Source: Arcobacter porcinus
GTDB lineage: Bacteria > Campylobacterota > Campylobacteria > Campylobacterales > Arcobacteraceae
Reading direction: 5' to 3'
Assembly (NCBI RefSeq): GCF_004299785.2
Contig: NZ_CP036246.2
Span: 1,302,001-1,366,000, forward strand
DNA length: 64,000 bases
Below, one piece after another: positions 1 through 64,000 of this stretch (positions are counted from its first letter, which is position 1; each line of letters begins with the position of its first letter). Under the pieces are notes generated by a model. It did no database searches. It had not been told where the DNA came from and saw only the letters and a program-made list of their open reading frames with translations. The translations under genes were made by a program, and so were the position numbers.

Positions 1-116
1 AAATTAACTGTTTGAACCATAATAATTTAACTCCGTTTTATATAATTTTTTATTTTATTTGATTAATTTTTGGCGATTATATCCAAATTTAAAGCTTTTT
101 GCCTTAAGAAAAAGTT

Positions 117-1610
117 TTATAACTCTTTCTCAAAAGCTAGTTTCATAATATCATCTTCACTTATAATATCACTATTATCTTCATTTGGTGGATTTTTTAT
201 CCATAAAACTTTTGTTTTTAGTTGATCAAGTTGATATTTTGTAAGATTTTTTATAAGTTGATCTGTTACCATCTCTTTTGTTAAAGTATTTGCATTTAAC
301 ATCTTTTTTATAACTTTCTCTAAATTTTTCTTTGTTGATTCAAATGCTTTCTCCTCATCTGTTAAAGATATATACTCCTCATCAAGATATTTCATAACAG
401 CATCACCTGGATATTTATAAGTTGTAATCCCTTTGTAGTTATATTTTTGACATTTAAGTCTTGGAATATAAACTCCTGTAAATACATATCCTAAAACTGT
501 ATTTATTCCTTCAAGAGTTCTTAGTGGATTATGTGAACATATATAATCATCTTTTACTACTGTTGGCGAGTTTTGAAGTGAAGTTATATTATTGTGCAAA
601 ATAACAAAACTTCCTTTTACCTCTTTTGGTCCACCTCTTAATGATACTAATTCATTTTTATGAGCGAAGAAACTTCCACCTACTCTTGTAGGACTTCCTT
701 CAAGTGATATTAATTCATTTTCACTAATATCAAAATCACCATCAACATAGTTGAAGTTTAAAGGAAGTTTTGTAAGGTTTGGTAATCTATTTGATAATTT
801 TACATCTCCTTGAACATCAACTGAGTTATCAGGTAATATTGTAGTTCCTTTAATATCAAATTTATCTAACCAAGCTTGAATATCTTCTTCATTTGTTAAT
901 GCTACTAAAGGTCTATAAATGTGTGAAACTGCTTCTCTTCCGTTATATCTAAAAACTTGTTCTTCTTCTGATTTTGGATTTATATTTAATCTTATATCAG
1001 TTATTAAATCTCCACCAATTTCATCAGCAACACCATCAAGTTCACTTATTCTATTTGTATTACAAATATAATCTTGCTTAACTGTTATTGGTCCACCCAT
1101 TAAGTTTTCTAATATATTAGAAGAACAATCAAAATAAGTATCTATACTTTTTGGTCCACCCTCTAAAGTAGCAAGTCTATTGTTGTTACATTTAAAATGT
1201 CCTCTTACAGTTCTTGGACTTGCTTTTATTGATGTTAACTCATTATGTGAACAATCATAAAAACCTCTAACCTCTTTTGGTCCATATGATAGATTTTTTA
1301 AATTGTTATTTGAACAATCAAAATCTCCAACTTCAACTGGACAATCAAATAGAGATGTTAGTTTATTATACGAACAGTTGAAATCTTTCATAACAATTTT
1401 TGGGCAACCTTCAAGACTTGGAAGTTCATTGTTACTTATATCAAAATAACCATCTATTCTATCAAACTTAACAGGTAGTTTTTCACCTTTTAGTTTTTCA
1501 CTTAAATTCACATTTCCTTGCACTGAAATATAAAAATCATCTGATATATGATAGTTGTTTATTCCATACTCTCTTAACCAATTTTCAATTTCACTTATAT
1601 TAACCAGCAT
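117..1610 (-). CDS. Leucine-rich-repeat-like protein with two repeat modules
   Basis: The 497-residue protein is built from about 21-residue units of the form (S/T)LEGxPxxVxGxFxCSxNxL. Units begin near residues 65, 86, 106, 127, 148, 169 and 190, then again near 302, 323, 344 and 365. Each module has its own cap: residues 5-60 and 242-297 resemble each other (EIENWLREYGI against DIQAWLDKFDI, NVNLSEKL against DVKLSNRL), so the gene arose by internal duplication. Residues 410-497 are a charged, probably helical tail. There is no signal peptide or membrane segment, so it is likely cytosolic. Such repeats usually bind proteins; the partner is unknown. An AAGGG sits just upstream of the ATG. Function unassigned. 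Confidence 0.75.
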   Translation of the reverse strand: MLVNISEIENWLREYGINNYHISDDFYISVQGNVNLSEKLKGEKLPVKFDRIDGYFDISNNELPSLEGCPKIVMKDFNCSYNKLTSLFDCPVEVGDFDCSNNNLKNLSYGPKEVRGFYDCSHNELTSIKASPRTVRGHFKCNNNRLATLEGGPKSIDTYFDCSSNILENLMGGPITVKQDYICNTNRISELDGVADEIGGDLITDIRLNINPKSEEEQVFRYNGREAVSHIYRPLVALTNEEDIQAWLDKFDIKGTTILPDNSVDVQGDVKLSNRLPNLTKLPLNFNYVDGDFDISENELISLEGSPTRVGGSFFAHKNELVSLRGGPKEVKGSFVILHNNITSLQNSPTVVKDDYICSHNPLRTLEGINTVLGYVFTGVYIPRLKCQKYNYKGITTYKYPGDAVMKYLDEEYISLTDEEKAFESTKKNLEKVIKKMLNANTLTKEMVTDQLIKNLTKYQLDQLKTKVLWIKNPPNEDNSDIISEDDIMKLAFEKEL

Positions 1611-1657
1611 TTAAACCCTTGTTTAAAAAATATCCTTAGATATTACCATTTTCCTAC

Positions 1658-2287
1658 TTAGTTTATGAACTCAACTATATCTTTAATCTCTTCTCTTAAT
1701 TGTTTACTTTGTTCATTGATTCTATATCCAAAAGGTAATACAACTGATACTTGATATTTTCTTGTATCAAGATTCAAAAGTTTTTCTAGCTTATCTTTTT
1801 CAAATCCTTCAATAGGACAAGAATCTACACCTTTTACAGCAGCAGCTGTCATCATATTTCCTAAAGCAATATAAGTTTGTCTTGCACTCCATGCAAATGT
1901 TGTTTTATCTGAAACAAAATCATCTTTTAAATGATTTGCATATTTTGCTACATATGCTTCAACAGCATCTTGTGGTAAACCTCTTCTATTAAACTTTCTT
2001 AATACTTCACTACTTTCTGCTTTTACATCTTCAATTTTTGCTAATATAACAACAAGGTGTGAACAAGATGTAATCTGTACTTGATTCCAACAAGCTGGTC
2101 TTAACTGCTCTTTTAATTCTTGATTAGTTATAACTAAAAATTTCCAAGGTTCTTGTCCAAAAGATGATGGTGATTTTCTACCAGCTTCTAAAATATAGTT
2201 AATTGTTTTATCATCAATCTTTTTTGTTTCATCAAATACTTTACAAGCATGTCTAAAATCCATAGCTTCCATAAATGTTTTTTCCAT
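1658..2287 (-). CDS. Nitroreductase family protein (NfsB-like, FMN-dependent)
   Basis: The 209-residue length and sequence fit the NfsB-type nitroreductases: an N-terminal MDFRHACKVFD motif with FMN-binding basic residues, the SPSSFGQEPWKF segment near residues 40-52, and a C-terminal VVLPFGYR motif. The family forms cytosolic FMN dimers that use NAD(P)H to reduce nitroaromatics, quinones or enones; the native substrate cannot be read from sequence. A GGAG lies 7 bases before the ATG. It is divergent from the AEC permease gene and is probably transcribed alone or with the repeat protein downstream, 47 bases away. Confidence 0.85.
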   Translation of the reverse strand: MEKTFMEAMDFRHACKVFDETKKIDDKTINYILEAGRKSPSSFGQEPWKFLVITNQELKEQLRPACWNQVQITSCSHLVVILAKIEDVKAESSEVLRKFNRRGLPQDAVEAYVAKYANHLKDDFVSDKTTFAWSARQTYIALGNMMTAAAVKGVDSCPIEGFEKDKLEKLLNLDTRKYQVSVVLPFGYRINEQSKQLREEIKDIVEFIN

Positions 2288-2413
2288 AATATTCTCCTGT
2301 TAATTTGATATAAAATTAATTTTTAAATGTATCAAAACAATCTTAATTTCTCTTAAACAATTAAATATTTTTATGTTAAAGTTTTACTCTATTTTATATG
2401 AGATTGAGGCTTT
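2288..2413. promoter_or_regulatory. Divergent promoter region, nitroreductase and AEC permease
   Basis: These 126 AT-rich bases must hold both promoters. TTGATA (2305-2310) and TATCAA (2330-2335) form a widely spaced inverted pair near the nitroreductase start. I see no convincing -10 match for either gene. Confidence 0.35.
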
Positions 2414-3313
2414 ATGGAAAATATACTACTAATTTTATTCGCTCTATTTTTAGGATACATGTTAAAACGTCTTAACATTATGCACAAAGATGGTTCTATT
2501 GCTTTAAATAACTTTGTACTTTATGTATCTTATCCTGCAATTGTACTTTTACAAACGCCTAAGATAAACTTCTCTTTTGAACTTATGATTCCAGTTTTAA
2601 TAGCTTGGAGTGTTATGACATTAAGTGCAGTTTTAATACTTGTTTTATCAAAAATATTTGATTTTTCTAAAGAGGTAACTGGAAGTTTAATGCTTGTTGC
2701 TGTTTTAACAAATAGCTCGTTTTTAGGAATTCCTTTAATTGAAACTTATATGCCAGATGAAAACTTTATGCCTTATTTACTTGTATATGATCAACTTGGA
2801 ACTTTCTTGGCTTTTGCTATTTATGGTACATTTATAGTATCTATTTATACAAGTAAAACAAAAATTACTTTTAAATTAATTACAGTAAAAGTAATAACTT
2901 TCCCACCTTTTTTATGTCTAGTTATTGCACTGTTTTTCGTAGGTGTTGAGTTTCATCCAACTATTACAAAAGTTTTAGAAGCTTTTGCTATTACAACTGT
3001 TCCTGTTGCTTTAGTTGCTGCTGGTTTACAAATGCAACTAAAACTTCCAAAAGATGATATAAAGCCTTTTTCTGTTGCTTTAATTATTAAACTTATTTTT
3101 GCTCCAATTGTTGCAATTATTGTTTGTAAGATATTTGGATGGAAAGGTTTAGCAAGTGATGTATCAATTCTTGAAGCTTCTATGGCTCCTATGATAACAG
3201 CAGGTGCAATAGCTGCAATGGCTGGTCTTGCACCAAGACTTAGTTATGCAATTATTGGTTATGGTATTTTAATATCATTTGGAACAACATATATTGTTTC
3301 TTTATTATTATAA
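2414..3313 (+). CDS. AEC (auxin efflux carrier) family permease
   Basis: This 299-residue integral membrane protein has about ten hydrophobic segments in two halves, with the conserved asparagine-containing LTNSSFLGIPL stretch near residue 100 and a matching MITAGAIAAMAGL segment in the second half, as in the AEC/BART superfamily. Bacterial members move small organic acids or related anions across the inner membrane; the substrate is not identifiable here. An upstream GAGG gives the ATG start. A hairpin (TTACTTAA/TTAAGTAA) lies just downstream, before the next gene. Confidence 0.85.
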   Translation: MENILLILFALFLGYMLKRLNIMHKDGSIALNNFVLYVSYPAIVLLQTPKINFSFELMIPVLIAWSVMTLSAVLILVLSKIFDFSKEVTGSLMLVAVLTNSSFLGIPLIETYMPDENFMPYLLVYDQLGTFLAFAIYGTFIVSIYTSKTKITFKLITVKVITFPPFLCLVIALFFVGVEFHPTITKVLEAFAITTVPVALVAAGLQMQLKLPKDDIKPFSVALIIKLIFAPIVAIIVCKIFGWKGLASDVSILEASMAPMITAGAIAAMAGLAPRLSYAIIGYGILISFGTTYIVSLLL

Positions 3314-3322
3314 ACAACTATT

Positions 3323-3350
3323 TTACTTAAGATTAACTATTTTTAAGTAA
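3323..3350 (+). terminator. Inverted repeat after the AEC permease
   Basis: Perfect 8-base arms (TTACTTAA and TTAAGTAA) enclose a 12-base loop, 10 bases after the permease stop. No T-tract follows, so it may be a weak terminator, an mRNA 3' end, or an operator for the next gene. Confidence 0.35.
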
Positions 3351-3379
3351 TATACAAAAAATTAAAAAAAAGGAAAAAA

Positions 3380-4120
3380 ATGTTAAGGCAATTAAAATTA
3401 GCTTCAATTTTAACTCTGTTTATTGCAGTTTTTGCACAAGCAGATATTATAAAATTAAAGCAAAATGAGATACTGGAGTTTGAAAAACTAGAACTATTCA
3501 AAAGAGCGAATATAAAAGTTGAAAAAGGTTTTGATGCTGGAACATTCTATATTTTAAATATAAGTGTTCAAGGGAATAAGGATGAAGTTTTCCTTACAAA
3601 AGATAAAAAATATATTATTAGTGGTTCAGTTATTGAAAGCTCAAGTGGAAAACCTCTTAAAGCTCCTGCTGATTTATCTTCTTTAAAAGGTAAAGAAGTA
3701 TTTACTTATGGAAATGGGAAAGAAGAGTTAATCTTATTTACAGATCCAGAATGTCCTTATTGTAAAAAATTTGAGTCATATTTTCCTCAATTAAAAGATA
3801 AAGTAAAAATCAAAGTATTTTTCTATCCTTTAGATTTTCATCCAAAAGCAAGAGAAATAAGTAAATATATTTTAAGTAAAAAAACAGAAAAAGAGAAGAT
3901 AGATGCTTTCTTTGAGTTTGATATAGGAAGTGATTTATCAAAAGTTGATAATGCTAAATATTCAAAAACAGAAGAAGAAAGATTAAATAAACTTTTAAAT
4001 GAACAAATTGACTTAGGTATAAAACTTGGTGTTCAAGGAACTCCTTCTTTATATGATAAAAATGGTCAAAATGTAATTTGGATACAACTTTTAGATAAAT
4101 ATGGAATTAAATTAGATTAA
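3380..4120 (+). CDS. DsbC/DsbG-like periplasmic thiol:disulfide protein
   Basis: A 246-residue exported protein. Residues 1-21 form a signal peptide ending in AQA. Residues about 22-95 are a small N-terminal domain like the DsbC dimerisation region. A thioredoxin-fold domain follows, with the redox motif CPYC at 125-128 in the typical TDPECPYC context and a cis-proline GTPSLY loop near residue 219. DsbC-type proteins isomerise or reduce disulfides in the periplasm. Which role applies here is not decided by sequence, and the reducing partner is not in view. An AAGGAAAAAA precedes the ATG. Confidence 0.88.
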   Translation: MLRQLKLASILTLFIAVFAQADIIKLKQNEILEFEKLELFKRANIKVEKGFDAGTFYILNISVQGNKDEVFLTKDKKYIISGSVIESSSGKPLKAPADLSSLKGKEVFTYGNGKEELILFTDPECPYCKKFESYFPQLKDKVKIKVFFYPLDFHPKAREISKYILSKKTEKEKIDAFFEFDIGSDLSKVDNAKYSKTEEERLNKLLNEQIDLGIKLGVQGTPSLYDKNGQNVIWIQLLDKYGIKLD

Positions 4121-4136
4121 GATTTATTCTATTTTT

Positions 4137-4154
4137 ATATATTTTGGTTAGAAT
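4137..4154 (+). promoter_or_regulatory. Probable promoter of the ferritin-like cassette
   Basis: An extended -10 box, TTTTGGTTAGAAT with the hexamer TAGAAT at 4149-4154, matches the form used elsewhere in this window (for example before the HerA-like gene). It would start transcription near 4161 and give a leader of about 80 bases. Confidence 0.5.
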
Positions 4155-4160
4155 TTCAGC

Positions 4161-4244
4161 CTTAGGTCTCAGGTTGAGATTCCACCATTAATTTTTTTAA
4201 ATTTAATGAATGGACAAAATTAAACTATAATTTTGGAGATTCAT
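4161..4244 (+). promoter_or_regulatory. Structured 5' leader of the three-gene cassette
   Basis: TCTCA (4167-4171) and TGAGA (4175-4179) form a hairpin with a GGT loop. The downstream ACC at 4184-4186 could pair with that loop or with GGT at 4165-4167, giving a compact pseudoknot-like fold. A second stem, CCATT (4185-4189) with AATGG (4209-4213), competes for the same bases. The ribosome site GGAG (4235-4238) follows. This resembles a small cis-regulatory RNA, but it matches no riboswitch class I recognise. Pairings were read by eye. Confidence 0.35.
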
Positions 4245-5495
4245 TTGAATAATCAAAATCACTGTATATCAATCTTTACAGGAAATTTACCTCCATCAAA
4301 AGCTCTCTTTTTAAGATTAGAAAATGCATTTTTAATCTGTAATACTTATGAGATAATTGAAATTGTCTCTTTCAAAGAGTTTATTGAGACAGAACTTCGT
4401 GCTTGGGCAAGATTAAAAGGACATCTTTATTTAGGTAGAGAAAAACTAAAGAATCAATACTCTTACAAAATACAAAAAATAGTAAAAAATGACTACCTAC
4501 AAAAAGCATCATGGGGAAAAAAGATGCAAGGAATAGATACTTCCAATCCAAAATTAAAAGATTTGGATTTAAGCGATGATATTCTTGTAAAAGCTCCTGA
4601 TAATAACGGTCTTTTAACAAGAGGAATAGTTACACAAGAAAATAGCCCAATTTATGATTTTGAATTATATTATAAGGAGCAAGTTTGGTCAAATCCTATT
4701 TCTGTTTTATATGAAGAGGGTAAAAATTTACAATGGAATGCAACAACAGATATTCCTTGGAATGAAATTCCAAATTTAAATCCAGTTTTAGAAAAAGCCA
4801 TTTGTCAAATTATGACTTATTTAGTAGAAAATGAATTCTCTGCTTTATATATTCCAGCAAAATTTGTTAGTAAAATAAATCCATATTATATGGAAGTTCC
4901 CCTGTTTTTATCATCTTTAATGAATGATGAAGCAAGACATATTGAAGTTTTTACAAAACGAGCAAATGCAAATGGTGGAGGTTTTCAATACTCAAGTGAA
5001 GTTACACAAAAATCTCTTTTTTCTTTATTTAAAGAAGATGATTATATAAAAAGCTCTTTTTTACTTCATGTTATGGGGGAAGGAACTTTTGTTGATTTAT
5101 TAAGTTTTTTAGAAAAATATATGCCAGATGAAGCTACAAAAAAGATTATAAGACTATCAAAAAGAGATGAAATGCGTCATGTTGCTTATGGGATTGAACA
5201 TGTAAAATCTGCCATTGAACAAAACCCAAATAGAATAAATGCTCTTAAAAATACGGCTTTTAAAAGAAAAGAGTTTATGGATGAAGTAAATGGAGAATCA
5301 TCTTTACTTATTGAGTCCCTAGCTATTTTAGCAGGAGGAAGTGATGAGCCAGATGCTTATAAAAGAGGTTTTTATTTAGTTGAAGAGTTAAAACAAAAGA
5401 TGAATGAAAATAGAGTAAAAAGATTGATAAATATAGGTATGGATGAAGATTTAGCAAATGATATCTCCAAAGTACACACCCCAAATTTTATGTAA
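4245..5495 (+). CDS. TusA-like domain fused to a ferritin-like diiron protein
   Basis: I place the start at TTG 4245, six bases after GGAG; an in-frame TTG at 4233 overlaps that site. Residues about 4-65 resemble the TusA/SirA fold: a G-x-L-P-P loop where TusA has its CPxP motif, then a strand, and a helix with ELRAWARLKGH. The catalytic cysteine is replaced by proline. Residues about 185-330 are a four-helix ferritin-like domain with diiron ligands E197, E229/H232 (DEARH), E279 and E309/H312 (DEMRH). Such centres activate O2 in N-oxygenases, desaturase-like and R2-like proteins. It sits 12 bases before a flavoprotein gene and a binding-protein gene in one operon. Substrate unknown. Confidence 0.75.
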   Translation: MNNQNHCISIFTGNLPPSKALFLRLENAFLICNTYEIIEIVSFKEFIETELRAWARLKGHLYLGREKLKNQYSYKIQKIVKNDYLQKASWGKKMQGIDTSNPKLKDLDLSDDILVKAPDNNGLLTRGIVTQENSPIYDFELYYKEQVWSNPISVLYEEGKNLQWNATTDIPWNEIPNLNPVLEKAICQIMTYLVENEFSALYIPAKFVSKINPYYMEVPLFLSSLMNDEARHIEVFTKRANANGGGFQYSSEVTQKSLFSLFKEDDYIKSSFLLHVMGEGTFVDLLSFLEKYMPDEATKKIIRLSKRDEMRHVAYGIEHVKSAIEQNPNRINALKNTAFKRKEFMDEVNGESSLLIESLAILAGGSDEPDAYKRGFYLVEELKQKMNENRVKRLINIGMDEDLANDISKVHTPNFM

Positions 5496-5507
5496 TAGGA
5501 AAATTAG

Positions 5508-6635
5508 ATGTCAAATTTATATAATGAAATGTTAGATTTTGCAAAAAAAAATATTGCACCATTTACAGATGTTGTTGATAGTGAAGCAAGATTCCCATTT
5601 GAAAGTTTTGAAGCTATAAAAGATAAAAAACTAACAGGACTTTTAGTTCCAAAAGAGTACGGAGGAATGGATCTTGGTTTTTATGAACATACGCAAACTG
5701 TTTTAGCATTTGCAAATTATTGTGCAACAACAGCATTGTGCTATATGATGCATAATGTTGCTACAAATTGTTTAGCAACTCATGGAAGTGAAGAGTTAAA
5801 AAAAGAGTTTTTACCAAAAATTGCAAATGGTGAGATTATGTTGGCTTTAGCATATAGTGAAAGTGGGACAGGAACTCATTTTTATAATCCAGAAATCAAA
5901 GTTACTAAAGATGGACAAATTTTAAGTATGAATGGAAGAAAAAGTTTTGTTACATCAGCACAATATGCAGATTATTATTTAATTGATGCAAACTCATTTG
6001 ATAGTGAAGGACTAGATAATTGGCTGGTTTCAAAAGATTTAGCAGGAATTAATTTTGAACATAATGCTTGGAATGGACTTGGAATGAGAGGAAATGCTTC
6101 TTGTCCAATGATTTTAGAAAATGTAAAAATTGATGAAAGATTTAGAATTGGAGCAGCAGGAAGTGGATTAGATCAAATATTTAATACTGTTGGTCCATTT
6201 TTTATAATGGGATTAGCAGCTGTTTATAGTGGAGTTGCATTAAATGCAAGTAATTCAATAATTGATTACTCAATGAATAGAAAATATAGTGATAATTCAG
6301 CACTTTGTGGTATTCCAACTGTTCAAAATCATATTTCAGATATTTATTCAAAAGCTGCAAGTGCAAAATACTTTACATTAAGTGCAGCAAAAAGTGTAAT
6401 TGAAGCAGACCCAATGGCACAAGCAAATGTATTAGCAGCAAGAATTCATGCTTCATCTATGGCTGTTGATGTTTGTACAACTGCCATGAAAATTGGTGGA
6501 GGAACTGCTTACGCCAAAAGAATAAATATAGAAAGACTTCTAAGAGACTCTTTAGCTGCTGCTGTTATGGCACCAAGTACTGATGTTCTTACAACTTGGC
6601 TTGGAAAAGCTTTAACAAATCAAGAGATAATTTAA
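5508..6635 (+). CDS. Acyl-CoA-dehydrogenase-fold flavoprotein lacking the usual catalytic Glu
   Basis: The 375-residue length and layout fit the acyl-CoA dehydrogenase superfamily: N-terminal helices, a middle beta domain with LAYSESGTG and the KSFVTSA motif, and a C-terminal bundle ending IGGGTAYAKR...RLLRDS. In medium-chain dehydrogenases the RD pair is followed seven residues later by the catalytic Glu of YEGT; here the aligned segment is MAPST, with Ala near residue 355. The fold is also used by flavin monooxygenases such as DszC, which do not need that base. I infer an FAD/FMN enzyme with non-standard chemistry acting with the diiron protein encoded upstream. It is the middle gene of the cassette. 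Confidence 0.78.
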   Translation: MSNLYNEMLDFAKKNIAPFTDVVDSEARFPFESFEAIKDKKLTGLLVPKEYGGMDLGFYEHTQTVLAFANYCATTALCYMMHNVATNCLATHGSEELKKEFLPKIANGEIMLALAYSESGTGTHFYNPEIKVTKDGQILSMNGRKSFVTSAQYADYYLIDANSFDSEGLDNWLVSKDLAGINFEHNAWNGLGMRGNASCPMILENVKIDERFRIGAAGSGLDQIFNTVGPFFIMGLAAVYSGVALNASNSIIDYSMNRKYSDNSALCGIPTVQNHISDIYSKAASAKYFTLSAAKSVIEADPMAQANVLAARIHASSMAVDVCTTAMKIGGGTAYAKRINIERLLRDSLAAAVMAPSTDVLTTWLGKALTNQEII

Positions 6636-6644
6636 GGAGAAAAA

Positions 6645-7475
6645 ATGAAAAAACCAATAGTTGTAGGTTCAGTTGCTTATGATCCAAAAATCGTAACAAT
6701 TTGGGATATCATAAGAGATTATTTTAATGATAATGGTGTAAGACTTGATTATATGCTTTTTTCAAATTATGAAGCCCAAATTGAGTATTTATTAAGTGGT
6801 AAAATCGATTTAGCTTGGAATACAAATGTTGCTTGGGTTAGAACTTATGAATTAAGTAATCATAAAGCACAAGCACTTTTGATGAGAGATACAGATATTG
6901 ATTTCAAATCTGTATTCATTACAAAGGCAAAAAGTGGTATAAAATCAGTTCAAGATTTAAAAGGTAAAAAGTTTGGACTTGGAAGTGCTGATTCAGCTCA
7001 AGCTGCAATTTTACCTCTTAAATATTTAGAAAATGAGTTAAAAGATGATATTAAAGATGTTCAAATCATAAGATATAACTCTGATTTAGGCAAACATGGA
7101 GATACAGGAAGAAGTGAATTTGATGTCTTAGAAGATATTAAAAATGATAAGCTTGATGCTGGTGCTATTGGAGTTAGCACTTGGGTTAGAATTATTGAAG
7201 AAGGACTTTTTCCAGATGGTGAAATAGAAGCTTTTTATACAAGCGAAGGTTATTGCCACTGTAATTTTACAGCACTTGATAATTTAGATGAAAATATTAA
7301 AAAGACTTTTATAGATATGATGCTAAAACAAGATCCAAATGATCCTATTATTAAAAAAATGATGCAGATGGAAGGTCTTAACAAATGGGTTCTTACAACA
7401 GAAAAAGAGCTTAAAGGCTATGATGTTTTAACAGAAGCTATGAAAGAGCAAGATTTGATAAAAAACAATTGGTAA
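6645..7475 (+). CDS. Cytosolic PhnD-like periplasmic-binding-protein-fold protein
   Basis: This 276-residue protein has the two-lobed PhnD/NMT1-type binding fold: VGSVAYDPK strand, LLSGKIDLAW near residue 50, SVQDLKGKKFGLGSADS near 107-122, and DAGAIGVSTW near 180. It lacks a signal peptide and a lipobox, so unlike transport-associated PhnD proteins it should stay in the cytosol. No ABC permease or ATPase lies nearby. Cytosolic proteins of this fold include enzymes (MqnA, MqnD, Thi5), so a catalytic or substrate-presenting role for the two upstream oxidases is plausible. The YCHCNF segment near residue 204 is a possible metal or ligand site. GGAG lies 6 bases before ATG. Confidence 0.72.
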   Translation: MKKPIVVGSVAYDPKIVTIWDIIRDYFNDNGVRLDYMLFSNYEAQIEYLLSGKIDLAWNTNVAWVRTYELSNHKAQALLMRDTDIDFKSVFITKAKSGIKSVQDLKGKKFGLGSADSAQAAILPLKYLENELKDDIKDVQIIRYNSDLGKHGDTGRSEFDVLEDIKNDKLDAGAIGVSTWVRIIEEGLFPDGEIEAFYTSEGYCHCNFTALDNLDENIKKTFIDMMLKQDPNDPIIKKMMQMEGLNKWVLTTEKELKGYDVLTEAMKEQDLIKNNW

Positions 7476-7500
7476 AATTAGGGTATTAATTACCCTAATT
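7476..7500. terminator. Hairpin between convergent genes
   Basis: Perfect 10-base arms, AATTAGGGTA (7476-7485) and TACCCTAATT (7491-7500), enclose a 5-base loop immediately after the PhnD-like gene and over the yeiH stop codon. A-tracts flank it, but a T-run directly after the stem is weak on both strands. Probably a shared bidirectional terminator. Confidence 0.55.
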
Positions 7501-8523
7501 AAAAAAAAACAGAACTAAAAAATATCCTATAAAACATAAGTATATAAATAGAAGTAAAGTTAAATAAAAGGGTTTTATTCCAACCTCTTTAAACTTTTTA
7601 AGATTTGTATTTAATCCTAAAGCAAACATTGCCATTGTTAAAACTGTCATATCTATGTAATTTATTGTCTTTATTGTTTTAATATTTAAAAAATCAAAAG
7701 AGTTAAAAGCAACAACAACTATAAAAATTACTGCAAACCAAGGAATTATAATTTTGCTTTTTGCTCTTATATTTTCACTATTTGGAAATTTAATCAAAAA
7801 ATATGATAAAAGAAGTAAAAATGGAACCAAAAACATAACTCTAATCATTTTTACAATTATTGCACTATTTGTAGCTTCATCACTTACCATATTTCCTGCT
7901 GCAACAACATTTGCAACTTCATGCAAAACTGCACCAAAATAGATTCCTATTTGATTGTTATCCAAAGGTATTAATCCAATATTGTATAAAAAAGGTAACA
8001 AAAACATCCCAATTGATCCAAAAATAACAACAAAAGATACAGCAATTGCACTTTTATATGACTCATTTTTTAAAACACCAGATGTTGCCATAACAGCAGC
8101 TGCTCCACAAATAGATGCTCCTGAGCTACATAAGATTGTTACTTCTCTATCAAGTTTTAATACTTTAACTCCAATAAAATACCCTAAAATAAAAGTTGAA
8201 AAAACTATAAAAAAAGCTACAAAAACTCCACCAAAACCAACATTTGCAATATCTTGAAAACTAAGTCTAAAACCATACAATATAATTCCAACTCTTAGAA
8301 GTTTTTTTGCACTAAATGTTATAGCTTGATTATATTTATCAAAAAAGCTCTCTTTTATTGTATTTGCAAAAAATATCCCTAAAATAATTCCAACGATTAA
8401 TGGGCTTATTGCCAAACTTGAAACTATTTTTGAATTTGCAATAGATATTGATATTATTGCAAAAACAAATATTACTAATGTTCCTATTATTAATAATTTT
8501 ATATCTTGATTATTTGTTTTCAT
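7495..8523 (-). CDS. yeiH: YeiH-family putative sulfate exporter
   Basis: The 342-residue protein has about ten membrane segments and the family signature CSSGASICGAAAVMAT near residues 132-147, followed by GAVLHEVANVVAAG near 197-210. This is the UPF0324/YeiH group, annotated as putative sulfate exporters on limited evidence. A LysR regulator gene is divergent, 99 bases away, as in the yeiE-yeiH pair of enterobacteria. It probably exports an inorganic sulfur anion or another small anion under control of that regulator. Confidence 0.85.
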   Translation of the reverse strand: MKTNNQDIKLLIIGTLVIFVFAIISISIANSKIVSSLAISPLIVGIILGIFFANTIKESFFDKYNQAITFSAKKLLRVGIILYGFRLSFQDIANVGFGGVFVAFFIVFSTFILGYFIGVKVLKLDREVTILCSSGASICGAAAVMATSGVLKNESYKSAIAVSFVVIFGSIGMFLLPFLYNIGLIPLDNNQIGIYFGAVLHEVANVVAAGNMVSDEATNSAIIVKMIRVMFLVPFLLLLSYFLIKFPNSENIRAKSKIIIPWFAVIFIVVVAFNSFDFLNIKTIKTINYIDMTVLTMAMFALGLNTNLKKFKEVGIKPFYLTLLLFIYLCFIGYFLVLFFFN

Positions 8524-8576
8524 AATAAATCTCCTTTAATTTTAAAACTATATTCTTATTTTTTTAATTTGTAAAA

Positions 8577-8594
8577 TATATTATTTTTAATATA
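8577..8594. repeat. Inverted repeat in the yeiH-lysR divergent region
   Basis: TATATTA and TAATATA are perfect 7-base arms separated by TTTT. The position between divergent genes and the T-N11-A spacing suit a LysR operator, but the pure A/T content makes chance a serious alternative. Confidence 0.3.
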
Positions 8595-8622
8595 ATAATA
8601 AATAATTTTAATAAGGAAAAAT

Positions 8623-9492
8623 ATGACACTAAAAGAGTTAAGTTTTTTTTATAAACTTTGTGAAAATTCCCAAGTAACACAGGTGGCAAGTGAGTTAAAT
8701 ATAAGTCAATCAGCTATTTCATTAGCTATAAAATCACTTGAAAGTAGTCTAAATGAACAACTATTTGATAGAATTGGTAAAAAACTAATACTAAATGAAA
8801 AGGGGAAATATTTTAAAGAAAAAACTTACTCTCACTATCTAGCACTTGTTGATGCAAAAACAATTTTTCAAGAGAATAAACTAGCTGGACATATAAAAAT
8901 AGCAGCAAGTAAAACAATATCAAACTATATTATGCCTAATATTTATTTTGATTTTTTATCAAAATATAAGGATGTAAAACTCGATATTTTAACAATAAAT
9001 TCAAGCAAAATAATAGATAAAATTTTAAAAAGTGAACTTGATATTGGACTTATTGAAGTAGATATACAAAATAGTAATTTAGTCAAAGAGAAGTTATCAA
9101 ATGATGAGCTAATAGTTGTTACAAGTGATAAAGAGTATAAAAAAGAGAGTTTTATTGATACTATTGATAAAAAATGGATTTTAAGAGAGCTTGGAAGTGG
9201 AACTAGAGAGATCTTTATAGCAAAAATTGGAGAAATTGCAAAAGAGTTAGATATTTTTATGCAACTACAAGATTTTGAAGAGATAAAAACTATTGTTTTA
9301 AACAACTCAAATACAGTAACTGCTATTTCAAAAGTAGTTGTGAAAAAAGAGTTAGAAGAGAAAAAATTGTTTGAAATAAAATTAAAAAATTTAAAGCTAC
9401 AAAGAGAGTTCTATCTAATTTATCATAAAGAGAAATCAAAAAACCTACTTTTTGAAACCTTTATTGAGTTTATAAAAAGTAGATTTAATTAA
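8623..9492 (+). CDS. LysR-family transcriptional regulator
   Basis: A 289-residue LysR-type regulator. Residues 1-60 carry the winged HTH (VTQVASELNISQSAISLAIKSLE), followed by a linker helix and a periplasmic-binding-like effector domain (LAGHIKIAASKTISNYIMP onward, with LDIGLIEVDI near residue 142). It reads away from yeiH, so it most likely controls that transporter and itself. The effector is unknown; by analogy with YeiE it might be sulfite or another sulfur compound, but nothing in the sequence proves this. AAGGA precedes the ATG. Confidence 0.88.
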   Translation: MTLKELSFFYKLCENSQVTQVASELNISQSAISLAIKSLESSLNEQLFDRIGKKLILNEKGKYFKEKTYSHYLALVDAKTIFQENKLAGHIKIAASKTISNYIMPNIYFDFLSKYKDVKLDILTINSSKIIDKILKSELDIGLIEVDIQNSNLVKEKLSNDELIVVTSDKEYKKESFIDTIDKKWILRELGSGTREIFIAKIGEIAKELDIFMQLQDFEEIKTIVLNNSNTVTAISKVVVKKELEEKKLFEIKLKNLKLQREFYLIYHKEKSKNLLFETFIEFIKSRFN

Positions 9493-9498
9493 TATATT

Positions 9499-10377
9499 TT
9501 ATTTTTGTCTTAAAATAACAACTGTTGCAACAGCTGATATTAAAATCCCTATAAAAATACCAAAACTTATAGTTTGTTTATCAAAAATATAAACCAATAC
9601 TGCAACCATTGCGGGACTTAAATATGTATATGCCATAAGCTTCTTTGAACCTAAAACAATAGATGCTTTTTGATATAAAAATAGAGTTATTACAGTTGTT
9701 ACTATACTTAAATAAAGCATTAAATATAGTAAATTTCCCTCTATTTTGTCCCATTGTAAAGCTATATCTAAAACTTGCATAGATAAAAACATCCAAATAA
9801 TCCCACCCAAAAGTGTAGAAAAAACTAAAACAAGTAAAATATCTCCATCTTTATGTAAAAGTTTTAAAAATATTGAGTAAAAAGCCATAGATACACAAGC
9901 AATTAAAAATATAATATCTCCATAATTTAAAGAAAAATGTAAAAACAAAGATAAATTTGATTTAAAAACAACAATTAATGTTCCAATCATAGCTATTAAA
10001 TATATGATTAATTGCTTAAAACTAATCTTATCCTTAAAGAAAAATATACATAAAATTGCAGTCATTAGAGGAACTAAAGTGTATAAAGTACTTGTATTTA
10101 ATACTGTTGTTGTTTCAAGTGCTTTAAACATTCCGATAAAATAAATTGAATAAAAAAAGCTTATTATTAAACCTCTTTTAAAAGTAGACTTAAATTTTTC
10201 TCTATACTCTTTTTTTATAAATATTGGACTTAAAACCAAAGTTGCTAGGACAAATCTATACATAGTAATTGAAATTGGGTCAATAATACCTGAGAGTTTA
10301 CCAGAAACCAAAAATGAACTAGCAATCAAAATAGTTGCTAAAAGTACATATAAATGAGCTTTTATTGTTTCATTCAT
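9499..10377 (-). CDS. EamA/DMT-family transporter (first paralogue)
   Basis: This 292-residue protein has ten predicted membrane helices in two EamA repeats, with the typical LNTSTLYTLVPLMTAILCIFF motif near residues 93-113 and VLGSKKLMAYTYLSPAM near 240-256. It closely resembles the 294-residue protein at 11574-12458. The start overlaps the stop of the upstream oxidoreductase gene (TAATG), so the two are translationally coupled. Members export metabolites, amino acids or toxic compounds; the substrate is not evident. Confidence 0.85.
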   Translation of the reverse strand: MNETIKAHLYVLLATILIASSFLVSGKLSGIIDPISITMYRFVLATLVLSPIFIKKEYREKFKSTFKRGLIISFFYSIYFIGMFKALETTTVLNTSTLYTLVPLMTAILCIFFFKDKISFKQLIIYLIAMIGTLIVVFKSNLSLFLHFSLNYGDIIFLIACVSMAFYSIFLKLLHKDGDILLVLVFSTLLGGIIWMFLSMQVLDIALQWDKIEGNLLYLMLYLSIVTTVITLFLYQKASIVLGSKKLMAYTYLSPAMVAVLVYIFDKQTISFGIFIGILISAVATVVILRQK

Positions 10378-10910
10378 TATAAACTCTTTAACTTATTTAT
10401 ATGTTCAATATAATTTTTTGCTTGAACTTCTAAATCTTCATCACTTATTACAAAAGTTTCATAAGTAACAAATGGTTTTTCATAATTCATTTTTATATAA
10501 TTTGCTGTCGCTTCAAATGGTTTTAAGAACTCCTCAATACTATATTTATTTGCACCATTTTGGCTAAATTCTTTTGAATTAGCTCCTGTACTAGTGCAAA
10601 TAGAAAGGATTTTATTCTCTAATATATAATTATCTCCATAAGCAAAATCATACTCTAAAACTACATCTAACCACTCTTTTAGAAGTGCTGGTGAACTTAG
10701 CCAATACATTGGAAATTGAAAAATTATAATATCATTTTCAACTAATAATTTTTGCTCTTTTTTTACATCTATTTTAAAATCTGAATATTTTTTATAAAGA
10801 TTATTTACTGTTACATTTGACTCTTTACTTGCAAATTCAAGTAAAGCTTTATTTACTCTTGACTCGTTATCTAAATTTGGATGAACTACATTGATTAAAA
10901 CTTTTTTCAT
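10377..10910 (-). CDS. Flavodoxin-fold NAD(P)H oxidoreductase (KefF/MdaB-like)
   Basis: A 177-residue protein of the flavodoxin-like NAD(P)H dehydrogenase family: MKKVLINVVHPN at the first strand, IIIFQFPMYWLSSPALLKEWLD near residues 66-83 (the classic FMN and substrate loop), and CTSTGA near 109. Family members reduce quinones or other electrophiles with two electrons and bind FMN or FAD. It lies between a Crp-type regulator gene upstream and an EamA exporter gene downstream, which suggests a detoxify-and-export unit. Confidence 0.85.
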   Translation of the reverse strand: MKKVLINVVHPNLDNESRVNKALLEFASKESNVTVNNLYKKYSDFKIDVKKEQKLLVENDIIIFQFPMYWLSSPALLKEWLDVVLEYDFAYGDNYILENKILSICTSTGANSKEFSQNGANKYSIEEFLKPFEATANYIKMNYEKPFVTYETFVISDEDLEVQAKNYIEHINKLKSL

Positions 10911-10944
10911 TTTACTATCCTTTAAAAAATTTAAAGAATAATAG

Positions 10945-10966
10945 ATGATTTATAAAATAAAATCAT
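10945..10966. repeat. Inverted repeat upstream of the oxidoreductase gene
   Basis: ATGATTT (10945-10951) and AAATCAT (10960-10966) flank 8 bases in the gap between the Crp-type regulator stop and the oxidoreductase start. It could be an operator for the regulator or the 3' hairpin of the regulator mRNA. Confidence 0.3.
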
Positions 10967-10980
10967 TTACATATGTTGAT

Positions 10981-11577
10981 TTATTTACTATTTTTTAGTT
11001 TACTTCTAATTCTACTTAGTTGAGTTGCAGTAATACCTAAATGGTCTGCTATATAGTGTAAAGGTATCCTGTTTTCAATATTTGGATTGTTTTTTATCAA
11101 GTTTTGGTATCGCAGTTTTGCATCATCAAGTATTAAAGAAATCTCATTTTTCTCTTTTACAATAACCCAATTTTTTTCTAAATAGTTTATATAAAAGTTT
11201 TTAAACTCATCGTACTTTGAAATAAGTTCTTTATATTTATCATAGTCAATAAAGATTAAACTACAATCTTCTAAAGCTTCAATACTCAAATAAGAAGTCT
11301 CTTTTGTAAGTAAAGATACTTTTGAAGTAGAAAAATAGTTTTCAATAAATAGATTTTTTGTGTAAGTTTTTCCATTTTCATCTAAATAGTAAGTTCGTAA
11401 AACTCCTTTGCAAATAAAATATATATATTTTGCTTTTGAGTAATTATCTAGTAAAATTTCACCTTTTTTTATCTCTTTAAAAAAAGTAATATCTTTTAGT
11501 TTCTCAAATCTTTCATCATCAAAAACAAAATATTCATCACAAGCTTTTCTAAACTGTTTATAAAAATCTTTTATCAA
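10981..11577 (-). CDS. Crp/Fnr-family transcriptional regulator
   Basis: The 198-residue protein has an N-terminal cyclic-nucleotide-binding-like beta-barrel (EIKKGEILLDNYSKAKYIYFI near residues 35-55) and a short C-terminal HTH (IPLHYIADHLGITATQLSRIRSKL, 171-194). There are no FNR-type N-terminal cysteines and no canonical cAMP arginine/glutamate set, so the ligand is unknown. Its start overlaps the stop of the EamA paralogue upstream by four bases, placing it in an operon with an exporter and probably with the oxidoreductase and second exporter downstream. Confidence 0.82.
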   Translation of the reverse strand: MIKDFYKQFRKACDEYFVFDDERFEKLKDITFFKEIKKGEILLDNYSKAKYIYFICKGVLRTYYLDENGKTYTKNLFIENYFSTSKVSLLTKETSYLSIEALEDCSLIFIDYDKYKELISKYDEFKNFYINYLEKNWVIVKEKNEISLILDDAKLRYQNLIKNNPNIENRIPLHYIADHLGITATQLSRIRSKLKNSK

Positions 11578-12458
11578 GACTTTTGCCTTAAAATGATAAT
11601 TGTAGCAAATGCAGATAATAAAATACCACCTAAAACTCCAAAAGAGATAGTTTGCCCTTCAAATAAAAACATTATTATTGTAACTATTGCTGGATTTAGA
11701 TAAATATATGCCATCATCTTTTTTGCACCCAAAACTAAAGTTGCTTTTTGATATAAAAAAAGAGTTATTATTGTAGTACCAACAATCAAATAAAGAAGTG
11801 AATAGTAATGATTTAACTCTAACTTATCCCACTCATAAGATATATTCAAAATCTGCATAGTTAAACTCATCCAGATAACTCCACCAAAAAGTGTAGCAAA
11901 AACTAAAACAAGCAATTCATCTTTTTTGCTATATAAAAGTTTTATAAATATTGGATACAAAGCCATAGAAAAAGAGGCTATTAAAAACACAATATCACCT
12001 CTATTTAGGCTTAGTGATAAAAACAAAGAGAAATCAGCATTAAACACAACTACGCAAGTTGAAATTATCCCTAAAATATATACAAACAACTGTTTTAAAA
12101 CAATTTTTTCCTTAAAGAAAAATATACATAAAATTGCTGTCATTAAAGGAACTAAAGTATAAATAGAGCCTGTATTTAAAACTGTTGTATACTCCAAAGC
12201 TTTGAACATTCCAATAAAATATAAAGAGTAAAAAAGGCTTATAACCATAGCTTTTGGCAAAAATTTTGGTACAGCTTTTACTCTATTTTTATTAAAAATT
12301 ACAAGTGGTGATAAAAAAATAAGTGCTAAAACAAATCTATAAAGAGTTAATGATATTGCATCTATTGTGCTTGAAAGTTTATATGATGCAAGAAATGATC
12401 CTGCTATAAAAATTGTTGCTATTACTACATAAATATGAGCTTTTGTTGATTGTTGCAA
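11574..12458 (-). CDS. EamA/DMT-family transporter (second paralogue)
   Basis: This 294-residue, ten-helix protein shares long stretches with the EamA protein at 9499-10377, such as LYTLVPLMTAILCIFFF and FSLFLSLSLNRGDIVFLIA. The two probably arose by duplication. It is the first gene of the minus-strand run and overlaps the Crp-type regulator gene by ATGA. Its promoter must lie in the 129-base divergent gap shared with gdx. The exported substrate is unknown; the regulator and oxidoreductase neighbours suggest a stress-related metabolite. Confidence 0.85.
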   Translation of the reverse strand: MQQSTKAHIYVVIATIFIAGSFLASYKLSSTIDAISLTLYRFVLALIFLSPLVIFNKNRVKAVPKFLPKAMVISLFYSLYFIGMFKALEYTTVLNTGSIYTLVPLMTAILCIFFFKEKIVLKQLFVYILGIISTCVVVFNADFSLFLSLSLNRGDIVFLIASFSMALYPIFIKLLYSKKDELLVLVFATLFGGVIWMSLTMQILNISYEWDKLELNHYYSLLYLIVGTTIITLFLYQKATLVLGAKKMMAYIYLNPAIVTIIMFLFEGQTISFGVLGGILLSAFATIIILRQKS

Positions 12459-12504
12459 AACTTTACCTTAATTGATTTTTATTTATATTTTATCTAATAT
12501 TTAC

Positions 12505-12510
12505 TAAAAT
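12505..12510 (+). promoter_or_regulatory. Probable -10 box of gdx
   Basis: TTTACTAAAAT with hexamer TAAAAT at 12505-12510 would start transcription near 12517, just before the riboswitch hairpins, so both hairpins lie in the transcript. Confidence 0.45.
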
Positions 12511-12524
12511 AGGCTTCTACAAAA

Positions 12525-12587
12525 GCTAGGACGACCTAGCCTCTTTACTCATTCAAGGACGGCCTTAAATTTTTCAAAAGGATTTTT
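12525..12587 (+). promoter_or_regulatory. Guanidine-II (mini-ykkC) riboswitch
   Basis: Two stem-loops carry the class-defining ACGR tetraloops. The first is GCTAGG-ACGA-CCTAGC at 12525-12540, the second AAGG-ACGG-CCTT at 12555-12566, joined by 14 bases, with the ribosome site AAAAGG (12576-12581) close downstream. In this class guanidinium bridges the two loops and frees the Shine-Dalgarno region, turning translation on. The gene downstream is a guanidinium-exporter homologue, which is the typical target. Confidence 0.9.
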
Positions 12588-12905
12588 ATGAGTTGGACAA
12601 TACTATTTTTAGCAGGTATTTTTGAGATATTTTGGGCAGTTGGTTTAAAATATAGTGATGGGTTTACAAAACTATTTCCAACTATTTTTACTATTGTTAC
12701 TATGATTATTAGTTTTTATCTTCTTAGCCTTGCTTTAAAAGCTCTTCCTATTGGTACAGCTTATGCTGTTTGGGTAGGTATTGGAACAGTTGGAACTGTA
12801 ATTGCTGGAATATTTTTATTTGGTGAATCTATGAATTTACTTAGAATTATAAGTATTATTTTTATTTTAATAGGAATAATTGGTCTTAAATTTACTACAA
12901 ATTAA
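12588..12905 (+). CDS. gdx: Guanidinium exporter Gdx (SMR family, formerly SugE)
   Basis: A 105-residue, four-helix small multidrug resistance protein. The AGIFEIFWAVGLKYSDGF N-terminus with central E13 and W16 is the Gdx/SugE signature rather than that of EmrE-type drug pumps. GTAYAVWVGIGTVGT near residues 56-70 is the conserved helix-3 segment. Gdx works as an antiparallel homodimer exchanging guanidinium for two protons in the inner membrane. The guanidine-II riboswitch directly upstream agrees with this role. The gene ends 11 bases inside the convergent histidine kinase gene. Confidence 0.92.
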   Translation: MSWTILFLAGIFEIFWAVGLKYSDGFTKLFPTIFTIVTMIISFYLLSLALKALPIGTAYAVWVGIGTVGTVIAGIFLFGESMNLLRIISIIFILIGIIGLKFTTN

Positions 12906-14037
12906 AAATATATGTAAAAGTAGAACCTTGATTCTCTTTTGATTCAAGATTTACTTTTACACAATTTTTTAGGCATATATTTTTTACAATACTAAGCCCT
13001 ATTCCAAAACCACCTGTGATATTATCACCTCTATAATATCTTTCAAAAACAGTTGATGTATCTTTTATACCAATTCCCTCATCTTTGAAAACTAACTCTA
13101 GTTTATTATCTTTTTTCTCTAGTTTTACATAGATATTTGAATTGTTTTTTGAGTATTTAATAGCATTTGATAAGTTATTATCAACTATTCTATATAGCTC
13201 TATTTCATTGAAAAAGATATCTATATTTTGTTCTATATTTTTATGAAAAACTATACTTTTGCTTGTTGCTAAATCATTAAAAAACTCAACTCTTTTTTCT
13301 AAAAATGAAGATATATTCATATATCTTTTCTCTTCTTTTACTGCATTTTGTTGCATATAGTATTCTAAATCTTCATAAATAATTGTCATATTTTTTAGTG
13401 CTGATTTTACTCTTAATATATTTTTATCATTTTTAAGTTTTAGTGAAAGCATATCAATATTTATTCTAGCAACTCCAATAGGAGTTTTAAGCTCATGCAT
13501 AGCATCTTTTAAAAACTCATCTAAATAAGTATTTAGCTTTTTATATGGCTCAATACTCTGTTTTATAACAAGAAAAGATAGAACAAAAATAAACAGACTA
13601 ACAATTGAAATAAGTATTAATACATTATAAATAACTTCACTATAATCAATATCTTTACAAACAACTAAATAGTTTTTATCTAAAATATTATTTACTAAAA
13701 CTTTTTTATAACAAAAAACATCACTATATGCTTTATAATCATTTTCAAAAAAATCTAAAGATTGATTTGTAGAAAAAATCTCATTTTTATTCTCATCAAA
13801 AATAGTTGAATAAAATATATTTGATCTAGGAAAATAGAATATCTCTCCATTTTGTTCAGTAAAATTATCTATTTTTAGAACAACTTGATTTGAGTAGTTT
13901 TGTAAATCTAATCTATCTTTTATATCCTGATTTTTTATACTTGCATCAATATAAAAATATATTGGAATAAAAGCTATAAAAAGTGTAATAAGTGCTTGAA
14001 TTAAAATATATTTTAATTCACTTCTACTATTTTTCAA
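12895..14037 (-). CDS. Sensor histidine kinase
   Basis: A 380-residue kinase: membrane helix about 10-30, a roughly 105-residue periplasmic loop, helix about 137-158, then the HisKA H-box DAMHELKTP with phospho-acceptor H181, N-box DNNLSNAIKYS, G1 DEGIGI and G2 GGFGIGLSIV. It is the last gene of an operon with a response regulator (11-base overlap), a Cache-domain protein and a TsdA-like dihaem cytochrome. I infer that the system senses a sulfur oxyanion or another electron acceptor and controls the cytochrome. The periplasmic loop has no recognisable named domain. Confidence 0.88.
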   Translation of the reverse strand: MKNSRSELKYILIQALITLFIAFIPIYFYIDASIKNQDIKDRLDLQNYSNQVVLKIDNFTEQNGEIFYFPRSNIFYSTIFDENKNEIFSTNQSLDFFENDYKAYSDVFCYKKVLVNNILDKNYLVVCKDIDYSEVIYNVLILISIVSLFIFVLSFLVIKQSIEPYKKLNTYLDEFLKDAMHELKTPIGVARINIDMLSLKLKNDKNILRVKSALKNMTIIYEDLEYYMQQNAVKEEKRYMNISSFLEKRVEFFNDLATSKSIVFHKNIEQNIDIFFNEIELYRIVDNNLSNAIKYSKNNSNIYVKLEKKDNKLELVFKDEGIGIKDTSTVFERYYRGDNITGGFGIGLSIVKNICLKNCVKVNLESKENQGSTFTYIFNL

Positions 14038-14686
14038 TTTTATATCCTAAAAATCTTTTTGTAATAATAAAGTCATTGCTCGTTTTTTCTCTAACTCTTT
14101 TTATGCACATTCTAATATCTGCATATGATATATCTTTATTTTCCCAAACATTATCATGTAAACTCTCAATAGATACAAAAAAACCTCTATTTTGAACCAA
14201 AAAAGATACAAGTTCTAACTCTTTTTGTGATAATTCTATTAAATTATCATTTCTATAAAGAGCCATTTTTTTGATTGAGAATTTATAGTTTAAACTTAAA
14301 TCTATTAAATCTTCACTACTTTGAAAATGGTTCTTTATCTGTTGTTCAATTCTATGTTTTAACTCAATCATATCAAAAGGTTTTCTTATATAATCATTAC
14401 AACCTAAAGTATATCCATGGCTTAAATCATTTATATCTGTAAGTGAAGTTAAAATTATAATTGGAGTATCAATAGAAGCTTCTCTTACATATTTTACAAT
14501 AGAAAAACCATCTATTTTTGGAACTCTAATATCAAGTAAAAGAAGATCATACTTTGTATCAAAAATAGCATTTAGTGCTTTTTCTCCATCTTCAAAATCA
14601 TCTACTTCAAATTCTAACTCTTCCAAAAACTCTTTGATTGATTCTTTATACAAATAATCATCTTCAAGCAAAAGTATCTTTATCAT
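14027..14686 (-). CDS. OmpR-family response regulator
   Basis: A 219-residue regulator: receiver domain 1-120 with acidic pocket ED(9-10), phospho-acceptor D52 (LLLLDIRVPKIDG), a threonine/serine at LTS near residue 80 and K in IRKPFD near 102; a winged-helix DNA-binding domain follows (ELSQKELELVSFLVQNRG, about 152 onward). It overlaps the Cache gene by ATGA and the kinase gene by 11 bases, so all three are co-translated. Likely targets include the cytochrome gene at the head of the operon. Confidence 0.9.
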   Translation of the reverse strand: MIKILLLEDDYLYKESIKEFLEELEFEVDDFEDGEKALNAIFDTKYDLLLLDIRVPKIDGFSIVKYVREASIDTPIIILTSLTDINDLSHGYTLGCNDYIRKPFDMIELKHRIEQQIKNHFQSSEDLIDLSLNYKFSIKKMALYRNDNLIELSQKELELVSFLVQNRGFFVSIESLHDNVWENKDISYADIRMCIKRVREKTSNDFIITKRFLGYKIEK

Positions 14687-15618
14687 TTTATTATAATTCT
14701 CTTCTCTAAACTATTTTGAATATCTCCTGTATGATTGCTATCTTTTATCTCTCCATGATAGTTATAATTAGGAAGATATACAAAATTCTTTATATATTTA
14801 TCAAATGATAAAACTAAAATACCTGCACTCTTATTTTCAAAACTTCCTAAAGAGATTTTAGAATATATTTTTGAGCTATTTTCTATAAAAAATTTATCAC
14901 TATTTATAAGAGTTAATAGTGTTTTATCATTTAATTCATCAATACTATTGTGTAAAACTACAAAATTATCTATTCTTTTATTATTTTTATATAGTTTTGC
15001 AATCTCTAAAAAATCATCTTCAAGTAAAATAGCAGATGATATTCCTAAACTTTTCAATCTATAAACTAAATCTTTGAAATCAACTATTATCTCAATTGAG
15101 CCTATAAATTCCATATTTTTATTATAAATTGGAGCAATTGCTTTTATATTAAATCTTTTTCCTAGTTCACTTGATACAAAAGGTTTTTGATTAGTTTTTA
15201 CCTTAACAAGTCCTTCTCTAAAGCTCGATAAATTTTCTCCAAAATCTTTATCCTCCCAACTTCTAGTAAATACTTCAAGATTCTTTGTATGAATTTGAAC
15301 ATCAATATCATGTTTTGTATATGTTTTGATAATATCTAATATTTTTAAAAGCTCTTTTTTTAACTCTATATTATTTTTATTTTCTAAATTTTTAACAATC
15401 TCTTGATTTCGTGAAAACATTAAAGCTAAAGACAAAGCTTGATTTTTTTGATTTTCTAACTCATTTTCAATAATTTGGATTTGATTTGACACAAATATGT
15501 CAAGATTTTTTTTATCTAAAATATTATTGTATTTATTTAAAAAGTATATAAAAAAAAGAACCAAAATAATAAAAAGTATAACTATCTTTTTGTAGGTTTT
15601 TATAAAAGGAAGTATCAT
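14683..15618 (-). CDS. Membrane-anchored periplasmic Cache-type sensor protein
   Basis: A 311-residue protein with one N-terminal membrane helix (about 12-29), a long helix with heptad-like spacing (30-90), then a sensor domain of the double-Cache type: YTKHDIDVQIHTKNLEVFTRSW, KAIAPIYNKNMEFIGSIEIIVDF and a second alpha/beta unit. There is no C-terminal membrane helix and no kinase, HAMP or output domain. It therefore looks like a detached ligand-binding subunit for the neighbouring histidine kinase. RBS AAGGAG lies just before the start, with the ATG in the loop of a small hairpin (AGTATC/GATACT, 15611-15628). Confidence 0.75.
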   Translation of the reverse strand: MILPFIKTYKKIVILFIILVLFFIYFLNKYNNILDKKNLDIFVSNQIQIIENELENQKNQALSLALMFSRNQEIVKNLENKNNIELKKELLKILDIIKTYTKHDIDVQIHTKNLEVFTRSWEDKDFGENLSSFREGLVKVKTNQKPFVSSELGKRFNIKAIAPIYNKNMEFIGSIEIIVDFKDLVYRLKSLGISSAILLEDDFLEIAKLYKNNKRIDNFVVLHNSIDELNDKTLLTLINSDKFFIENSSKIYSKISLGSFENKSAGILVLSFDKYIKNFVYLPNYNYHGEIKDSNHTGDIQNSLEKRIIIK

Positions 15619-15636
15619 TTAAGATACTCCTTTTTA

Positions 15637-16617
15637 CTATTTAATGATATTTCCATAAGGTCCGAATTTTCTTTCTATTGGGTCTTTACCTTCAATATAA
15701 GCATCAGGTGCTTTTACAGCTGCTGATGGGAAATCTTTATCTCTATTTGGTTTTTCAGGTCTTTCATGAGTATCTAAATTCATGTAAGCTGCAACATTAT
15801 AAGCCTCTTCATCTGTTAAAATTGGATGCTCTTTTGTAGCACCTAATGGCATATTACTTCTAATAAAATCAGCTGCTTTTAAAGTTCTGTACATTCCAGC
15901 ACCTTTATTGTAGCTATCTGGTCCCCAAAGTGGTGGGAACATATAACCATTTGCCTTACCTTCATTTTTAACACCAAGACCATCTTCTCCATGACAAGAA
16001 GCACAGTGTTGTGTATAAACAACTTTACCTTTAACAGGATCAGCTGCTTGTTTTTTAATCATTTTTCTATCAATTTTATGAAGTCCTCTTCCCTCAAGCT
16101 TATTAGAAGCCCCAATAGGAACTCCTTGACTTAACCAAAATGTATAAGCTTCCATAGCTTTCATCTCTTTACTCTCAACAGGAAGTGGTTTACCATTCAT
16201 ACTTCTTTGCATACAACCATTGATTCTTTCAGCTAAAGTTCCAATTGTATCCTCTCTTGGTCTATATTGAGGGAAAGCTGCACTTGTTCCTATAAATGGT
16301 GCAGAAAAAGCCTTTGTTCCTGCATCTAAGTGACAAGTTTGACATGAAAAATTATTTCCAGAGTATCTCATTTTTTTATCATCAACCTCTGGTCCAATAT
16401 ACTTATAAGTATGAACTATAAGCTCTTTACCATATCTAATCATATCTCCCATTTGATTATTTGGGATTGTGCTCTCATCTGGAATTTTATACTCAAGTTT
16501 TTCACCCTCATATTTATATCCCATACTGTTTCTTTTTGCAAGCTCTTTTGGATCAAATGCAAATGCACTTGTTGCAAATAGACTACATACCGTTGCTAAT
16601 ACTACTATTTTTCTCAT
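15637..16617 (-). CDS. tsdA: TsdA-like dihaem c-type cytochrome (thiosulfate dehydrogenase/tetrathionate reductase family)
   Basis: A 326-residue exported cytochrome. The signal peptide ends ATSAFA at residue 20. Haem sites are CQTCH (C92/C95/H96) and CASCH (C205/C208/H209). The INGCMQRSMNGKPLP motif contains C135, equivalent to the axial cysteine of the active-site haem in TsdA. TsdA couples thiosulfate to tetrathionate interconversion in the periplasm; the Campylobacter jejuni homologue works as a tetrathionate reductase. It heads an operon with a Cache sensor and a two-component system. The direction of catalysis cannot be told from sequence. Confidence 0.85.
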   Translation of the reverse strand: MRKIVVLATVCSLFATSAFAFDPKELAKRNSMGYKYEGEKLEYKIPDESTIPNNQMGDMIRYGKELIVHTYKYIGPEVDDKKMRYSGNNFSCQTCHLDAGTKAFSAPFIGTSAAFPQYRPREDTIGTLAERINGCMQRSMNGKPLPVESKEMKAMEAYTFWLSQGVPIGASNKLEGRGLHKIDRKMIKKQAADPVKGKVVYTQHCASCHGEDGLGVKNEGKANGYMFPPLWGPDSYNKGAGMYRTLKAADFIRSNMPLGATKEHPILTDEEAYNVAAYMNLDTHERPEKPNRDKDFPSAAVKAPDAYIEGKDPIERKFGPYGNIIK

Positions 16618-16683
16618 AACTTCCTCCTAAATTAATTAACAAATTGTACACTCCTAATATAACACCAAAGTAACAATCATTAA

Positions 16684-17241
16684 TTAAAATATTTTTCTAA
16701 ACTTTTCTAACTCTTCTTTTATCTCTTCTTCACTAATTCCATCTTGCAAAGCACCCATTTTAACACTATTTTTACTTATAAAACTAATACTATTATCAAG
16801 TTCTATTTTATAAATAAAATAGCTATTCATACTATTGTCATTTAAAGCTAAAGATTCTATCCAATTCCCTTTTGAATCATTAATAACAATACTTTTTGAC
16901 TCTTTAAACATATTTTCAATCTCACCTTCTACAACACTTTTTTTAATAAGCCAAGGAGTATTTGAGATATTTGCTATAAATACTATATTTTTATCTAAAT
17001 TATTTTCAAAATCTTTAAAAACAGCCAAAGAGTCATGATTTAATACAACTAAATAAATTGGTAGTTTTTTAAAGATATCATTTTTTTCTATACTTATATT
17101 TTTATTTACCAATTCAAATGTTTTTGGTAAATTTTCTAAATTTAAACTAGAGTTTTCTATTTTTCTATCTGGTATTGTCAAAAATACAAGTAAAGAGAGT
17201 CCTATAATTCCCAAAAATACAACTTTCAAAGAGTTTTTCAT
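16684..17241 (-). CDS. Unknown membrane-anchored protein
   Basis: I do not recognise this 185-residue protein. One hydrophobic segment (about 7-22) anchors it or serves as an uncleaved signal. The rest alternates strands and helices (LPIYLVVLNHDSL, NIVFIANISNTPW, KSIVINDSKGNW) in a way that could be thioredoxin-like, but there is no CxxC. The C-terminus is an acidic helix (SEEEIKEELEKFRKIF). It overlaps the FAD-oxidoreductase gene upstream by ATGA, so the two are translationally coupled. Confidence 0.6.
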   Translation of the reverse strand: MKNSLKVVFLGIIGLSLLVFLTIPDRKIENSSLNLENLPKTFELVNKNISIEKNDIFKKLPIYLVVLNHDSLAVFKDFENNLDKNIVFIANISNTPWLIKKSVVEGEIENMFKESKSIVINDSKGNWIESLALNDNSMNSYFIYKIELDNSISFISKNSVKMGALQDGISEEEIKEELEKFRKIF

Positions 17242-18416
17242 CTATTTTTTCCTTTATTGTTTAATCTTTTTATCCATCTTTTAAAAAGCCTATGATTTGT
17301 CAAAGAGGAGTCTATTTCTTTACCATTAATTACATATTCAACTAAAATATCTGCAAGATATAATGAAAGAACAAAACCTCTTCCACCTACTCCATTTAAA
17401 GTATATAGATTTTTTATAGTCTCTAAGTTTTCATCTTTTATAAATGAGCCATTTTTAATATGAGGATACTTTTCTACACTTTTTTCTACATCTATTAATT
17501 CTGCAAGCATTGGAAAATAATCAACACTTGAAGCTCTTGCTCCAATTTTTATATCTATAATTTCAATATCTTCTAAAGTTTTTATATCACTTGCTAGTTT
17601 TAAAAGCTTTTGACTATTTTTATCTATTATATTTTTTGTCTTTTCATTGTGATTAATAAGATTAATATCTTTTAAACTTAAATCAAAAGAAGTATCAGTT
17701 TTATCAAGTTCTTCTCTATCATGAGTTGCTCCAATAGATATTTTGAATCTATTTTTAAACTCTTTTGAATTTGAAATAGAGCACTCTTTATGATAGTTAT
17801 GGAAAGTTTGACTTGAACTCAAAATATCTATCTTTTGTCCCCAAACTGCTCTTATTTTAAAATAATCTTCTTCTATCAAAGATATATTAGCTCCTGTTGC
17901 TAAAAATAGTTTTGAAGCTTCAAATTCACTATTTATTATCCATTTATCATCTTTTATTTGCTCTATCTTAGTAACTTCATATGAGAGTAGTTTTTCTACA
18001 TTTTTACTTAATTCTTTACAAATCTCATAAGATTTTACACTACTTCCAATAGGGAAAAAATATCCATTTTCTCTAGCTTCAAAAGAAAAATCCATAAAAG
18101 GTATATAATTTTGAAATTTATCTTCATCATTTTTATCTTTTGGAATTCTTAATGTTCCACAAGAGTCTATTAAATCTGGAAACTCTTTTTTATAAATATT
18201 AGAAGAAAACTCTAAAGCTCTTGCTACTAATGTTTTAAAGCTATTATCAACTCCTAAAAGAGGAGATAAAAATGCCCCAGCAGCACCACTTGCTCCAAAA
18301 GCAATATCACTATTTTTATCTATTATTAAAACACTTTTGGAATATTTACTTAAAGAATATGCTAAAGAGCATCCAGCAATTCCAGCACCAATAATTATAT
18401 AATCATATTTTTTCAT
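17238..18416 (-). CDS. FAD-dependent oxidoreductase, DAO family (MnmC C-domain-like)
   Basis: A 392-residue glycine-oxidase/D-amino-acid-oxidase-fold flavoprotein: dinucleotide motif IIGAGIAGCSLAYSL at 8-22, an acidic ribose-binding residue in LIIDKN, GASGAAGAFLSPLLG near 42-56, and a C-terminal NGVGGRGFVLSLYLAD FAD motif. The GASG and LSPLL region resembles the FAD domain of MnmC, which finishes mnm5-type modification of tRNA wobble uridine, but the methyltransferase domain is absent. A stand-alone MnmC(o) role or another amine oxidase role are both possible. Confidence 0.72.
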   Translation of the reverse strand: MKKYDYIIIGAGIAGCSLAYSLSKYSKSVLIIDKNSDIAFGASGAAGAFLSPLLGVDNSFKTLVARALEFSSNIYKKEFPDLIDSCGTLRIPKDKNDEDKFQNYIPFMDFSFEARENGYFFPIGSSVKSYEICKELSKNVEKLLSYEVTKIEQIKDDKWIINSEFEASKLFLATGANISLIEEDYFKIRAVWGQKIDILSSSQTFHNYHKECSISNSKEFKNRFKISIGATHDREELDKTDTSFDLSLKDINLINHNEKTKNIIDKNSQKLLKLASDIKTLEDIEIIDIKIGARASSVDYFPMLAELIDVEKSVEKYPHIKNGSFIKDENLETIKNLYTLNGVGGRGFVLSLYLADILVEYVINGKEIDSSLTNHRLFKRWIKRLNNKGKNR

Positions 18417-18457
18417 AATCTAATTATATCTTATTTTCATAAATATCTCATTTCAAA

Positions 18458-18478
18458 CTTGATTGACTTTGACTCAAG
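18458..18478 (+). promoter_or_regulatory. HAIR operator for HspR
   Basis: CTTGATT-N7-ACTCAAG matches the HspR-associated inverted repeat (CTTGAGT-N7-ACTCAAG) at 13 of 14 positions. It ends 7 bases before the TATAAT box of the cbpA promoter, so bound HspR would block that promoter. Confidence 0.88.
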
Positions 18479-18485
18479 GTTTGGA

Positions 18486-18491
18486 TATAAT
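18486..18491 (+). promoter_or_regulatory. -10 box of the cbpA-hspR operon
   Basis: TTTGGATATAAT with TATAAT at 18486-18491 lies 47 bases before the cbpA ATG and directly after the HAIR operator. Confidence 0.7.
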
Positions 18492-18537
18492 CCTTCTTTG
18501 AAATTATGATTATTTTATATTATAGGAAATTAATAAA

Positions 18538-19386
18538 ATGGCAAAAAGTTTATATGAAACATTAGAAGTAAATGAAAATGCAAGTGCTGAAGAGATAAAA
18601 AAAGCATATAGAAAACTTGCAAGAAAATATCACCCTGATGTAAATAAAGATCCAAGTGCTGAAGAGAAGTTTAAAGAGATAAATGCAGCTTATGAAGTTT
18701 TAAGTAATGCTGAAAAAAAACAGCAATATGACCAATATGGTGATTCTATGTTTGGTGGACAAAATTTCAGTGATTTTGCAAGAAATCAAGGAAATGGTGT
18801 AGATTTAGATGAAATTTTAAGACAAATGTTTGGTGCTGGAGCTGGTTTTGGACAAAGAGGTTTTGGTGGATTTGGTTTTGATGAACCAGATTTAGATACA
18901 CAAGCTAGTGTTGTAGTACCTTTTGATATTGCTGTTTTAGGTGGGAAACAACATATTTCTCTAAATAATGACTCTTTTGATATCAAAATTCCTGAAGGAA
19001 TAGAACATGGTCAAAAAATAAGAGCAAAAGGTAAAGGAAAATCTTATCAAGGAAGAAAAGGTGATTTAATCTTAAAAATAAATATTGCAGAAAGTCCTAT
19101 TTATACAAGAGATAAAGATACTTTAGAGAGATATTTTGATATTCCTTTAAAAACTGCACTATTTGGTGGAAAAGTTGAAATAAAAACTCTTCACAAAGAT
19201 ATAACTTTAAAAGTTCCTCAAGATACAAAACAGAATCAAAAATTTAGAGTAAAAGAGCTTGGAGTTTTAAATAGAAAATCAGGAGTAAAAGGTGATTTAT
19301 ATTTAAAAGCAAATATTGTTTTACCAAAACTTGAAGAGCTTGATAGCAGTTTTGTAGAAGAGTTAGAGAAGCATTTACCTAATTAA
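18538..19386 (+). CDS. cbpA: DnaJ-like co-chaperone CbpA
   Basis: A 282-residue type-II J-domain protein: J domain 1-70 with HPD in RKYHPDVN, a Gly/Phe-rich linker (about 75-118), then two DnaJ C-terminal beta domains, the first starting at [12 protein letters not shown]. No zinc-finger cysteines are present, which separates it from DnaJ itself. It stimulates DnaK ATPase during protein folding. It lies 12 bases before hspR in one HspR-controlled operon, as in Helicobacter and Campylobacter. Confidence 0.93.
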
Positions 19387-19398
19387 AGGAGATTTATT

Positions 19399-19779
19399 AT
19401 GCAAAGTAATAGCTATATAGAGCCAGTTTATCTAATCTCAGCAGTTGCTGAAATTTTAAATATACATCCTCAAACTTTAAGACAATATGAGAGAGAAGGT
19501 CTTATAAAACCAAGTAGATCAAATGGTAAAATAAGGCTTTATTCTCAAAAAGATATTAATCATATTAAATATGTTTTAACATTAACTAGGGATTTAGGTG
19601 TAAATTTAGCTGGAGTTGATATTGTTTTGCAACTAAATCAAAAGATAGAAGATCTTGAAAATGAGATAGATAGCTTAAAAATAAAACTTCAAAGTAAAAG
19701 TAGCAACTCAGTTGTTCCAGATAATAAAGCTTTGGTAATTCAAAAATCCAGTTTAGAAGTTGTAATTGTTAAAAAGTAG
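19399..19779 (+). CDS. hspR: Heat-shock repressor HspR (MerR family)
   Basis: The 126-residue protein begins with a MerR HTH (VYLISAVAEILNIHPQTLRQYEREGLIKPSRSNG-type motif, residues 9-42, here cited in part), continues with the YSQKDINHIKYVLTLTRDLGVN wing and ends in a coiled coil (about 80-100). HspR represses chaperone operons by binding HAIR sites, with DnaK as feedback partner. A HAIR site lies before the operon's promoter, so it represses its own synthesis. Confidence 0.92.
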   Translation: MQSNSYIEPVYLISAVAEILNIHPQTLRQYEREGLIKPSRSNGKIRLYSQKDINHIKYVLTLTRDLGVNLAGVDIVLQLNQKIEDLENEIDSLKIKLQSKSSNSVVPDNKALVIQKSSLEVVIVKK

Positions 19780-19797
19780 TTTTAAAAACTACTTTTT
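19771..19797. terminator. Bidirectional terminator between hspR and the thioesterase gene
   Basis: AAAAAGTAGT and ACTACTTTTT form a strong stem, extendable inward by T/A pairs, with A- and T-runs on opposite sides. It overlaps the hspR stop and precedes the convergent gene's stop. Confidence 0.75.
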
Positions 19798-19798
19798 A

Positions 19799-20203
19799 CT
19801 ATTTTTGTACTCTTTTTTTAGCACCATTAATTAATCTATCATTATTTACTATTGCTCTTGTATGAAATCCTGTACCAATAACTCCACCACTATCAACAAC
19901 TTCAATAGAAAATTTATAAAGTTTTCCTTCCATTCCAATAAAAGTTGCAGTAGAAATAGCTATATCATTCTCTAAAGTTGCAGCAAGATGTTTTATATCA
20001 ACACCAACTCCAACACTTAATTCATCTTCACTTAAAAGAGGAATCATCATCTTAGCAGCACTACATTCCATAAGTGCAACCATTCTAGCAGTTGCAAAAA
20101 CCTCTGGGAAACCGTCATCTTTTGAAATCTCTAGATTAGCTGCCAAATCTTTTTTTAAAACTTTATATGAAATCTCTGCTTTTGTACCAATTTCTAAACA
20201 CAT
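19799..20203 (-). CDS. Hotdog-fold thioesterase (FlK-like family)
   Basis: A 134-residue single hotdog domain. FATARMVALMECSAAKMM near residues 36-53 and SVGVGVDIKHLAAT near 63-76 match the fluoroacetyl-CoA-thioesterase-like family, whose acid and histidine residues sit in these segments. VVDSGGVIGTGFHTRAIVN forms the last strands. Most relatives hydrolyse short acyl-CoAs; the fluoroacetyl specificity of the name-giving enzyme should not be assumed. It appears monocistronic and convergent with hspR. Confidence 0.8.
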   Translation of the reverse strand: MCLEIGTKAEISYKVLKKDLAANLEISKDDGFPEVFATARMVALMECSAAKMMIPLLSEDELSVGVGVDIKHLAATLENDIAISTATFIGMEGKLYKFSIEVVDSGGVIGTGFHTRAIVNNDRLINGAKKRVQK

Positions 20204-20320
20204 CTTCTCTCCTTATTATTTTTAAAATTAAACAAATTAAATACTACAATAAAATAGAAAATATATAAAGTCTTCAAACTATTTTTAATATACTTCTTTA
20301 TTAATTAAAATAGGAAAAAA

Positions 20321-20740
20321 ATGATAGATTTAGATAATCAAACAGATTTTGAGATAGATTTAGAAAGTTTAGAAAAAATTGCATTAACTCTTAGCAATAA
20401 AGATATTGAGCTTTTAATTGTAGATAATGATTCAATAAAAGAGATAAACAAAGAGTTTAGAAATAAAGATGAAGCAACAGATGTTTTGAGTTTTCCTATG
20501 GAATTTAATTTTCCAAATATGCCTTTAGGTTCAATTATAATATCTGTTGATTTTGTAAGAAATAAAGCAAAAGAGTTTGGGCACAGCGAACTTGAAGAGT
20601 TTACTCTTCTATTTATTCATGGTTTTTTACATCTTTTAGGTTTTGATCATGAAGTTGATAATGGAGAGCATAGAGAAAAAGAAGAGGAGCTTATAAGCTT
20701 GTTTAATCTTCCTTCTTCCTTAATAGTAAGAAACTCTTAA
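20321..20740 (+). CDS. ybeY: Endoribonuclease YbeY
   Basis: The 139-residue protein carries the YbeY zinc signature HGFLHLLGFDHEVDNGEH near residues 107-124, with three His ligands, and the NKEFRNKDEATDVLSFP segment near 44-60. YbeY takes part in 16S rRNA 3' processing and ribosome quality control in the cytosol. AGGAAAAAA precedes the ATG. It is convergent with the PerR-like gene and shares a terminator hairpin with it. Confidence 0.92.
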   Translation: MIDLDNQTDFEIDLESLEKIALTLSNKDIELLIVDNDSIKEINKEFRNKDEATDVLSFPMEFNFPNMPLGSIIISVDFVRNKAKEFGHSELEEFTLLFIHGFLHLLGFDHEVDNGEHREKEEELISLFNLPSSLIVRNS

Positions 20741-20757
20741 ATAGTTATATTTAAGAG
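20734..20757. terminator. Bidirectional hairpin between ybeY and the PerR-like gene
   Basis: Perfect 10-base arms, CTCTTAAATA (20734-20743) and TATTTAAGAG (20748-20757), enclose GTTA. The hairpin contains both stop codons, so it likely ends both transcripts, with short T-runs only. Confidence 0.65.
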
Positions 20758-21152
20758 CATTTTGGGCAAATTCCACTTAAGATTATATCAGTTTGTTCTA
20801 CTTTAAACTTACTCATATTTCCTATTTGTTTTGCAATATCACTTGAATCAATCTCAATATCCATAATATCTTTACAAACTGAACAAACCAAATGAGCATG
20901 CTCATTTTTTGATAATTCATAAACTGTTTTAGAGTTTGGTATTTTTACTTCACTTAAAAAAAGTTTCTCTACCATTGAATTTATATTTTTATAAATAGTA
21001 GCTAAAGAAACTGATGGAAATCTATCAAGAAGTTTTCTATATAAATCATCAATATTCATATGTCCATTTTTATATAATTCTTCAATAATAGCTATTCTTT
21101 GTGGAGTAACTTTTAAATCATAATTCTTTAATAGTGTTGTTGTATCAATCAT
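20751..21152 (-). CDS. perR: Fur-family regulator, PerR-like
   Basis: A 133-residue Fur-family protein: winged helix 1-80 (VTPQRIAIIEELY, SVSLATIYKNI), metal site HAHLVCSVC near 91-99 and a C-terminal CPKC for structural zinc. It lacks the HHDH motif of the true Fur encoded at 39788-40234, and its N-terminal half fits PerR-type peroxide regulators of Campylobacterota. A CGGTA-N5-TACCG palindrome overlaps its presumed -10 box. The PerR name is inferred from the family; a divergent nuclease gene shares its promoter region. Confidence 0.78.
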   Translation of the reverse strand: MIDTTTLLKNYDLKVTPQRIAIIEELYKNGHMNIDDLYRKLLDRFPSVSLATIYKNINSMVEKLFLSEVKIPNSKTVYELSKNEHAHLVCSVCKDIMDIEIDSSDIAKQIGNMSKFKVEQTDIILSGICPKCS

Positions 21153-21176
21153 AACTCATCCTTAATTTATTTATCT

Positions 21177-21191
21177 CGGTAAATTGTACCG
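21177..21191 (-). promoter_or_regulatory. Palindrome over the perR-like promoter
   Basis: CGGTA (21177-21181) and TACCG (21187-21191) are perfect arms around 5 bases. On the minus strand the site reads CGGTACAATTTACCG, with the -10-like TACAAT inside. This suggests autorepression. Confidence 0.5.
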
Positions 21192-21331
21192 CAAAATTTA
21201 TTTATTTTTTCTTTTATATTATCAAAAAATAAAAATTCTTCTTTAATAAGATTAAATATAATTTTTTTAACTATTTTACTTTGTTAAAAACAAATTTTAG
21301 ATACTATTCATAAAAATTTCTTGGACTCAAA

Positions 21332-22915
21332 TTGTATAAAATTCTTCTTATCTTACTTTTAACAATATTTTCTTATGCAAATGAGCTAAAAATTGCATCA
21401 TATAATGTTGAAAATTTTTTTGATTTAAATAATGATGGTACAGAATACAGCGAATTTATTCCAAATAGTAAATCTTTATGGAATCAAAGAAATTTCAATA
21501 TAAAGCTTAATAATATTTTACAAGTTATAAATGATATTGATGCAGATATTATTGCTTTACAAGAGATAGAAAATGAAGGATTGATGAAACTTCTAAAACA
21601 AAAGCTTCCAAAATACTCTTATTATAGTTTTGCAAAATATCCAAAAAGTGCAGTTGGGATTGGATTTTTATCAAAAATTCCTATAAAAAATTCATCTATA
21701 ATAAATGTAAAATTTCAAAAAGCTCTTTATAGACCAATTTTAGAAAGCACCTTTTCTTATGAAAATATAGAGTTTAAAATCTTTAATAATCATTGGCCAT
21801 CAAAAAGAGCAAGTGAAAATTATAGAATAAAATATGCACAAGCTTTACAAAATAGAGTAAAAGAGCTTCCAAATAACTATGATTACATAATCTTAGGAGA
21901 TTTAAACTCAAATTATAATGAGTTTGAAACTTTTAAAAGAGATAAAAAATTAAATCAAAGTGCTGGATTAACTGGTATAAATCATATTTTAAACACTATA
22001 ATAGATGATAAATATATTACATATTTTGATATTGCAGATGATAAATTAATTAAAAATAGAAAAATACATTATAATCTTTGGTTAGATTTAGATACAAAAG
22101 ATAGGTTTTCAACAAAATTTAGAAATCAAAACAATACTCCTGATAATATAATTTTAAGTCCATCTTTATTTAATAATCAAGGTTTAAACTATATTCTAAA
22201 ATCATTTAATGTTTTTAAACCATCATATTTGTTTTCAAATAATCAAGTTATAAGATGGGAGATGTCAAACAACAAAGTTTCTATTCATAAAGGTTCAGGT
22301 TATTCTGATCATCTTCCAATTTATGCACTTTTTAAAATAAATAAAAATCAAGAGCAAGTAATAAAAAAAGATGATTTAAATCACAATATAAAAGATATAA
22401 GTAGTTTATATAAAAAAGAGAAACTAATATTTCCAATAGTTTTAAATGATATTGTAGTTTTATATAAGCATGATGATAAGGCAATAATAAAACAAAAAAA
22501 CGATAGAGCTATATATATTTTTAAAGATGCAAAAGATTTAGAACTTGCATTTTCATATGATTTACAAATCAATCAAATTTATGATTTTTATGGATTAAAA
22601 GAGATAAAAGATTTTAATATTTTAAATAAAAAAGAGAAAAATAGTAATTATAAATCTCTATTTTTAGATGCTTCAAAAAATAATATTTTTGATTTCAAAT
22701 TTGAAAATGAAGTTATTACAAAATTAGAAGGAGTTTACAAAAAATCTTATCTATATTTAAATGATTCAAAAAAGATAAAAATATTTGCAAAAGATAAAAA
22801 TATCTTACCAAAAGAGAATAGCAAAATCTTATTAAACGAGGCTCAACTTGGCTCTTTCAAGGGAAATATGCAAATTATACTACATAAAAAAAGTGATTTT
22901 AAAGAGTTAAAATGA
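21332..22915 (+). CDS. Exported endonuclease/exonuclease/phosphatase-family protein
   Basis: The 527-residue protein starts at TTG with a signal peptide (about 1-16, ending SYA). An EEP domain covers about 18-335: IASYNVENFFD with the metal Asn, DIIALQEIEN with the catalytic Glu, NNHWPSKR with the His/Asn pair, ILGDLNSN and SDHLPIYALF with the final Asp-His. The remaining 190 residues form a beta-rich unknown domain. It could degrade extracellular DNA or act on phospholipid head groups. Its stop overlaps the murJ start. Confidence 0.82.
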   Translation: MYKILLILLLTIFSYANELKIASYNVENFFDLNNDGTEYSEFIPNSKSLWNQRNFNIKLNNILQVINDIDADIIALQEIENEGLMKLLKQKLPKYSYYSFAKYPKSAVGIGFLSKIPIKNSSIINVKFQKALYRPILESTFSYENIEFKIFNNHWPSKRASENYRIKYAQALQNRVKELPNNYDYIILGDLNSNYNEFETFKRDKKLNQSAGLTGINHILNTIIDDKYITYFDIADDKLIKNRKIHYNLWLDLDTKDRFSTKFRNQNNTPDNIILSPSLFNNQGLNYILKSFNVFKPSYLFSNNQVIRWEMSNNKVSIHKGSGYSDHLPIYALFKINKNQEQVIKKDDLNHNIKDISSLYKKEKLIFPIVLNDIVVLYKHDDKAIIKQKNDRAIYIFKDAKDLELAFSYDLQINQIYDFYGLKEIKDFNILNKKEKNSNYKSLFLDASKNNIFDFKFENEVITKLEGVYKKSYLYLNDSKKIKIFAKDKNILPKENSKILLNEAQLGSFKGNMQIILHKKSDFKELK

Positions 22916-24219
22916 AGTTATTAAAAGCAATATTTACAAATAGTAGTGGAATTTTATTCTCAAGAATAACAGGTTTTATAAGAGATTTAATGACAGCTTC
23001 AATTCTTGGAGCAAATGTCTATTCTGATATATTTTTTATAGCTTTTAAATTTCCAAATCTATTTAGAAGTATATTTGCTGATGGAGCTTTTACACAAGCT
23101 TTTATTCCATCATATGCTAAATCAAAATTTAAAATAAGATTTTCATCTATTGTATTTACTCAAATCTTAGCATTTTTACTGGTTTTATCTTTGATTGTAA
23201 CTCTATTTTCTCATCTTTTTGCAAAAGCATTTGCTATTGGTTTTTCAAAAGAGACAATAGATTTAGCAGCACCATTATTTGCAATAAATTTCTACTATTT
23301 GCCACTTATTTTCATTGTTACATTTATGGGTGCTTTACTTCAATATAAAAACCACTTTGCAACAACAGCTTACTCAACAGCACTTTTAAATCTTTCAATG
23401 ATAGCAAGTTTAATTATTGCAAAAGGATTAGAATCATATACAATCACTTTTTATCTATCTTTTGGAGTTATTTTTGGTGGAATTTTACAAGTTTTAGTTC
23501 ATATTATTGCTATAAGAAAAGCAAATTTAGGAAAAATATTTACTTTTAAAAAACATAAGAAAAAAGAGCAAACAAAGTTTTATAAAAATTTCTTTGCAGC
23601 AACTTTAGGCTCTTCAACAATGCATATTTCTGCTTTTATTGATACTTGGTTGGCTTCGTTTTTAATTAGTGGATCTATTTCTTACTTATATTATGCAAAT
23701 AGAGTTTTCCAACTTCCACTTGCAATTTTTGCAATAGCAACTTCAATAGCCCTATTTCCTATGATTGCTCGTGCAATAAAAAATAAAAATGAGAATCAAG
23801 CTCTAAAACTTATGAAAAAATCATCAATAATTTTGCTTTTAGTTCTTACATTTTCTATGTTTGTAGGGATATTTTTGGATAGATTTATTGTGGAATTACT
23901 ATTTCAAAGAGGTGCTTTTACACAAAATGATACAGAAAATACAGCAATAATTTTAACAATGTATCTAATCGGACTTGTTCCTTTTGGTTTAGCTAAAATT
24001 TTCTTACTTTGGTTATATGCAAAAGAGCAACAGATTTTAAGTGCAAAAATATCTGCACAAAGCTTAGTAGCAAATATTTTCTTCTCTTTAATTTTAATAA
24101 AACCATATGAAGCTGCTGGTTTAGCATTTGCAAGTACACTTAGCGGATTTGTTCTATTTTTTCTTACAATTAGAGCTTTTGGTTTTAATAATCTAATAAA
24201 AATGTTTAAAAAGCAATAG
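22912..24219 (+). CDS. murJ: Lipid II flippase MurJ
   Basis: This 435-residue polytopic protein begins with the MurJ signature SRITGFIRDLMTASILGAN (residues 15-33) and FRSIFADGAFTQAFIPSY (48-65), with essential arginines in both. MurJ flips lipid II to the periplasmic face for peptidoglycan synthesis. It is shorter than the roughly 510-residue enterobacterial protein, and the loss appears C-terminal. It overlaps the upstream nuclease gene by ATGA. Confidence 0.9.
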   Translation: MKLLKAIFTNSSGILFSRITGFIRDLMTASILGANVYSDIFFIAFKFPNLFRSIFADGAFTQAFIPSYAKSKFKIRFSSIVFTQILAFLLVLSLIVTLFSHLFAKAFAIGFSKETIDLAAPLFAINFYYLPLIFIVTFMGALLQYKNHFATTAYSTALLNLSMIASLIIAKGLESYTITFYLSFGVIFGGILQVLVHIIAIRKANLGKIFTFKKHKKKEQTKFYKNFFAATLGSSTMHISAFIDTWLASFLISGSISYLYYANRVFQLPLAIFAIATSIALFPMIARAIKNKNENQALKLMKKSSIILLLVLTFSMFVGIFLDRFIVELLFQRGAFTQNDTENTAIILTMYLIGLVPFGLAKIFLLWLYAKEQQILSAKISAQSLVANIFFSLILIKPYEAAGLAFASTLSGFVLFFLTIRAFGFNNLIKMFKKQ

Positions 24220-24275
24220 TTTTAGTAAGTTTTAGTTAAAATCTATGAATTTTTTTAAAAATAAACAGGAAATAT

Positions 24276-25985
24276 ATGAAAAACTTTTTTAAGCAGTATG
24301 CACCATTTTATAAAAACTATATATTAGAGATAATCTTTGGAATTATTGGAATTATACTTGTAGCTGCTGCAACAGCTGGAACAGCGTATGCAATTCAACC
24401 TTTATTAGATGATATTTTTATAAATAAAGATATAGAAATGCTTTATATTATGCCTGTAATTATTATTCTTCTTTATGTTGCAAAAGGATTTGGTGGATAT
24501 TTACAAGCATACTTTGTATCTTTTATTGGTCAAGATATTACAAGAATTGTAAGAGATGGTTTGTTTGGTCATATTTTAAAACTAGATTATATATTTTTCC
24601 AAAAAATTCATAGTGGAGAGCTTGTAAGTAGAATAATAAATGATATAAACAGAATTCAAAGAGCTGTTTCAAACTCTTTAGCAGAATTAATAAGAGAAGC
24701 CTTAACAATATTTGCTTTAATTGCTCTTGTAATTTATAGATCACCTGAACTAGCTTTTTATGGTTTAGTTGTTCTTCCACTTGCATTTTATCCTCTTGCA
24801 CTTTTAGCAAAAAAGATGAAAAAACTATCTTTTAAATCTCAAGAGAGTAACTCTGATATAACTGCTAGTTTAAATGAATCTTTTAATAATATTGAAATAA
24901 TTAAAGCAAATAGTAGTGAAGATTTAGAGAAGAAAAAGTTTACAATGCTTAATATGATTTTCTTCAAATACAATATGAAAGCAGTAAAAACAAATGAACT
25001 TACCTCTCCTGTTATGGAAATTTTAGGAAGTTTAGCTTTTGCAACGGTTGTTTTAGTTGGAGGAATGAAAGTAATAAATGGAGAGCTTACAACAGGAGAA
25101 TTTAGTTCATTTATAGCAGCACTATTTATGCTTTATACTCCTATAAAAAGAATCTCTAAACTATACAATAGTATGCAAGATGCTATTGCTGCAAATGAGA
25201 GAATTATGGATATGTTTAAAATCAAAGCAAAAATAATTGGTGGTAAACAAGAGATTTTAAAAGATATAAAAAATATAAACTTCTCAAATGTATCTCTTTT
25301 TTATGATGATTTTGAAGCACTTAAAAAGATAAACCTAGAGGCAAACAAAGGTGAGATAATTGCTTTAGTTGGAGATAGTGGTGGAGGAAAATCATCTTTT
25401 ATAAATCTAATTCCTAGATTTTATGATATTAGTAGTGGAAAAATTTCTATAAATAACTTAGATATAAAAGAGTTTAATTTAAAAACATTAAGAGAAAATA
25501 TAAGCATAGTTACACAAAGAGTATATATTTTTAATGATACTATTGCTTCAAATGTATCTTATGGTCAAGAGTTAGATGAAGTTAAAGTTGTAGAATCACT
25601 AAAAAAAGCTCATGCTTATGATTTTGTAATGAGTATGAAAAAAGGTATTCATACAACTTTAGATGAAGCTGGAACAAACTTAAGTGGTGGACAAAGACAA
25701 AGAATCGCTATTGCAAGAGCTTTATATAAAGATCCAAAGATATTGATTTTGGATGAAGCAACTTCTGCTTTAGATAATGCAAGTGAAGAGATTGTAAGTA
25801 AAGTTATAGAAGAAGTTAGCTCAGATAAAATTACTTTTGTAATTGCCCATAGATTAAGCACTATAAAAAATGCAACAAAAATTGCAGTGTTTAAAAATGG
25901 AGAGATTATAAATATTGGTAAATATAATGAGCTTTTAGAAAGCTGTGAAGAGTTTAAAAGACTTCACAATTCAGCAAATATTTGA
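24276..25985 (+). CDS. msbA: MsbA-like ABC transporter (fused permease and ATPase)
   Basis: A 569-residue half-transporter: six membrane helices in residues 1-300, then an ATPase domain with Walker A GDSGGGKSS near 366, Q-loop SIVTQRVYIF, signature LSGGQRQRIAIARAL near 473, Walker B ILILDEATSALD and the H-loop IAHRLSTI. By gene order (before pyrD and an M16 peptidase, as in Campylobacter) it is MsbA, the lipid A-core flippase. A different multidrug or lipid substrate cannot be excluded. Confidence 0.85.
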   Translation: MKNFFKQYAPFYKNYILEIIFGIIGIILVAAATAGTAYAIQPLLDDIFINKDIEMLYIMPVIIILLYVAKGFGGYLQAYFVSFIGQDITRIVRDGLFGHILKLDYIFFQKIHSGELVSRIINDINRIQRAVSNSLAELIREALTIFALIALVIYRSPELAFYGLVVLPLAFYPLALLAKKMKKLSFKSQESNSDITASLNESFNNIEIIKANSSEDLEKKKFTMLNMIFFKYNMKAVKTNELTSPVMEILGSLAFATVVLVGGMKVINGELTTGEFSSFIAALFMLYTPIKRISKLYNSMQDAIAANERIMDMFKIKAKIIGGKQEILKDIKNINFSNVSLFYDDFEALKKINLEANKGEIIALVGDSGGGKSSFINLIPRFYDISSGKISINNLDIKEFNLKTLRENISIVTQRVYIFNDTIASNVSYGQELDEVKVVESLKKAHAYDFVMSMKKGIHTTLDEAGTNLSGGQRQRIAIARALYKDPKILILDEATSALDNASEEIVSKVIEEVSSDKITFVIAHRLSTIKNATKIAVFKNGEIINIGKYNELLESCEEFKRLHNSANI

Positions 25986-25996
25986 TATTTTTTTGA

Positions 25997-26002
25997 TATT
26001 AT
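25997..26002 (+). promoter_or_regulatory. Possible -10 box upstream of pyrD
   Basis: TTTTTTGATATTAT with hexamer TATTAT lies 28 bases before the pyrD start, in a 44-base gap after msbA. Confidence 0.35.
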
Positions 26003-26029
26003 CCATAAATTTTTTAAAAAGGAAAGATT

Positions 26030-27091
26030 TTGTTAAGCTATGAAACTTTAAAAAAAATACTATTTAAATTTGAGCCAGAAACAGCTCATAACTTTGCCGA
26101 ATTTGGATTAAAATTCTTAGGTAATTGTAAATTAGCTAGAAACTATTATGAAAAAAAGAACTTTATAGAGGATAAACTTTTAGAGCAAGAGTTATTTGGA
26201 AGAATATTTAGAAATCCAATTGGTCTTGCTGCTGGTTTTGATAAAAATGCCTCTATGATAAAAGGTATGAGATCTTTAGGATTTGGTTTTACAGAAATAG
26301 GAACAGTTACTTTAGTACCACAAAACGGTAATCCAAAACCAAGACTTTTTAGACATCCAGATGAAAAATCTCTACAAAATGCTATGGGTTTTAATAATTT
26401 AGGTTCTCATAAAGTTTTAAAAAACTTAAAAAAAGTATATCCTTTTTATATTCCAATTGGTGTAAATATAGGGAAAAACAAGAATACACCTGAAGAGTTT
26501 GCTATAAGTGATTATAAAAATTTAATCAAAAAACTAGAAGCTTATGCTGATTATTTAATTATAAATATATCAAGCCCAAATACTCCAAATTTAAGAGATT
26601 TGCAAAATGAAAACTTCATAAGTGAACTTTTTTCTATGGTAAAAACTCTAACAAAAAAACCAATTTTCTTAAAGATTGCTCCTGATATGGATGTTGAAGT
26701 TGCTATAAATCTTTGTGAAGTTGCTATACAAAAAGGTGCTAGTGGAATTATTGCAAATAATACAACGATAGATTACTCTTTAGTAAAAAATCCTCAAAAC
26801 TTTGGTGGATTAAGTGGAGAGTGTTTAAAAGAAAAATCTTCAGAATTTTTTGAAAAAATTGCTTCTAAACTTTATGGAAAAACTACTTTGATAAGTGTTG
26901 GTGGTATTTCAAGTGCACAAGATGCTTATGAAAGAATAAAAAATGGTGCATCTTTAGTTCAACTATATTCTAGCTTGATTTTTGAAGGTCCAAGTTTAGC
27001 AAAAAACATAAACTTGGAATTAATTGAGTTATTAAAAAAAGATGGTTATTCAAATATAAGTGAAGCCATTGGTGCTAATTTTAAAAAATGA
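26030..27091 (+). CDS. pyrD: Dihydroorotate dehydrogenase (quinone), class 2
   Basis: A 353-residue enzyme starting at TTG after AAAGGAAAG. It has an N-terminal helical membrane-association extension (1-45) and then the FMN barrel: NPIGLAAGFDKNA near 61-73, INISSPNTPNLRDLQ near 176-190, and the catalytic-base serine typical of class 2. It oxidises dihydroorotate to orotate with quinone in pyrimidine synthesis at the inner membrane. Confidence 0.94.
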   Translation: MLSYETLKKILFKFEPETAHNFAEFGLKFLGNCKLARNYYEKKNFIEDKLLEQELFGRIFRNPIGLAAGFDKNASMIKGMRSLGFGFTEIGTVTLVPQNGNPKPRLFRHPDEKSLQNAMGFNNLGSHKVLKNLKKVYPFYIPIGVNIGKNKNTPEEFAISDYKNLIKKLEAYADYLIINISSPNTPNLRDLQNENFISELFSMVKTLTKKPIFLKIAPDMDVEVAINLCEVAIQKGASGIIANNTTIDYSLVKNPQNFGGLSGECLKEKSSEFFEKIASKLYGKTTLISVGGISSAQDAYERIKNGASLVQLYSSLIFEGPSLAKNINLELIELLKKDGYSNISEAIGANFKK

Positions 27092-27138
27092 GATACATTT
27101 TAAAAGTATTTATTTTATTTATATTTTTTGGAGAAATA

Positions 27139-28401
27139 ATGAGTGCAAATAGTTTACCAAACTACTATACAAAAACATTAAAAAATGGTTTAGAAGTTGT
27201 AGCAATTCCTATGGAAAACAACTCAAATGTAGTTTCTGTAAATATTTTTTATAAAGTTGGAAGCAGAGATGAAGTTATGGGGAAAAGTGGAATAGCTCAT
27301 ATGCTTGAACATCTTAACTTTAAATCTACAAAAAATCTAAAAGCTGGTGAATTTGACGAGATTGTAAAAGGTTTTGGTGGAGTAAACAATGCTAGTACAA
27401 GCTTTGATTATACTCACTACTATATAAAAACTAGTTCAAAAAACAGTGATAAATCTTTAGAACTATTTGCTGAGCTTATGCAGAATTTAAATTTAAAAGA
27501 TGATGAATTTCAACCAGAAAGAGATGTTGTAGCAGAAGAAAGAAGATGGAGAACTGATAATAACCCAATGGGATATTTGCAGTTTAGACTGTTTAATACA
27601 GCATTTATTTACCATCCTTATCACTGGACTCCAATTGGTTTTATGGATGATATTAAAAACTGGACAATTGAAGATATAAAAGATTTTCACTCTACTTATT
27701 ATCAGCCAGAAAATGCAATTATTGTTGTTTCAGGTGATATAAAAAAAGAGGAAGTTTTTTCATTAAGTAAAAAGCACTTTGAAAATATAAAAAACAGAAA
27801 AAGTGTTCCAAAAACAATACATACAGTTGAAATGGAACAAGATGGAGAAAGAAGAGTTAATATTTATAAAAATTCTAGTGTTCAAATGTTAGCAAAAAGT
27901 TATCATATTCCAAATTTCGAACATAAAGATCAAGTTGCATTAAGTGCTTTATCTCAACTTTTAAGTAGTGGAAAATCTTCAATTTTACAAAAAGAATTAG
28001 TAGATAAAAAACCATTAGCAAATAGTATTTATGCCTATAATTTAGAGCTAAAAGACTCAGGTGTTTTTATTTTTATGGCTGTTGCAAATGAAAATATTGA
28101 TGCTTTAAAAATAGAAAAAGAGATTTTAGGTATAATTGCAAAAATTCAAGCAGGGAAGGTATCAAAAAAAGATTTAGAAAAAATCAAAATTAATACAAAA
28201 GCTGATTTTATTTACTCACTTGAAAGTTCAAGTGATGTAGCTTCTTTATTTGGAAATTATTTTGTAAGAGGAAATATAAATCCTCTTTTAGACTATGAAA
28301 AAGAGTTAGAGAAGCTAACAACAGAAGATATTGTAAATGTTGCAAAAAAATATTTAAATAGTAAAAATTCAACAACTCTTATTTTAAAACAAGAGGATTA
28401 A
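27139..28401 (+). CDS. M16-family zinc metallopeptidase
   Basis: I choose ATG 27139 because GGAG (27130-27133) stands 5 bases before it. An in-frame ATG at 27088 overlaps pyrD by ATGA and would add a 17-residue hydrophobic N-terminus resembling a signal peptide, so export remains possible. The inverted zinc motif HMLEH with a distal Glu (E in VAEERRW) marks an active-type M16A domain, and a second, inactive-type domain follows. The family cleaves small peptides or processes signal peptides. The gene stands between pyrD and dapA, as in Campylobacter. Confidence 0.85.
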   Translation: MSANSLPNYYTKTLKNGLEVVAIPMENNSNVVSVNIFYKVGSRDEVMGKSGIAHMLEHLNFKSTKNLKAGEFDEIVKGFGGVNNASTSFDYTHYYIKTSSKNSDKSLELFAELMQNLNLKDDEFQPERDVVAEERRWRTDNNPMGYLQFRLFNTAFIYHPYHWTPIGFMDDIKNWTIEDIKDFHSTYYQPENAIIVVSGDIKKEEVFSLSKKHFENIKNRKSVPKTIHTVEMEQDGERRVNIYKNSSVQMLAKSYHIPNFEHKDQVALSALSQLLSSGKSSILQKELVDKKPLANSIYAYNLELKDSGVFIFMAVANENIDALKIEKEILGIIAKIQAGKVSKKDLEKIKINTKADFIYSLESSSDVASLFGNYFVRGNINPLLDYEKELEKLTTEDIVNVAKKYLNSKNSTTLILKQED

Positions 28402-28410
28402 AGGTAAAAA

Positions 28411-29298
28411 ATGGAAAATATTCAAGGTTCTATTACAGCACTTATAACCCCATTCAAAAATGGAAAAGTGGATTTAGAAAAATATGAATCACTAATAAAA
28501 AGACAAATTGCAAATGGTGTAGATGCTGTTTCTCCTGTTGGAACAACTGGTGAAAGTGCTACTTTATCTCATCAAGAGCATAAAGAGTGTATTGAAGTTG
28601 CTGTTGCAACTTGTAAAAATACAAATGTAAAAGTTCTAGCTGGAGCTGGTTCAAATGCTACAAGTGAAGCTTGTGATATTGCTAAATTTGCACAAAGTGT
28701 AGGAGCAGACGCAATTTTATCTATAGCACCATATTATAATAAACCAACTCAAGAGGGTCTATATATTCACTATAAAACAATAGCGCAAAGTATTGAACTT
28801 CCTTTTATGCTTTATAATGTTCCAGGAAGAACAGGAGTTGATTTATTGCCACAAACAGCAATTAGACTTTATGATGATGTAAAAAATATATTTGCAATAA
28901 AAGAAGCAACAGGTTCTTTGGATAGAGCAACTTCTATTATATCTCAAAGAGAAGATTTTATGGTGTTTTCAGGAGATGATTCAGTTGATTTCCCTATGCT
29001 TGCAAGTGGAGCTAAAGGTATAGTTTCTGTTACATCAAATTTAGTTCCAGATTTAAAATCAAAAATTGTAAATAGTATTTTTGAGGATGATTATAAAACT
29101 GCTTTAAAAATTCATAATGACTTATTTGAATTAAATCAAGCACTATTTTGCGAAAGCAATCCAATTCCAATAAAAGCAGCTATGTATTTAGCAGGTCTTT
29201 TAGATACTCTTGAATTTAGACTTCCATTAACAAGTCCAAGTAAAGAGACAATAACAAAATTAGAAAATTTATTAAAAAAGTATGAGGTAAAAAAATAA
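28411..29298 (+). CDS. dapA: 4-hydroxy-tetrahydrodipicolinate synthase
   Basis: The 295-residue length is standard for DapA. Signatures are VDAVSPVGTTGESATLS near 37-53, the catalytic tyrosine in YNVPGRTGVD near 133 and the Schiff-base lysine in FAIKEATGS near 162. It condenses pyruvate with aspartate semialdehyde, the first step to diaminopimelate and lysine. Ten bases separate it from the peptidase gene, and it overlaps the next start by one base. Confidence 0.95.
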   Translation: MENIQGSITALITPFKNGKVDLEKYESLIKRQIANGVDAVSPVGTTGESATLSHQEHKECIEVAVATCKNTNVKVLAGAGSNATSEACDIAKFAQSVGADAILSIAPYYNKPTQEGLYIHYKTIAQSIELPFMLYNVPGRTGVDLLPQTAIRLYDDVKNIFAIKEATGSLDRATSIISQREDFMVFSGDDSVDFPMLASGAKGIVSVTSNLVPDLKSKIVNSIFEDDYKTALKIHNDLFELNQALFCESNPIPIKAAMYLAGLLDTLEFRLPLTSPSKETITKLENLLKKYEVKK

Positions 29299-30077
29299 TG
29301 AATAGCTTTATGAAGGGAAAAACTTTAGTTATTTCTGGAGGAACAAAAGGAATAGGTAAAGAGTGTGTATATAAATTTGCACAAAATGGTGTAAATGTAG
29401 CTTTTACATATAATTCAAATGCAGATGTTGCAAATGATATTTGTAGTGATGTTGAAACAAAATTTGGTGTAAAATGTAAAGCTTATCCATTTAATATCTT
29501 AGAACCAGAAAAATATTCTGAACTTTTTGAAGAGATAGATAAAGATTTTGATAGAGTTGATTTCTTTATTTCAAATGCTATGATTTATGGAAGAGCTGTT
29601 GTTGGTGGATATGGTAAATTTATGAAACTAAAACCAAGAGGTCTAAATAATATCTATACTGCAACTGTAAATGCATTTGTATGTGGAGCACAACAAGCTG
29701 CTAAAAGAATGCAAAAAGTTGGTGGTGGAGCAATAGTATCTCTATCTTCAACAGGAAACTTAGTTTATATTGAAAATTATTCAGGTCATGGTACAAATAA
29801 AGCTGCTGTTGAAGCAATGGTTAGATATGCAGCAACAGAATTAGGTGAATTTAATATTAGAGTAAATGCTGTTTCAGGTGGTCCAATTGATACAGATGCT
29901 CTTAAAGCATTTACAAATTATGAAGAAGTAAAACAAAAAACTACTGAATTGTCTCCATTAAATAGAATGGGACAACCAGAAGATTTAGCACAATCATGTT
30001 ATTTCCTATGTACTCAAGATGCTTCTTGGGTAACTGGTCATACATTAATTGTTGATGGTGGAACAACTTTTAGATAA
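29298..30077 (+). CDS. fabL: FabL-like enoyl-ACP reductase (SDR family)
   Basis: The 259-residue SDR has the cofactor loop SGGTKGIGKE at 14-23 and, at the active site, YSGHGTNK, a Tyr-x6-Lys spacing typical of enoyl-ACP reductases rather than the Tyr-x3-Lys of most SDRs. FNIRVNAVSGGPIDTDALKAF closely follows FabL of Bacillus. It would complete the fatty-acid elongation cycle using NADPH. Campylobacter homologues at this locus are often labelled generic oxidoreductases. It is tightly packed between dapA and pgsA. Confidence 0.72.
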   Translation: MNSFMKGKTLVISGGTKGIGKECVYKFAQNGVNVAFTYNSNADVANDICSDVETKFGVKCKAYPFNILEPEKYSELFEEIDKDFDRVDFFISNAMIYGRAVVGGYGKFMKLKPRGLNNIYTATVNAFVCGAQQAAKRMQKVGGGAIVSLSSTGNLVYIENYSGHGTNKAAVEAMVRYAATELGEFNIRVNAVSGGPIDTDALKAFTNYEEVKQKTTELSPLNRMGQPEDLAQSCYFLCTQDASWVTGHTLIVDGGTTFR

Positions 30078-30619
30078 TGAAAAAAAGTTTAAATCTACCA
30101 AACTCTTTAGCTCTATTTAGAATAGCCTTAGCACCTTTGTTGCTTTGGTTTCTAATAGATAGAGCAAACCCTCTTTTTGAAAACTGGCACCCATCTTGGT
30201 TTGACTATTTTGCTGGATTAATTTTTATAATAGCTTCTGTAACAGATTTTTTTGATGGTTTTATAGCAAGAGCTTGGAATCAAATGACAAAGCTTGGTGG
30301 AATTCTTGATCCTTTGGCTGATAAGATGCTTGTACTTTCTGGTTTTTTAGGTTTAATGGTACTTGATAGAGCTAGTGCTTGGGCTGTTTTTTTAATACTT
30401 TCAAGAGAGTTTTTTATAACTGGTCTTAGAGTTGTTGCTGTTGCTGAAAATAAAAATGTAGCTTCAACAATGGCTGGAAAAATAAAAACAGTAGTTCAAA
30501 TGTTTGCTATTGGATTTTTAATAATGAATTGGCCGTATGCAACAGCTATTTTATGGCTTGCAGTTATTTTGACAATTTATTCAGGATTTGAATATACTAG
30601 GGATTATTTTAAAGCTTAA
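30077..30619 (+). CDS. pgsA: Phosphatidylglycerophosphate synthase
   Basis: A 180-residue CDP-alcohol phosphatidyltransferase with the signature D-G-x2-A-R-x8-G-x3-D-x3-D, seen as DFFDGFIARAW and GGILDPLADKML (about residues 56-86), and six membrane helices. It makes phosphatidylglycerophosphate from CDP-diacylglycerol and glycerol-3-phosphate. It overlaps the enoyl reductase gene by one base and lies 8 bases before rseP. Confidence 0.93.
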   Translation: MKKSLNLPNSLALFRIALAPLLLWFLIDRANPLFENWHPSWFDYFAGLIFIIASVTDFFDGFIARAWNQMTKLGGILDPLADKMLVLSGFLGLMVLDRASAWAVFLILSREFFITGLRVVAVAENKNVASTMAGKIKTVVQMFAIGFLIMNWPYATAILWLAVILTIYSGFEYTRDYFKA

Positions 30620-30627
30620 GGATTTTT

Positions 30628-31686
30628 TTGGGTACTATTACTTTTTTACTTGTTTTATCATTTCTAGTTTTTTTTCATGAGTTAGGTCATTTTCTAGCAG
30701 CAAGATATTTTGGTGTGAAAGTTGAGACTTTTTCTATTGGATTTGGTAAACAAATTTATGCGAAATATTGGGCTGGAACAACTTGGCAAATTGCACTTAT
30801 TCCTCTTGGTGGATATGTGAAAATGAAAGGTCAAGATGATACAAAACCAATTTCAAATGAGATAGGAAATGACTCTTATAATACAAAGAAACCTTGGCAG
30901 AGAATTATAATTTTATTTGCTGGACCTTTTGCAAATTTTTTATTAGCATTTTTACTATATCTTTTTATGGCAAATTTAGGTGCTACAGTATTTAGTGCAA
31001 AAATAGGAAATATTCAAGAAAATTCACCTGCATTTTATGCTGGAATAAAAGCAAATGATGAAATTATAAGAATAAATGATAAAGATATAGAATCTTGGGA
31101 TGATATTGGAAAGATAATTACTTCAACACAAGGTGCTTTACAGTTTTTTATAAAAAGAGATAATCAAATTATTTTAAAAACAATTGCTCCTCATATTTCA
31201 GATAGTAAAAATATGTTTAATGAAGATATTAAAAAACGAATGATTGGAATCTCTCCAAAAGGTGAAACAAAAATATTAAAACTAAGTTTTTTAGAATCAA
31301 TATCTTTTGCATATGAGAAAACTATTTTTGCTTCAACAATGATTTTCCAAGGTGTTCAAAAACTAATTTCAGGAGTTATTCCTTCTAGTGAAATTGGTGG
31401 AGTTATTACAATTGGTAAAGTAATAAGTGATGCTAGTGAAAGCTCTTTTATAGCTTTATTAGCAATAACAGCACTAATTTCTGTAAATCTTGGAGTATTA
31501 AATTTACTTCCTATTCCTGCACTTGATGGTGGGCATATTATGTTTAATCTATATGAGATGATTGTAAGAAGAAAACCTAGTGATCAAGTTTTTATATTCT
31601 TAACAATTTTTGGTTGGGTTATTTTAGGAAGCCTTATGATTTTGGGTATTTATAATGATATAAATAGAATTTTTATAAATAATTAA
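30628..31686 (+). CDS. rseP: Site-2 protease RseP (RIP metalloprotease)
   Basis: The 352-residue membrane protease starts at TTG after AAGGA. Its first helix holds the zinc site HELGH near residues 17-21, a single PDZ domain spans about 120-200 (ENSPAFYAGIKANDEI), and the C-terminal helix has the third ligand in LPIPALDGGH. RseP cuts membrane anti-sigma factors and signal-peptide remnants; the substrate in this group is not known. One PDZ rather than two separates it from the E. coli form. Confidence 0.92.
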   Translation: MGTITFLLVLSFLVFFHELGHFLAARYFGVKVETFSIGFGKQIYAKYWAGTTWQIALIPLGGYVKMKGQDDTKPISNEIGNDSYNTKKPWQRIIILFAGPFANFLLAFLLYLFMANLGATVFSAKIGNIQENSPAFYAGIKANDEIIRINDKDIESWDDIGKIITSTQGALQFFIKRDNQIILKTIAPHISDSKNMFNEDIKKRMIGISPKGETKILKLSFLESISFAYEKTIFASTMIFQGVQKLISGVIPSSEIGGVITIGKVISDASESSFIALLAITALISVNLGVLNLLPIPALDGGHIMFNLYEMIVRRKPSDQVFIFLTIFGWVILGSLMILGIYNDINRIFINN

Positions 31687-31695
31687 AGGATTTTT

Positions 31696-32376
31696 ATGGA
31701 TAAAAGTATAGCAACAAAAAATCTTAATGATTTAATAACAAAAGTAGAAGCAGCTAGATTAAGAGTTTCAGAACATCATATTGTAAAAATAGTTGGTGTT
31801 TCAAAATACTCTTCAAGTGATGATATAAAAATATTATATGAAAGCGGACAAAGAGCGTTTGGAGAAAACAAAGTTCAAGATTTAAAAGAAAAAAGTGAAA
31901 CTCTTGATGAACTTCCAATAGAGTGGCACTTTATAGGAACTTTGCAAAAAAACAAGATAAATAATCTTATTGATTTAAATCCAACTTTAGTTCACTCTTT
32001 AGATTCATTTGAACTTGCTTTAGAATTAAATAAAAAACTTGAAGCAAAAAACAAAAAACTATCTTGTTTACTTCAAATAAACTCAAGTTATGAAGATAGC
32101 AAAAGTGGTGTAGATCCTAAAAATGCAATAGATATTTATAAAAATATATTATCAAAATGTCCAAATATAGTTTTAAAAGGTGTTATGACTATTGGTGCAC
32201 ATAGTGAAGATGAAAATGAAATTAAAAAAAGTTTTGATATTACAAAAAATATTTTTGATTCATTAAATGAGTATGGAGTACAATATTGTTCTATGGGTAT
32301 GAGCAAAGATTTTGAACTAGCAATCTCTTGTGGTTCAAATCTTATTAGAGTTGGTTCCACTCTATTTAAGGTTTAA
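31696..32376 (+). CDS. yggS: YggS/PLPBP-family pyridoxal-phosphate homeostasis protein
   Basis: The 226-residue alanine-racemase-fold protein has the PLP lysine in IVGVSKYSS near residue 36, FGENKVQDLKEK near 55-66, EWHFIGTLQKNK near 78-89 and SMGMSKDFELAI near 199-210, all family signatures. It binds PLP without known catalysis and affects B6 and amino-acid balance. It is the last gene of the long plus-strand run. Confidence 0.93.
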   Translation: MDKSIATKNLNDLITKVEAARLRVSEHHIVKIVGVSKYSSSDDIKILYESGQRAFGENKVQDLKEKSETLDELPIEWHFIGTLQKNKINNLIDLNPTLVHSLDSFELALELNKKLEAKNKKLSCLLQINSSYEDSKSGVDPKNAIDIYKNILSKCPNIVLKGVMTIGAHSEDENEIKKSFDITKNIFDSLNEYGVQYCSMGMSKDFELAISCGSNLIRVGSTLFKV

Positions 32377-32463
32377 TTTTTAAATAGTTTTAATATTTTT
32401 TTAAATTATTTATGTTAGAATCTTAGGCTATTAAATTTCATGAAAGAATTATAAGGAAAGATT

Positions 32464-33864
32464 ATGTTAGTTAACTTACATTCAAAGAAGCGTTTTCTTT
32501 TGAATTTCATTTTAGCACAATTAGGTTTTGCATCTATAAGTATTATAGCTATTTTAAGCGATAATAAAATCTCTGCAATAATCATAGTAAATCTTATTTT
32601 TGCTGTAATTGTTGCTTATACAAACTATATATCAATGAAGAGAATAGTTGGTGGTATAAATAGAATTAAAGAGTATATAGATGATTTAATGGATTTTTTA
32701 TTCTACAAAACTAATCATATTAGAAAAGCTGAATATATAAAAAATGATGATATTGGAGATATTTTAAGAGAACTAAATGTTCACTTTGATAGCTACAGTA
32801 AAATGAGAAATGATGATATGCATGTTTTAGGTGAATTAGTAATTGCACTTGATAAAGTTTCTCAAGGAATTTATACTTCACAAATTCACTCAAGCACTTC
32901 AAACTTTATGGTTCATACTCTTAAAAACATAGTAAATAACATGCTTACAAAGTCAAATAGAAGTATGGAAGATTTGGTTGAAATAGTTGGTCTTTATGCT
33001 GATCAAGATTATAGAAAACAGATGAAAATAAATCCTGTTTTAAAAGGTAAAATGAGACTTACTATGGAAAGAATCAATAAATTAGGTTCTGAACTTAGAG
33101 AAAATGCTAAGTCTAATATTGAAAATGGTAACTTACTTCAAGAAAATTCTCATGTTATGAATAGAAGTGTTGAAAATTTAGCTGCAAAAGCTAATTCTCA
33201 AGCAGCATCTTTAGAAGAGACAGCTGCAGCTCTTGAAGAGATTACTTCAATTACAAAAAACAATACTCAAAATGCTGAAAAAATGGCTCACTTAAGTAAA
33301 GATGTAAAGGAATCAGTAGTTTTAGGAGAGAGTTTAGCAAACAAAACAGCTCTTTCTATGGATGAAATTAATTCTAAAGTTGAAGCTATAAATGAGGCTA
33401 TTGAAGTAATTGACCAAATTGCATTCCAAACAAATATTCTAAGTTTAAATGCAGCTGTTGAAGCTGCAACTGCTGGAGAAGCTGGAAAAGGTTTTGCTGT
33501 TGTAGCTCAAGAAGTAAGAAATCTTGCAAATAGAAGTGCTGAAGCCGCTAGAGAGATTAAAAGCTTAGTAGAGAATGCAACATCAAAAACAAATGAAGGT
33601 AAAAGAATTTCTGATGAGATGAGAAATGGTTACAATAACCTAAATACACTAATTGGAGAAACTATTACAATAATTCAAGATGTTAGCCAAGCTTCAAGAG
33701 AGCAACTTCAAGGAATAGAACAGATAAATGATGCTGTTGCTATTTTAGATAGAGTAACTCAAGAAAATTCAGTTGAAGCTAGTAATGTTTCAAATATTGC
33801 TTCTCAAACACTTAAAATGGCTCAAGTTTTAGTTGATGATGCTAGAACAAAAAAAATAGATTAA
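32464..33864 (+). CDS. cetA: Methyl-accepting chemotaxis protein, CetA-like
   Basis: This 466-residue transducer has two close membrane helices (about 13-29 and 36-52) with almost no periplasmic part, a HAMP-like linker, and a signalling domain with the conserved tip IDQIAFQTNILSLNAAVEAA near 320-339. Lacking an external sensor domain, it must get its input from a partner. A PAS-protein gene follows 17 bases later, matching the split Aer-like CetA/CetB energy-taxis pair of Campylobacter. A TAGAAT box near 32416 is its likely promoter. Confidence 0.82.
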   Translation: MLVNLHSKKRFLLNFILAQLGFASISIIAILSDNKISAIIIVNLIFAVIVAYTNYISMKRIVGGINRIKEYIDDLMDFLFYKTNHIRKAEYIKNDDIGDILRELNVHFDSYSKMRNDDMHVLGELVIALDKVSQGIYTSQIHSSTSNFMVHTLKNIVNNMLTKSNRSMEDLVEIVGLYADQDYRKQMKINPVLKGKMRLTMERINKLGSELRENAKSNIENGNLLQENSHVMNRSVENLAAKANSQAASLEETAAALEEITSITKNNTQNAEKMAHLSKDVKESVVLGESLANKTALSMDEINSKVEAINEAIEVIDQIAFQTNILSLNAAVEAATAGEAGKGFAVVAQEVRNLANRSAEAAREIKSLVENATSKTNEGKRISDEMRNGYNNLNTLIGETITIIQDVSQASREQLQGIEQINDAVAILDRVTQENSVEASNVSNIASQTLKMAQVLVDDARTKKID

Positions 33865-33881
33865 GTAAAAAAGGATAAGTA

Positions 33882-34277
33882 GTGTCAAAAGAGATTAAAT
33901 TAGATGATTATGCTTTCTTAGTAAGTGAAACAGATGAAAAAGGTAAAATTCTTTTTGCAAATGATGATTTCTGTGAAGTTTCTGGTTTTACTATTGATGA
34001 ATTAATTGGAAGTCCACATAATATCGTAAGACATAAAGATATGCCAAAAGCAGCTTTTAAAAGCTTGTGGGATACTGTAAAAAAAGGTGAAATTTGGACA
34101 GGTTATGTAAAAAATGCAACAAAAGATGGAGACTTCTATTGGGTTTTTGCAACAATATTTCCAACAATTACAAGTGATGGTACTAAAGGTTTTTTATCTT
34201 GTAGAAGAAAAGCTAGCGATGAAGAGATAGCTACTTATACTAAAATATATAAGGATTTAAGAGCAAAAGAGATTTAA
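33882..34277 (+). CDS. cetB: PAS-domain redox sensor, CetB-like
   Basis: A 131-residue single PAS domain starting at GTG after AAGGATAAGTA. ILFANDDFCEVSGFTIDELIG and SPHNIVRHKDMPKAAFKSLWDTV are typical of FAD-binding Aer/CetB PAS domains, and GYVKNATKDGDFYWVFATIFP forms the core strands. It probably reads electron-transport or redox state via FAD and signals to the transducer encoded just upstream. Confidence 0.83.
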   Translation: MSKEIKLDDYAFLVSETDEKGKILFANDDFCEVSGFTIDELIGSPHNIVRHKDMPKAAFKSLWDTVKKGEIWTGYVKNATKDGDFYWVFATIFPTITSDGTKGFLSCRRKASDEEIATYTKIYKDLRAKEI

Positions 34278-34285
34278 TCTCTTTT
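34265..34285 (+). terminator. Hairpin at the end of the cetAB-like operon
   Basis: AAAAGAGAT and ATCTCTTTT pair perfectly around a 3-base loop over the PAS gene stop codon, before the convergent unknown gene. The following T-content is modest. Confidence 0.5.
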
Positions 34286-34291
34286 ACTTCT

Positions 34292-34924
34292 TTATTCGAT
34301 ATCTTGTTTGCTATTTTTAATAGCTTCTATTTTAGCATCTATTAATGCTAAAGTTCTCTCTTGAGTTTTATATGAAATTTCAGGAAGATTTCCACCAAAA
34401 AGTTTATTTGCTTCTTCAAAACCTTGAACTATTCCATCTCTTCCTTTTTGAAGTTTTTCTAAATCATCTCCAGCAAAACTAAAAACAAATCCAGAAACTC
34501 TATCAGAAGTTTGAGTTATTCCAAAGAATCCATCTTCGCTTACAAGCTTTGTTGCTTCATCTGGAGTTAAAGATAAAATTGGTTTTCCAATATATCCAAT
34601 ATCTGATAAACTCATATCATTTATTTTTCCTGTTCCTCCAAGAAAATCTAATACACTTTGCTGATCTTTTGTAATATTATTTAAATCAAAAGAGTTTTGA
34701 ACAATAGCTGAATTTTGCATCATAGATTTTGCATTCATTTCAAATAAAATAAATTGTGCATTCATCGAGATTGCAACTTTTGAAGCTGAATTATTAATTA
34801 TCTTTTCAACAGATTCACTTGGTTTATTGTTTTTTGTTGATTCATTTTTATTTGATTCAACTTTTAGATTAGAATTGTCTTTAAAGGCATTTAAAGCTGT
34901 ATTTGTACTATTATTTACTTGCAT
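34292..34924 (-). CDS. Unknown protein, possibly flagellum-linked
   Basis: This 210-residue protein has no signal peptide. Residues 1-45 are polar and Asn/Lys-rich, probably disordered; the rest is mostly helical, with FLGGTGKINDMSLSDIGYIGKPILSLTPDEATKL near 92-125 (cited in part) and a C-terminal helix. Related proteins are sometimes labelled 'hydrogenase-4 component G', which no hydrogenase gene here supports. A GG-N10-GC element upstream suggests sigma-54 control, which in Campylobacterota mostly serves flagellar genes. Function unassigned. Confidence 0.6.
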   Translation of the reverse strand: MQVNNSTNTALNAFKDNSNLKVESNKNESTKNNKPSESVEKIINNSASKVAISMNAQFILFEMNAKSMMQNSAIVQNSFDLNNITKDQQSVLDFLGGTGKINDMSLSDIGYIGKPILSLTPDEATKLVSEDGFFGITQTSDRVSGFVFSFAGDDLEKLQKGRDGIVQGFEEANKLFGGNLPEISYKTQERTLALIDAKIEAIKNSKQDIE

Positions 34925-34990
34925 ATAATCTCCTTAAATTTTCAATATTCTACAATTCTTAAAATTAATTTAAACTTAATCTATTTAAAA

Positions 34991-35004
34991 GCACTATTAA
35001 AGCC
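34991..35004 (-). promoter_or_regulatory. Possible sigma-54 (-24/-12) promoter
   Basis: On the minus strand AAAGGCTTTAATAGTGCTTT has GG and GC exactly 10 bases apart, followed by a T-run, as in -24/-12 promoters. It lies about 67 bases before the unknown gene's ATG. Two dinucleotides are weak evidence. Confidence 0.35.
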
Positions 35005-35042
35005 TTTTTTATGTATATTATTCAAAATTAAAAAGGAAAGAA

Positions 35043-36278
35043 ATGCAAGAGTTCTTAAAAAAAGCAAAACAAAGTAGTATTATTATTTCAACTCTTAAAA
35101 GTTCAATAAAAGATCATATCCTTTTACAAATGGCTGATGCTTTAGTAGAAAATACAAATTTTTTAATAGATGAAAATAAAAAAGATTTAGAAGTGGCAAA
35201 AAGCTTAGAATTAAGTTCAGCTATGATTGATAGACTATTACTGAATGAAAAAAGAGTAAATGATATGGCAGATGCAATAAGACAAATTGCAAGCCAAAAA
35301 GATCCTGTTGGAAGAGTCCTTGATGGTTGGCTTACAAAAGATGGTTTAAATATTCAGAAAGTATCAATTCCAATTGGAGTTATTGGAATAATTTATGAAA
35401 GTAGACCGAATGTAACAAGTGATACAGCAGCACTTTGTTTTAAAAGTGGAAATGTTTGTGTTTTAAAAGGTGGTAAAGAAGCAGAGAATTCAAATAAAGC
35501 AATAGCAAATATTCTTCAAGAAGTTTTAAAAACAAACTCTTTACCAAAAGAAGCCATATCTTTACTTCCTGATAGCAGCCGTGAAGGAGTTGCTAAGCTA
35601 ATAGTTGAAGATAAATATGTAGATTTAATCGTACCAAGAGGTGGAGAAGCTCTAATTAAATTTATAACTAAGAACTCTACAATTCCTGTTGTAAAACATG
35701 ATAAAGGAGTTTGCCATACATATATCGATAAAGAAGCGAATACAAAAAAAGCATTTGAAATCATAATAAATGCTAAATGCCAAAGACCTAGTGCTTGTAA
35801 TGCTTTAGAAACTCTTTTAATTCATAAAGATTTAGCAGATACATTTTTAAACCCTATTTTTGAAATTTTAAAAGATAATGGTACAAAAGTATTTGCTTGT
35901 AATGAATCTTTAAAATATATTAATGCAAATCTAGCACAAGAAGAAGATTTTGATAAAGAGTATTTGGAAAATATTTTAAATATAAAATTAGTTGAAAACC
36001 TTGATGAAGCAATAATACATATTCAAAAACATGGTTCAGGTCATTCTGAAGCAATTATTAGTGAAAATTATTCAAGTATAAACTATTTCTTAGATAAAAT
36101 TGATGCTGCTTGTGTATATGCAAATGCTAGCACAAGATTTACAGATGGTGGAGAGTTTGGTTTAGGTGCTGAAGTTGGAATATCTACAAATAAACTTCAT
36201 TCAAGAGGTCCAATGGGAATTGAAGACTTAACAACATTTAAATATAAAATATATGGAGATGGGCATATAAGAAAATAA
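35043..36278 (+). CDS. proA: Gamma-glutamyl phosphate reductase
   Basis: A 411-residue aldehyde-dehydrogenase-fold enzyme with IPIGVIGIIYESRPNVTSD near 110-128, VCVLKGGKEA near 139, the catalytic Cys in CQRPSACNALETLL near 251, and C-terminal GGEFGLGAEVGISTNKLHSRGPMG (in part). It reduces glutamyl-5-phosphate to the semialdehyde in proline synthesis. AAAGGAAAGAA precedes the ATG. proB is not in the window. Confidence 0.95.
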   Translation: MQEFLKKAKQSSIIISTLKSSIKDHILLQMADALVENTNFLIDENKKDLEVAKSLELSSAMIDRLLLNEKRVNDMADAIRQIASQKDPVGRVLDGWLTKDGLNIQKVSIPIGVIGIIYESRPNVTSDTAALCFKSGNVCVLKGGKEAENSNKAIANILQEVLKTNSLPKEAISLLPDSSREGVAKLIVEDKYVDLIVPRGGEALIKFITKNSTIPVVKHDKGVCHTYIDKEANTKKAFEIIINAKCQRPSACNALETLLIHKDLADTFLNPIFEILKDNGTKVFACNESLKYINANLAQEEDFDKEYLENILNIKLVENLDEAIIHIQKHGSGHSEAIISENYSSINYFLDKIDAACVYANASTRFTDGGEFGLGAEVGISTNKLHSRGPMGIEDLTTFKYKIYGDGHIRK

Positions 36279-36279
36279 T

Positions 36280-38163
36280 ATGAATTATTTAAAAAATACA
36301 TTAACTATATTTTCCTTAATTATAATAATATTTTTCTGGCAAAGTTTAGAAAAATATTTTAGTTTAGATGAAGAGAGTACTAATATAGAAAAAGTATCTT
36401 GCTTATCTTATGCACCTTATAATAAAGGGGAATCTCCTTTTTTATTTGATAAAGGTATGGTTTTAAAAGAAGAAAATATAAAAAATGATTTACTTTTATT
36501 ACAAAAATATACTTCTTGTATAAGAACATATTCAACAGTTGGTCAAGAATTAGTTTTCAAAGTTGCAAATGATTTAAATATGAAGATTCATGCTGGTTTA
36601 TGGATTGGAAAAGAAGAAAAACAAGCTAAAAATGAGATTAAATCATTAATAGAATTAGAAAAACTTTATCCAAATACTATTAAATCTATAATTGTAGGAA
36701 ATGAAGTTCTTTTAAGAAAAGATGCAACAAAAGAGCAGATGATATCTTATTTAAAAGAGGTGAAAAGTATATTCCCTGAATATAAAATAACATATGCTGA
36801 TGTTTGGGAATTTTGGTTAAAAAATAAAGAGCTAAAAGATTATGTTGATTTTATTACAATTCATATTTTACCATATTGGGAAGATGAACCAAAAAATATT
36901 AAAGATGCGATAGAACATCTTAAAAATGTAAGATTAGATGTTGAAAAGGAACTAAATAGTAGTGATATATTAATTGGTGAAACAGGTTGGCCAAGCAATG
37001 GAAGAGTAAGAGAAGAAGCTTTTGCATCAAGAGTAAATCAAGCAGAATATATTAGAAATTTTATTCAATTAGCTAACTCTTATTCTTGGGATTATAATAT
37101 TATTGAAGCAATAGACCAAGCTTGGAAAAGATCAAATGAAGGTGCTGTTGGTGGATATTGGGGTGTTTTCGATGAAGATAGAAAAGATAAAAATGTATTT
37201 AACTCTTATGTAAGCGATTTTCCAAATTACCTAAGTTTAACTTTTCTAAATTTAATACTATTCTTTTATATTATTTATAAATTTGTATCAAAACAAAGCT
37301 CTATGAAAAACTTTATAAAAATATCTGCTTTTAATCTAATATTCTCTATTCTTATTACTTTTCAAATTGATCAATATTTTCATACAGTAAGAAATTTCTA
37401 TGAATTCTTATGGGCATCTACTATTATTCTTTTAGCTTTATACTCTTACATTTTTATTATTTATAATAAATCTTTAGATAATAGTTATAAAATGATTCCC
37501 AAAACAGCCTTTTATCTATTTTTATCTATTTTATTTATAATTTCTTCAAAATTAGCATTTAATGGAAGATATGAAAACTTTGAGATTTTTGCTTTATATA
37601 TTTTATTAATCTCATTTATCTACAACTACTCAAATAAATTAGATAGATTGAAGTTTGGTTCATTTGATAAAATAATTTCTTTGTTTTTATTGTTTAATAC
37701 TATTTTGATTCTTTATAATGAAGGTATAAAAAATATATTTAGCCAATCTATTATTCTAATAAATATAGTTTTCCTTGTTTTTTTATTTTTTGCTTCAAAA
37801 ACGAAATTAAAAGATTTAAAAAAGCCATTAATATATCTCTTCTCATTTATGTTTATTGCATTATTATTTAAATATTTTGTACTTTATAATGAATCTCTTG
37901 GACTTTATTGTCAAAACAGTACAGAAAATTTATTATGTAATAGTATAGGATATATTTGGTATATGCTATATTTTAACTATTTGGGAATGATTTCTTTAAT
38001 TCTTGCCCTACTTTATTATATATTTTCAAATAAATTTATATTAACGATTGCACTTTTTGTTACTTTAGTTTCTTTAACATTAACAAATATTTTTTTAGCA
38101 TCTATTGCATTCTTAATAATAGTTTATAAATTAAGTTCAGTTCAAAATAAATTCAAAATTTAA
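36280..38163 (+). CDS. Membrane-bound GH17-family glucanase/glucosyltransferase
   Basis: A 627-residue protein: one N-terminal helix (5-22), a glycoside hydrolase 17 domain (about 38-310), then about ten membrane helices. The GH17 acid/base is E142 (IIVGNEVLL) and the nucleophile E234 (LIGETGWPS). GH17 enzymes cleave or rearrange beta-1,3-glucan; membrane-linked bacterial forms are associated with beta-glucan side-chain formation. The catalytic domain should face the periplasm. The gene begins one base after proA, with no clear RBS of its own. Confidence 0.8.
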   Translation: MNYLKNTLTIFSLIIIIFFWQSLEKYFSLDEESTNIEKVSCLSYAPYNKGESPFLFDKGMVLKEENIKNDLLLLQKYTSCIRTYSTVGQELVFKVANDLNMKIHAGLWIGKEEKQAKNEIKSLIELEKLYPNTIKSIIVGNEVLLRKDATKEQMISYLKEVKSIFPEYKITYADVWEFWLKNKELKDYVDFITIHILPYWEDEPKNIKDAIEHLKNVRLDVEKELNSSDILIGETGWPSNGRVREEAFASRVNQAEYIRNFIQLANSYSWDYNIIEAIDQAWKRSNEGAVGGYWGVFDEDRKDKNVFNSYVSDFPNYLSLTFLNLILFFYIIYKFVSKQSSMKNFIKISAFNLIFSILITFQIDQYFHTVRNFYEFLWASTIILLALYSYIFIIYNKSLDNSYKMIPKTAFYLFLSILFIISSKLAFNGRYENFEIFALYILLISFIYNYSNKLDRLKFGSFDKIISLFLLFNTILILYNEGIKNIFSQSIILINIVFLVFLFFASKTKLKDLKKPLIYLFSFMFIALLFKYFVLYNESLGLYCQNSTENLLCNSIGYIWYMLYFNYLGMISLILALLYYIFSNKFILTIALFVTLVSLTLTNIFLASIAFLIIVYKLSSVQNKFKI

Positions 38164-38225
38164 AGTATTGAATAAATATTTTGAACTGTTATATAGCACT
38201 TAATAATTTTATTAACTACTTTTAA

Positions 38226-38247
38226 AGATATTTTAAATAAAATATCT
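38226..38247. repeat. Inverted repeat between the GH17 and lysozyme-like genes
   Basis: AGATATTTTA (38226-38235) and TAAAATATCT (38238-38247) are perfect 10-base arms separated by AA. It may be the GH17 3' hairpin or an operator of the next gene. Confidence 0.4.
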
Positions 38248-38279
38248 ATCAAATTTTAATTATAAATTAGGAGAATATA

Positions 38280-38777
38280 TTGAAAATAAAATTTTTATTT
38301 ACAATTTTTTTATTGACATTTAATTTTTTCGCCCATGCAATAGACCTACAAAACTTAAGTCAAGAACAACTTGAGATGCTAAAAGAGATAAAGAAAAAAG
38401 GTAAAGAGAGTGGTCTTAGCTACTCGCTTATGGCCATTGCTATTAAAGAATCAAAACTTGGTGCATATATGATAAATATTTCATCAAAAGATTTTGGTGT
38501 TTATCAAGCAAATATTACAACAGTTTTAAATAGACAAAATATTAGAGATACTTCTTGGAATAGAAATGTGTTTGCTTCAAAGTTAGTTTTTGATTTTGAA
38601 TTTGCAACTCAAAATGCTATTGAAGAGCTAAACTTCTGGAAAAAAGTACATAAAAATGATTGGCATAAAGTTTGGGGAAGCTACAATGCAGGTTATAGAT
38701 ATAACTCTAAAAAAGCAAGAACTTACTCAAGAGAAATTGCTTCAATAATAAGAGAACTTAAAAAAATAAATGTTTAA
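38280..38777 (+). CDS. Exported lysozyme-like (lytic transglycosylase-type) protein
   Basis: A 165-residue protein starting at TTG after AGGAG, with a signal peptide of about 20 residues (FFAHA). LSYSLMAIAIKESKLGAYMIN near 46-66 holds the probable catalytic Glu (E58) in a helix typical of SLT folds, and WGSYNAGYRYNSKKARTYSREI near 132-153 is the usual YNAG segment. It likely cuts peptidoglycan in the periplasm. It is small for the family and has no cell-wall-binding domain. Confidence 0.75.
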   Translation: MKIKFLFTIFLLTFNFFAHAIDLQNLSQEQLEMLKEIKKKGKESGLSYSLMAIAIKESKLGAYMINISSKDFGVYQANITTVLNRQNIRDTSWNRNVFASKLVFDFEFATQNAIEELNFWKKVHKNDWHKVWGSYNAGYRYNSKKARTYSREIASIIRELKKINV

Positions 38778-38781
38778 ATAT

Positions 38782-38810
38782 ATGAATTTAGGATAACCTA
38801 AATTCATTTT
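38782..38810 (+). terminator. Rho-independent terminator after the lysozyme-like gene
   Basis: Perfect 11-base arms ATGAATTTAGG and CCTAAATTCAT around ATAA, followed by TTTTCTCTC, begin 5 bases after the stop codon. Confidence 0.82.
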
Positions 38811-38832
38811 CTCTCAATCAACTAACTCTTTT

Positions 38833-38847
38833 TGATATTAATTATCA
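38833..38847 (+). promoter_or_regulatory. Fur-box-like site 1 of the DUF2325-flavodoxin operon
   Basis: TGATA-TTAAT-TATCA has the inverted GATA/TATC halves of a Fur box. An almost identical site lies 53 bases downstream. Confidence 0.6.
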
Positions 38848-38885
38848 TAATTTAATAAAAACATAAGCTTACTTTGAATAGTATT

Positions 38886-38900
38886 TGATATCAATTATCA
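38886..38900 (+). promoter_or_regulatory. Fur-box-like site 2 of the DUF2325-flavodoxin operon
   Basis: TGATA-TCAAT-TATCA repeats the site at 38833 with the same arms and spacing. It lies 15 bases before the ATG region, where bound Fur would block the promoter. Confidence 0.62.
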
Positions 38901-38915
38901 ATACAAGGATTTATT

Positions 38916-39236
38916 ATGAGTATTCTTATCATAGGTGGAGACCAAATATCACAAATTAGTTCAATGCTAATGAATCTTGGAGCAAAAAATATTAATCATT
39001 GGGATGCAAGAAAAAAATCTTCTGCACCAAAAAAGAAAGTTCCTTTAGATACGGACTGTATAGTGATGCTTACATCTTTTTTAAATCATAATACTATGCT
39101 TAAATATAAAAGTGAAGCAAAAAAAAGAAATATTCCTTTTATTTGTGCAAAAAAATCAACGGCTTGTGTTTATGACGAGTATGTAAAGATTATGGGTATA
39201 AAAGATTGCTCACAATGTTATGTAAATTCTAATTAA
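38916..39236 (+). CDS. DUF2325-family protein
   Basis: A 106-residue Rossmann-like protein: SILIIGGDQ first strand, a helix, NINHWDARKK, TDCIVMLTSFLNHNTM and IPFICAKKS, ending in a CSQC motif (residues 99-102). This is the DUF2325 family, with no established function. Two Fur-box-like sites lie upstream and a flavodoxin gene follows 29 bases later, so it probably acts under iron limitation. The C-terminal cysteines could bind metal. RBS AAGGAT. Confidence 0.8.
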   Translation: MSILIIGGDQISQISSMLMNLGAKNINHWDARKKSSAPKKKVPLDTDCIVMLTSFLNHNTMLKYKSEAKKRNIPFICAKKSTACVYDEYVKIMGIKDCSQCYVNSN

Positions 39237-39265
39237 TATATAAATAAAAAATAAAGGACAAATAA

Positions 39266-39763
39266 ATGGCAACAGCTATATTTTATGGAAGTAATAGCGG
39301 GAACTGTGAAGATATTGCAAAAAATATTTCAAATAAACTAGGGAAAATAGATACATTTAACCTAGCTAAAACTAAAGTAGAAAAGATGAATGAATATGAC
39401 AAAATTATTCTAGGAGCTTCAACTTGGGGAAATGGTGAATTAAATGATGACTGGGAAGATGCTTGGAATAACTTTTCTAAATTAGATTTTTCAAATAAAA
39501 CTATTGCTTTATTTGGTTTGGGAGATCAAGAGAGCTATGGAGATGAATTTGCTGATGCAATAGGTATAATTTATGAACAATTAAAAGAATCGAATGCAAA
39601 TATAATAGGATTTACCTCTATTAAAGGATATTATCATGATTACTCAAGAGCTCAAGTTGAAAATGATTTTGTTGGATTAGTGATAGATGAAGACAATCAA
39701 AGTGAGTTAACAGAAGATAGAGTTAATCAGTGGATAGAACTCATTAAATCTGAAATATTATAA
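39266..39763 (+). CDS. fldA: Flavodoxin
   Basis: The 165-residue protein has the FMN phosphate loop YGSNSGNCEDIA (8-19), the ASTWGNGELNDDW loop near 51-63 and LFGLGDQESYGDEFADA near 87-103, all long-chain flavodoxin signatures. It carries electrons in place of ferredoxin, for example to pyruvate:acceptor oxidoreductases, and is essential in some Campylobacterota. Its operon appears iron-regulated. Confidence 0.94.
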   Translation: MATAIFYGSNSGNCEDIAKNISNKLGKIDTFNLAKTKVEKMNEYDKIILGASTWGNGELNDDWEDAWNNFSKLDFSNKTIALFGLGDQESYGDEFADAIGIIYEQLKESNANIIGFTSIKGYYHDYSRAQVENDFVGLVIDEDNQSELTEDRVNQWIELIKSEIL

Positions 39764-39789
39764 AGTAGTATAAATAATACTACTTTTTT
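39762..39789 (+). terminator. Terminator after flavodoxin
   Basis: AAAGTAGTA and TACTACTTT pair around 7 bases, followed directly by further T residues. It lies between the convergent fldA and fur genes. Confidence 0.75.
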
Positions 39790-40234
39790 ATTGACAAGCT
39801 TCACAAAGACCATACAATTGCATTGAATGGTCTGTTATTTTAAATTTATTAGCTTTTGCTATTTTCTCTTGTCTCTTTTCTATTTCATCATCAACAAATT
39901 CAACGATAAGTCCACAGTCTGTACAAATTAAGTGATCATGATGCGATTTTGCATTACTTTCATACTTTTTACCATCTGTTCCAAAATTTATAGATGCAAT
40001 TAATTCTACTTCCTCTAGAAAGCTCAAAGCTCTATAAACAGTTGCTATTCCAACATTTGTATCTGGATATTCTGTTTTAATTTTATTATAAATCTCTTCA
40101 GCTGTTAAATGATCATCTGCACTTAAAAGAATACTTAAAACTATCTCTCTTTGCTCAGTATATTTAAGCCCTTTTTGTTTTACAATCTTTTTTAAGTCTT
40201 CAATAATTTCGTCTTGTTTTAATATTTCTTTCAT
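39788..40234 (-). CDS. fur: Ferric uptake regulator Fur
   Basis: The 148-residue protein has the Fur winged helix (KYTEQREIVLSILL, GIATVYRALSFLEE) and the metal site SHHDHLICTDCG near 95-106, with CEAC at the C-terminus for structural zinc. It represses iron-uptake genes when Fe2+ is bound. It lies between two operons with Fur-box-like sites: DUF2325-fldA and feoAB. Its own promoter has an inverted CTTTAG/CTAAAG element, compatible with autoregulation. Confidence 0.92.
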   Translation of the reverse strand: MKEILKQDEIIEDLKKIVKQKGLKYTEQREIVLSILLSADDHLTAEEIYNKIKTEYPDTNVGIATVYRALSFLEEVELIASINFGTDGKKYESNAKSHHDHLICTDCGLIVEFVDDEIEKRQEKIAKANKFKITDHSMQLYGLCEACQ

Positions 40235-40253
40235 AAAATACCTCTATATAATT

Positions 40254-40278
40254 AAACTCTTTAGTATAGCTAAAGTTT
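40254..40278 (-). promoter_or_regulatory. fur promoter with inverted repeat
   Basis: On the minus strand CTTTAG (40275-40270) and CTAAAG (40264-40259) flank a TATACT -10-like hexamer, 25 or so bases before the AGAGG ribosome site and fur ATG. Confidence 0.4.
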
Positions 40279-40340
40279 AAAAAAAATTCAAATTTCTTAT
40301 TTTAGTTATAAAAATTTAAGATTATTTTTTACTAAAGTCG

Positions 40341-40361
40341 TTATAATAATCATTATTATAA
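40341..40361 (+). promoter_or_regulatory. Fur box of feoAB
   Basis: TTATAATAAT and ATTATTATAA are perfect 10-base arms around one central base. The left arm contains TATAAT at 40342-40347, which is the likely -10 box, so Fur binding would cover the promoter. Confidence 0.78.
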
Positions 40362-40372
40362 AAAGGTCCATT

Positions 40373-40597
40373 ATGTGTATAAATGATTTAGATATTAATA
40401 AAGAAGCAAAAATTGTTGAAATATATTGTGATGATATATTAAAAAATAGATTTCACTCTTTTGGAATATTTAAAAATGAAAAAATAGTTGTGACAGCTAA
40501 ATCTATAGCCAAAAAAACACTAGAAATAAAAATCAATCAATCAAAAATTGCTCTTAGATCATCTGAAGCTTCAAAAATAAAGGTTGAAATATGTTAG
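40373..40597 (+). CDS. feoA: FeoA-family protein
   Basis: A 74-residue SH3-like FeoA domain: AKIVEIYCDDILKNRFHSFGIFKNEKIVV (in part) with the GI(F/L) turn typical of the family, and a final VEI strand. FeoA supports ferrous-iron uptake by FeoB in the cytosol. It overlaps the feoB start by 7 bases and follows an excellent Fur-box palindrome. Confidence 0.85.
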   Translation: MCINDLDINKEAKIVEIYCDDILKNRFHSFGIFKNEKIVVTAKSIAKKTLEIKINQSKIALRSSEASKIKVEIC

Positions 40598-42495
40598 AAA
40601 AAAATATTAAAATTGCTCTAATTGGACAACCAAATGTTGGAAAGTCTATGCTTATAAACTCAATTTCTAATTCAAAATTAAGAGTTGGAAATTTTTCAGG
40701 AGTTACAGTTGAAAAAAAACTTATAGATTTTAAATACAAAAATTTCAATATTCAAATCATTGATTTACCAGGAACATACTCTTTAAATAGTTATTCTTTA
40801 GAAGAAAAAGTAGTTAGTGATTTTTTAAAAAAAGAGAATTATGATCTTATTTTAAATGTTGTTGATAGTACAAATTTACAAAGAAATTTACTTTTAACAA
40901 GTGAAATTCTATCTTTAAATAAAAAGCTTATTATAGCTTTAAATATGAGTGATGAAGCAGAAAGTGAAGGTATAGAAATAGATGAGAAAAAACTATCTAC
41001 TTTTTTAAAAACTCCCTGTATAAAAACAAGTGCTTTGAAAAAAGAGGGTTTAAATACTCTTTTAGATGAGATAATTTCTACTTATGAACAAGATTTAACA
41101 ATAGAAAATAGTTCTTTTTCAAATAAATCTTTATCAAATGAAGATATCTTAAATCATAAATTCTCCTTTGTAAATAATGCTATAAAAACCTCATCAAAAT
41201 TTAAAAATAATACAGAAAAAACAAATACAGAAAGAATAGATTCTATATTGATGAATAAATATATTGGTCTTCCTATTTTTCTTTTTTTAATGTGGTGTTT
41301 ATTTCAATTAACATTCACTATGGGTGAGATTCCTATGGAGTTTATTGAGGATTTAACAAGTGATTTGATTATACAAACTAAATCTTTTTTAGGAGATGGT
41401 ACATTAGCTAGTTTAATTGGTGATGGAATTATAGCTGGAGTTGGTGCTGTAATTTTATTTTTACCAAATATTATAATACTTTTTTTAGGAATATCTTTAC
41501 TCGAGAATACAGGTTATATGAGTAGAGTATCTTTTTTACTTGATGGTATTTTACATAGATTTGGACTACATGGAAAATCTTTTATTCCCTTAGTTAGTGG
41601 TTTTGGTTGCTCTGTTCCTGCATATATGGCAGCAAGAACTTTAAAAAATGATAGAGATAGACTTTTAACTCTATTTATAATAGGTTTTATGTCTTGTGGA
41701 GCTAGATTACCTATTTATGTTCTTTTTGTAGGTGCTTTTTTTGATTCAAATAGTGCTGGGAATATACTATTTTTAATTTATATTTCAGGTGCAGTATTAG
41801 GTTTATTTGCTGCAAAAATACTAAGAATTGTTGTTTTTAAAGGAGAAGATGAGCCTTTTGTTATGGAAATGCCAAAATATAGAGCTCCATCAATAAAACT
41901 AATATATCATTCTGTAAAAAACAAAGCATTTATGTATCTTAAAAAAGCTGGTACATTTATTTTAGCAGCTTCAATTTTAATATGGTTTATGAGTAACTAC
42001 CCAAAAAATCTTGAATATGAAGAAGAAATTCAAGCAAAAATTGAGCTTCTAAGTTTAGATGAAGAGAAAAGTGAATTGAAGAATTCTTTAGCTTTATATA
42101 ATCTTGAGAACTCTTATTTAGGAAAACTTGGAAAATTTAGTGAACCATTTTTTGAGCCTTTAGGTTTTGATTGGAGAATGGCTGTTGCACTTGAAACAGG
42201 ACTTGCTGCAAAAGAGATTGTTGTATCAACTTTAGCTATTTTATATGGTTTAGGTGAGGAAAATGATGAAACTTCAAATACTTTATTAGAAAATATTAAA
42301 AATAATATACCAAAAGAGTCTGCAATAGCTTTTATTGTTTTTGTTATTATTTATATGCCTTGTTTAGCAGCATCAGTTGTATTTGCCAAAGAAGCTGGTG
42401 GAATAAAATATCTAGCTTATTTATTTATATTTACAACATCAACAGCTTGGATTATTTCATATATTGTTTACAATATTACAAAACTTATAATATAA
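40591..42495 (+). CDS. feoB: Ferrous iron transporter FeoB
   Basis: The 634-residue protein has an N-terminal G domain with G1 GQPNVGKS (9-16), G3 DLPGTYSL, G4 NMSDE and switch motif FSGVTVE, then a membrane core with gate motifs VSGFGCSVPAYMAART near 336-351 and MAVALETGLAAKEIVVSTLA in the second half. It imports Fe2+ across the inner membrane. It is shorter than E. coli FeoB (773 residues). FeoC is absent. Confidence 0.95.
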   Translation: MLEKNIKIALIGQPNVGKSMLINSISNSKLRVGNFSGVTVEKKLIDFKYKNFNIQIIDLPGTYSLNSYSLEEKVVSDFLKKENYDLILNVVDSTNLQRNLLLTSEILSLNKKLIIALNMSDEAESEGIEIDEKKLSTFLKTPCIKTSALKKEGLNTLLDEIISTYEQDLTIENSSFSNKSLSNEDILNHKFSFVNNAIKTSSKFKNNTEKTNTERIDSILMNKYIGLPIFLFLMWCLFQLTFTMGEIPMEFIEDLTSDLIIQTKSFLGDGTLASLIGDGIIAGVGAVILFLPNIIILFLGISLLENTGYMSRVSFLLDGILHRFGLHGKSFIPLVSGFGCSVPAYMAARTLKNDRDRLLTLFIIGFMSCGARLPIYVLFVGAFFDSNSAGNILFLIYISGAVLGLFAAKILRIVVFKGEDEPFVMEMPKYRAPSIKLIYHSVKNKAFMYLKKAGTFILAASILIWFMSNYPKNLEYEEEIQAKIELLSLDEEKSELKNSLALYNLENSYLGKLGKFSEPFFEPLGFDWRMAVALETGLAAKEIVVSTLAILYGLGEENDETSNTLLENIKNNIPKESAIAFIVFVIIYMPCLAASVVFAKEAGGIKYLAYLFIFTTSTAWIISYIVYNITKLII

Positions 42496-42515
42496 GATTA
42501 GTTTTCTAATCTTAT
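42492..42515. terminator. Hairpin between convergent feoB and bpt
   Basis: Perfect 10-base arms ATAAGATTAG and CTAATCTTAT enclose TTTT. It overlaps the feoB stop region and likely serves both genes. Confidence 0.6.
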
Positions 42516-43246
42516 TTATACTCTTTCCAAATTGGTTTTTCAAGTAAGCTTGGTCTATTTTCTAAAATCTCAAAAGGAGAGTAAGACTCCTTATATCCCA
42601 TAGAAAAATGATCTTTAATCCAGTATCCAAGGTAAATATATGGGATATCTAACTCTTTTGCAACTTGAATTTGAAAAAGAATAGAAAATTTTCCAATAGA
42701 TAAATCTTCATAATCATGATCATAAAAACAATAAATAGAAGATATTGCATCTGGTAAAACATCTACAAAAGCAACTCCAATTAATTTATCCTCTTTTATA
42801 TACAAAAATTCTTTTGCATATAAGCTATTTCCCTCAACATAAGATTTTATATATTCATCAATAGCAATTTTATGATATGGCCAGTTTTTCTTTTTATTCA
42901 TAAAAGAGTGGTATTTATCATAAAGTTCTAAATGTTCAAGTGTAACTTCAGGTGTTCTAATAGCTATCTTTGTATTTTTATTTTTATTTAATACTCTTTT
43001 TTCTGATTTAGAAAATTTATAGTTTTTAACATCTATTCTCATAGATACACATTTTGTACAAGATTTACACTCAGGTACAAAATGAACTTTTCCAAATCTT
43101 CTCCAACCTCTTATTAATTTATCTCTATAATTTTCTATACTACAGCTATTTAAAAACTGATATCTCATATCAGATCTCTCATTATCAAAATATGAGCAAG
43201 AACGATTCTGCTCAAAAAATTCCATATCTTGATTTAGTATTTGCAT
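42512..43246 (-). CDS. bpt: Aspartate/glutamate leucyltransferase (Bpt)
   Basis: The 244-residue protein matches the bacterial leucyltransferase group: CSYFDNERSDMRYQFLNS near 16-34, GWRRFGKVHFVPEC with CKSCTKCVSMRID near 46-70, and IYLGYWIKDHFSMGYKESYSPFEIL near 204-228 (in part). It adds leucine to N-terminal Asp or Glu, marking proteins for ClpS/ClpAP-type degradation. It begins one base after the trpA stop, so the two are cotranscribed. ClpS is not in view, but clpP lies at 60.5 kb. Confidence 0.88.
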   Translation of the reverse strand: MQILNQDMEFFEQNRSCSYFDNERSDMRYQFLNSCSIENYRDKLIRGWRRFGKVHFVPECKSCTKCVSMRIDVKNYKFSKSEKRVLNKNKNTKIAIRTPEVTLEHLELYDKYHSFMNKKKNWPYHKIAIDEYIKSYVEGNSLYAKEFLYIKEDKLIGVAFVDVLPDAISSIYCFYDHDYEDLSIGKFSILFQIQVAKELDIPYIYLGYWIKDHFSMGYKESYSPFEILENRPSLLEKPIWKEYK

Positions 43247-43247
43247 A

Positions 43248-43988
43248 CTATTCGTTTATCTTTCTTTTTATCTCTTTTGCAATATTTGAGATTTTTTTTA
43301 TTTTTTCACTACTACTTAAGCTATCATCTAAAAGATGTTTTACAAAAGCACTTCCTACAATAACCCCATCAAGATCTTTTGATTTTGCTTTACAAGTTTT
43401 TTCATCTACTCCAAAACCAATATATAAAGGTGTTTTTGTATATTCTCTAATATCAGAAATTGTTTTACTTAAATCTTCATCTCTTCCACTTCCAGTAATT
43501 CCAGCATAAGCAACCATATAAATAAACTTTTCTGAATTTTCTACAAGCATTTTTACTCTATCTTTTGGAGTTGTTGGAGCTACGAATGTAATATTTGAGA
43601 TATTATATTTTTCAAAAGATTTATTATATTTTTGTGCCATTTCAAAAGGCATATCTGGAATAATTGTTCCACTAACACCTAAAGAACTTGATTTTTCTAA
43701 GAATTCATCAAATCCATAATGATAAAAAGGATTCATATATCCCATATATAAAGTATCTATCTCTTTTGATATTTTTTGTGTTACATAGAAAAGATTTTCA
43801 AGTTTAAAACCATTTTTAAGAGCTAATAAATTTGCTTTTTCAATAACAGGTCCATCTGCAACAGGATCACTAAATGGAACTCCTAACTCTAAACTATCGA
43901 CACCACTTTCTTTTAGACTTAATGCTAAATCAACTGTAAACTCTTTGTTTGGATATGAAGTAGTAATATATGCAACTAATTTTTTCAA
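43248..43988 (-). CDS. trpA: Tryptophan synthase alpha chain
   Basis: A 246-residue TIM-barrel protein starting at TTG after AGGAAAAAAG. Catalytic residues lie in LELGVPFSDPVADGP near 35-49 (Glu and Asp equivalents of E49 and D60), with the phosphate loops VAYAGITGSG near 159 and GFGVDEK near 196. It splits indoleglycerol phosphate to indole for the TrpB subunit. No other trp gene is in the window; trpA pairs here with bpt. Confidence 0.92.
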   Translation of the reverse strand: MKKLVAYITTSYPNKEFTVDLALSLKESGVDSLELGVPFSDPVADGPVIEKANLLALKNGFKLENLFYVTQKISKEIDTLYMGYMNPFYHYGFDEFLEKSSSLGVSGTIIPDMPFEMAQKYNKSFEKYNISNITFVAPTTPKDRVKMLVENSEKFIYMVAYAGITGSGRDEDLSKTISDIREYTKTPLYIGFGVDEKTCKAKSKDLDGVIVGSAFVKHLLDDSLSSSEKIKKISNIAKEIKRKINE

Positions 43989-44050
43989 CTTTTTTCCTAA
44001 AAATAAATTACTTGATTCTATCGAAAACCTAATTAAAATCTATTTTTTGA

Positions 44051-44056
44051 TATAAT
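44051..44056 (+). promoter_or_regulatory. -10 box of the panB-ruvB transcript
   Basis: TTTTTTGATATAAT, with TATAAT 30 bases before the panB start, is a strong extended -10 of the type used here. Confidence 0.6.
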
Positions 44057-44085
44057 TAACATCACTTTATTTTAGGATTTTTACT

Positions 44086-44895
44086 ATGAGTATAATTAAA
44101 CATGATTTTAAAAAAATAAATATTACAAAAATAAAAGAAGCAAAAAATAAATATAAATTAACAGTTATAACAGCATATGATGCTCTTTTTGCAAACTTAT
44201 TAAAAAATAGTGCCGATATGATATTGGTGGGAGATAGTCTAAATATGAGTTTTGCTGGTAAAAATGACACTTTAAGTGCAAATTTAAAACAAATGATTTA
44301 CCACACAAACGCAGTTTGTACAGGTGCAAAAGGTGCATTTGTGATTACAGATATGCCTTTTGGAACTTACTCAAACAAAAATGATGCTTTAAAAAATTGT
44401 GTAAAAGTATATAAAGAAACTGAAGCTAGTGCTGTTAAAATTGAAGGTGGTGAAGATAAAGCTGATATTATAAAATATCTAACTTCAAACTCAATTGCAG
44501 TTATGGGTCATATTGGTTTAATGCCACAATATGTAAGAAGCGAAGGTGGTTACAAAGTTAGAGGAAAAACAAAAGAAGATGAAGAACAATTAATTCGAGA
44601 TGCAATTGCTGTTGAAGAAGCTGGTGCTTTTGCTATTGTAGTTGAAGGAGTTATGAGTGATGTTGCAAAAAAAATATCAGAATCTATAAATATTCCTACT
44701 ATTGGTATTGGAGCAGGAGCAGATACAGATGGTCAAGTTTTAGTTTGGTCTGATATGTTTGGATTTTTTGAAGAGTTTAAACCAAAATTTGTAAGACACT
44801 ATTTAGATGGTGCATCTTTAATAAAAAATGCTTCAGAAAGATATAGAGAAGATGTTCAAAACAAAAGTTTTCCATCAAAAGAAGAAGAGTATTAA
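44086..44895 (+). CDS. panB: 3-methyl-2-oxobutanoate hydroxymethyltransferase
   Basis: A 269-residue (phospho)enolpyruvate-type barrel. TAYDALFANLLKNSADMILVGDSLNMSFAG (in part, near 30-60) carries the metal-binding Asp and the substrate site, VKIEGGE near 120 holds the catalytic lysine region, and VMGHIGLMPQ and IGIGAG follow. It makes ketopantoate for coenzyme A. It lies 3 bases before ruvB. Confidence 0.94.
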   Translation: MSIIKHDFKKINITKIKEAKNKYKLTVITAYDALFANLLKNSADMILVGDSLNMSFAGKNDTLSANLKQMIYHTNAVCTGAKGAFVITDMPFGTYSNKNDALKNCVKVYKETEASAVKIEGGEDKADIIKYLTSNSIAVMGHIGLMPQYVRSEGGYKVRGKTKEDEEQLIRDAIAVEEAGAFAIVVEGVMSDVAKKISESINIPTIGIGAGADTDGQVLVWSDMFGFFEEFKPKFVRHYLDGASLIKNASERYREDVQNKSFPSKEEEY

Positions 44896-44898
44896 TAT

Positions 44899-45939
44899 AT
44901 GCAAAGATTAGTTGAAGTTGAACAAATATCTTTCGAAGAAGATTCAAATGAACAAAGCCTTAGACCATCATCTTGGGATGATTATATTGGTCAAGAAAAA
45001 ATAAAAAAAAATCTTAGAGTTTTTATTGATGCTTCAAAAAAAAGAGCTGAAGCTTTAGATCATATACTTTTTTATGGACCTCCAGGACTTGGGAAAACAA
45101 CACTTTCTTATCTTATTTCAAATGAAATGAACTCAAATATAAAAGTAACAGCTGGTCCTATGATTGAAAAAAGTGGTGATTTAGCAGCAATTTTAACTAA
45201 TCTGGAAGAGGGAGATATACTTTTTATTGATGAGATTCATAGATTATCTTCAGCTGTTGAAGAGATTTTATATCCAGCAATGGAAGATTATAGACTTGAT
45301 ATTATAATTGGTTCAGGTCCAGCTGCACAAACTGTAAAAATAGATCTTCCAAGATTTACTTTAATTGGAGCAACAACAAGAGCTGGAATGCTTTCAAATC
45401 CACTTAGAGAAAGATTTGGTATGCATTTTAGAATGCAATTTTATACAGATGAAGAGTTAGCAAAAATCATTCAAAAAGCTTCAATTAAACTTGGTGTTTC
45501 TTGTGAAGATAATTCTGCATTAGAGATGTCAAAAAGAAGTCGTGGAACTCCAAGAGTTGCTTTAAGACTTTTAAGGAGAGTTAGAGATTTTTCTCAAGTT
45601 GCTGGTGAAACAAAAATATCTCTTAAAACCTGTAAATATGCTCTTGATGAACTAGGAATAAATGAAAATGGCTTTGATGAGATGGATATAAATCTTCTTG
45701 AACTATTAATTTCAAATCGTGGAAAACCAATGGGTCTTTCTACTATAGCTGCAGCACTTAGTGAAGATGAAGGAACAATTGAAGATGCAATTGAGCCATA
45801 TTTATTAGCAAATGGTTTTATAGAAAGAACTGCTAGAGGAAGAGTTGCTAGTGTAAAAACTTATGAAATGTTTAGATTAACACCACCTGTTCTAAATAGT
45901 GATAAAGATGATAATTATAATCAAGGAAATCTATTTTGA
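44899..45939 (+). CDS. ruvB: Holliday junction helicase subunit RuvB
   Basis: The 346-residue AAA+ protein has [17 protein letters not shown] near 20-36, Walker [10 protein letters not shown], Walker B FIDEIHR, sensor [18 protein letters not shown] and the C-terminal winged helix ending ARGRVAS. It drives branch migration with RuvA. Its stop overlaps the next gene by four bases. ruvA and ruvC are elsewhere. Confidence 0.96.
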
Positions 45940-46964
45940 AACCTATATACTTTTTAATCCTTCTTGCCTTAATTCTTTTTTATTTTTTAATAGAACTTTT
46001 TAATCCTTTTCTAAAAGCTATCTTTGTGGCTACTTTACTTACAATTGCTACAAATTCTCTTTTTATAAAACTAAATAACAAAATAAATAATCAAGCTCTA
46101 AGTTCTTCAATCTTTACTTTAGCTATGACTTCACTGTTTTTTTTACCTATTTTGTATTGTATTTTTTCATTTGCTGGTTTTTTTAATCAAATTGATCAAA
46201 ACCTTTTAATAAAAAATTTGACAATTATAAAAGAGTCATCTTTACAATATATAAGTGAATTAAAATTTCTTGATGATTTTTTACAACAAATTGTAAAAGA
46301 GATTGATATAGGAAAAAGTGTTCAGCAATTAGTATCTTTTTCTGCATATTTAGGTAAAAACTCTGCTAAATTTATGGTGGATATGATTTTTATTTTAATA
46401 TTTTATTTCTTTTTTACCCTATTTTCAAAGCAAATTGCACAATTTTTAAAAGATATTGCTCCAATAGATAGTAATGATGCAAATATTCTATTTAAAGAAT
46501 CTTCAAGTGTTATGAGTGTAGTTTTCTACTCTATTTTAATAAATGCAATTTTTCAAGGTTTTTTATTTGGGATATTCTTGTCTTTTATGGGTTATAATGG
46601 ATTATTACTTGGTGTTCTTTATGGTTTTGCTTCTTTAATTCCTGTTGTTGGTGGTATTTTAATGTGGCTTCCAATATCAATTTATGAAGCTAGTATAGGA
46701 ACACTATTTAATGCAATTTTAATTGCAGTTTATACAATAGTTATAATATCAATAGTAGCAGATACTTTTATAAAACCTATGATTATAAGTTATATAAATA
46801 ATAGGCTTATTCAAGCAGAGACTAAAATAAACTCTCTTTTAATATTTTTTGCAATTGTTGCAGGGCTTGGTTCATTTGGTTTTTGGGGTATGATAATAGG
46901 TCCAGCTATGCTTAGTTTATTTATTTCTATTATGCATCTATTAAAAAAATACTCTAGTATTTAA
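45936..46964 (+). CDS. AI-2E family transporter
   Basis: This 342-residue membrane protein has about eight helices: a pair at 5-40, one near 55-80, and a cluster from 150 on with [24 protein letters not shown] near 230 (in part), the family signature. Members include Na+/H+ antiporters and putative autoinducer-2 exporters; the name does not prove AI-2 transport. It overlaps ruvB by ATGA-type coupling. Confidence 0.83.
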
Positions 46965-46981
46965 TTATAAGTGAAAGAGTT

Positions 46982-47707
46982 TTACTCTCCACTTATTACA
47001 TTATCTCCAAGATAAGACATAATTCCATGATCAAAGTTTAATACTTTAGAAAATCCCATTTTTAGCATTATTCTTTGACAATAAGCACTTCTACTTCCAC
47101 TATAACAATATAAAATTATAGTTTCATCTTTTTTATCTGTGATTTGTTCTAAAGCATTATAAAAACTAGTTGTAGGAACTAAATAATCTGTTCCTTCTAT
47201 TCTGGCTTCAAACCACTCCATCCATTCTCTTGTATCAACCAACAAAAACTCTATGATTTTTTGTTTTCTTGCTTTTAGAAGTGCTTCTAGTTCATTTGAA
47301 TTAACTTCATCTTGTAAAAGTATATTTTCACATTCTTGCTTTGAAAGAGTATCTATATCAATATTTTCTTCTTCCTCTTTTTTTAAATAGGAGATCTCTT
47401 CACTTTTTGCTTTTGTACAAAAAATACCACAATGGCACATACCATTTTTTGGAATCTCATTTTCTAAAGCTGGTTTACAGGGACAAAGTCTATTTTCTTC
47501 TTCATTTTCAACAAGCATAAAACAGGGACAATATGTTTTACCATAAATAAGTTTGTTTCTAGTAAGTCCCATCTGAATTGATCTATTTAAATCTTCATCT
47601 GGATTAAATACTAAATTATATTTCTCTAAAACACTATTTGTAAATTTTTTTGTAAGTTCTAGTTCTTCTTTGAACTCTTCTGAATTTGTATCAATTTTTC
47701 TAATCAT
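46982..47707 (-). CDS. Ferredoxin-thioredoxin-reductase catalytic domain fused to rhodanese
   Basis: The 241-residue protein has an FTR beta-type domain with cysteines C60-P-C62, C75-P-C77, C91-H-C93 and C97, the set that holds the 4Fe-4S cluster and redox disulfide. Residues about 150-240 form a rhodanese domain (LLVDTREWMEWF, active loop C201YSGSRS). FTR passes electrons from ferredoxin to thioredoxins; rhodaneses carry persulfide sulfur. The fusion suggests ferredoxin-driven reduction of persulfides or of a sulfur carrier. No FTR alpha subunit is nearby. It is monocistronic. Confidence 0.82.
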   Translation of the reverse strand: MIRKIDTNSEEFKEELELTKKFTNSVLEKYNLVFNPDEDLNRSIQMGLTRNKLIYGKTYCPCFMLVENEEENRLCPCKPALENEIPKNGMCHCGIFCTKAKSEEISYLKKEEEENIDIDTLSKQECENILLQDEVNSNELEALLKARKQKIIEFLLVDTREWMEWFEARIEGTDYLVPTTSFYNALEQITDKKDETIILYCYSGSRSAYCQRIMLKMGFSKVLNFDHGIMSYLGDNVISGE

Positions 47708-47760
47708 AATTAACCTATATAATATTAAGATAAGTTATGATTATATTTGATTTAAAAGAA

Positions 47761-47792
47761 GATTTGGCTTAAAACAAAGCTTAAGCCAAATC
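47761..47792 (-). terminator. Terminator after the small unknown gene
   Basis: Perfect 12-base arms GATTTGGCTTAA and TTAAGCCAAATC enclose 8 bases. On the minus strand the stem is followed by a T-rich run, as expected for a rho-independent terminator of the gene at 47802-48176. Confidence 0.75.
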
Positions 47793-47801
47793 ATTTAAGT
47801 T

Positions 47802-48176
47802 TTAATTTTCTATTGATTGAATTGATTCTTTATTAAAAGCCAATAGCCTTGCTTTTGTTTTCATCATTTCTTCAGTTGGATATTGATTCTCAACATTTCC
47901 TCTTGCAACTTTTACAAAAAAGTCTCTTGAATTTAAATTGAATCCAAAGTTTGTATTTGAAATAACTACTTCAAAAGTACTCTCTTTTGTTTGTTCATTT
48001 TTTACTTCATTTAGCTTATTTTTTTCATCAACTTGCTTGTTTTCTTGTTTCTGAATCTCTTGTAATTCTTTTTTCTCATCTGCTTTTGCTGATAAGTTAC
48101 TCTCTTTTATCTGTTGCATTTGCACCGTATTGTTATCTTTAAACTGATCGATATTTGCTCTTAATCCTAGTTCCAT
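47802..48176 (-). CDS. Unknown small polar protein
   Basis: I do not recognise this 124-residue protein. Residues 1-70 are extremely Gln/Lys/Glu-rich and probably disordered or coiled (LQEIQKQENKQVDEKNKL). Residues 70-124 look folded: STFEVVISNTNFGFNLNSRDFFVKVARG, cited in part, then a helix. No signal peptide is present. It has a clear AAGGAG ribosome site, a TATAAT box at 48204-48209 (minus strand) and its own terminator, so it is a real single-gene unit. Layout (polar N-terminus, small folded C-terminus) recalls FlaG-like proteins, but I cannot assign it. Confidence 0.6.
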   Translation of the reverse strand: MELGLRANIDQFKDNNTVQMQQIKESNLSAKADEKKELQEIQKQENKQVDEKNKLNEVKNEQTKESTFEVVISNTNFGFNLNSRDFFVKVARGNVENQYPTEEMMKTKARLLAFNKESIQSIEN

Positions 48177-48240
48177 AAATGCTCCTTTTCTTAATTTTGT
48201 CTTATTATACTATATTTTTATAAATATACATATATTTTGT

Positions 48241-48246
48241 TATAAT
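48241..48246 (+). promoter_or_regulatory. -10 box of the HerA-like ATPase gene
   Basis: TTTTGTTATAAT with TATAAT at 48241-48246 is an ideal extended -10, 28 bases before the ATG. Confidence 0.65.
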
Positions 48247-48273
48247 AATTAATTATTTTTACTAGGAAATATT

Positions 48274-50625
48274 ATGAATAGCACTTTTGATTATGAAAAT
48301 TTTAAACTATTTTTTATTGGTAAAGAGAAAGTAAATGATGAATTTATACCACTTGTTTATCAAAATAAAGATTTATTGACTCATGCAATAATATTAGGAA
48401 TGACAGGAAGTGGTAAAACAGGACTGGGAATCACTCTTTTAGAAGAAGCTTCAATAGATGAAATTCCATCAATTATTATAGATCCAAAAGGAGATATGAC
48501 AAATTTACTTTTAAATTTTCCAAATTTAGATGCAAAAGATTTTGAGCCATGGTTAGATGAAAATGAGTTTTCAAATAATAATCTTTCCAAAGAAGAGTAT
48601 GCAAAAATTTTATCTGAAACTTATAAAAAAGGTATAACAAAAGATTTCCAAGAATTGAATAGAATTCAGAAATTAAAAGATTCTTCTGATTTCACAATCT
48701 TTACTCCAGGAAGTAATGCAGGAGTTCAAATATCAATTTTATCTTCATTTAAAGCTCCATCAAAAGAGATATTAGAAGATAATGAACTATTTATATCAAT
48801 TATAAATTCTACTGTTCATTCTATTTTATCTTTAGTTGAAAATAGTAGTGATGAAACATCAAAAGAGTCTATTTTACTTAGTTCAATATTTCAAAATTAC
48901 TTTAAAGATCAAAAAGATTTAACTCTTGAAGAGTTAATAAATCTTATTGTTACTCCACCATTTTCAAAAATTGGAGTATTTGATTTAGAAACATTCTTTT
49001 CAAAAAATGATAGATTGAAATTTGCCCTTAATCTAAATAAAATAATTGCTAGTCCTTCATTTAGCTCTTGGATAGAAGGAGAATCTCTAGATATTTCAAA
49101 ACTCTTGTTAAAAGAGAATAATAAATCAAAAGTAAATATATTTTCAATAGCTCACTTAAATGACAAAGAGAGAATGTTTTTCGTAACAATTTTATTAAAT
49201 CAAATATTAACTTGGATGAGAAGACAAGAAGGAACAAGCTCTTTAAAAGCTCTACTTTATATGGATGAAATTTTTGGATACTTTCCTCCTCAAGCGAATC
49301 CACCCTCAAAACAACCAATGCTTACTCTTCTAAAACAAGCAAGAGGTTTTGGAGTTGGAATTATTTTATCAACACAAAATCCAGTTGATATTGATTATAA
49401 AGGTTTAAGTAATATAGGAACTTGGTTTATTGGAAAACTACAAACTAAACAAGATATAAGTAAGGTTTTAGATGGAATGAGTACTGCAAGTGATGAATTA
49501 TTTGATAAATCTTCTTTAGAAAAAGCAATTCAGAATTTAGCAAAACGAAATTTTATTTTAAAAAATATAAATGAAGAATCATTAAAAATATTTGAAACAA
49601 GGTGGGCTTTATCATATTTAAAAGGTCCACTTTCTAAAAATGCAATATCAATTTTAATGAAAGATAAAAAAAGTGCTTTAAAACAGGAAAAAGAGTTTTT
49701 TGAAGATGAAATTAATCTGATTGATATAACAAAAGGAAAATCAAAACCGATTTTTACAAATGATATAAAAGAGTTTTTTGAATATAAATCTCAAAATAGT
49801 GCTTACTATATGCAAGCTTATTTACTTTTATCTTCAAATATTCATTTTGTAAATAGTTCAAAAAATATTGATTTACAAAAAGAGTTAAATTATAAAATAT
49901 ATTTAAATGAAGATGATAAGGAAATAAATTTTGAAGAGCTAGAAGAGCTCACTATCAATACTTTTGAAACAAAAGAGAAATTAAATAGCTTTTTTTATGA
50001 AGTTCCAAGCTTTGTTTTAAATCAAAAAGATATAAAAACTATAGAAAGAAATTTCAATGATTTTTTATATAGAAATATAAATTTAACTCTATATAAGAAT
50101 GATGATTTAAAATTATTTTCAAAACAAAATGAGAGTTTAGAAGATTTTAAACTAAGAGTTCAAGATAGATTAAATGAAAATATTGATTCACAAATAGAAA
50201 ACCTAAAAATAAAATTTGAGAAAGAGAGTTCATTAATCGAGAAAAATCTTTTAAAACTTGATTTAAAACTAAAAAAAGAGAAACAAGAGTTTATTTCAAG
50301 TTCTACAAATACTATTATTTCTATTGCTAGTTCAATTTTGACAGCTTTTTTTGGAAATAAAAAATTAAGTGCAAGTAAAATAAATAGTGGTTCTAGAAAT
50401 ACAACAAAAGTTTTAAAAGATAAAAATGATTTAAATATTGTACAAAATGAGATTAATAGTTTAAAAGAGCAACAGCTTTCATTGAAAAATAGTTTAAAAG
50501 AGAAAATAGAATTAATAAATGAGAATAATAGTTTAGATAAATTCCCAATTGAAGAGTATATTTTAAAACCAAAAAGATCTGATATTTTTAATACAAATAT
50601 TAATATTTTGTGGATTGAACAATAA
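48274..50625 (+). CDS. HerA/FtsK-type ATPase (DUF853-like)
   Basis: A 783-residue ATPase: Walker A GMTGSGKT at 42-49, IDPKGDMTNLL, Walker B LLYMDEIFGYFPP near 329, and QARGFGVGIILSTQNPVDIDYKGLSNIGTWFIGKLQT near 355-390 (in part), the HerA-like DUF853 core. The C-terminal third (about 600-783) has long coiled-coil helices with a small Ala/Ser-rich segment between them (TIISIASSILTAFFGNK). Hexameric HerA-type proteins move DNA; members of this group are uncharacterised. No nuclease partner (NurA) or defence gene is adjacent. Monocistronic. Confidence 0.8.
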   Translation: MNSTFDYENFKLFFIGKEKVNDEFIPLVYQNKDLLTHAIILGMTGSGKTGLGITLLEEASIDEIPSIIIDPKGDMTNLLLNFPNLDAKDFEPWLDENEFSNNNLSKEEYAKILSETYKKGITKDFQELNRIQKLKDSSDFTIFTPGSNAGVQISILSSFKAPSKEILEDNELFISIINSTVHSILSLVENSSDETSKESILLSSIFQNYFKDQKDLTLEELINLIVTPPFSKIGVFDLETFFSKNDRLKFALNLNKIIASPSFSSWIEGESLDISKLLLKENNKSKVNIFSIAHLNDKERMFFVTILLNQILTWMRRQEGTSSLKALLYMDEIFGYFPPQANPPSKQPMLTLLKQARGFGVGIILSTQNPVDIDYKGLSNIGTWFIGKLQTKQDISKVLDGMSTASDELFDKSSLEKAIQNLAKRNFILKNINEESLKIFETRWALSYLKGPLSKNAISILMKDKKSALKQEKEFFEDEINLIDITKGKSKPIFTNDIKEFFEYKSQNSAYYMQAYLLLSSNIHFVNSSKNIDLQKELNYKIYLNEDDKEINFEELEELTINTFETKEKLNSFFYEVPSFVLNQKDIKTIERNFNDFLYRNINLTLYKNDDLKLFSKQNESLEDFKLRVQDRLNENIDSQIENLKIKFEKESSLIEKNLLKLDLKLKKEKQEFISSSTNTIISIASSILTAFFGNKKLSASKINSGSRNTTKVLKDKNDLNIVQNEINSLKEQQLSLKNSLKEKIELINENNSLDKFPIEEYILKPKRSDIFNTNINILWIEQ

Positions 50626-50661
50626 ATCTTCTTTTTAAGCTATATTTAATTTATAACTGCT

Positions 50662-50667
50662 TATAAT
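50662..50667 (+). promoter_or_regulatory. -10 box of the tRNA operon
   Basis: ACTGCTTATAAT with TATAAT at 50662-50667 lies 34 bases before the first tRNA gene, in the gap after the ATPase gene. Confidence 0.55.
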
Positions 50668-50675
50668 TCCAATCC

Positions 50676-50699
50676 TTTTTGATAAACATTTATCAAAAA
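50676..50699 (+). repeat. Perfect inverted repeat directly before the tRNA cluster
   Basis: TTTTTGATAAA (50676-50686) and TTTATCAAAAA (50689-50699) are perfect 11-base arms separated by CA, between the -10 box and the first tRNA base. It may be a processing hairpin for the tRNA precursor, an operator, or part of the ATPase gene terminator. Confidence 0.55.
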
Positions 50700-50700
50700 T

Positions 50701-50777
50701 GCGGGAGTAGCTCAGTTGGCTAGAGCTTCTGCCTTCCAAGCAGACTGTCGCGAGTTCGAGTCTCGTCTCCCGCTCCA
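50701..50777 (+). tRNA. tRNA-Gly (TCC)
   Basis: 77-base cloverleaf: acceptor GCGGGAG/CTCCCGC, anticodon stem TCTGC/GCAGA with loop CTTCCAA (anticodon TCC), T-arm with GTTCGAG and encoded CCA. Confidence 0.97.
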
Positions 50778-50804
50778 CTTTTAAAAGTGAAGTTATTATT
50801 TTAT

Positions 50805-50881
<77 letters not shown>

Positions 50882-50888
50882 ATTTTGT

Positions 50889-50965
50889 GTCAAGGTAGCT
50901 CAGCTGGTTAGAGCGCTGGTCTCATAAGCCGGAGGTCGAGGGTTCGAGTCCCTCTCTTGACACCA
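50889..50965 (+). tRNA. tRNA-Met (CAT), elongator or Ile2
   Basis: Acceptor GTCAAGG/TCTTGAC, anticodon CAT in CTCATAA, T-arm GTTCGAG, encoded CCA. It lacks initiator marks. Whether C34 is modified to lysidine (Ile) cannot be read from sequence. Confidence 0.88.
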
Positions 50966-50977
50966 CTTTTTTTGGAT

Positions 50978-51054
50978 GCTGGTGTAGCTCAGTTGGCTAG
51001 AGCAGCTGATTTGTAATCAGCAGGTCGGGGGTTCAACTCCCTTCACCAGCTCCA
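50978..51054 (+). tRNA. tRNA-Thr (TGT)
   Basis: Acceptor GCTGGTG/CACCAGC (with the T-stem junction), anticodon stem GCTGA/TCAGC and loop TTTGTAA giving TGT; encoded CCA. 77 bases. Confidence 0.95.
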
Positions 51055-51075
51055 CTTTTATTCACAACCTTTTAT

Positions 51076-51150
51076 TGGGGTATCGCCAAGCGGTAAGGCA
51101 ACGGTTTTTGGTACCGTCACTCGAAGGTTCGAATCCTTCTACCCCATCCA
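51076..51150 (+). tRNA. tRNA-Gln (TTG)
   Basis: Acceptor TGGGGTA/TACCCCA, anticodon stem ACGGT/ACCGT and loop TTTTGGT giving TTG; T-loop GTTCGAA and encoded CCA. 75 bases. Confidence 0.95.
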
Positions 51151-51236
51151 ACTTTTAATTTCTTAAATAATTATATATAATATAGAATAATTATCTTTAA
51201 TACTATTAGTGAAGTTTAAACTCCACAAAATCATTC

Positions 51237-51809
51237 TTACTTACTAAAAGACGAAGAAACTATTGATAGAAACTCATCTTTTGTTTTTTTATCACTTTTA
51301 AAAAGTCCTCTTAAAGATGAAGTAACAGTTGTCGAACAAATCTTTTGAACACCTCTCATCTCCATACACATATGTCTTGCATCAATAATAACTGCAACTC
51401 CCTTTGGATTAAGATACTCATTTAAAGCATCACAAATTTGCTCTGTCATTTGCTCTTGTATTTGTAATCTTCTTGCAAAAACATCAACAACTCTTGGGAT
51501 TTTACTAAGTCCAACAACTTTTCCATTTGGAATATAAGCAACATGTACTTTTCCAATTATTGGCAACATATGATGTTCACAAAAAGAGTAAAATTCAATA
51601 TCTTTTACAACAACCATCTCATCATTTGTTGAAGTAAAAAGTGCTTTTTGTATTATCTCTTTTGGGCACTCTTTATAGCCACTAAACATAAATTCATATG
51701 CTTTTCTAACTCTTTTTGGAGTATCAACTAAACCTTCTCTATTAATATCTTCATCAATATAATTTAAAATATTTTTTATAGAATCTTCAAACTCTTTCTC
51801 ATTTTTCAT
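51237..51809 (-). CDS. folE: GTP cyclohydrolase I
   Basis: I choose ATG 51809, preceded by AAAGGATATTATT; an upstream in-frame ATG at 51866 would overlap corA by 29 bases and lacks an RBS. The 190-residue enzyme has zinc and active-site residues in [22 protein letters not shown] (in part), [12 protein letters not shown] and [13 protein letters not shown]. It opens GTP to dihydroneopterin triphosphate for folate or queuosine precursors. It follows corA on the minus strand. Confidence 0.94.
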
Positions 51810-51837
51810 AATAATATCCTTTTGTTTTTTGTAAAAA

Positions 51838-52788
51838 CTATATCCAACCTTTTTTCTTAAATACAATAATCGGTGCTATTGATGCCAAAATCATAACAGC
51901 AAATGAGAACACATATCCATATTCCCAAGATAGTTCAGGCATTATTTCAAAGTTCATTCCATAAATACTTGCAACAAGTGTTGGTGGTAGAAAAATCACA
52001 TTTACAATTGTAAAAATCTTAATAACTTTATTTTGCTCAGCATTTAAAAGACCAACAAATATATTTTGTAGATAATCTAATCTTTCAAAATTGAAATTTG
52101 TATGTTCAATTAAAGATCTAATATCTTTTAGCATAATTCTTAAATCTTCTTTATCTTCATGAAAAAGTTGAGATTTTAATAAAGAGTTTAAAATTCTTTG
52201 TTTGTCCGTTAAGTTTTCTCTTATTTTCATATTTAAGTTTTCAAATGCTGACATTTGTTCTAAAATATCCTCATTATCAACTTCTTCAGCAAAAGCTTTT
52301 TTCCTTACATTTCCTATATCTTTACTAATCTCTTCAACAATATCAGCATCAGCATCAATTCTTATATCTATAATTTGAGAAAAAATAGAGTAACCATTTC
52401 TGTACTCTCTAGGACTTGCTAAAAGTTTTTTAATAGATGCATTGAAACTTGCAAGTTTCTTATATCTTACACTAATTAATAAATCTGCTTGAAGTATAAA
52501 AGAAACAGTTTCATTTACTGGTTCTTTATGGTCATTAATTAAGAAATAACTATTTATCTCTATTCTATCTTTCTCTTCCCAATATCTTGAACTTAACTCT
52601 ATCTCTTCGCTCTCTTGTTTTGTTGGAAACTCTATATTAAAATATTTTTCTATACTTTTTACTTCTTGAATTGTTGGTAAAAACATATCTATCCAGATTA
52701 CATTTTTTCTATTTTCAGAATCTTCTAAAAAATCTATCCCTTCAACAACAGTTAATCTATTCTCTTTTCTAACATAACAATTAATCAT
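51838..52788 (-). CDS. corA: CorA-type magnesium/divalent cation channel
   Basis: The 316-residue protein has a large cytosolic alpha/beta domain, a long stalk helix (about 190-250) and two C-terminal membrane helices with the pore motif YGMNF (GMN at 277-279) between them and the basic tail KKKGWI. CorA pentamers admit Mg2+, Co2+ or Ni2+. It lies 11 bases after the GspF-like gene stop on the complementary side, so it may be read through from the DNA-uptake operon. Confidence 0.93.
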
Positions 52789-52799
52789 TAAATCCCTTT

Positions 52800-53987
52800 C
52801 TATTTAATCAAATTTCCCATCTGCCAAATAGGAGTAAAAATAGCAAGTACTAAAAATAGAATCATACTTGATATTATTATCAAAAAAAATGGTGATATAA
52901 AAGAGATCATAAGATTTACACTATTATCAAATCTACTTTTATATATTTTTTTTATTTCAGAAACAACAACTTCCAAATTATTTGAAACTTCTCCAGTATT
53001 TAAAAGATTTAAGATAATATCATCAAAAATCTCTGACTTTGAAAAAGCAAAACTGATACTTTTTCCATTTGTAAGTAACTTATCAATTAGTTCAATTCTA
53101 TCCAATAAATATTTATTTTTTAATAAAAGCTTACTATCAAGAAATGATTTGTGAAACTCATATTTTGACTTTTGCATAATATCTATAAGCAAAAAAAGTT
53201 TATAAAATTCTAGATTTTTTAATATTTTACTAAATATAAATAGATATTTAAAACTTATAATATCTATAAATAATTGAAACTTACTATTAATCTTATAAAT
53301 AGATATAAATAAAAATATCATGGCAAGAATTAAAAATGAAATTAAGAAAAAATAATCCAAGAAAAAAATTTCAAAATTTAGTAATATTTTTGTACTTGTA
53401 GGTAGATTTTCCATCTGATTATGAAAAATTGATTTAAAACTTGGAACTACAAAAGAGAATATTATAAAAATAGATACAAAAAATGTAAAAAGAAGAAAGA
53501 AGGGATAGTACAAAACTTTTTTAAAAGATTTTTTTATCTCTTCTTGCTCTTTTAAAAGAAGATATATAGCTTTTACATTACTAGTTAGATTTGAATTTAT
53601 TTGTGAATTTTCTAAGAAGTCTTTTATAAAACTATCAATTTTATAATCTTTTAATGCCAAATTTATTGAGCTTGAATTTGAAAAAGCATAGTTTATACTA
53701 TCCAAAAACTCTATAACCGCCCTACTCTTTTTTGATTTCTTAATAAGAAAAATTGCATCACTTATATTTATATTTGATTCAAGCATTATATTTAATTCAT
53801 AAAAAAGTAGATATAAATCCTTTTTTGAAATTCTTCGTTTTATTTTAAATATTTCTGTAAAATCAGATTTAATCTCATTTATTGATAGAATATCAAAGCT
53901 ATTTTTATAAAAATCAATCTCACTTTCATCTATTCTTTTATTTTTTATCTCTTGCTTATCTTGATAAATTATTTTATATCTCTTCAT
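52800..53987 (-). CDS. ctsF: GspF/PilC-like inner-membrane protein (CtsF)
   Basis: Start set at ATG 53987 (14-base overlap with ctsE); an in-frame ATG at 54038 would overlap by 65. The roughly 395-residue protein has the two-fold GspF layout: cytosolic helical domain, membrane helix (about 155-180), second helix (about 205-230), second domain and a C-terminal helix with FFLIIISSMILFLVLAIFTPIW (in part). GspF anchors the ATPase in type II secretion and type IV pilus machines. By order after ctsE it is CtsF, needed for DNA uptake in Campylobacter. Confidence 0.82.
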   Translation of the reverse strand: MKRYKIIYQDKQEIKNKRIDESEIDFYKNSFDILSINEIKSDFTEIFKIKRRISKKDLYLLFYELNIMLESNINISDAIFLIKKSKKSRAVIEFLDSINYAFSNSSSINLALKDYKIDSFIKDFLENSQINSNLTSNVKAIYLLLKEQEEIKKSFKKVLYYPFFLLFTFFVSIFIIFSFVVPSFKSIFHNQMENLPTSTKILLNFEIFFLDYFFLISFLILAMIFLFISIYKINSKFQLFIDIISFKYLFIFSKILKNLEFYKLFLLIDIMQKSKYEFHKSFLDSKLLLKNKYLLDRIELIDKLLTNGKSISFAFSKSEIFDDIILNLLNTGEVSNNLEVVVSEIKKIYKSRFDNSVNLMISFISPFFLIIISSMILFLVLAIFTPIWQMGNLIK

Positions 53988-55344
53988 TTTTACTAACCAC
54001 TCTTTCAAGCTCTTCAAATGATGTTTGACTATTTTCAATCTTTTCTAAACCATCATCATACATAGTTTTAAACTCTATCTCTTTTAGATATTTCATAAAC
54101 TTTTTTTTACTAGATTTTTTATAAATTAAAGAGGATATTTTTTCATCTACAAGCAAAACCTCTGATATACAAACTCTTTCATAATATTTTGTGAAATTAC
54201 ATTTTACACAGCCTTTAGCTTCACAATATTTACAATAAGATAAAACAAGTCTTTGTGCAAGAGAAGCTTTTAATGATGTTGAGATAAGATATGAATCTGC
54301 TTTTAAATCTATAAGCCTTGTAATCGTTTCTAAAGCACTATTACTATGAACTGTTGCTAAAACCAAATGCCCAGTTAAAGAAGCTTGTAAAGCAACATCT
54401 AAAGAGAATTTATCTCTAATTTCACCAATGAATATAATATCTGGATCTTGTCTTAATATATTTTTCAAAACAAGTTCAAAACTCAAACCTATTTTATTGT
54501 TTATAGATATTTGATTTATTGAAGATATTTTATATTCAACAGGATCTTCAACTGTAATTATTTTTTTATTTTCACTTTTTAACTCTTGCAAAATTGAGTA
54601 TAAAGTTGTAGTTTTTCCACTTCCTGTTGGTCCACTAATTAGTATTAATCCTGAATTTAATTTTAGAATATCTCTTAATTTTAACAAAACACCTTTACTA
54701 AATCCCAAATCATTTAATGATTTATCAATATTTTTATTATCTAGAACTCTTAAAACAATTGATTCAGCTTCAATTGTTGGCATTGAAGAGAATCTAAAAT
54801 CATACTTCTTTGAAGATATCTCTCTTGAAAATCTTCCATCTAATGGAATTCGTGACTGTGTCATATCAAGATTACAAATAAGTTTTATATATGATGAAAT
54901 AACTTTGAAAAAACTATTACAAAAACTAAAAAATATTTGCAATCTTCCATCAACTCTAAACTTAAATAAAGTAAGATCTTCAAACTTTTCAATATGAATA
55001 TCACTAGCTCTTTGTAAAACACTAAAAACTATCAATTTATCTAAAAAATTTGCTGTACTTCTACTATCATTATTTATTAGATTTGAACTAGTTGCAAAAT
55101 TAAAAAGCTCAACTCTTGTTTCAATATTTACTAAAATAAATTCAATCTCATTTTTACAAAACTCTACAAAATTTATATGTTTTATAAAACTATCTTTTAC
55201 TTCTTCTTGATTAAAACCTTCATAAACTGCAAGTTTTATAGTAACACTATCTTCAATAATAGGCACTATTTTATGTTTTAAGAAGACTTCTAAACCATAT
55301 TTACTAAACAAAGAGTAATCTATTTTAATCTTTAAGATATTCAT
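53974..55344 (-). CDS. ctsE: GspE/PilB-like assembly ATPase (CtsE)
   Basis: A 456-residue secretion ATPase: Walker A GPTGSGKTTT near 235-244, Asp box, Walker B IIFIGEIRD, His box GHLVLATVHSN and a tetracysteine zinc element CKYCEAKGCVKC near 370. The N-terminal GspE domain is short. It powers a type II secretion or pilus-like fibre; in Campylobacter the CtsE homologue drives natural transformation. It overlaps the genes on both sides (20 bases with the GspM-like gene). Confidence 0.87.
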   Translation of the reverse strand: MNILKIKIDYSLFSKYGLEVFLKHKIVPIIEDSVTIKLAVYEGFNQEEVKDSFIKHINFVEFCKNEIEFILVNIETRVELFNFATSSNLINNDSRSTANFLDKLIVFSVLQRASDIHIEKFEDLTLFKFRVDGRLQIFFSFCNSFFKVISSYIKLICNLDMTQSRIPLDGRFSREISSKKYDFRFSSMPTIEAESIVLRVLDNKNIDKSLNDLGFSKGVLLKLRDILKLNSGLILISGPTGSGKTTTLYSILQELKSENKKIITVEDPVEYKISSINQISINNKIGLSFELVLKNILRQDPDIIFIGEIRDKFSLDVALQASLTGHLVLATVHSNSALETITRLIDLKADSYLISTSLKASLAQRLVLSYCKYCEAKGCVKCNFTKYYERVCISEVLLVDEKISSLIYKKSSKKKFMKYLKEIEFKTMYDDGLEKIENSQTSFEELERVVSKNEEI

Positions 55345-56008
55345 TTTTATGTACCTTTAGTTCTATTTTATTATCTCTATCTTCAAGCCATACAATATTT
55401 TTATCTATAATATTTACTCTAAAATTATAAAAATTATCTCTATTTTTAATCCACATATCATCAATAAAAACAAAATCTCCAACTATTGCAAAAAGAGTTG
55501 GAGATTTTCCAATAGATTCTTTACTTTTATTAATTTTTTCTATTTTTTCTTCTTTTAAAACAATCCTATCTTTATGGTTTTTTATATAATATTTTGATAA
55601 ATCAATATTAAAATCAATAAAATATTCATTTCCTTTATTACTTAAAGTAAAAATATTTATTTTTGAGAAATCATTAAATCTTTCAATATCTTCTAAAAAA
55701 CTTATTAATTTATAGCTTGAACTTTTTGCAATAACTCTAATTTCATCTTTAAAATTCTCAATCTTTTGAATAAACACCTCATCTTTTAAAGCTATTTGCT
55801 CTATCTGTTTTGATATTTTTATTAATTCTTCACTATTTTTTTTATTTATTAATTTATAAAGTTCAATAGTCTCATCTTCCTTTGCTTCTTTAATAAAATT
55901 TTCATAAGCTATTATTAGAAAAATAGTTATCAAAAGTGGAAGTAAAAACAACTCTATTTTTGTTTTTCTTTTACTATTTATATAGTTATTATTTAAAGAG
56001 TTCAACAT
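55325..56008 (-). CDS. GspM/PilO-like single-pass membrane protein of the DNA-uptake operon
   Basis: A 227-residue protein: cytosolic start (1-17), one membrane helix (about 20-37), a coiled coil (about 45-100), then a small periplasmic alpha/beta domain with YFIDFNIDLSKYYIKNH and a final beta-rich part (SPTLFAIVGDFVFIDDMWI) like PilP/GspC-type segments. It lies between a GspL-like gene and ctsE, overlapping both, where Campylobacter has ctsX. Sequence identity to named proteins is too faint for more than a structural call. Confidence 0.62.
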   Translation of the reverse strand: MLNSLNNNYINSKRKTKIELFLLPLLITIFLIIAYENFIKEAKEDETIELYKLINKKNSEELIKISKQIEQIALKDEVFIQKIENFKDEIRVIAKSSSYKLISFLEDIERFNDFSKINIFTLSNKGNEYFIDFNIDLSKYYIKNHKDRIVLKEEKIEKINKSKESIGKSPTLFAIVGDFVFIDDMWIKNRDNFYNFRVNIIDKNIVWLEDRDNKIELKVHKNEYLKD

Positions 56009-56870
56009 CTATTGTAAGCCTAAAAGTTTCTCTATCGCTTATAAAATCGATAGAACTTTGTTCTATTTTATTAAAATTATTTAAAAATTTATTGAAGTTT
56101 TCTTTACTCTTTGATTCTAAAATCATCTTCATCTGATCATATTTAAAATCTAAAATAACAATATTTAAATCATTATTCTCAATATTTTCAATTATTTTAT
56201 TTAATTCATTTGTAAAACTTCTAAATTCTAACTCTTTTGATATAATTTTTGCATCTAAGTTTTTTGTACTATTTTTCATATCTATCTCATTTTTAAAATA
56301 GATTGTTATAAAAACAACTACTAAAAAAACATATACAATATATAGAATAAAGCTATAATCTTTTGATAAATTGATATTTTTTAAACTATTTTTATCTTTT
56401 TTATGATTTTTATATTTACTTTCATAGCTATTTTTTAAAATCTCAAGTTCATCTTTACTTAGCTCTTTTATAGAAGAGAATTCAATATTAAATTTCTTTT
56501 TCAAAAATGATAAAAGATCACTCTTATTTACATTTTTATTTAATTTATTAAAATAGAAGAACTCTTTATTCTTAAAAATCACAAAAAAATCATCATATAT
56601 AAATAAAGAGTAATCTAAAAAGTCAAACTCTTTAAACTCTTTTAGAATAGCTTCATATTCAAAATGTTTAAATTTTTTATCTAGTATAAAAATTTGATAC
56701 TCTTTTGTAATTTCAAGATAATTTATATATATTTTTTGATTTTTTTCTAAAGTAATATTATTTAGATTTAAATTTGTAGAGATAAATTCTTTTAAGAATT
56801 TATCATTTATTTTATCTTTGACTTCTAGTTCAATGATTAGGATATCATTTATTAATGCGAAAAAAGACAT
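55989..56870 (-). CDS. GspL/PilM-N-like bitopic protein of the DNA-uptake operon
   Basis: A 293-residue protein: a cytosolic alpha/beta domain (1-170) that may be a minimal actin-like PilM/GspL domain (SFFALINDILIIELEV at the first strands), a membrane helix (about 174-194), a coiled coil (200-240) and a periplasmic ferredoxin-like segment (LNIVILDFKYDQMKMILES). This matches the GspL layout. It is the first gene of the operon (GspL-like, GspM-like, ctsE, ctsF) and overlaps the next gene by 20 bases. Confidence 0.6.
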   Translation of the reverse strand: MSFFALINDILIIELEVKDKINDKFLKEFISTNLNLNNITLEKNQKIYINYLEITKEYQIFILDKKFKHFEYEAILKEFKEFDFLDYSLFIYDDFFVIFKNKEFFYFNKLNKNVNKSDLLSFLKKKFNIEFSSIKELSKDELEILKNSYESKYKNHKKDKNSLKNINLSKDYSFILYIVYVFLVVVFITIYFKNEIDMKNSTKNLDAKIISKELEFRSFTNELNKIIENIENNDLNIVILDFKYDQMKMILESKSKENFNKFLNNFNKIEQSSIDFISDRETFRLTIDVELFK

Positions 56871-56942
56871 TTTTATTCCCCTTTATAAAAACTCTTTTAA
56901 GCTTAAATAGTAAAAATACCTTTAAAGAAATTAAATATTATT

Positions 56943-57827
56943 TTAACTATTTATCTCATAGCCCATAGATTTCAATGCATCTTTATTTTTAGTCCAGTTT
57001 TTCTTTACACTTACATATAGTTCTAAAAAGCACTTTTTACCACTTAATTTCTCTATTTTTAATCTTGCTGCTTTTCCAATTCTTTTAATTGCTGTTGCAT
57101 TTTGTCCAATTATCATACCTTTTTGGCTATCTTTTTGAACAACAATCTTTGCATTTATAACATCAACATTCTCTTTTTCTTCTATTTTATTTACAACAAC
57201 ATCAGTTTCATATGGAATTTCATCACTAATATTTTCAAAAATAGCTTCTCTTATAAACTCTTTATATATATCTCTTAAATGTTCATCTGTCATTATTTCA
57301 GGATCATATAAATAAGGATGTTCTGGAAGATATTTTACAACTACATCTAAAATATCACTCTTTTTTGTAGCTTTTTTAATAGAAATTGGAATTAAAGCTT
57401 CATAATTATCACTATATTTTTCATACTCTTTTAATTTCACAATTAATTCATCATTATTTATAAAATCTATTTTTGTAAGAAGTAAGATATGTTTTACACC
57501 TTTTTTATTCTTTTCAAGGAAATCTTCATAATATTTCAAACTATCAGTTACAGGAGCTAAAAAGAGTATTAAATCACAATCTCCCATAGCTTTTAGTGCT
57601 TCTTCTAGCATAAATTGATTTAGAAGTTTTTCAGTTTCGTGAAGTCCTGGAGTATCTACAAATATTATTTGATCATCTTCATGCATAACTATAATATTTG
57701 ATCTCTTTCTTGTAGCATTTGCTTTGTGTGAAACCATAGCTATTTTTTCACCTACAAGCCAATTTAAAAGAGAACTTTTTCCAGCATTTGGTCTTCCAAT
57801 TACTGAAACATATCCGCATTTTGTCAT
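56943..57827 (-). CDS. era: GTPase Era
   Basis: The 294-residue protein has the G domain (G1 GRPNAGKSS at 11-19, G3 DTPGLHE, G4 LTKIDF) and a C-terminal KH domain (GMIIGQNATAIKRIGKAARL near 246). Era binds 16S rRNA during 30S assembly. It lies 72 bases before the DNA-uptake operon and 52 after comM, all on the minus strand. Confidence 0.95.
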   Translation of the reverse strand: MTKCGYVSVIGRPNAGKSSLLNWLVGEKIAMVSHKANATRKRSNIIVMHEDDQIIFVDTPGLHETEKLLNQFMLEEALKAMGDCDLILFLAPVTDSLKYYEDFLEKNKKGVKHILLLTKIDFINNDELIVKLKEYEKYSDNYEALIPISIKKATKKSDILDVVVKYLPEHPYLYDPEIMTDEHLRDIYKEFIREAIFENISDEIPYETDVVVNKIEEKENVDVINAKIVVQKDSQKGMIIGQNATAIKRIGKAARLKIEKLSGKKCFLELYVSVKKNWTKNKDALKSMGYEINS

Positions 57828-57879
57828 ATATTTACCTTTTATTTTTTAATTAATCTTAAATTATACTCAAATTTTCTTT

Positions 57880-59391
57880 TTATCTTCTTCTAAAATTTAA
57901 ACTCCTTAATAAATCACTTTTTGTAATTAATTCATTATCATTTATATCAGCTATTGTTCTTGCTACTTTTAAAACTTTATTTATACTTCTAAATGATAAA
58001 GAGTAGTTAATTCTTGCTTTTTCAAGAATATCTTTACTTTCATTATCTAGCAAACAATATTTTTTGATATCTTCATCACTTAATTTACCATTTAAATCTT
58101 TTTGTCCTCTTTGTTTTTGTATTTTAAATACTTTAATTACAGTTTGATGCAACTCTTTAGAACTTACAATATTTTTGTTATCTTTAAAGCTATCATTCAT
58201 AGTTACATATAAATCTATCCTATCTAAAAATGGTTCACTCAATCTATTTTTATATCTTTGTATTTCAAAATCATTACATCTGCACTCTTTTACACTTGAA
58301 AGTTTATTTCCACAAGGACAAGGATTTAATGCTGCTACAAAAGTAAATTTTGTTTCATAAACTATTTTACTATTTACTCTTGATATTAATATTTTATTAT
58401 CTTCTAAAGGTTCTCTTAATGCTTCTAAAATAGTGTTTGGAAAATGTGGAAGTTCATCAAAAAATAGTATTCCATTATTTGCTAAAGCTACTTCTCCCAT
58501 TTTTGCATTTGAACTTCCTCCACCAAAAATTGAAGATTTTGTTGAGCTATGATGAGGATTTCGAAAAGCTCTTATTGGAGAAAAATCAACCTCTTTAAAA
58601 TCCAATGCTTGTAGTTTCGCTTTTTCAAGTATCTCTTCTTGATTCATTGGAGTTAAAATATATTGCAACCTTTTTGCAATCATAGATTTTCCACAACCAG
58701 GACTCCCTTCCATTATAAGATTGTGGTTTCCAGTTGCACATATTAAAGCTGCATATTTAGCCATATCTTGTCCTAAAACATCAGAAAAATCATCTTTATA
58801 TATCTCTTCATAAAAGTATTTTTTGTTTTCTAGTTCAAAAACTTTATACTCAAATATTTTACTATTAAATATAAATTGCTCTTTTATATCACTTTTTATA
58901 AATTCTATTGCTTTATTTAAATTATCTGCTACATATATCTTTATATCTGGTATATTTGCTAATTTTTCTGCACTCTCTTTACAAACTAGGACTTTATTTA
59001 ATAATCCTTTTTTTGCTAAAGATAAAACAATTGGGAAAATATGGCTTGTATCTTTTATAGTTCCATCCAAAGCCAACTCTCCAAAAAAGAAAATATCATC
59101 AAAATCAATTTTATTTTCACTAAAGAATACAATCTGCAAAGCAATTGCTAAATCAAAATGCGTACCTTTTTTGTTTAATTCACTAGGAGAGAGATTTATT
59201 GTTATTTTTAATGGAGGAAACTTAAAATCATTTAATAATAGTGCTGATTTTACTCTGTCTTTTGACTCATTTATGCTTGTACTAACCATTCCAACAATTG
59301 TAAAGCTAGGCATTCCTTTTGTAAAACTAGCTTCAACATCAATAACTGTGGCTTCTATTGTATCAAGTGCTGCTGATTTTATGATTTTCAT
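57880..59391 (-). CDS. comM: YifB/ComM-family Mg-chelatase-like ATPase
   Basis: A 503-residue protein: N-terminal LonC-like domain (1-170, FTIVGMVSTSINESKDRVKSAL in part), AAA+ core with Walker A GSPGCGKSMIAKR near 235, IRAFRNPHHSS, Walker B ILFFDELPHF, zinc-type NPCPCG motif, and C-terminal helical domain. ComM is a hexameric helicase aiding branch migration during natural transformation. Its closeness to the cts uptake genes agrees with that role. Confidence 0.9.
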   Translation of the reverse strand: MKIIKSAALDTIEATVIDVEASFTKGMPSFTIVGMVSTSINESKDRVKSALLLNDFKFPPLKITINLSPSELNKKGTHFDLAIALQIVFFSENKIDFDDIFFFGELALDGTIKDTSHIFPIVLSLAKKGLLNKVLVCKESAEKLANIPDIKIYVADNLNKAIEFIKSDIKEQFIFNSKIFEYKVFELENKKYFYEEIYKDDFSDVLGQDMAKYAALICATGNHNLIMEGSPGCGKSMIAKRLQYILTPMNQEEILEKAKLQALDFKEVDFSPIRAFRNPHHSSTKSSIFGGGSSNAKMGEVALANNGILFFDELPHFPNTILEALREPLEDNKILISRVNSKIVYETKFTFVAALNPCPCGNKLSSVKECRCNDFEIQRYKNRLSEPFLDRIDLYVTMNDSFKDNKNIVSSKELHQTVIKVFKIQKQRGQKDLNGKLSDEDIKKYCLLDNESKDILEKARINYSLSFRSINKVLKVARTIADINDNELITKSDLLRSLNFRRR

Positions 59392-59568
59392 TTTTTGTTC
59401 TTTGTGCTTTTTCTTATTCTACTCAATTTAAAAATTATTTGCAAAGAAATAGTTATTTTTTATTTATATATTTAAATTATATTAAAAGAAGTAACAAGTA
59501 AATAAAGATACTATATCAAAAGCAAATTTTTATTTGTTTATTAATATTTATAAAGATTGGAATTTTAT

Positions 59569-59943
59569 ATGAAAAACAACTTAGAAACCTGTCCTCAATG
59601 TGAACATTTAATATTAGATAGAATGGGAACAATTTGTCCAAATTGCGGATATACAAAAGGATATTTTAATGGAGAGAAAAGAAGAAAAGCTTATGCAAAA
59701 CTTTTTGCACTAAATGTTTTTGCACCATTTATCTCTATTTTTACAATAATCTTTACTCAGATTTCTATTTATAGTTTTTTTATTGGTATTTTATTATCAG
59801 TTTATATCTCTTTCAAATCATTTCCACTTAGGTTTTCTAATGTTTTTTCAAATAGTTTTGAGAAGTTTTTCTTTTTATCTCTTTGGAGTTTTGTAAATAT
59901 ATTTTTGCTAGTTTTAATTATAAATATTATTTCTAAGTTTTAA
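59569..59943 (+). CDS. Small zinc-ribbon membrane protein
   Basis: Start set at ATG 59569, seven bases after GGA. The 124-residue protein begins with a four-cysteine zinc ribbon (CPQC near 7-10, CPNC near 24-27) and has three hydrophobic helices (about 52-70, 73-90, 103-122). I do not know its function; zinc-ribbon membrane proteins often assist membrane assembly or sensing. The only plus-strand gene between 51 and 64 kb. Confidence 0.65.
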   Translation: MKNNLETCPQCEHLILDRMGTICPNCGYTKGYFNGEKRRKAYAKLFALNVFAPFISIFTIIFTQISIYSFFIGILLSVYISFKSFPLRFSNVFSNSFEKFFFLSLWSFVNIFLLVLIINIISKF

Positions 59944-59970
59944 AGCTAAAAGATTATCTTTTAGCTTTTT
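59942..59970. terminator. Bidirectional terminator between the zinc-ribbon gene and def
   Basis: AAAGCTAAAA and TTTTAGCTTT pair around GATTATC, followed by TTGTTTT. It overlaps the stop codons of both convergent genes. Confidence 0.75.
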
Positions 59971-60469
59971 GTTTTGCTTTCCACTCTTTTTCAAACTTTT
60001 GTCTTTTGATAAAAGATAGGTTTTCTATAAATACATGTCCGCTTAAGTGTTCCATTTCGTGTTGCCAAGCAACAGCTAAAAAATCTTCATACTCTTTAGT
60101 CTGTTTTTCACCATATCTATTATAAAACTCAACAACAATATGTTGTGCTCGTTTTATATCTTCATAATATCCTGGAATACTCAAACAACCCTCTTGATTG
60201 ATCTGTACACCATCTTTATGTGTAATAACTGGATTTATAACTTCAATTAAATCTGCTTTGTCTTGAATATCATCTTCATTTACAAGATTAATGATTAAAA
60301 CATTTAATGGAACTGCAACTTGAATAGCGGCTAAACCAACACCTGATGAAGCTATCATAGTATCGTACATATCATCTAAAAGAGTATGAAGTTCACTATC
60401 AAACTTCACAACATCTTCTGATTTTGTTCTAAGTAATTTATTTGGATAAGTAATTATTTCTCTAATCAT
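59954..60469 (-). CDS. def: Peptide deformylase
   Basis: The 171-residue metalloenzyme has all three motifs: GVGLAAIQV near 43-51, EGCLSIPG near 92-99 with the metal Cys, and QHEMEHLSG near 135-143 with the two metal His and catalytic Glu. It removes the N-formyl group from new proteins. It lies 8 bases after clpP in the tig-clpP-def operon. Confidence 0.96.
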   Translation of the reverse strand: MIREIITYPNKLLRTKSEDVVKFDSELHTLLDDMYDTMIASSGVGLAAIQVAVPLNVLIINLVNEDDIQDKADLIEVINPVITHKDGVQINQEGCLSIPGYYEDIKRAQHIVVEFYNRYGEKQTKEYEDFLAVAWQHEMEHLSGHVFIENLSFIKRQKFEKEWKAKQKAKR

Positions 60470-60477
60470 ATTTTGTC

Positions 60478-61062
60478 TTAATTATGTTTTTCAATAACCT
60501 TATCAATTAATCCGTAAGAACAAGCTTCTTCTGCACTCATAAAGTTATCTCTATCTGTATCTTTTTCAATAGTTTCAATATTTTGACCTGTTTGAGAAGC
60601 AAGGATAGCATTTAATGTATCTTTTAATCTTTGAATCTCTTTTGCCTGAATTTGGATATCTGTTGCTTGTCCTCTTGCTCCACCTAAAGGTTGATGAATC
60701 ATTATTCTTGAGTTTGGTAAAGAGTATCTTTTCCCTTTTGCTCCACTACTTAATAAAAATGCTCCCATAGATGCAGCTTGTCCAATACAAATTGTACAAA
60801 CGTCAGGTTTTATATAGTTCATTGTATCAAAAATTGACATTCCTGAAGTTACAACTCCTCCTGGAGAGTTAATATATAAATAGATATCTTTTTCTGGATC
60901 TTCTGCTTCTAAGAATAGAAGTTGAGCTACTACTGTTGAAGCAACAGCATCATTTATCTCACCACTTAACATGATAATTCTATCTTTAAGAAGTCTTGAA
61001 TAAATATCGTAACTTCTCTCTCCTCGACCTGTTTTTTCAACTACATATGGTATATAACTCAT
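60478..61062 (-). CDS. clpP: ATP-dependent Clp protease proteolytic subunit
   Basis: I choose the second of two adjacent ATGs (61062), which sits 6 bases from AGGA. The 194-residue serine protease has catalytic S98 (GQAASMGAF), H123 (MIHQPLGG) and an Asp in DTDRDNFMS near 172. With ClpX or ClpA it degrades tagged proteins. It is in an operon with tig upstream and def downstream. Confidence 0.96.
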
Positions 61063-61076
61063 CATTTATCCTAAAA

Positions 61077-62375
61077 TTATTTTGCTTTCTCATCGAAAAG
61101 TTTAGATAGAACTTTCTCTTCAATAATTGACATTTTAATAGCTGGTAAATATCCTGCTTCTTGATATTGTTTGATTACTTCTTGTGGATTTTGTCCCATT
61201 TGAAGTGCTTCAAAATATAATACTTGAGAAACTTCTTGATCACTTACTTCAACTTTTTCAGCTTTTGCTAATGCATCAATAATAAATGTTGCTTTTACAG
61301 AGTTACTAGCTTCTTCTTTTAGCTCTTCTCTTATTTTCTCAACTTTACTTGCATCTTCTTTTAACTCATTAATTTCAGCTTCACTCATAGCTCTAATTTT
61401 ATTATTTAGTGCATAATTAATCTCTTGCTCAACTATTGTTTTTGGTAAAGCAAATTTAATCTCTTTTACTAATTTTTCAATAAATTTAGGTTTTAAATCT
61501 TCTCTATAATATGTAGCTTTTTCAGTTGCACTTAATTGCTCTTTAATTTTATCTCTTAGCATATCCATTGTTGCATCTTTTTCATTTGGAAGCATTTGCT
61601 TAGCAAATTCATCTGTTAATTCTCCAGCAACTCTTTCTTGGATTTCATGAAGTTTTACTTTAAATACTGCTTCTTTTCCTGCTAAATCTTTAGCTTGATA
61701 TTCAGCTGGGAATGATACAACTACATCTTTTTCTTCATCATATTTCATTCCAATAACTTGATCTTCAAATCCAGGAATAAATGAGTTTGAACCAACTTGT
61801 AAAGGATATTTTTCTGCTTTTCCACCTTCAAAAGCTACATTATCAACAAAACCTTCGAAATCAATTACTGCATAATCTCCAGATTTTACAGCTCTTTTTC
61901 TTGAAATTTTTGTTAAAGGTGCTGATTGAATAGCAATCTCTTCAATTCTCTCATCTATTTTTTTTGATTCAACTTCAATAGCTTTTACAGCAGGAACTAA
62001 TTTTTTATAATCACCTAGTTCAATTTTTGGAGTTGTTGCAACTGAAATTTCAATTTCAATATCACCATTATCTTTTTTATCAAATTTAGTAATACTTGGT
62101 TCTCCAACTAAATCACTATTTTTAACATCTAGCTCTTTTAATCCACCATTTAAAACTTCTCTAATAGCTTCACCCTGTGCATCTTCTTGTAACTTATCTG
62201 CATATCTTTGTTTTACAACATTTACAGGAACTTTCCCTTTTCTAAAACCTTGAATATTCATTGTTTTTGCAGCTTCTTTTGCTACTTTATCAAGATTTTT
62301 ATCTATTTGTTCTTTTTTTAATGTTGCAGTTATTTCGATATTTGCTTCATCTAATCTGTTTGTCTTAAATTCCAT
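61077..62375 (-). CDS. tig: Trigger factor
   Basis: Start set at ATG 62375, preceded by GGAGTAAACTTA; an in-frame ATG 7 codons upstream overlaps that site. The 432-residue chaperone has the ribosome-binding tail with GFRKGKVP near 45-52, a PPIase domain (GDYAVIDFEGFVDN near 155, SFIPGFEDQVIGM) and a long helical C-terminal domain. It binds nascent chains at the exit tunnel. First gene of tig-clpP-def. Confidence 0.95.
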   Translation of the reverse strand: MEFKTNRLDEANIEITATLKKEQIDKNLDKVAKEAAKTMNIQGFRKGKVPVNVVKQRYADKLQEDAQGEAIREVLNGGLKELDVKNSDLVGEPSITKFDKKDNGDIEIEISVATTPKIELGDYKKLVPAVKAIEVESKKIDERIEEIAIQSAPLTKISRKRAVKSGDYAVIDFEGFVDNVAFEGGKAEKYPLQVGSNSFIPGFEDQVIGMKYDEEKDVVVSFPAEYQAKDLAGKEAVFKVKLHEIQERVAGELTDEFAKQMLPNEKDATMDMLRDKIKEQLSATEKATYYREDLKPKFIEKLVKEIKFALPKTIVEQEINYALNNKIRAMSEAEINELKEDASKVEKIREELKEEASNSVKATFIIDALAKAEKVEVSDQEVSQVLYFEALQMGQNPQEVIKQYQEAGYLPAIKMSIIEEKVLSKLFDEKAK

Positions 62376-62474
62376 TAAGTTTACTCCGAATTTCAAATTT
62401 AGAGAATAGTTTATCTAAAAAACAATAAGTGTTTTATTAAAAGTTTTTATTTTATAAGTAATTGAGAAAGAAGA

Positions 62475-63611
62475 TTAATAATCTTTTGACTTTCTCATTT
62501 GTAGCAGCTCTTTTTGTACAGAGATATTCACATTCTCATTTGCTTCAAAATTTAAAGCAAAATTTCTTCCATCATAATCAACAGAATTTAAAATAATTTT
62601 TAAAGCTTCCAATCTTGATAGATGCTTATCATCACTCCTTACAATATGCCAAGGAGCACTTCTTGAACTAGTCCTTTTTAGCATCTCATATTTCTTCTCT
62701 GAAAATTCATCCCATAAATCTTGAGCTTGCATATCAACTTCAGAGAATTTCCACTGTCTTAATGGGTCATTTACTCTTCTATCAAATCTTCTTTTTTGTT
62801 CCTCTTTAGAAACAGAAAAATATAATTTAATTAGTATCATTCCTTGTCTTACTAAATCTTGTTCAAAATTTACAATATCTTCCATAAATATTTCATGTTC
62901 TTCTTGTGTACAAAAACCAAAAACAGGTTCAACCATTGCTCTGTTGTACCAAGATCTATCAAATAATACTATCTCTCCACCTGTTGGAAAGTGTTCTACA
63001 TATCTTTGCATAAACCATTGATTTCTTTGTGTTTCTGTTGGTTTTCCAAGAGCCACTATCCTATAATGTTTATTATTCATATATCTAGTAATTCTTCTTA
63101 TTGCTCCACCTTTTCCAGAAGCATCTCTTCCTTCAAAGATAATAATCATTCTTTTATTTACTTTCTCAAGCCAATCTTGAAGTTTTATTAACTCAATTTG
63201 ATAAGGTTTTAAATCTTGAAGATCATATATTTTTTGAATACCATCAACTAAAATATCATGATTTAATTTCTTATAATCTTTTAAAATAGATTTTAAAAAA
63301 CTATTTTCATCTTTTAGTTTTTTTAATTCTTCATTAGAGCTCTTATTTGTAGTTTTTATTACAGGTTTTTTCTCTTCTTCTTTTGAATTTAAGTTATCAA
63401 CATTTTTCATAATACTAGTTCTAAAATTTTCTATTAAAACTATCGCATCTTTTAAAGTGATTTTATCTCTTTTTTCATATCCTAAAACTTTGACATATCT
63501 TTTTTTATCATATTGAAATCTTGCTATATATTTTTTTCCAAAAGTTGGATGTGGCTCTTTTGAAACATATAGTCCACTATGATTTGTTATATCAAAGTCA
63601 CTTAAAGTCAT
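62475..63611 (-). CDS. ppk2: PPK2-family polyphosphate kinase with an extra N-terminal domain
   Basis: A 378-residue protein. Residues about 125-370 are a PPK2 kinase: Walker A GRDASGKGG (161-169), lid RRITRYMNN, Walker B IVLFDRSWYNR with D218, and RRVNDPLRQWKFS. PPK2 moves phosphate between polyphosphate and nucleotides. The first 65 residues are unusual: YIARFQYDKKRYVKVLGY and ITLKDAIVLIENF resemble the arm-type DNA-binding domain of tyrosine recombinases. A Lys/Glu-rich linker joins the two. It overlaps a second PPK2 gene by ATGA. Confidence 0.86.
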   Translation of the reverse strand: MTLSDFDITNHSGLYVSKEPHPTFGKKYIARFQYDKKRYVKVLGYEKRDKITLKDAIVLIENFRTSIMKNVDNLNSKEEEKKPVIKTTNKSSNEELKKLKDENSFLKSILKDYKKLNHDILVDGIQKIYDLQDLKPYQIELIKLQDWLEKVNKRMIIIFEGRDASGKGGAIRRITRYMNNKHYRIVALGKPTETQRNQWFMQRYVEHFPTGGEIVLFDRSWYNRAMVEPVFGFCTQEEHEIFMEDIVNFEQDLVRQGMILIKLYFSVSKEEQKRRFDRRVNDPLRQWKFSEVDMQAQDLWDEFSEKKYEMLKRTSSRSAPWHIVRSDDKHLSRLEALKIILNSVDYDGRNFALNFEANENVNISVQKELLQMRKSKDY

Positions 63612-64000
63612 CTATCTACCCTCGATATTTCATGACTTTGTTCCATATTTTCAATTTCAACTGCTCCACTTATGATAATATCTCTATCTATTTTGAAAAT
63701 ATCTTCTTTTGTCTTTTTATCATAATTAATTGTATTTAAAATATGTCTTATACAATTTATTCTAGCTCTTTTTTTATTATCACTTTTAACAATAGTCCAT
63801 GGAGAAACAGGAGTATGAGAAGCCATAAGCATAGAGTATTTTGCTACTGTATATTTATCCCAAACATTTTGTGCTTCTTTATCAATTGGTGATAACTTAT
63901 ACTGTTTTAAAGGGTCTTTTTCCCTTTTTTTAAATCTTTTCTCTTGCTCTTTTTTTGAAACTGAAAAATAAAATTTGAATAGAGTTATTCCAGATTCTAC
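63608..64000 (-). CDS. Second PPK2-family kinase, C-terminal part (cut by window end)
   Basis: The open frame runs from the window edge with 130 residues visible. ITLFKFYFSVSKKEQEKRF, KKREKDPLKQYKLSPID, NVWDKYTVAKYSMLM and PWTIVKSDNKKRARINCIRHIL match the C-terminal half of PPK2 kinases and the neighbouring 378-residue protein. The Walker A half lies outside the window. Its stop overlaps the next start by ATGA, so the two kinases are made together and may act as a pair or heteromer. Confidence 0.85.
   Translation of the reverse strand, partial: VESGITLFKFYFSVSKKEQEKRFKKREKDPLKQYKLSPIDKEAQNVWDKYTVAKYSMLMASHTPVSPWTIVKSDNKKRARINCIRHILNTINYDKKTKEDIFKIDRDIIISGAVEIENMEQSHEISRVDR

Follow-up and report, generated by a model that had tools for sequence, protein, structure and literature searches.

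A single gene joins an FTR catalytic domain to a rhodanese

The window (the whole stretch of DNA analysed, 64,000 nucleotides) contains a gene with an ATG start and without internal stop that encodes a protein of 241 amino acids (Table 1). Pfam places a ferredoxin-thioredoxin reductase (FTR) catalytic domain first on the chain (E=4e-30; 104.4 bits, the cutoff being 22), with a rhodanese domain C-terminal to it (E=6.4e-13; 49.5 bits, the cutoff being 22.2). The original prediction of both domains on one chain is therefore borne out, with both Pfam cutoffs passed within one intact frame. These are the only two domains above cutoff in the protein, Pfam detecting no flavin (FAD/NADH) domain, and no second PF02943 match is found in the whole 2.02 Mb single-contig genome. 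Since the N-terminus (MIRKIDTNSEEFKEELEL...) reads without a hydrophobic stretch, the protein is most likely cytoplasmic.

Table 1. Features of the fusion gene and its product
Feature	Position in the window	Strand	Basis
FTR catalytic domain–rhodanese fusion gene	46982..47707	-	ORF, Pfam, conserved fusion
FTR catalytic domain (FeThRed_B, PF02943), residues 15–113	47369..47665	-	Pfam and Foldseek
CPC motif, C60 and C62	47522..47530	-	aligned to FTR chains; invariant in 122/122
Second CPC motif, C75 and C77	47477..47485	-	aligned to FTR chains; invariant in 122/122
CHCGIFC: C91, H92, C93 and the extra C97	47417..47437	-	alignment to FTR chains; conservation counts
Interdomain linker, residues 114–138, model helix 123–130	47294..47368	-	between Pfam domains
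Rhodanese domain (PF00581), residues 139–232	47012..47293	-	Pfam and VIA-align
Rhodanese active loop C201-Y-S-G-S-R-S207 (C-x4-R)	47087..47107	-	conserved in 122/122

Identity to the fusion protein is 40–66% in 27 aligned two-domain relatives and 50–62% in 54 further ones. The recurrence of the two-domain frame in relatives, together with key residues that are identical throughout a set of 122 distinct fused proteins (165 frames minus duplicates, chosen by profile score and not by motif), argues that the fusion is not a product of chance.

The neighbours in the window, named by Pfam, are PanB, RuvB, an AI-2E transporter and a HerA-like protein; the genes for the fusion and for the AI-2E transporter run towards each other. 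Lying 94 bp upstream of the fusion gene, a 124-aa ORF (47802–48176, minus strand) has no significant family (best Pfam E 0.024) and is FlaG-like by eye only; a relative occupies the same position in another locus (L065). Elsewhere in the window (5508–7475, plus strand), an acyl-CoA dehydrogenase-like gene adjoins a substrate-binding-protein-like gene, and the two reach 269 of 600 and 320 of 400 bits against the Rv1679/Rv1680 family models, below cutoff. We note that this is a mycobacterially named gene pair in a campylobacterotal genome.

Active-site residues of both domains are conserved

Alignment to FTR chains places CPC (60, 62), CPC (75, 77) and CHC (91, 93) of the fusion protein on FTR positions. 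None of the six cysteines varies among the 122 distinct fused proteins, and 120 of these also keep the active-site histidine, H92. We take their roles to be those of spinach FTR, with C60, C75, C77 and C91 as cluster ligands and C62 and C93 forming the active disulfide. C126 and C210 (103 and 102 of the 122, respectively) are common without being obligatory.

The original prediction spoke of seven FTR-type cysteines. All seven are indeed present and six are of FTR type, but the seventh, C97, is specific to the lineage. In the alignments listed, its counterpart is Leu in FTR chains of the plant type and Val in both 4tpu and 7pwe; C97 is found in 120/122 fused proteins and in 30 of 32 separate Campylobacterota FTR frames (27 of the 32 distinct). 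Given the Leu or Val of the solved relatives and this lineage-wide retention, we regard C97 as a mark of the Campylobacterota FTR domain and not as an FTR cysteine. A divergent FTR-domain protein, seen at L052 5697–6374 and L053 5735–6382 in genomes G190 and G061, scores 50–54 bits to the FTR profile and reads CHCALFG, without C97; it has a long C-terminal extension in which a rhodanese loop was not seen by eye.

The fusion gene has Cys codons at both active-site positions and is without in-frame TGA. Its match to the FtrB double-selenoprotein model (NF041072) reaches 57.6 bits against a cutoff of 160, which leaves it outside that family. Selenocysteine was also considered for the separate FTR genes, since an in-frame stop was flagged in a few PF02943 matches, and was rejected for the three that were translated (G218, G237 and G220), where the flagged stop falls past the C-terminus.

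The rhodanese active cysteine, originally described as intact, proves to be so: C201 sits in CYSGSRS, and C201, G204, S205, R206 and S207 are identical in every one of the 122 proteins. A C-x4-R loop is the mark of a sulfurtransferase-type (persulfide-carrying) rhodanese. The loop of separate rhodaneses varies (e.g., CRTGNRT, CRTDNRS, CSGGDRS), and the strict GSRS loop is thus a property of the fused form. The C-x4-R loop and all six FTR cysteines are invariant over the same set, and selection thus seems to maintain two active sites on a single chain.

Structure model and fold matches

An AF2 model built from 55 sequences (pLDDT 90.1, pTM 0.68) leaves the orientation of the two domains open, and its pLDDT drops to 61 at residues 111–120, which run into the linker. 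Foldseek matches the model to rhodanese structures and to the FTR and ferredoxin:disulfide reductase (FDR) structures 7c2b, 7bzk, 1dj7, 2pu9 and 7pwe. In VIA-align, the top 50 rows were all taken by the rhodanese half, with Z of 11.4–16.1 to rhodanese-fold structures, and the FTR matches come from Foldseek. Among these rows are the rhodanese domains of several NADH-dependent persulfide reductases and their kin: CoADR-RHD 3ict (Z 14.6, rmsd 1.8, 99 residues), NPSR 3nt6 (Z 13.2, rmsd 2.4, 94 residues), Npsr 6pfz (Z 12.2, rmsd 1.6, 85 residues) and CoAPR 8a56 (Z 11.9, rmsd 2.0, 90 residues). Fold likeness to persulfide reductases shows no function by itself.

The fusion is widespread in Campylobacterota

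A survey of the fusion across Campylobacterota, suggested at the outset, was run and shows the architecture to be conserved. PF02943 is matched in 77 of 249 sampled genomes, and combining the coordinates of FTR matches with those of rhodanese matches places both domains in one gene in 66 of the 249 (66/77 FTR-positive genomes), 65 of them intact. A nine-row profile (A3) built on the rhodanese of fused proteins matches 101/249 genomes at E <= 1e-8, many weakly. In one genome, a fused FTR–rhodanese gene with stops in its FTR part (G039:C1:187409-188389) adjoins a stop-free separate FTR gene.

Eleven FTR-positive genomes are unfused (G013, G029, G031, G036, G047, G061, G074, G096, G166, G203 and G223). 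The rhodanese lies elsewhere in the genome, apart from the FTR gene, in G047, G061 and G096, while G013, G029, G031, G036, G074 and G166 have weak rhodanese matches only (<60 bits); from these last six we conclude that such an FTR domain need not be accompanied by the rhodanese of the fusion. Conversely, G116, G194 and G239 carry the rhodanese (>100 bits) without FTR.

Within the window's family, which we take to be Arcobacteraceae from the nearest names, a full-length fused frame is present in 84 of 100 genomes. Of the remaining 16, six show partial or separate matches (G284, G319–G322, G330); the other ten divide equally into five that match only weakly and five that do not match at all. One genus among them (g67, G319–G322) has the rhodanese alone (145 aa) in two genomes and FTR alone (114–117 aa) in two, which may reflect a fusion that was split or that lost one of its parts.

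Of 491 confirmed relatives the best 80 were analysed: at 79 of these loci a single ORF carries both the C..GSRS loop and the FTR motif, and at the last (L140) the fusion was found by profile search. Carriers named in these 80 include Arcobacter, Aliarcobacter, Poseidonibacter, Malaciobacter, Sulfurospirillum, Sulfurovum and Sulfuricurvum. Nearly all of the 80 titles are Campylobacterota, with one "bacterium" and one Desulfosporosinus, the latter probably a mislabelled bin.

Split pairs and domain trees

In five genomes (G203, G218, G220, G223 and G224), an FTR gene is followed directly by a rhodanese gene of the same family, with 31–132 bp between matches; G218, G220 and G224 have the split pair in addition to a fused copy. 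A plasmid collection yielded one further pair, from Sulfurovum, and two rhodanese-only matches in other phyla. On this Sulfurovum mangrovi plasmid (NZ_CP087125.1), FTR and rhodanese are annotated as two genes 65 bp apart, and the public annotation names the two domains only. Occurrence fused in some genomes and adjacent in others is the usual sign of proteins that act together, and the adjacent pairs in five genomes and one Sulfurovum plasmid, set beside the fused genes of others, point to a working partnership of the two halves. The predicted functional link between them is thus supported by architecture, conserved residues, retention and the adjacent-gene form. At one locus (L191, 4838–6877) we observe all three forms in one run: an FTR gene, a gene for the fusion and, from the same family, another stand-alone rhodanese gene.

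In domain trees, fused and separate copies group by kind: the labels change 4 times on the FTR tree and 2 times on the rhodanese tree, against 22.8 and 17.9 with shuffled labels. The FTR tree has 110 columns for 114 rows and 52 of its 111 inner branches are open, and we therefore claim neither a single fusion event nor an ancestral split operon.

Electron carriers, neighbours and sulfur oxidation genes

The genome encodes a PF01855 oxidoreductase of the 2-oxoacid:ferredoxin type, and the window itself carries a long-chain flavodoxin gene (39266–39763, plus strand; 198 bits against the TIGR01752 cutoff of 146.75) about 7 kb from the fusion gene. With both at hand, low-potential electron carriers are likely present, and the flavodoxin is a possible electron donor to the FTR domain. 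No match to the FTR alpha (variable) chain, PF02941, was found in the window's own genome by a search in which the control, Synechococcus, was matched.

Gene neighbourhood was considered as a guide to function and set aside. Frequent same-strand neighbours within 100 bp are housekeeping-like sets that differ between families; naming them from sequence, we take them to be rplI-, hslV-, hslU-, era- and argG-like in some families and clpA-, aat- and ispH-like in others. Neither a sulfur nor a ferredoxin gene is prominent among the 45 commonest neighbour clusters listed.

SoxZ is present in 51 of 249 genomes, and an FTR gene occurs in 50/51 SoxZ-positive against 27/198 SoxZ-negative genomes, counts that are uncorrected for phylogeny. 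This co-occurrence is confounded and seems to run largely between families. Two Arcobacteraceae genomes (G202 and G240) have FTR without SoxZ. In a family whose sequences look Sulfurospirillum-like (f10), SoxZ accompanies FTR in 3 of 12 FTR-positive genomes, the other nine all being fused, and in another (f5) it accompanies FTR in none of seven, of which six are fused (one of these the broken gene of G039) and one, G223, is split. FTR carriers without SoxZ in these two families indicate that SoxZ is not required. The link to sulfur metabolism drawn in the original prediction is accordingly weak, the neighbours being housekeeping-like and the SoxZ co-occurrence phylogenetically uncorrected. As a separate observation, a 326-aa protein encoded in the window (15637–16617, minus strand) matches SoxA at 60.9 bits, under the cutoff of 110, and is perhaps a c-type cytochrome and not a clear SoxA.

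A possible ferredoxin-driven persulfide reductase

We tentatively favour, with confidence that stops short of even, a reading of the fusion as a cytoplasmic ferredoxin- (or flavodoxin-) driven persulfide or polysulfide reductase, a function suggested by its domain anatomy and by the precedent of the NADH-dependent persulfide reductases. The originally suggested ferredoxin-driven release or reduction of sulfane sulfur fits both. By analogy, the catalytic cycle would have three parts: (I) C201 would accept a sulfane sulfur, supplied by polysulfide, thiosulfate or a low-molecular-weight persulfide, to give C201-S-SH; (II) as in FTR, reduced ferredoxin or flavodoxin would pass single electrons to a [4Fe-4S] cluster held by C60, C75, C77 and C91, which would in turn reduce the C62–C93 disulfide; and (III) C62 would attack the C201 persulfide, or receive its sulfur, and C93 would resolve, with HS- leaving and C201-SH restored. 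C97, near the active site, may help as a further thiol, either for resolution or for holding a persulfide. Such an enzyme would probably serve to convert sulfane sulfur made or taken up by the cell into sulfide, for assimilation and detoxification.

We count in favour of this persulfide reductase the profile and structure matches of both domains, their invariant active sites, the retention of the pair in fused or adjacent form, the precedent plan, the presence of TrxB (below), the electron carriers and the SoxZ-positive genomes with FTR (50/51); against it we count the housekeeping neighbours, the unfused FTR genomes, the three genomes with the rhodanese but no FTR, the SoxZ-free carriers, the variable loops of separate rhodaneses and a model that does not fix the domain orientation. 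A bolder form of the proposal is possible and more doubtful, namely that the protein founds a Campylobacterota-wide class of ferredoxin- or flavodoxin-driven persulfide reductases that use an FTR-type [4Fe-4S] cluster in place of a flavin, C97 being an additional thiol beside the cluster that handles sulfur.

The strongest competing reading is a ferredoxin:disulfide (thioredoxin-type) reductase acting on protein disulfides or thioredoxins, to which the rhodanese would be tethered as a redox partner or for docking. Two reviews treat FTR and FDR as reductases of thioredoxin and of disulfides (PMC7278568, PMC9025218). A thiol-redox partner fused to FDR has a precedent in the glutaredoxin/FDR fusion 7pwe, separate FTR genes of the same family occur beside or without the fusion, and the region downstream of the split pair in Sulfurovum mangrovi contains, beyond dapE, a gene of the thioredoxin family. 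Pure docking, however, would not need the sulfur-carrying cysteine and C-x4-R loop kept in 122/122 proteins, and the genome already encodes a standard thioredoxin reductase, TrxB (354 bits against a cutoff of 343.45), so that thioredoxin reduction need not depend on the fusion protein; we consider this rival rather unlikely.

The same persulfide on C201 could instead be handed on for tRNA thiolation or for cofactor or Fe-S assembly, with electrons from the FTR domain resetting the carrier. Rhodanese domains hand on sulfur in other proteins, such as ThiI and MoeZ/MOCS3, and two kinds of neighbour would suit such a role: a gene four genes downstream in L119 and L127 that we take to be a TtcA-like PP-loop gene, and an ORF after a separate rhodanese of the same family in L196 that we likewise take to be NifU-like. 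Yet such neighbours are rare (TtcA-like in 2 of 121 sequences examined, NifU-like in 1 of 16), and in families f2 and f3, which we take to be Campylobacter- and Helicobacter-like and which presumably thiolate tRNA and make clusters, FTR is matched in G166 only; sulfur delivery is in our judgement improbable. We give very little weight to a protective or sensory FTR domain that would regulate the rhodanese through oxygen or sulfide sensing at its cluster. Microaerophiles are numerous among the named carriers, and clusters of the FTR type adjoin a redox-active disulfide, but a sensor would not need both thiols, and the six catalytic-type cysteines (122/122) and the histidine (120/122) are kept.

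To our knowledge, few substrates have been assigned to FTR-like proteins outside photosynthesis. The fusion brings its own partner, since its FTR chain also bears a rhodanese of the persulfide-carrying type, and this arrangement is conserved in a phylum with many sulfur metabolisers. The persulfide reductase reading thus offers a specific proposal for the role of a non-photosynthetic FTR, and would provide a route for low-potential electrons into cytoplasmic sulfane-sulfur reduction without a flavin enzyme.

Comparison with known systems

Two reviews touch on FDR and on FTR catalytic chains that occur outside photosynthesis (PMC9025218, PMC7278568), and selenocysteine-containing FTR is known from two other papers (PMC2398784, PMC13188914). 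Rhodanese-like sulfurtransferases have been noted in Sulfurimonas and Sulfurovum, without an FTR–rhodanese architecture in the sections available (PMC7952632, PMC10045233). In Sulfurovum indicum, according to the portion available, two rhodanese-like genes, not mapped to the fusion's family, are up 2.77–2.82-fold on S0 (PMC10045233), and a paper on sulfur disproportionation names rhodanese-like proteins in general only in its available part (PMC9948710). Among the literature matches listed, available in part and with most subscription papers outside the coverage, none describes an FTR–rhodanese fusion.

The closest precedent in plan is the group of NADH-dependent persulfide reductase, CoADR-RHD and CoAPR, which like the fusion combine a disulfide-reductase module with a single C-terminal rhodanese (Z 11.9–14.6). 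One of them, A. fulgidus Npsr (FAD/NADH, C-terminal rhodanese), acts as a reductase of persulfides and of polysulfide, with its rhodanese cysteine proposed to carry sulfur across to the CoA of the reductase (PMC7969121). Whereas reduction in this group uses FAD, NADH and CoA, the fusion has an FTR-type domain for which a [4Fe-4S] cluster and ferredoxin or flavodoxin would be expected.

On the FTR side, the closest solved relatives by sequence are the FDRs 4tpu (E=1.3e-8), which we take to be the M. acetivorans enzyme, and the Desulfotalea Grx-FDR 7pwe (7.2e-5). Both likewise join an FTR catalytic domain to another small domain; theirs is rubredoxin-like or a glutaredoxin, whereas that of the fusion is a rhodanese, and they carry CYC and Val where the fusion has CHC, as in plant-type FTR, and C97. 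Plant and cyanobacterial FTRC shares the CPC/CPC/CHC pattern and the fold but has an alpha chain and other motif spacing, in contrast to the rhodanese attached here. The FtrB double-selenoprotein is matched weakly by the FTR domain of the fusion, which has Cys instead of Sec in its active site. In sum, both domains belong to known families and the reductase–rhodanese plan is known, while the FTR version with a rhodanese is new.
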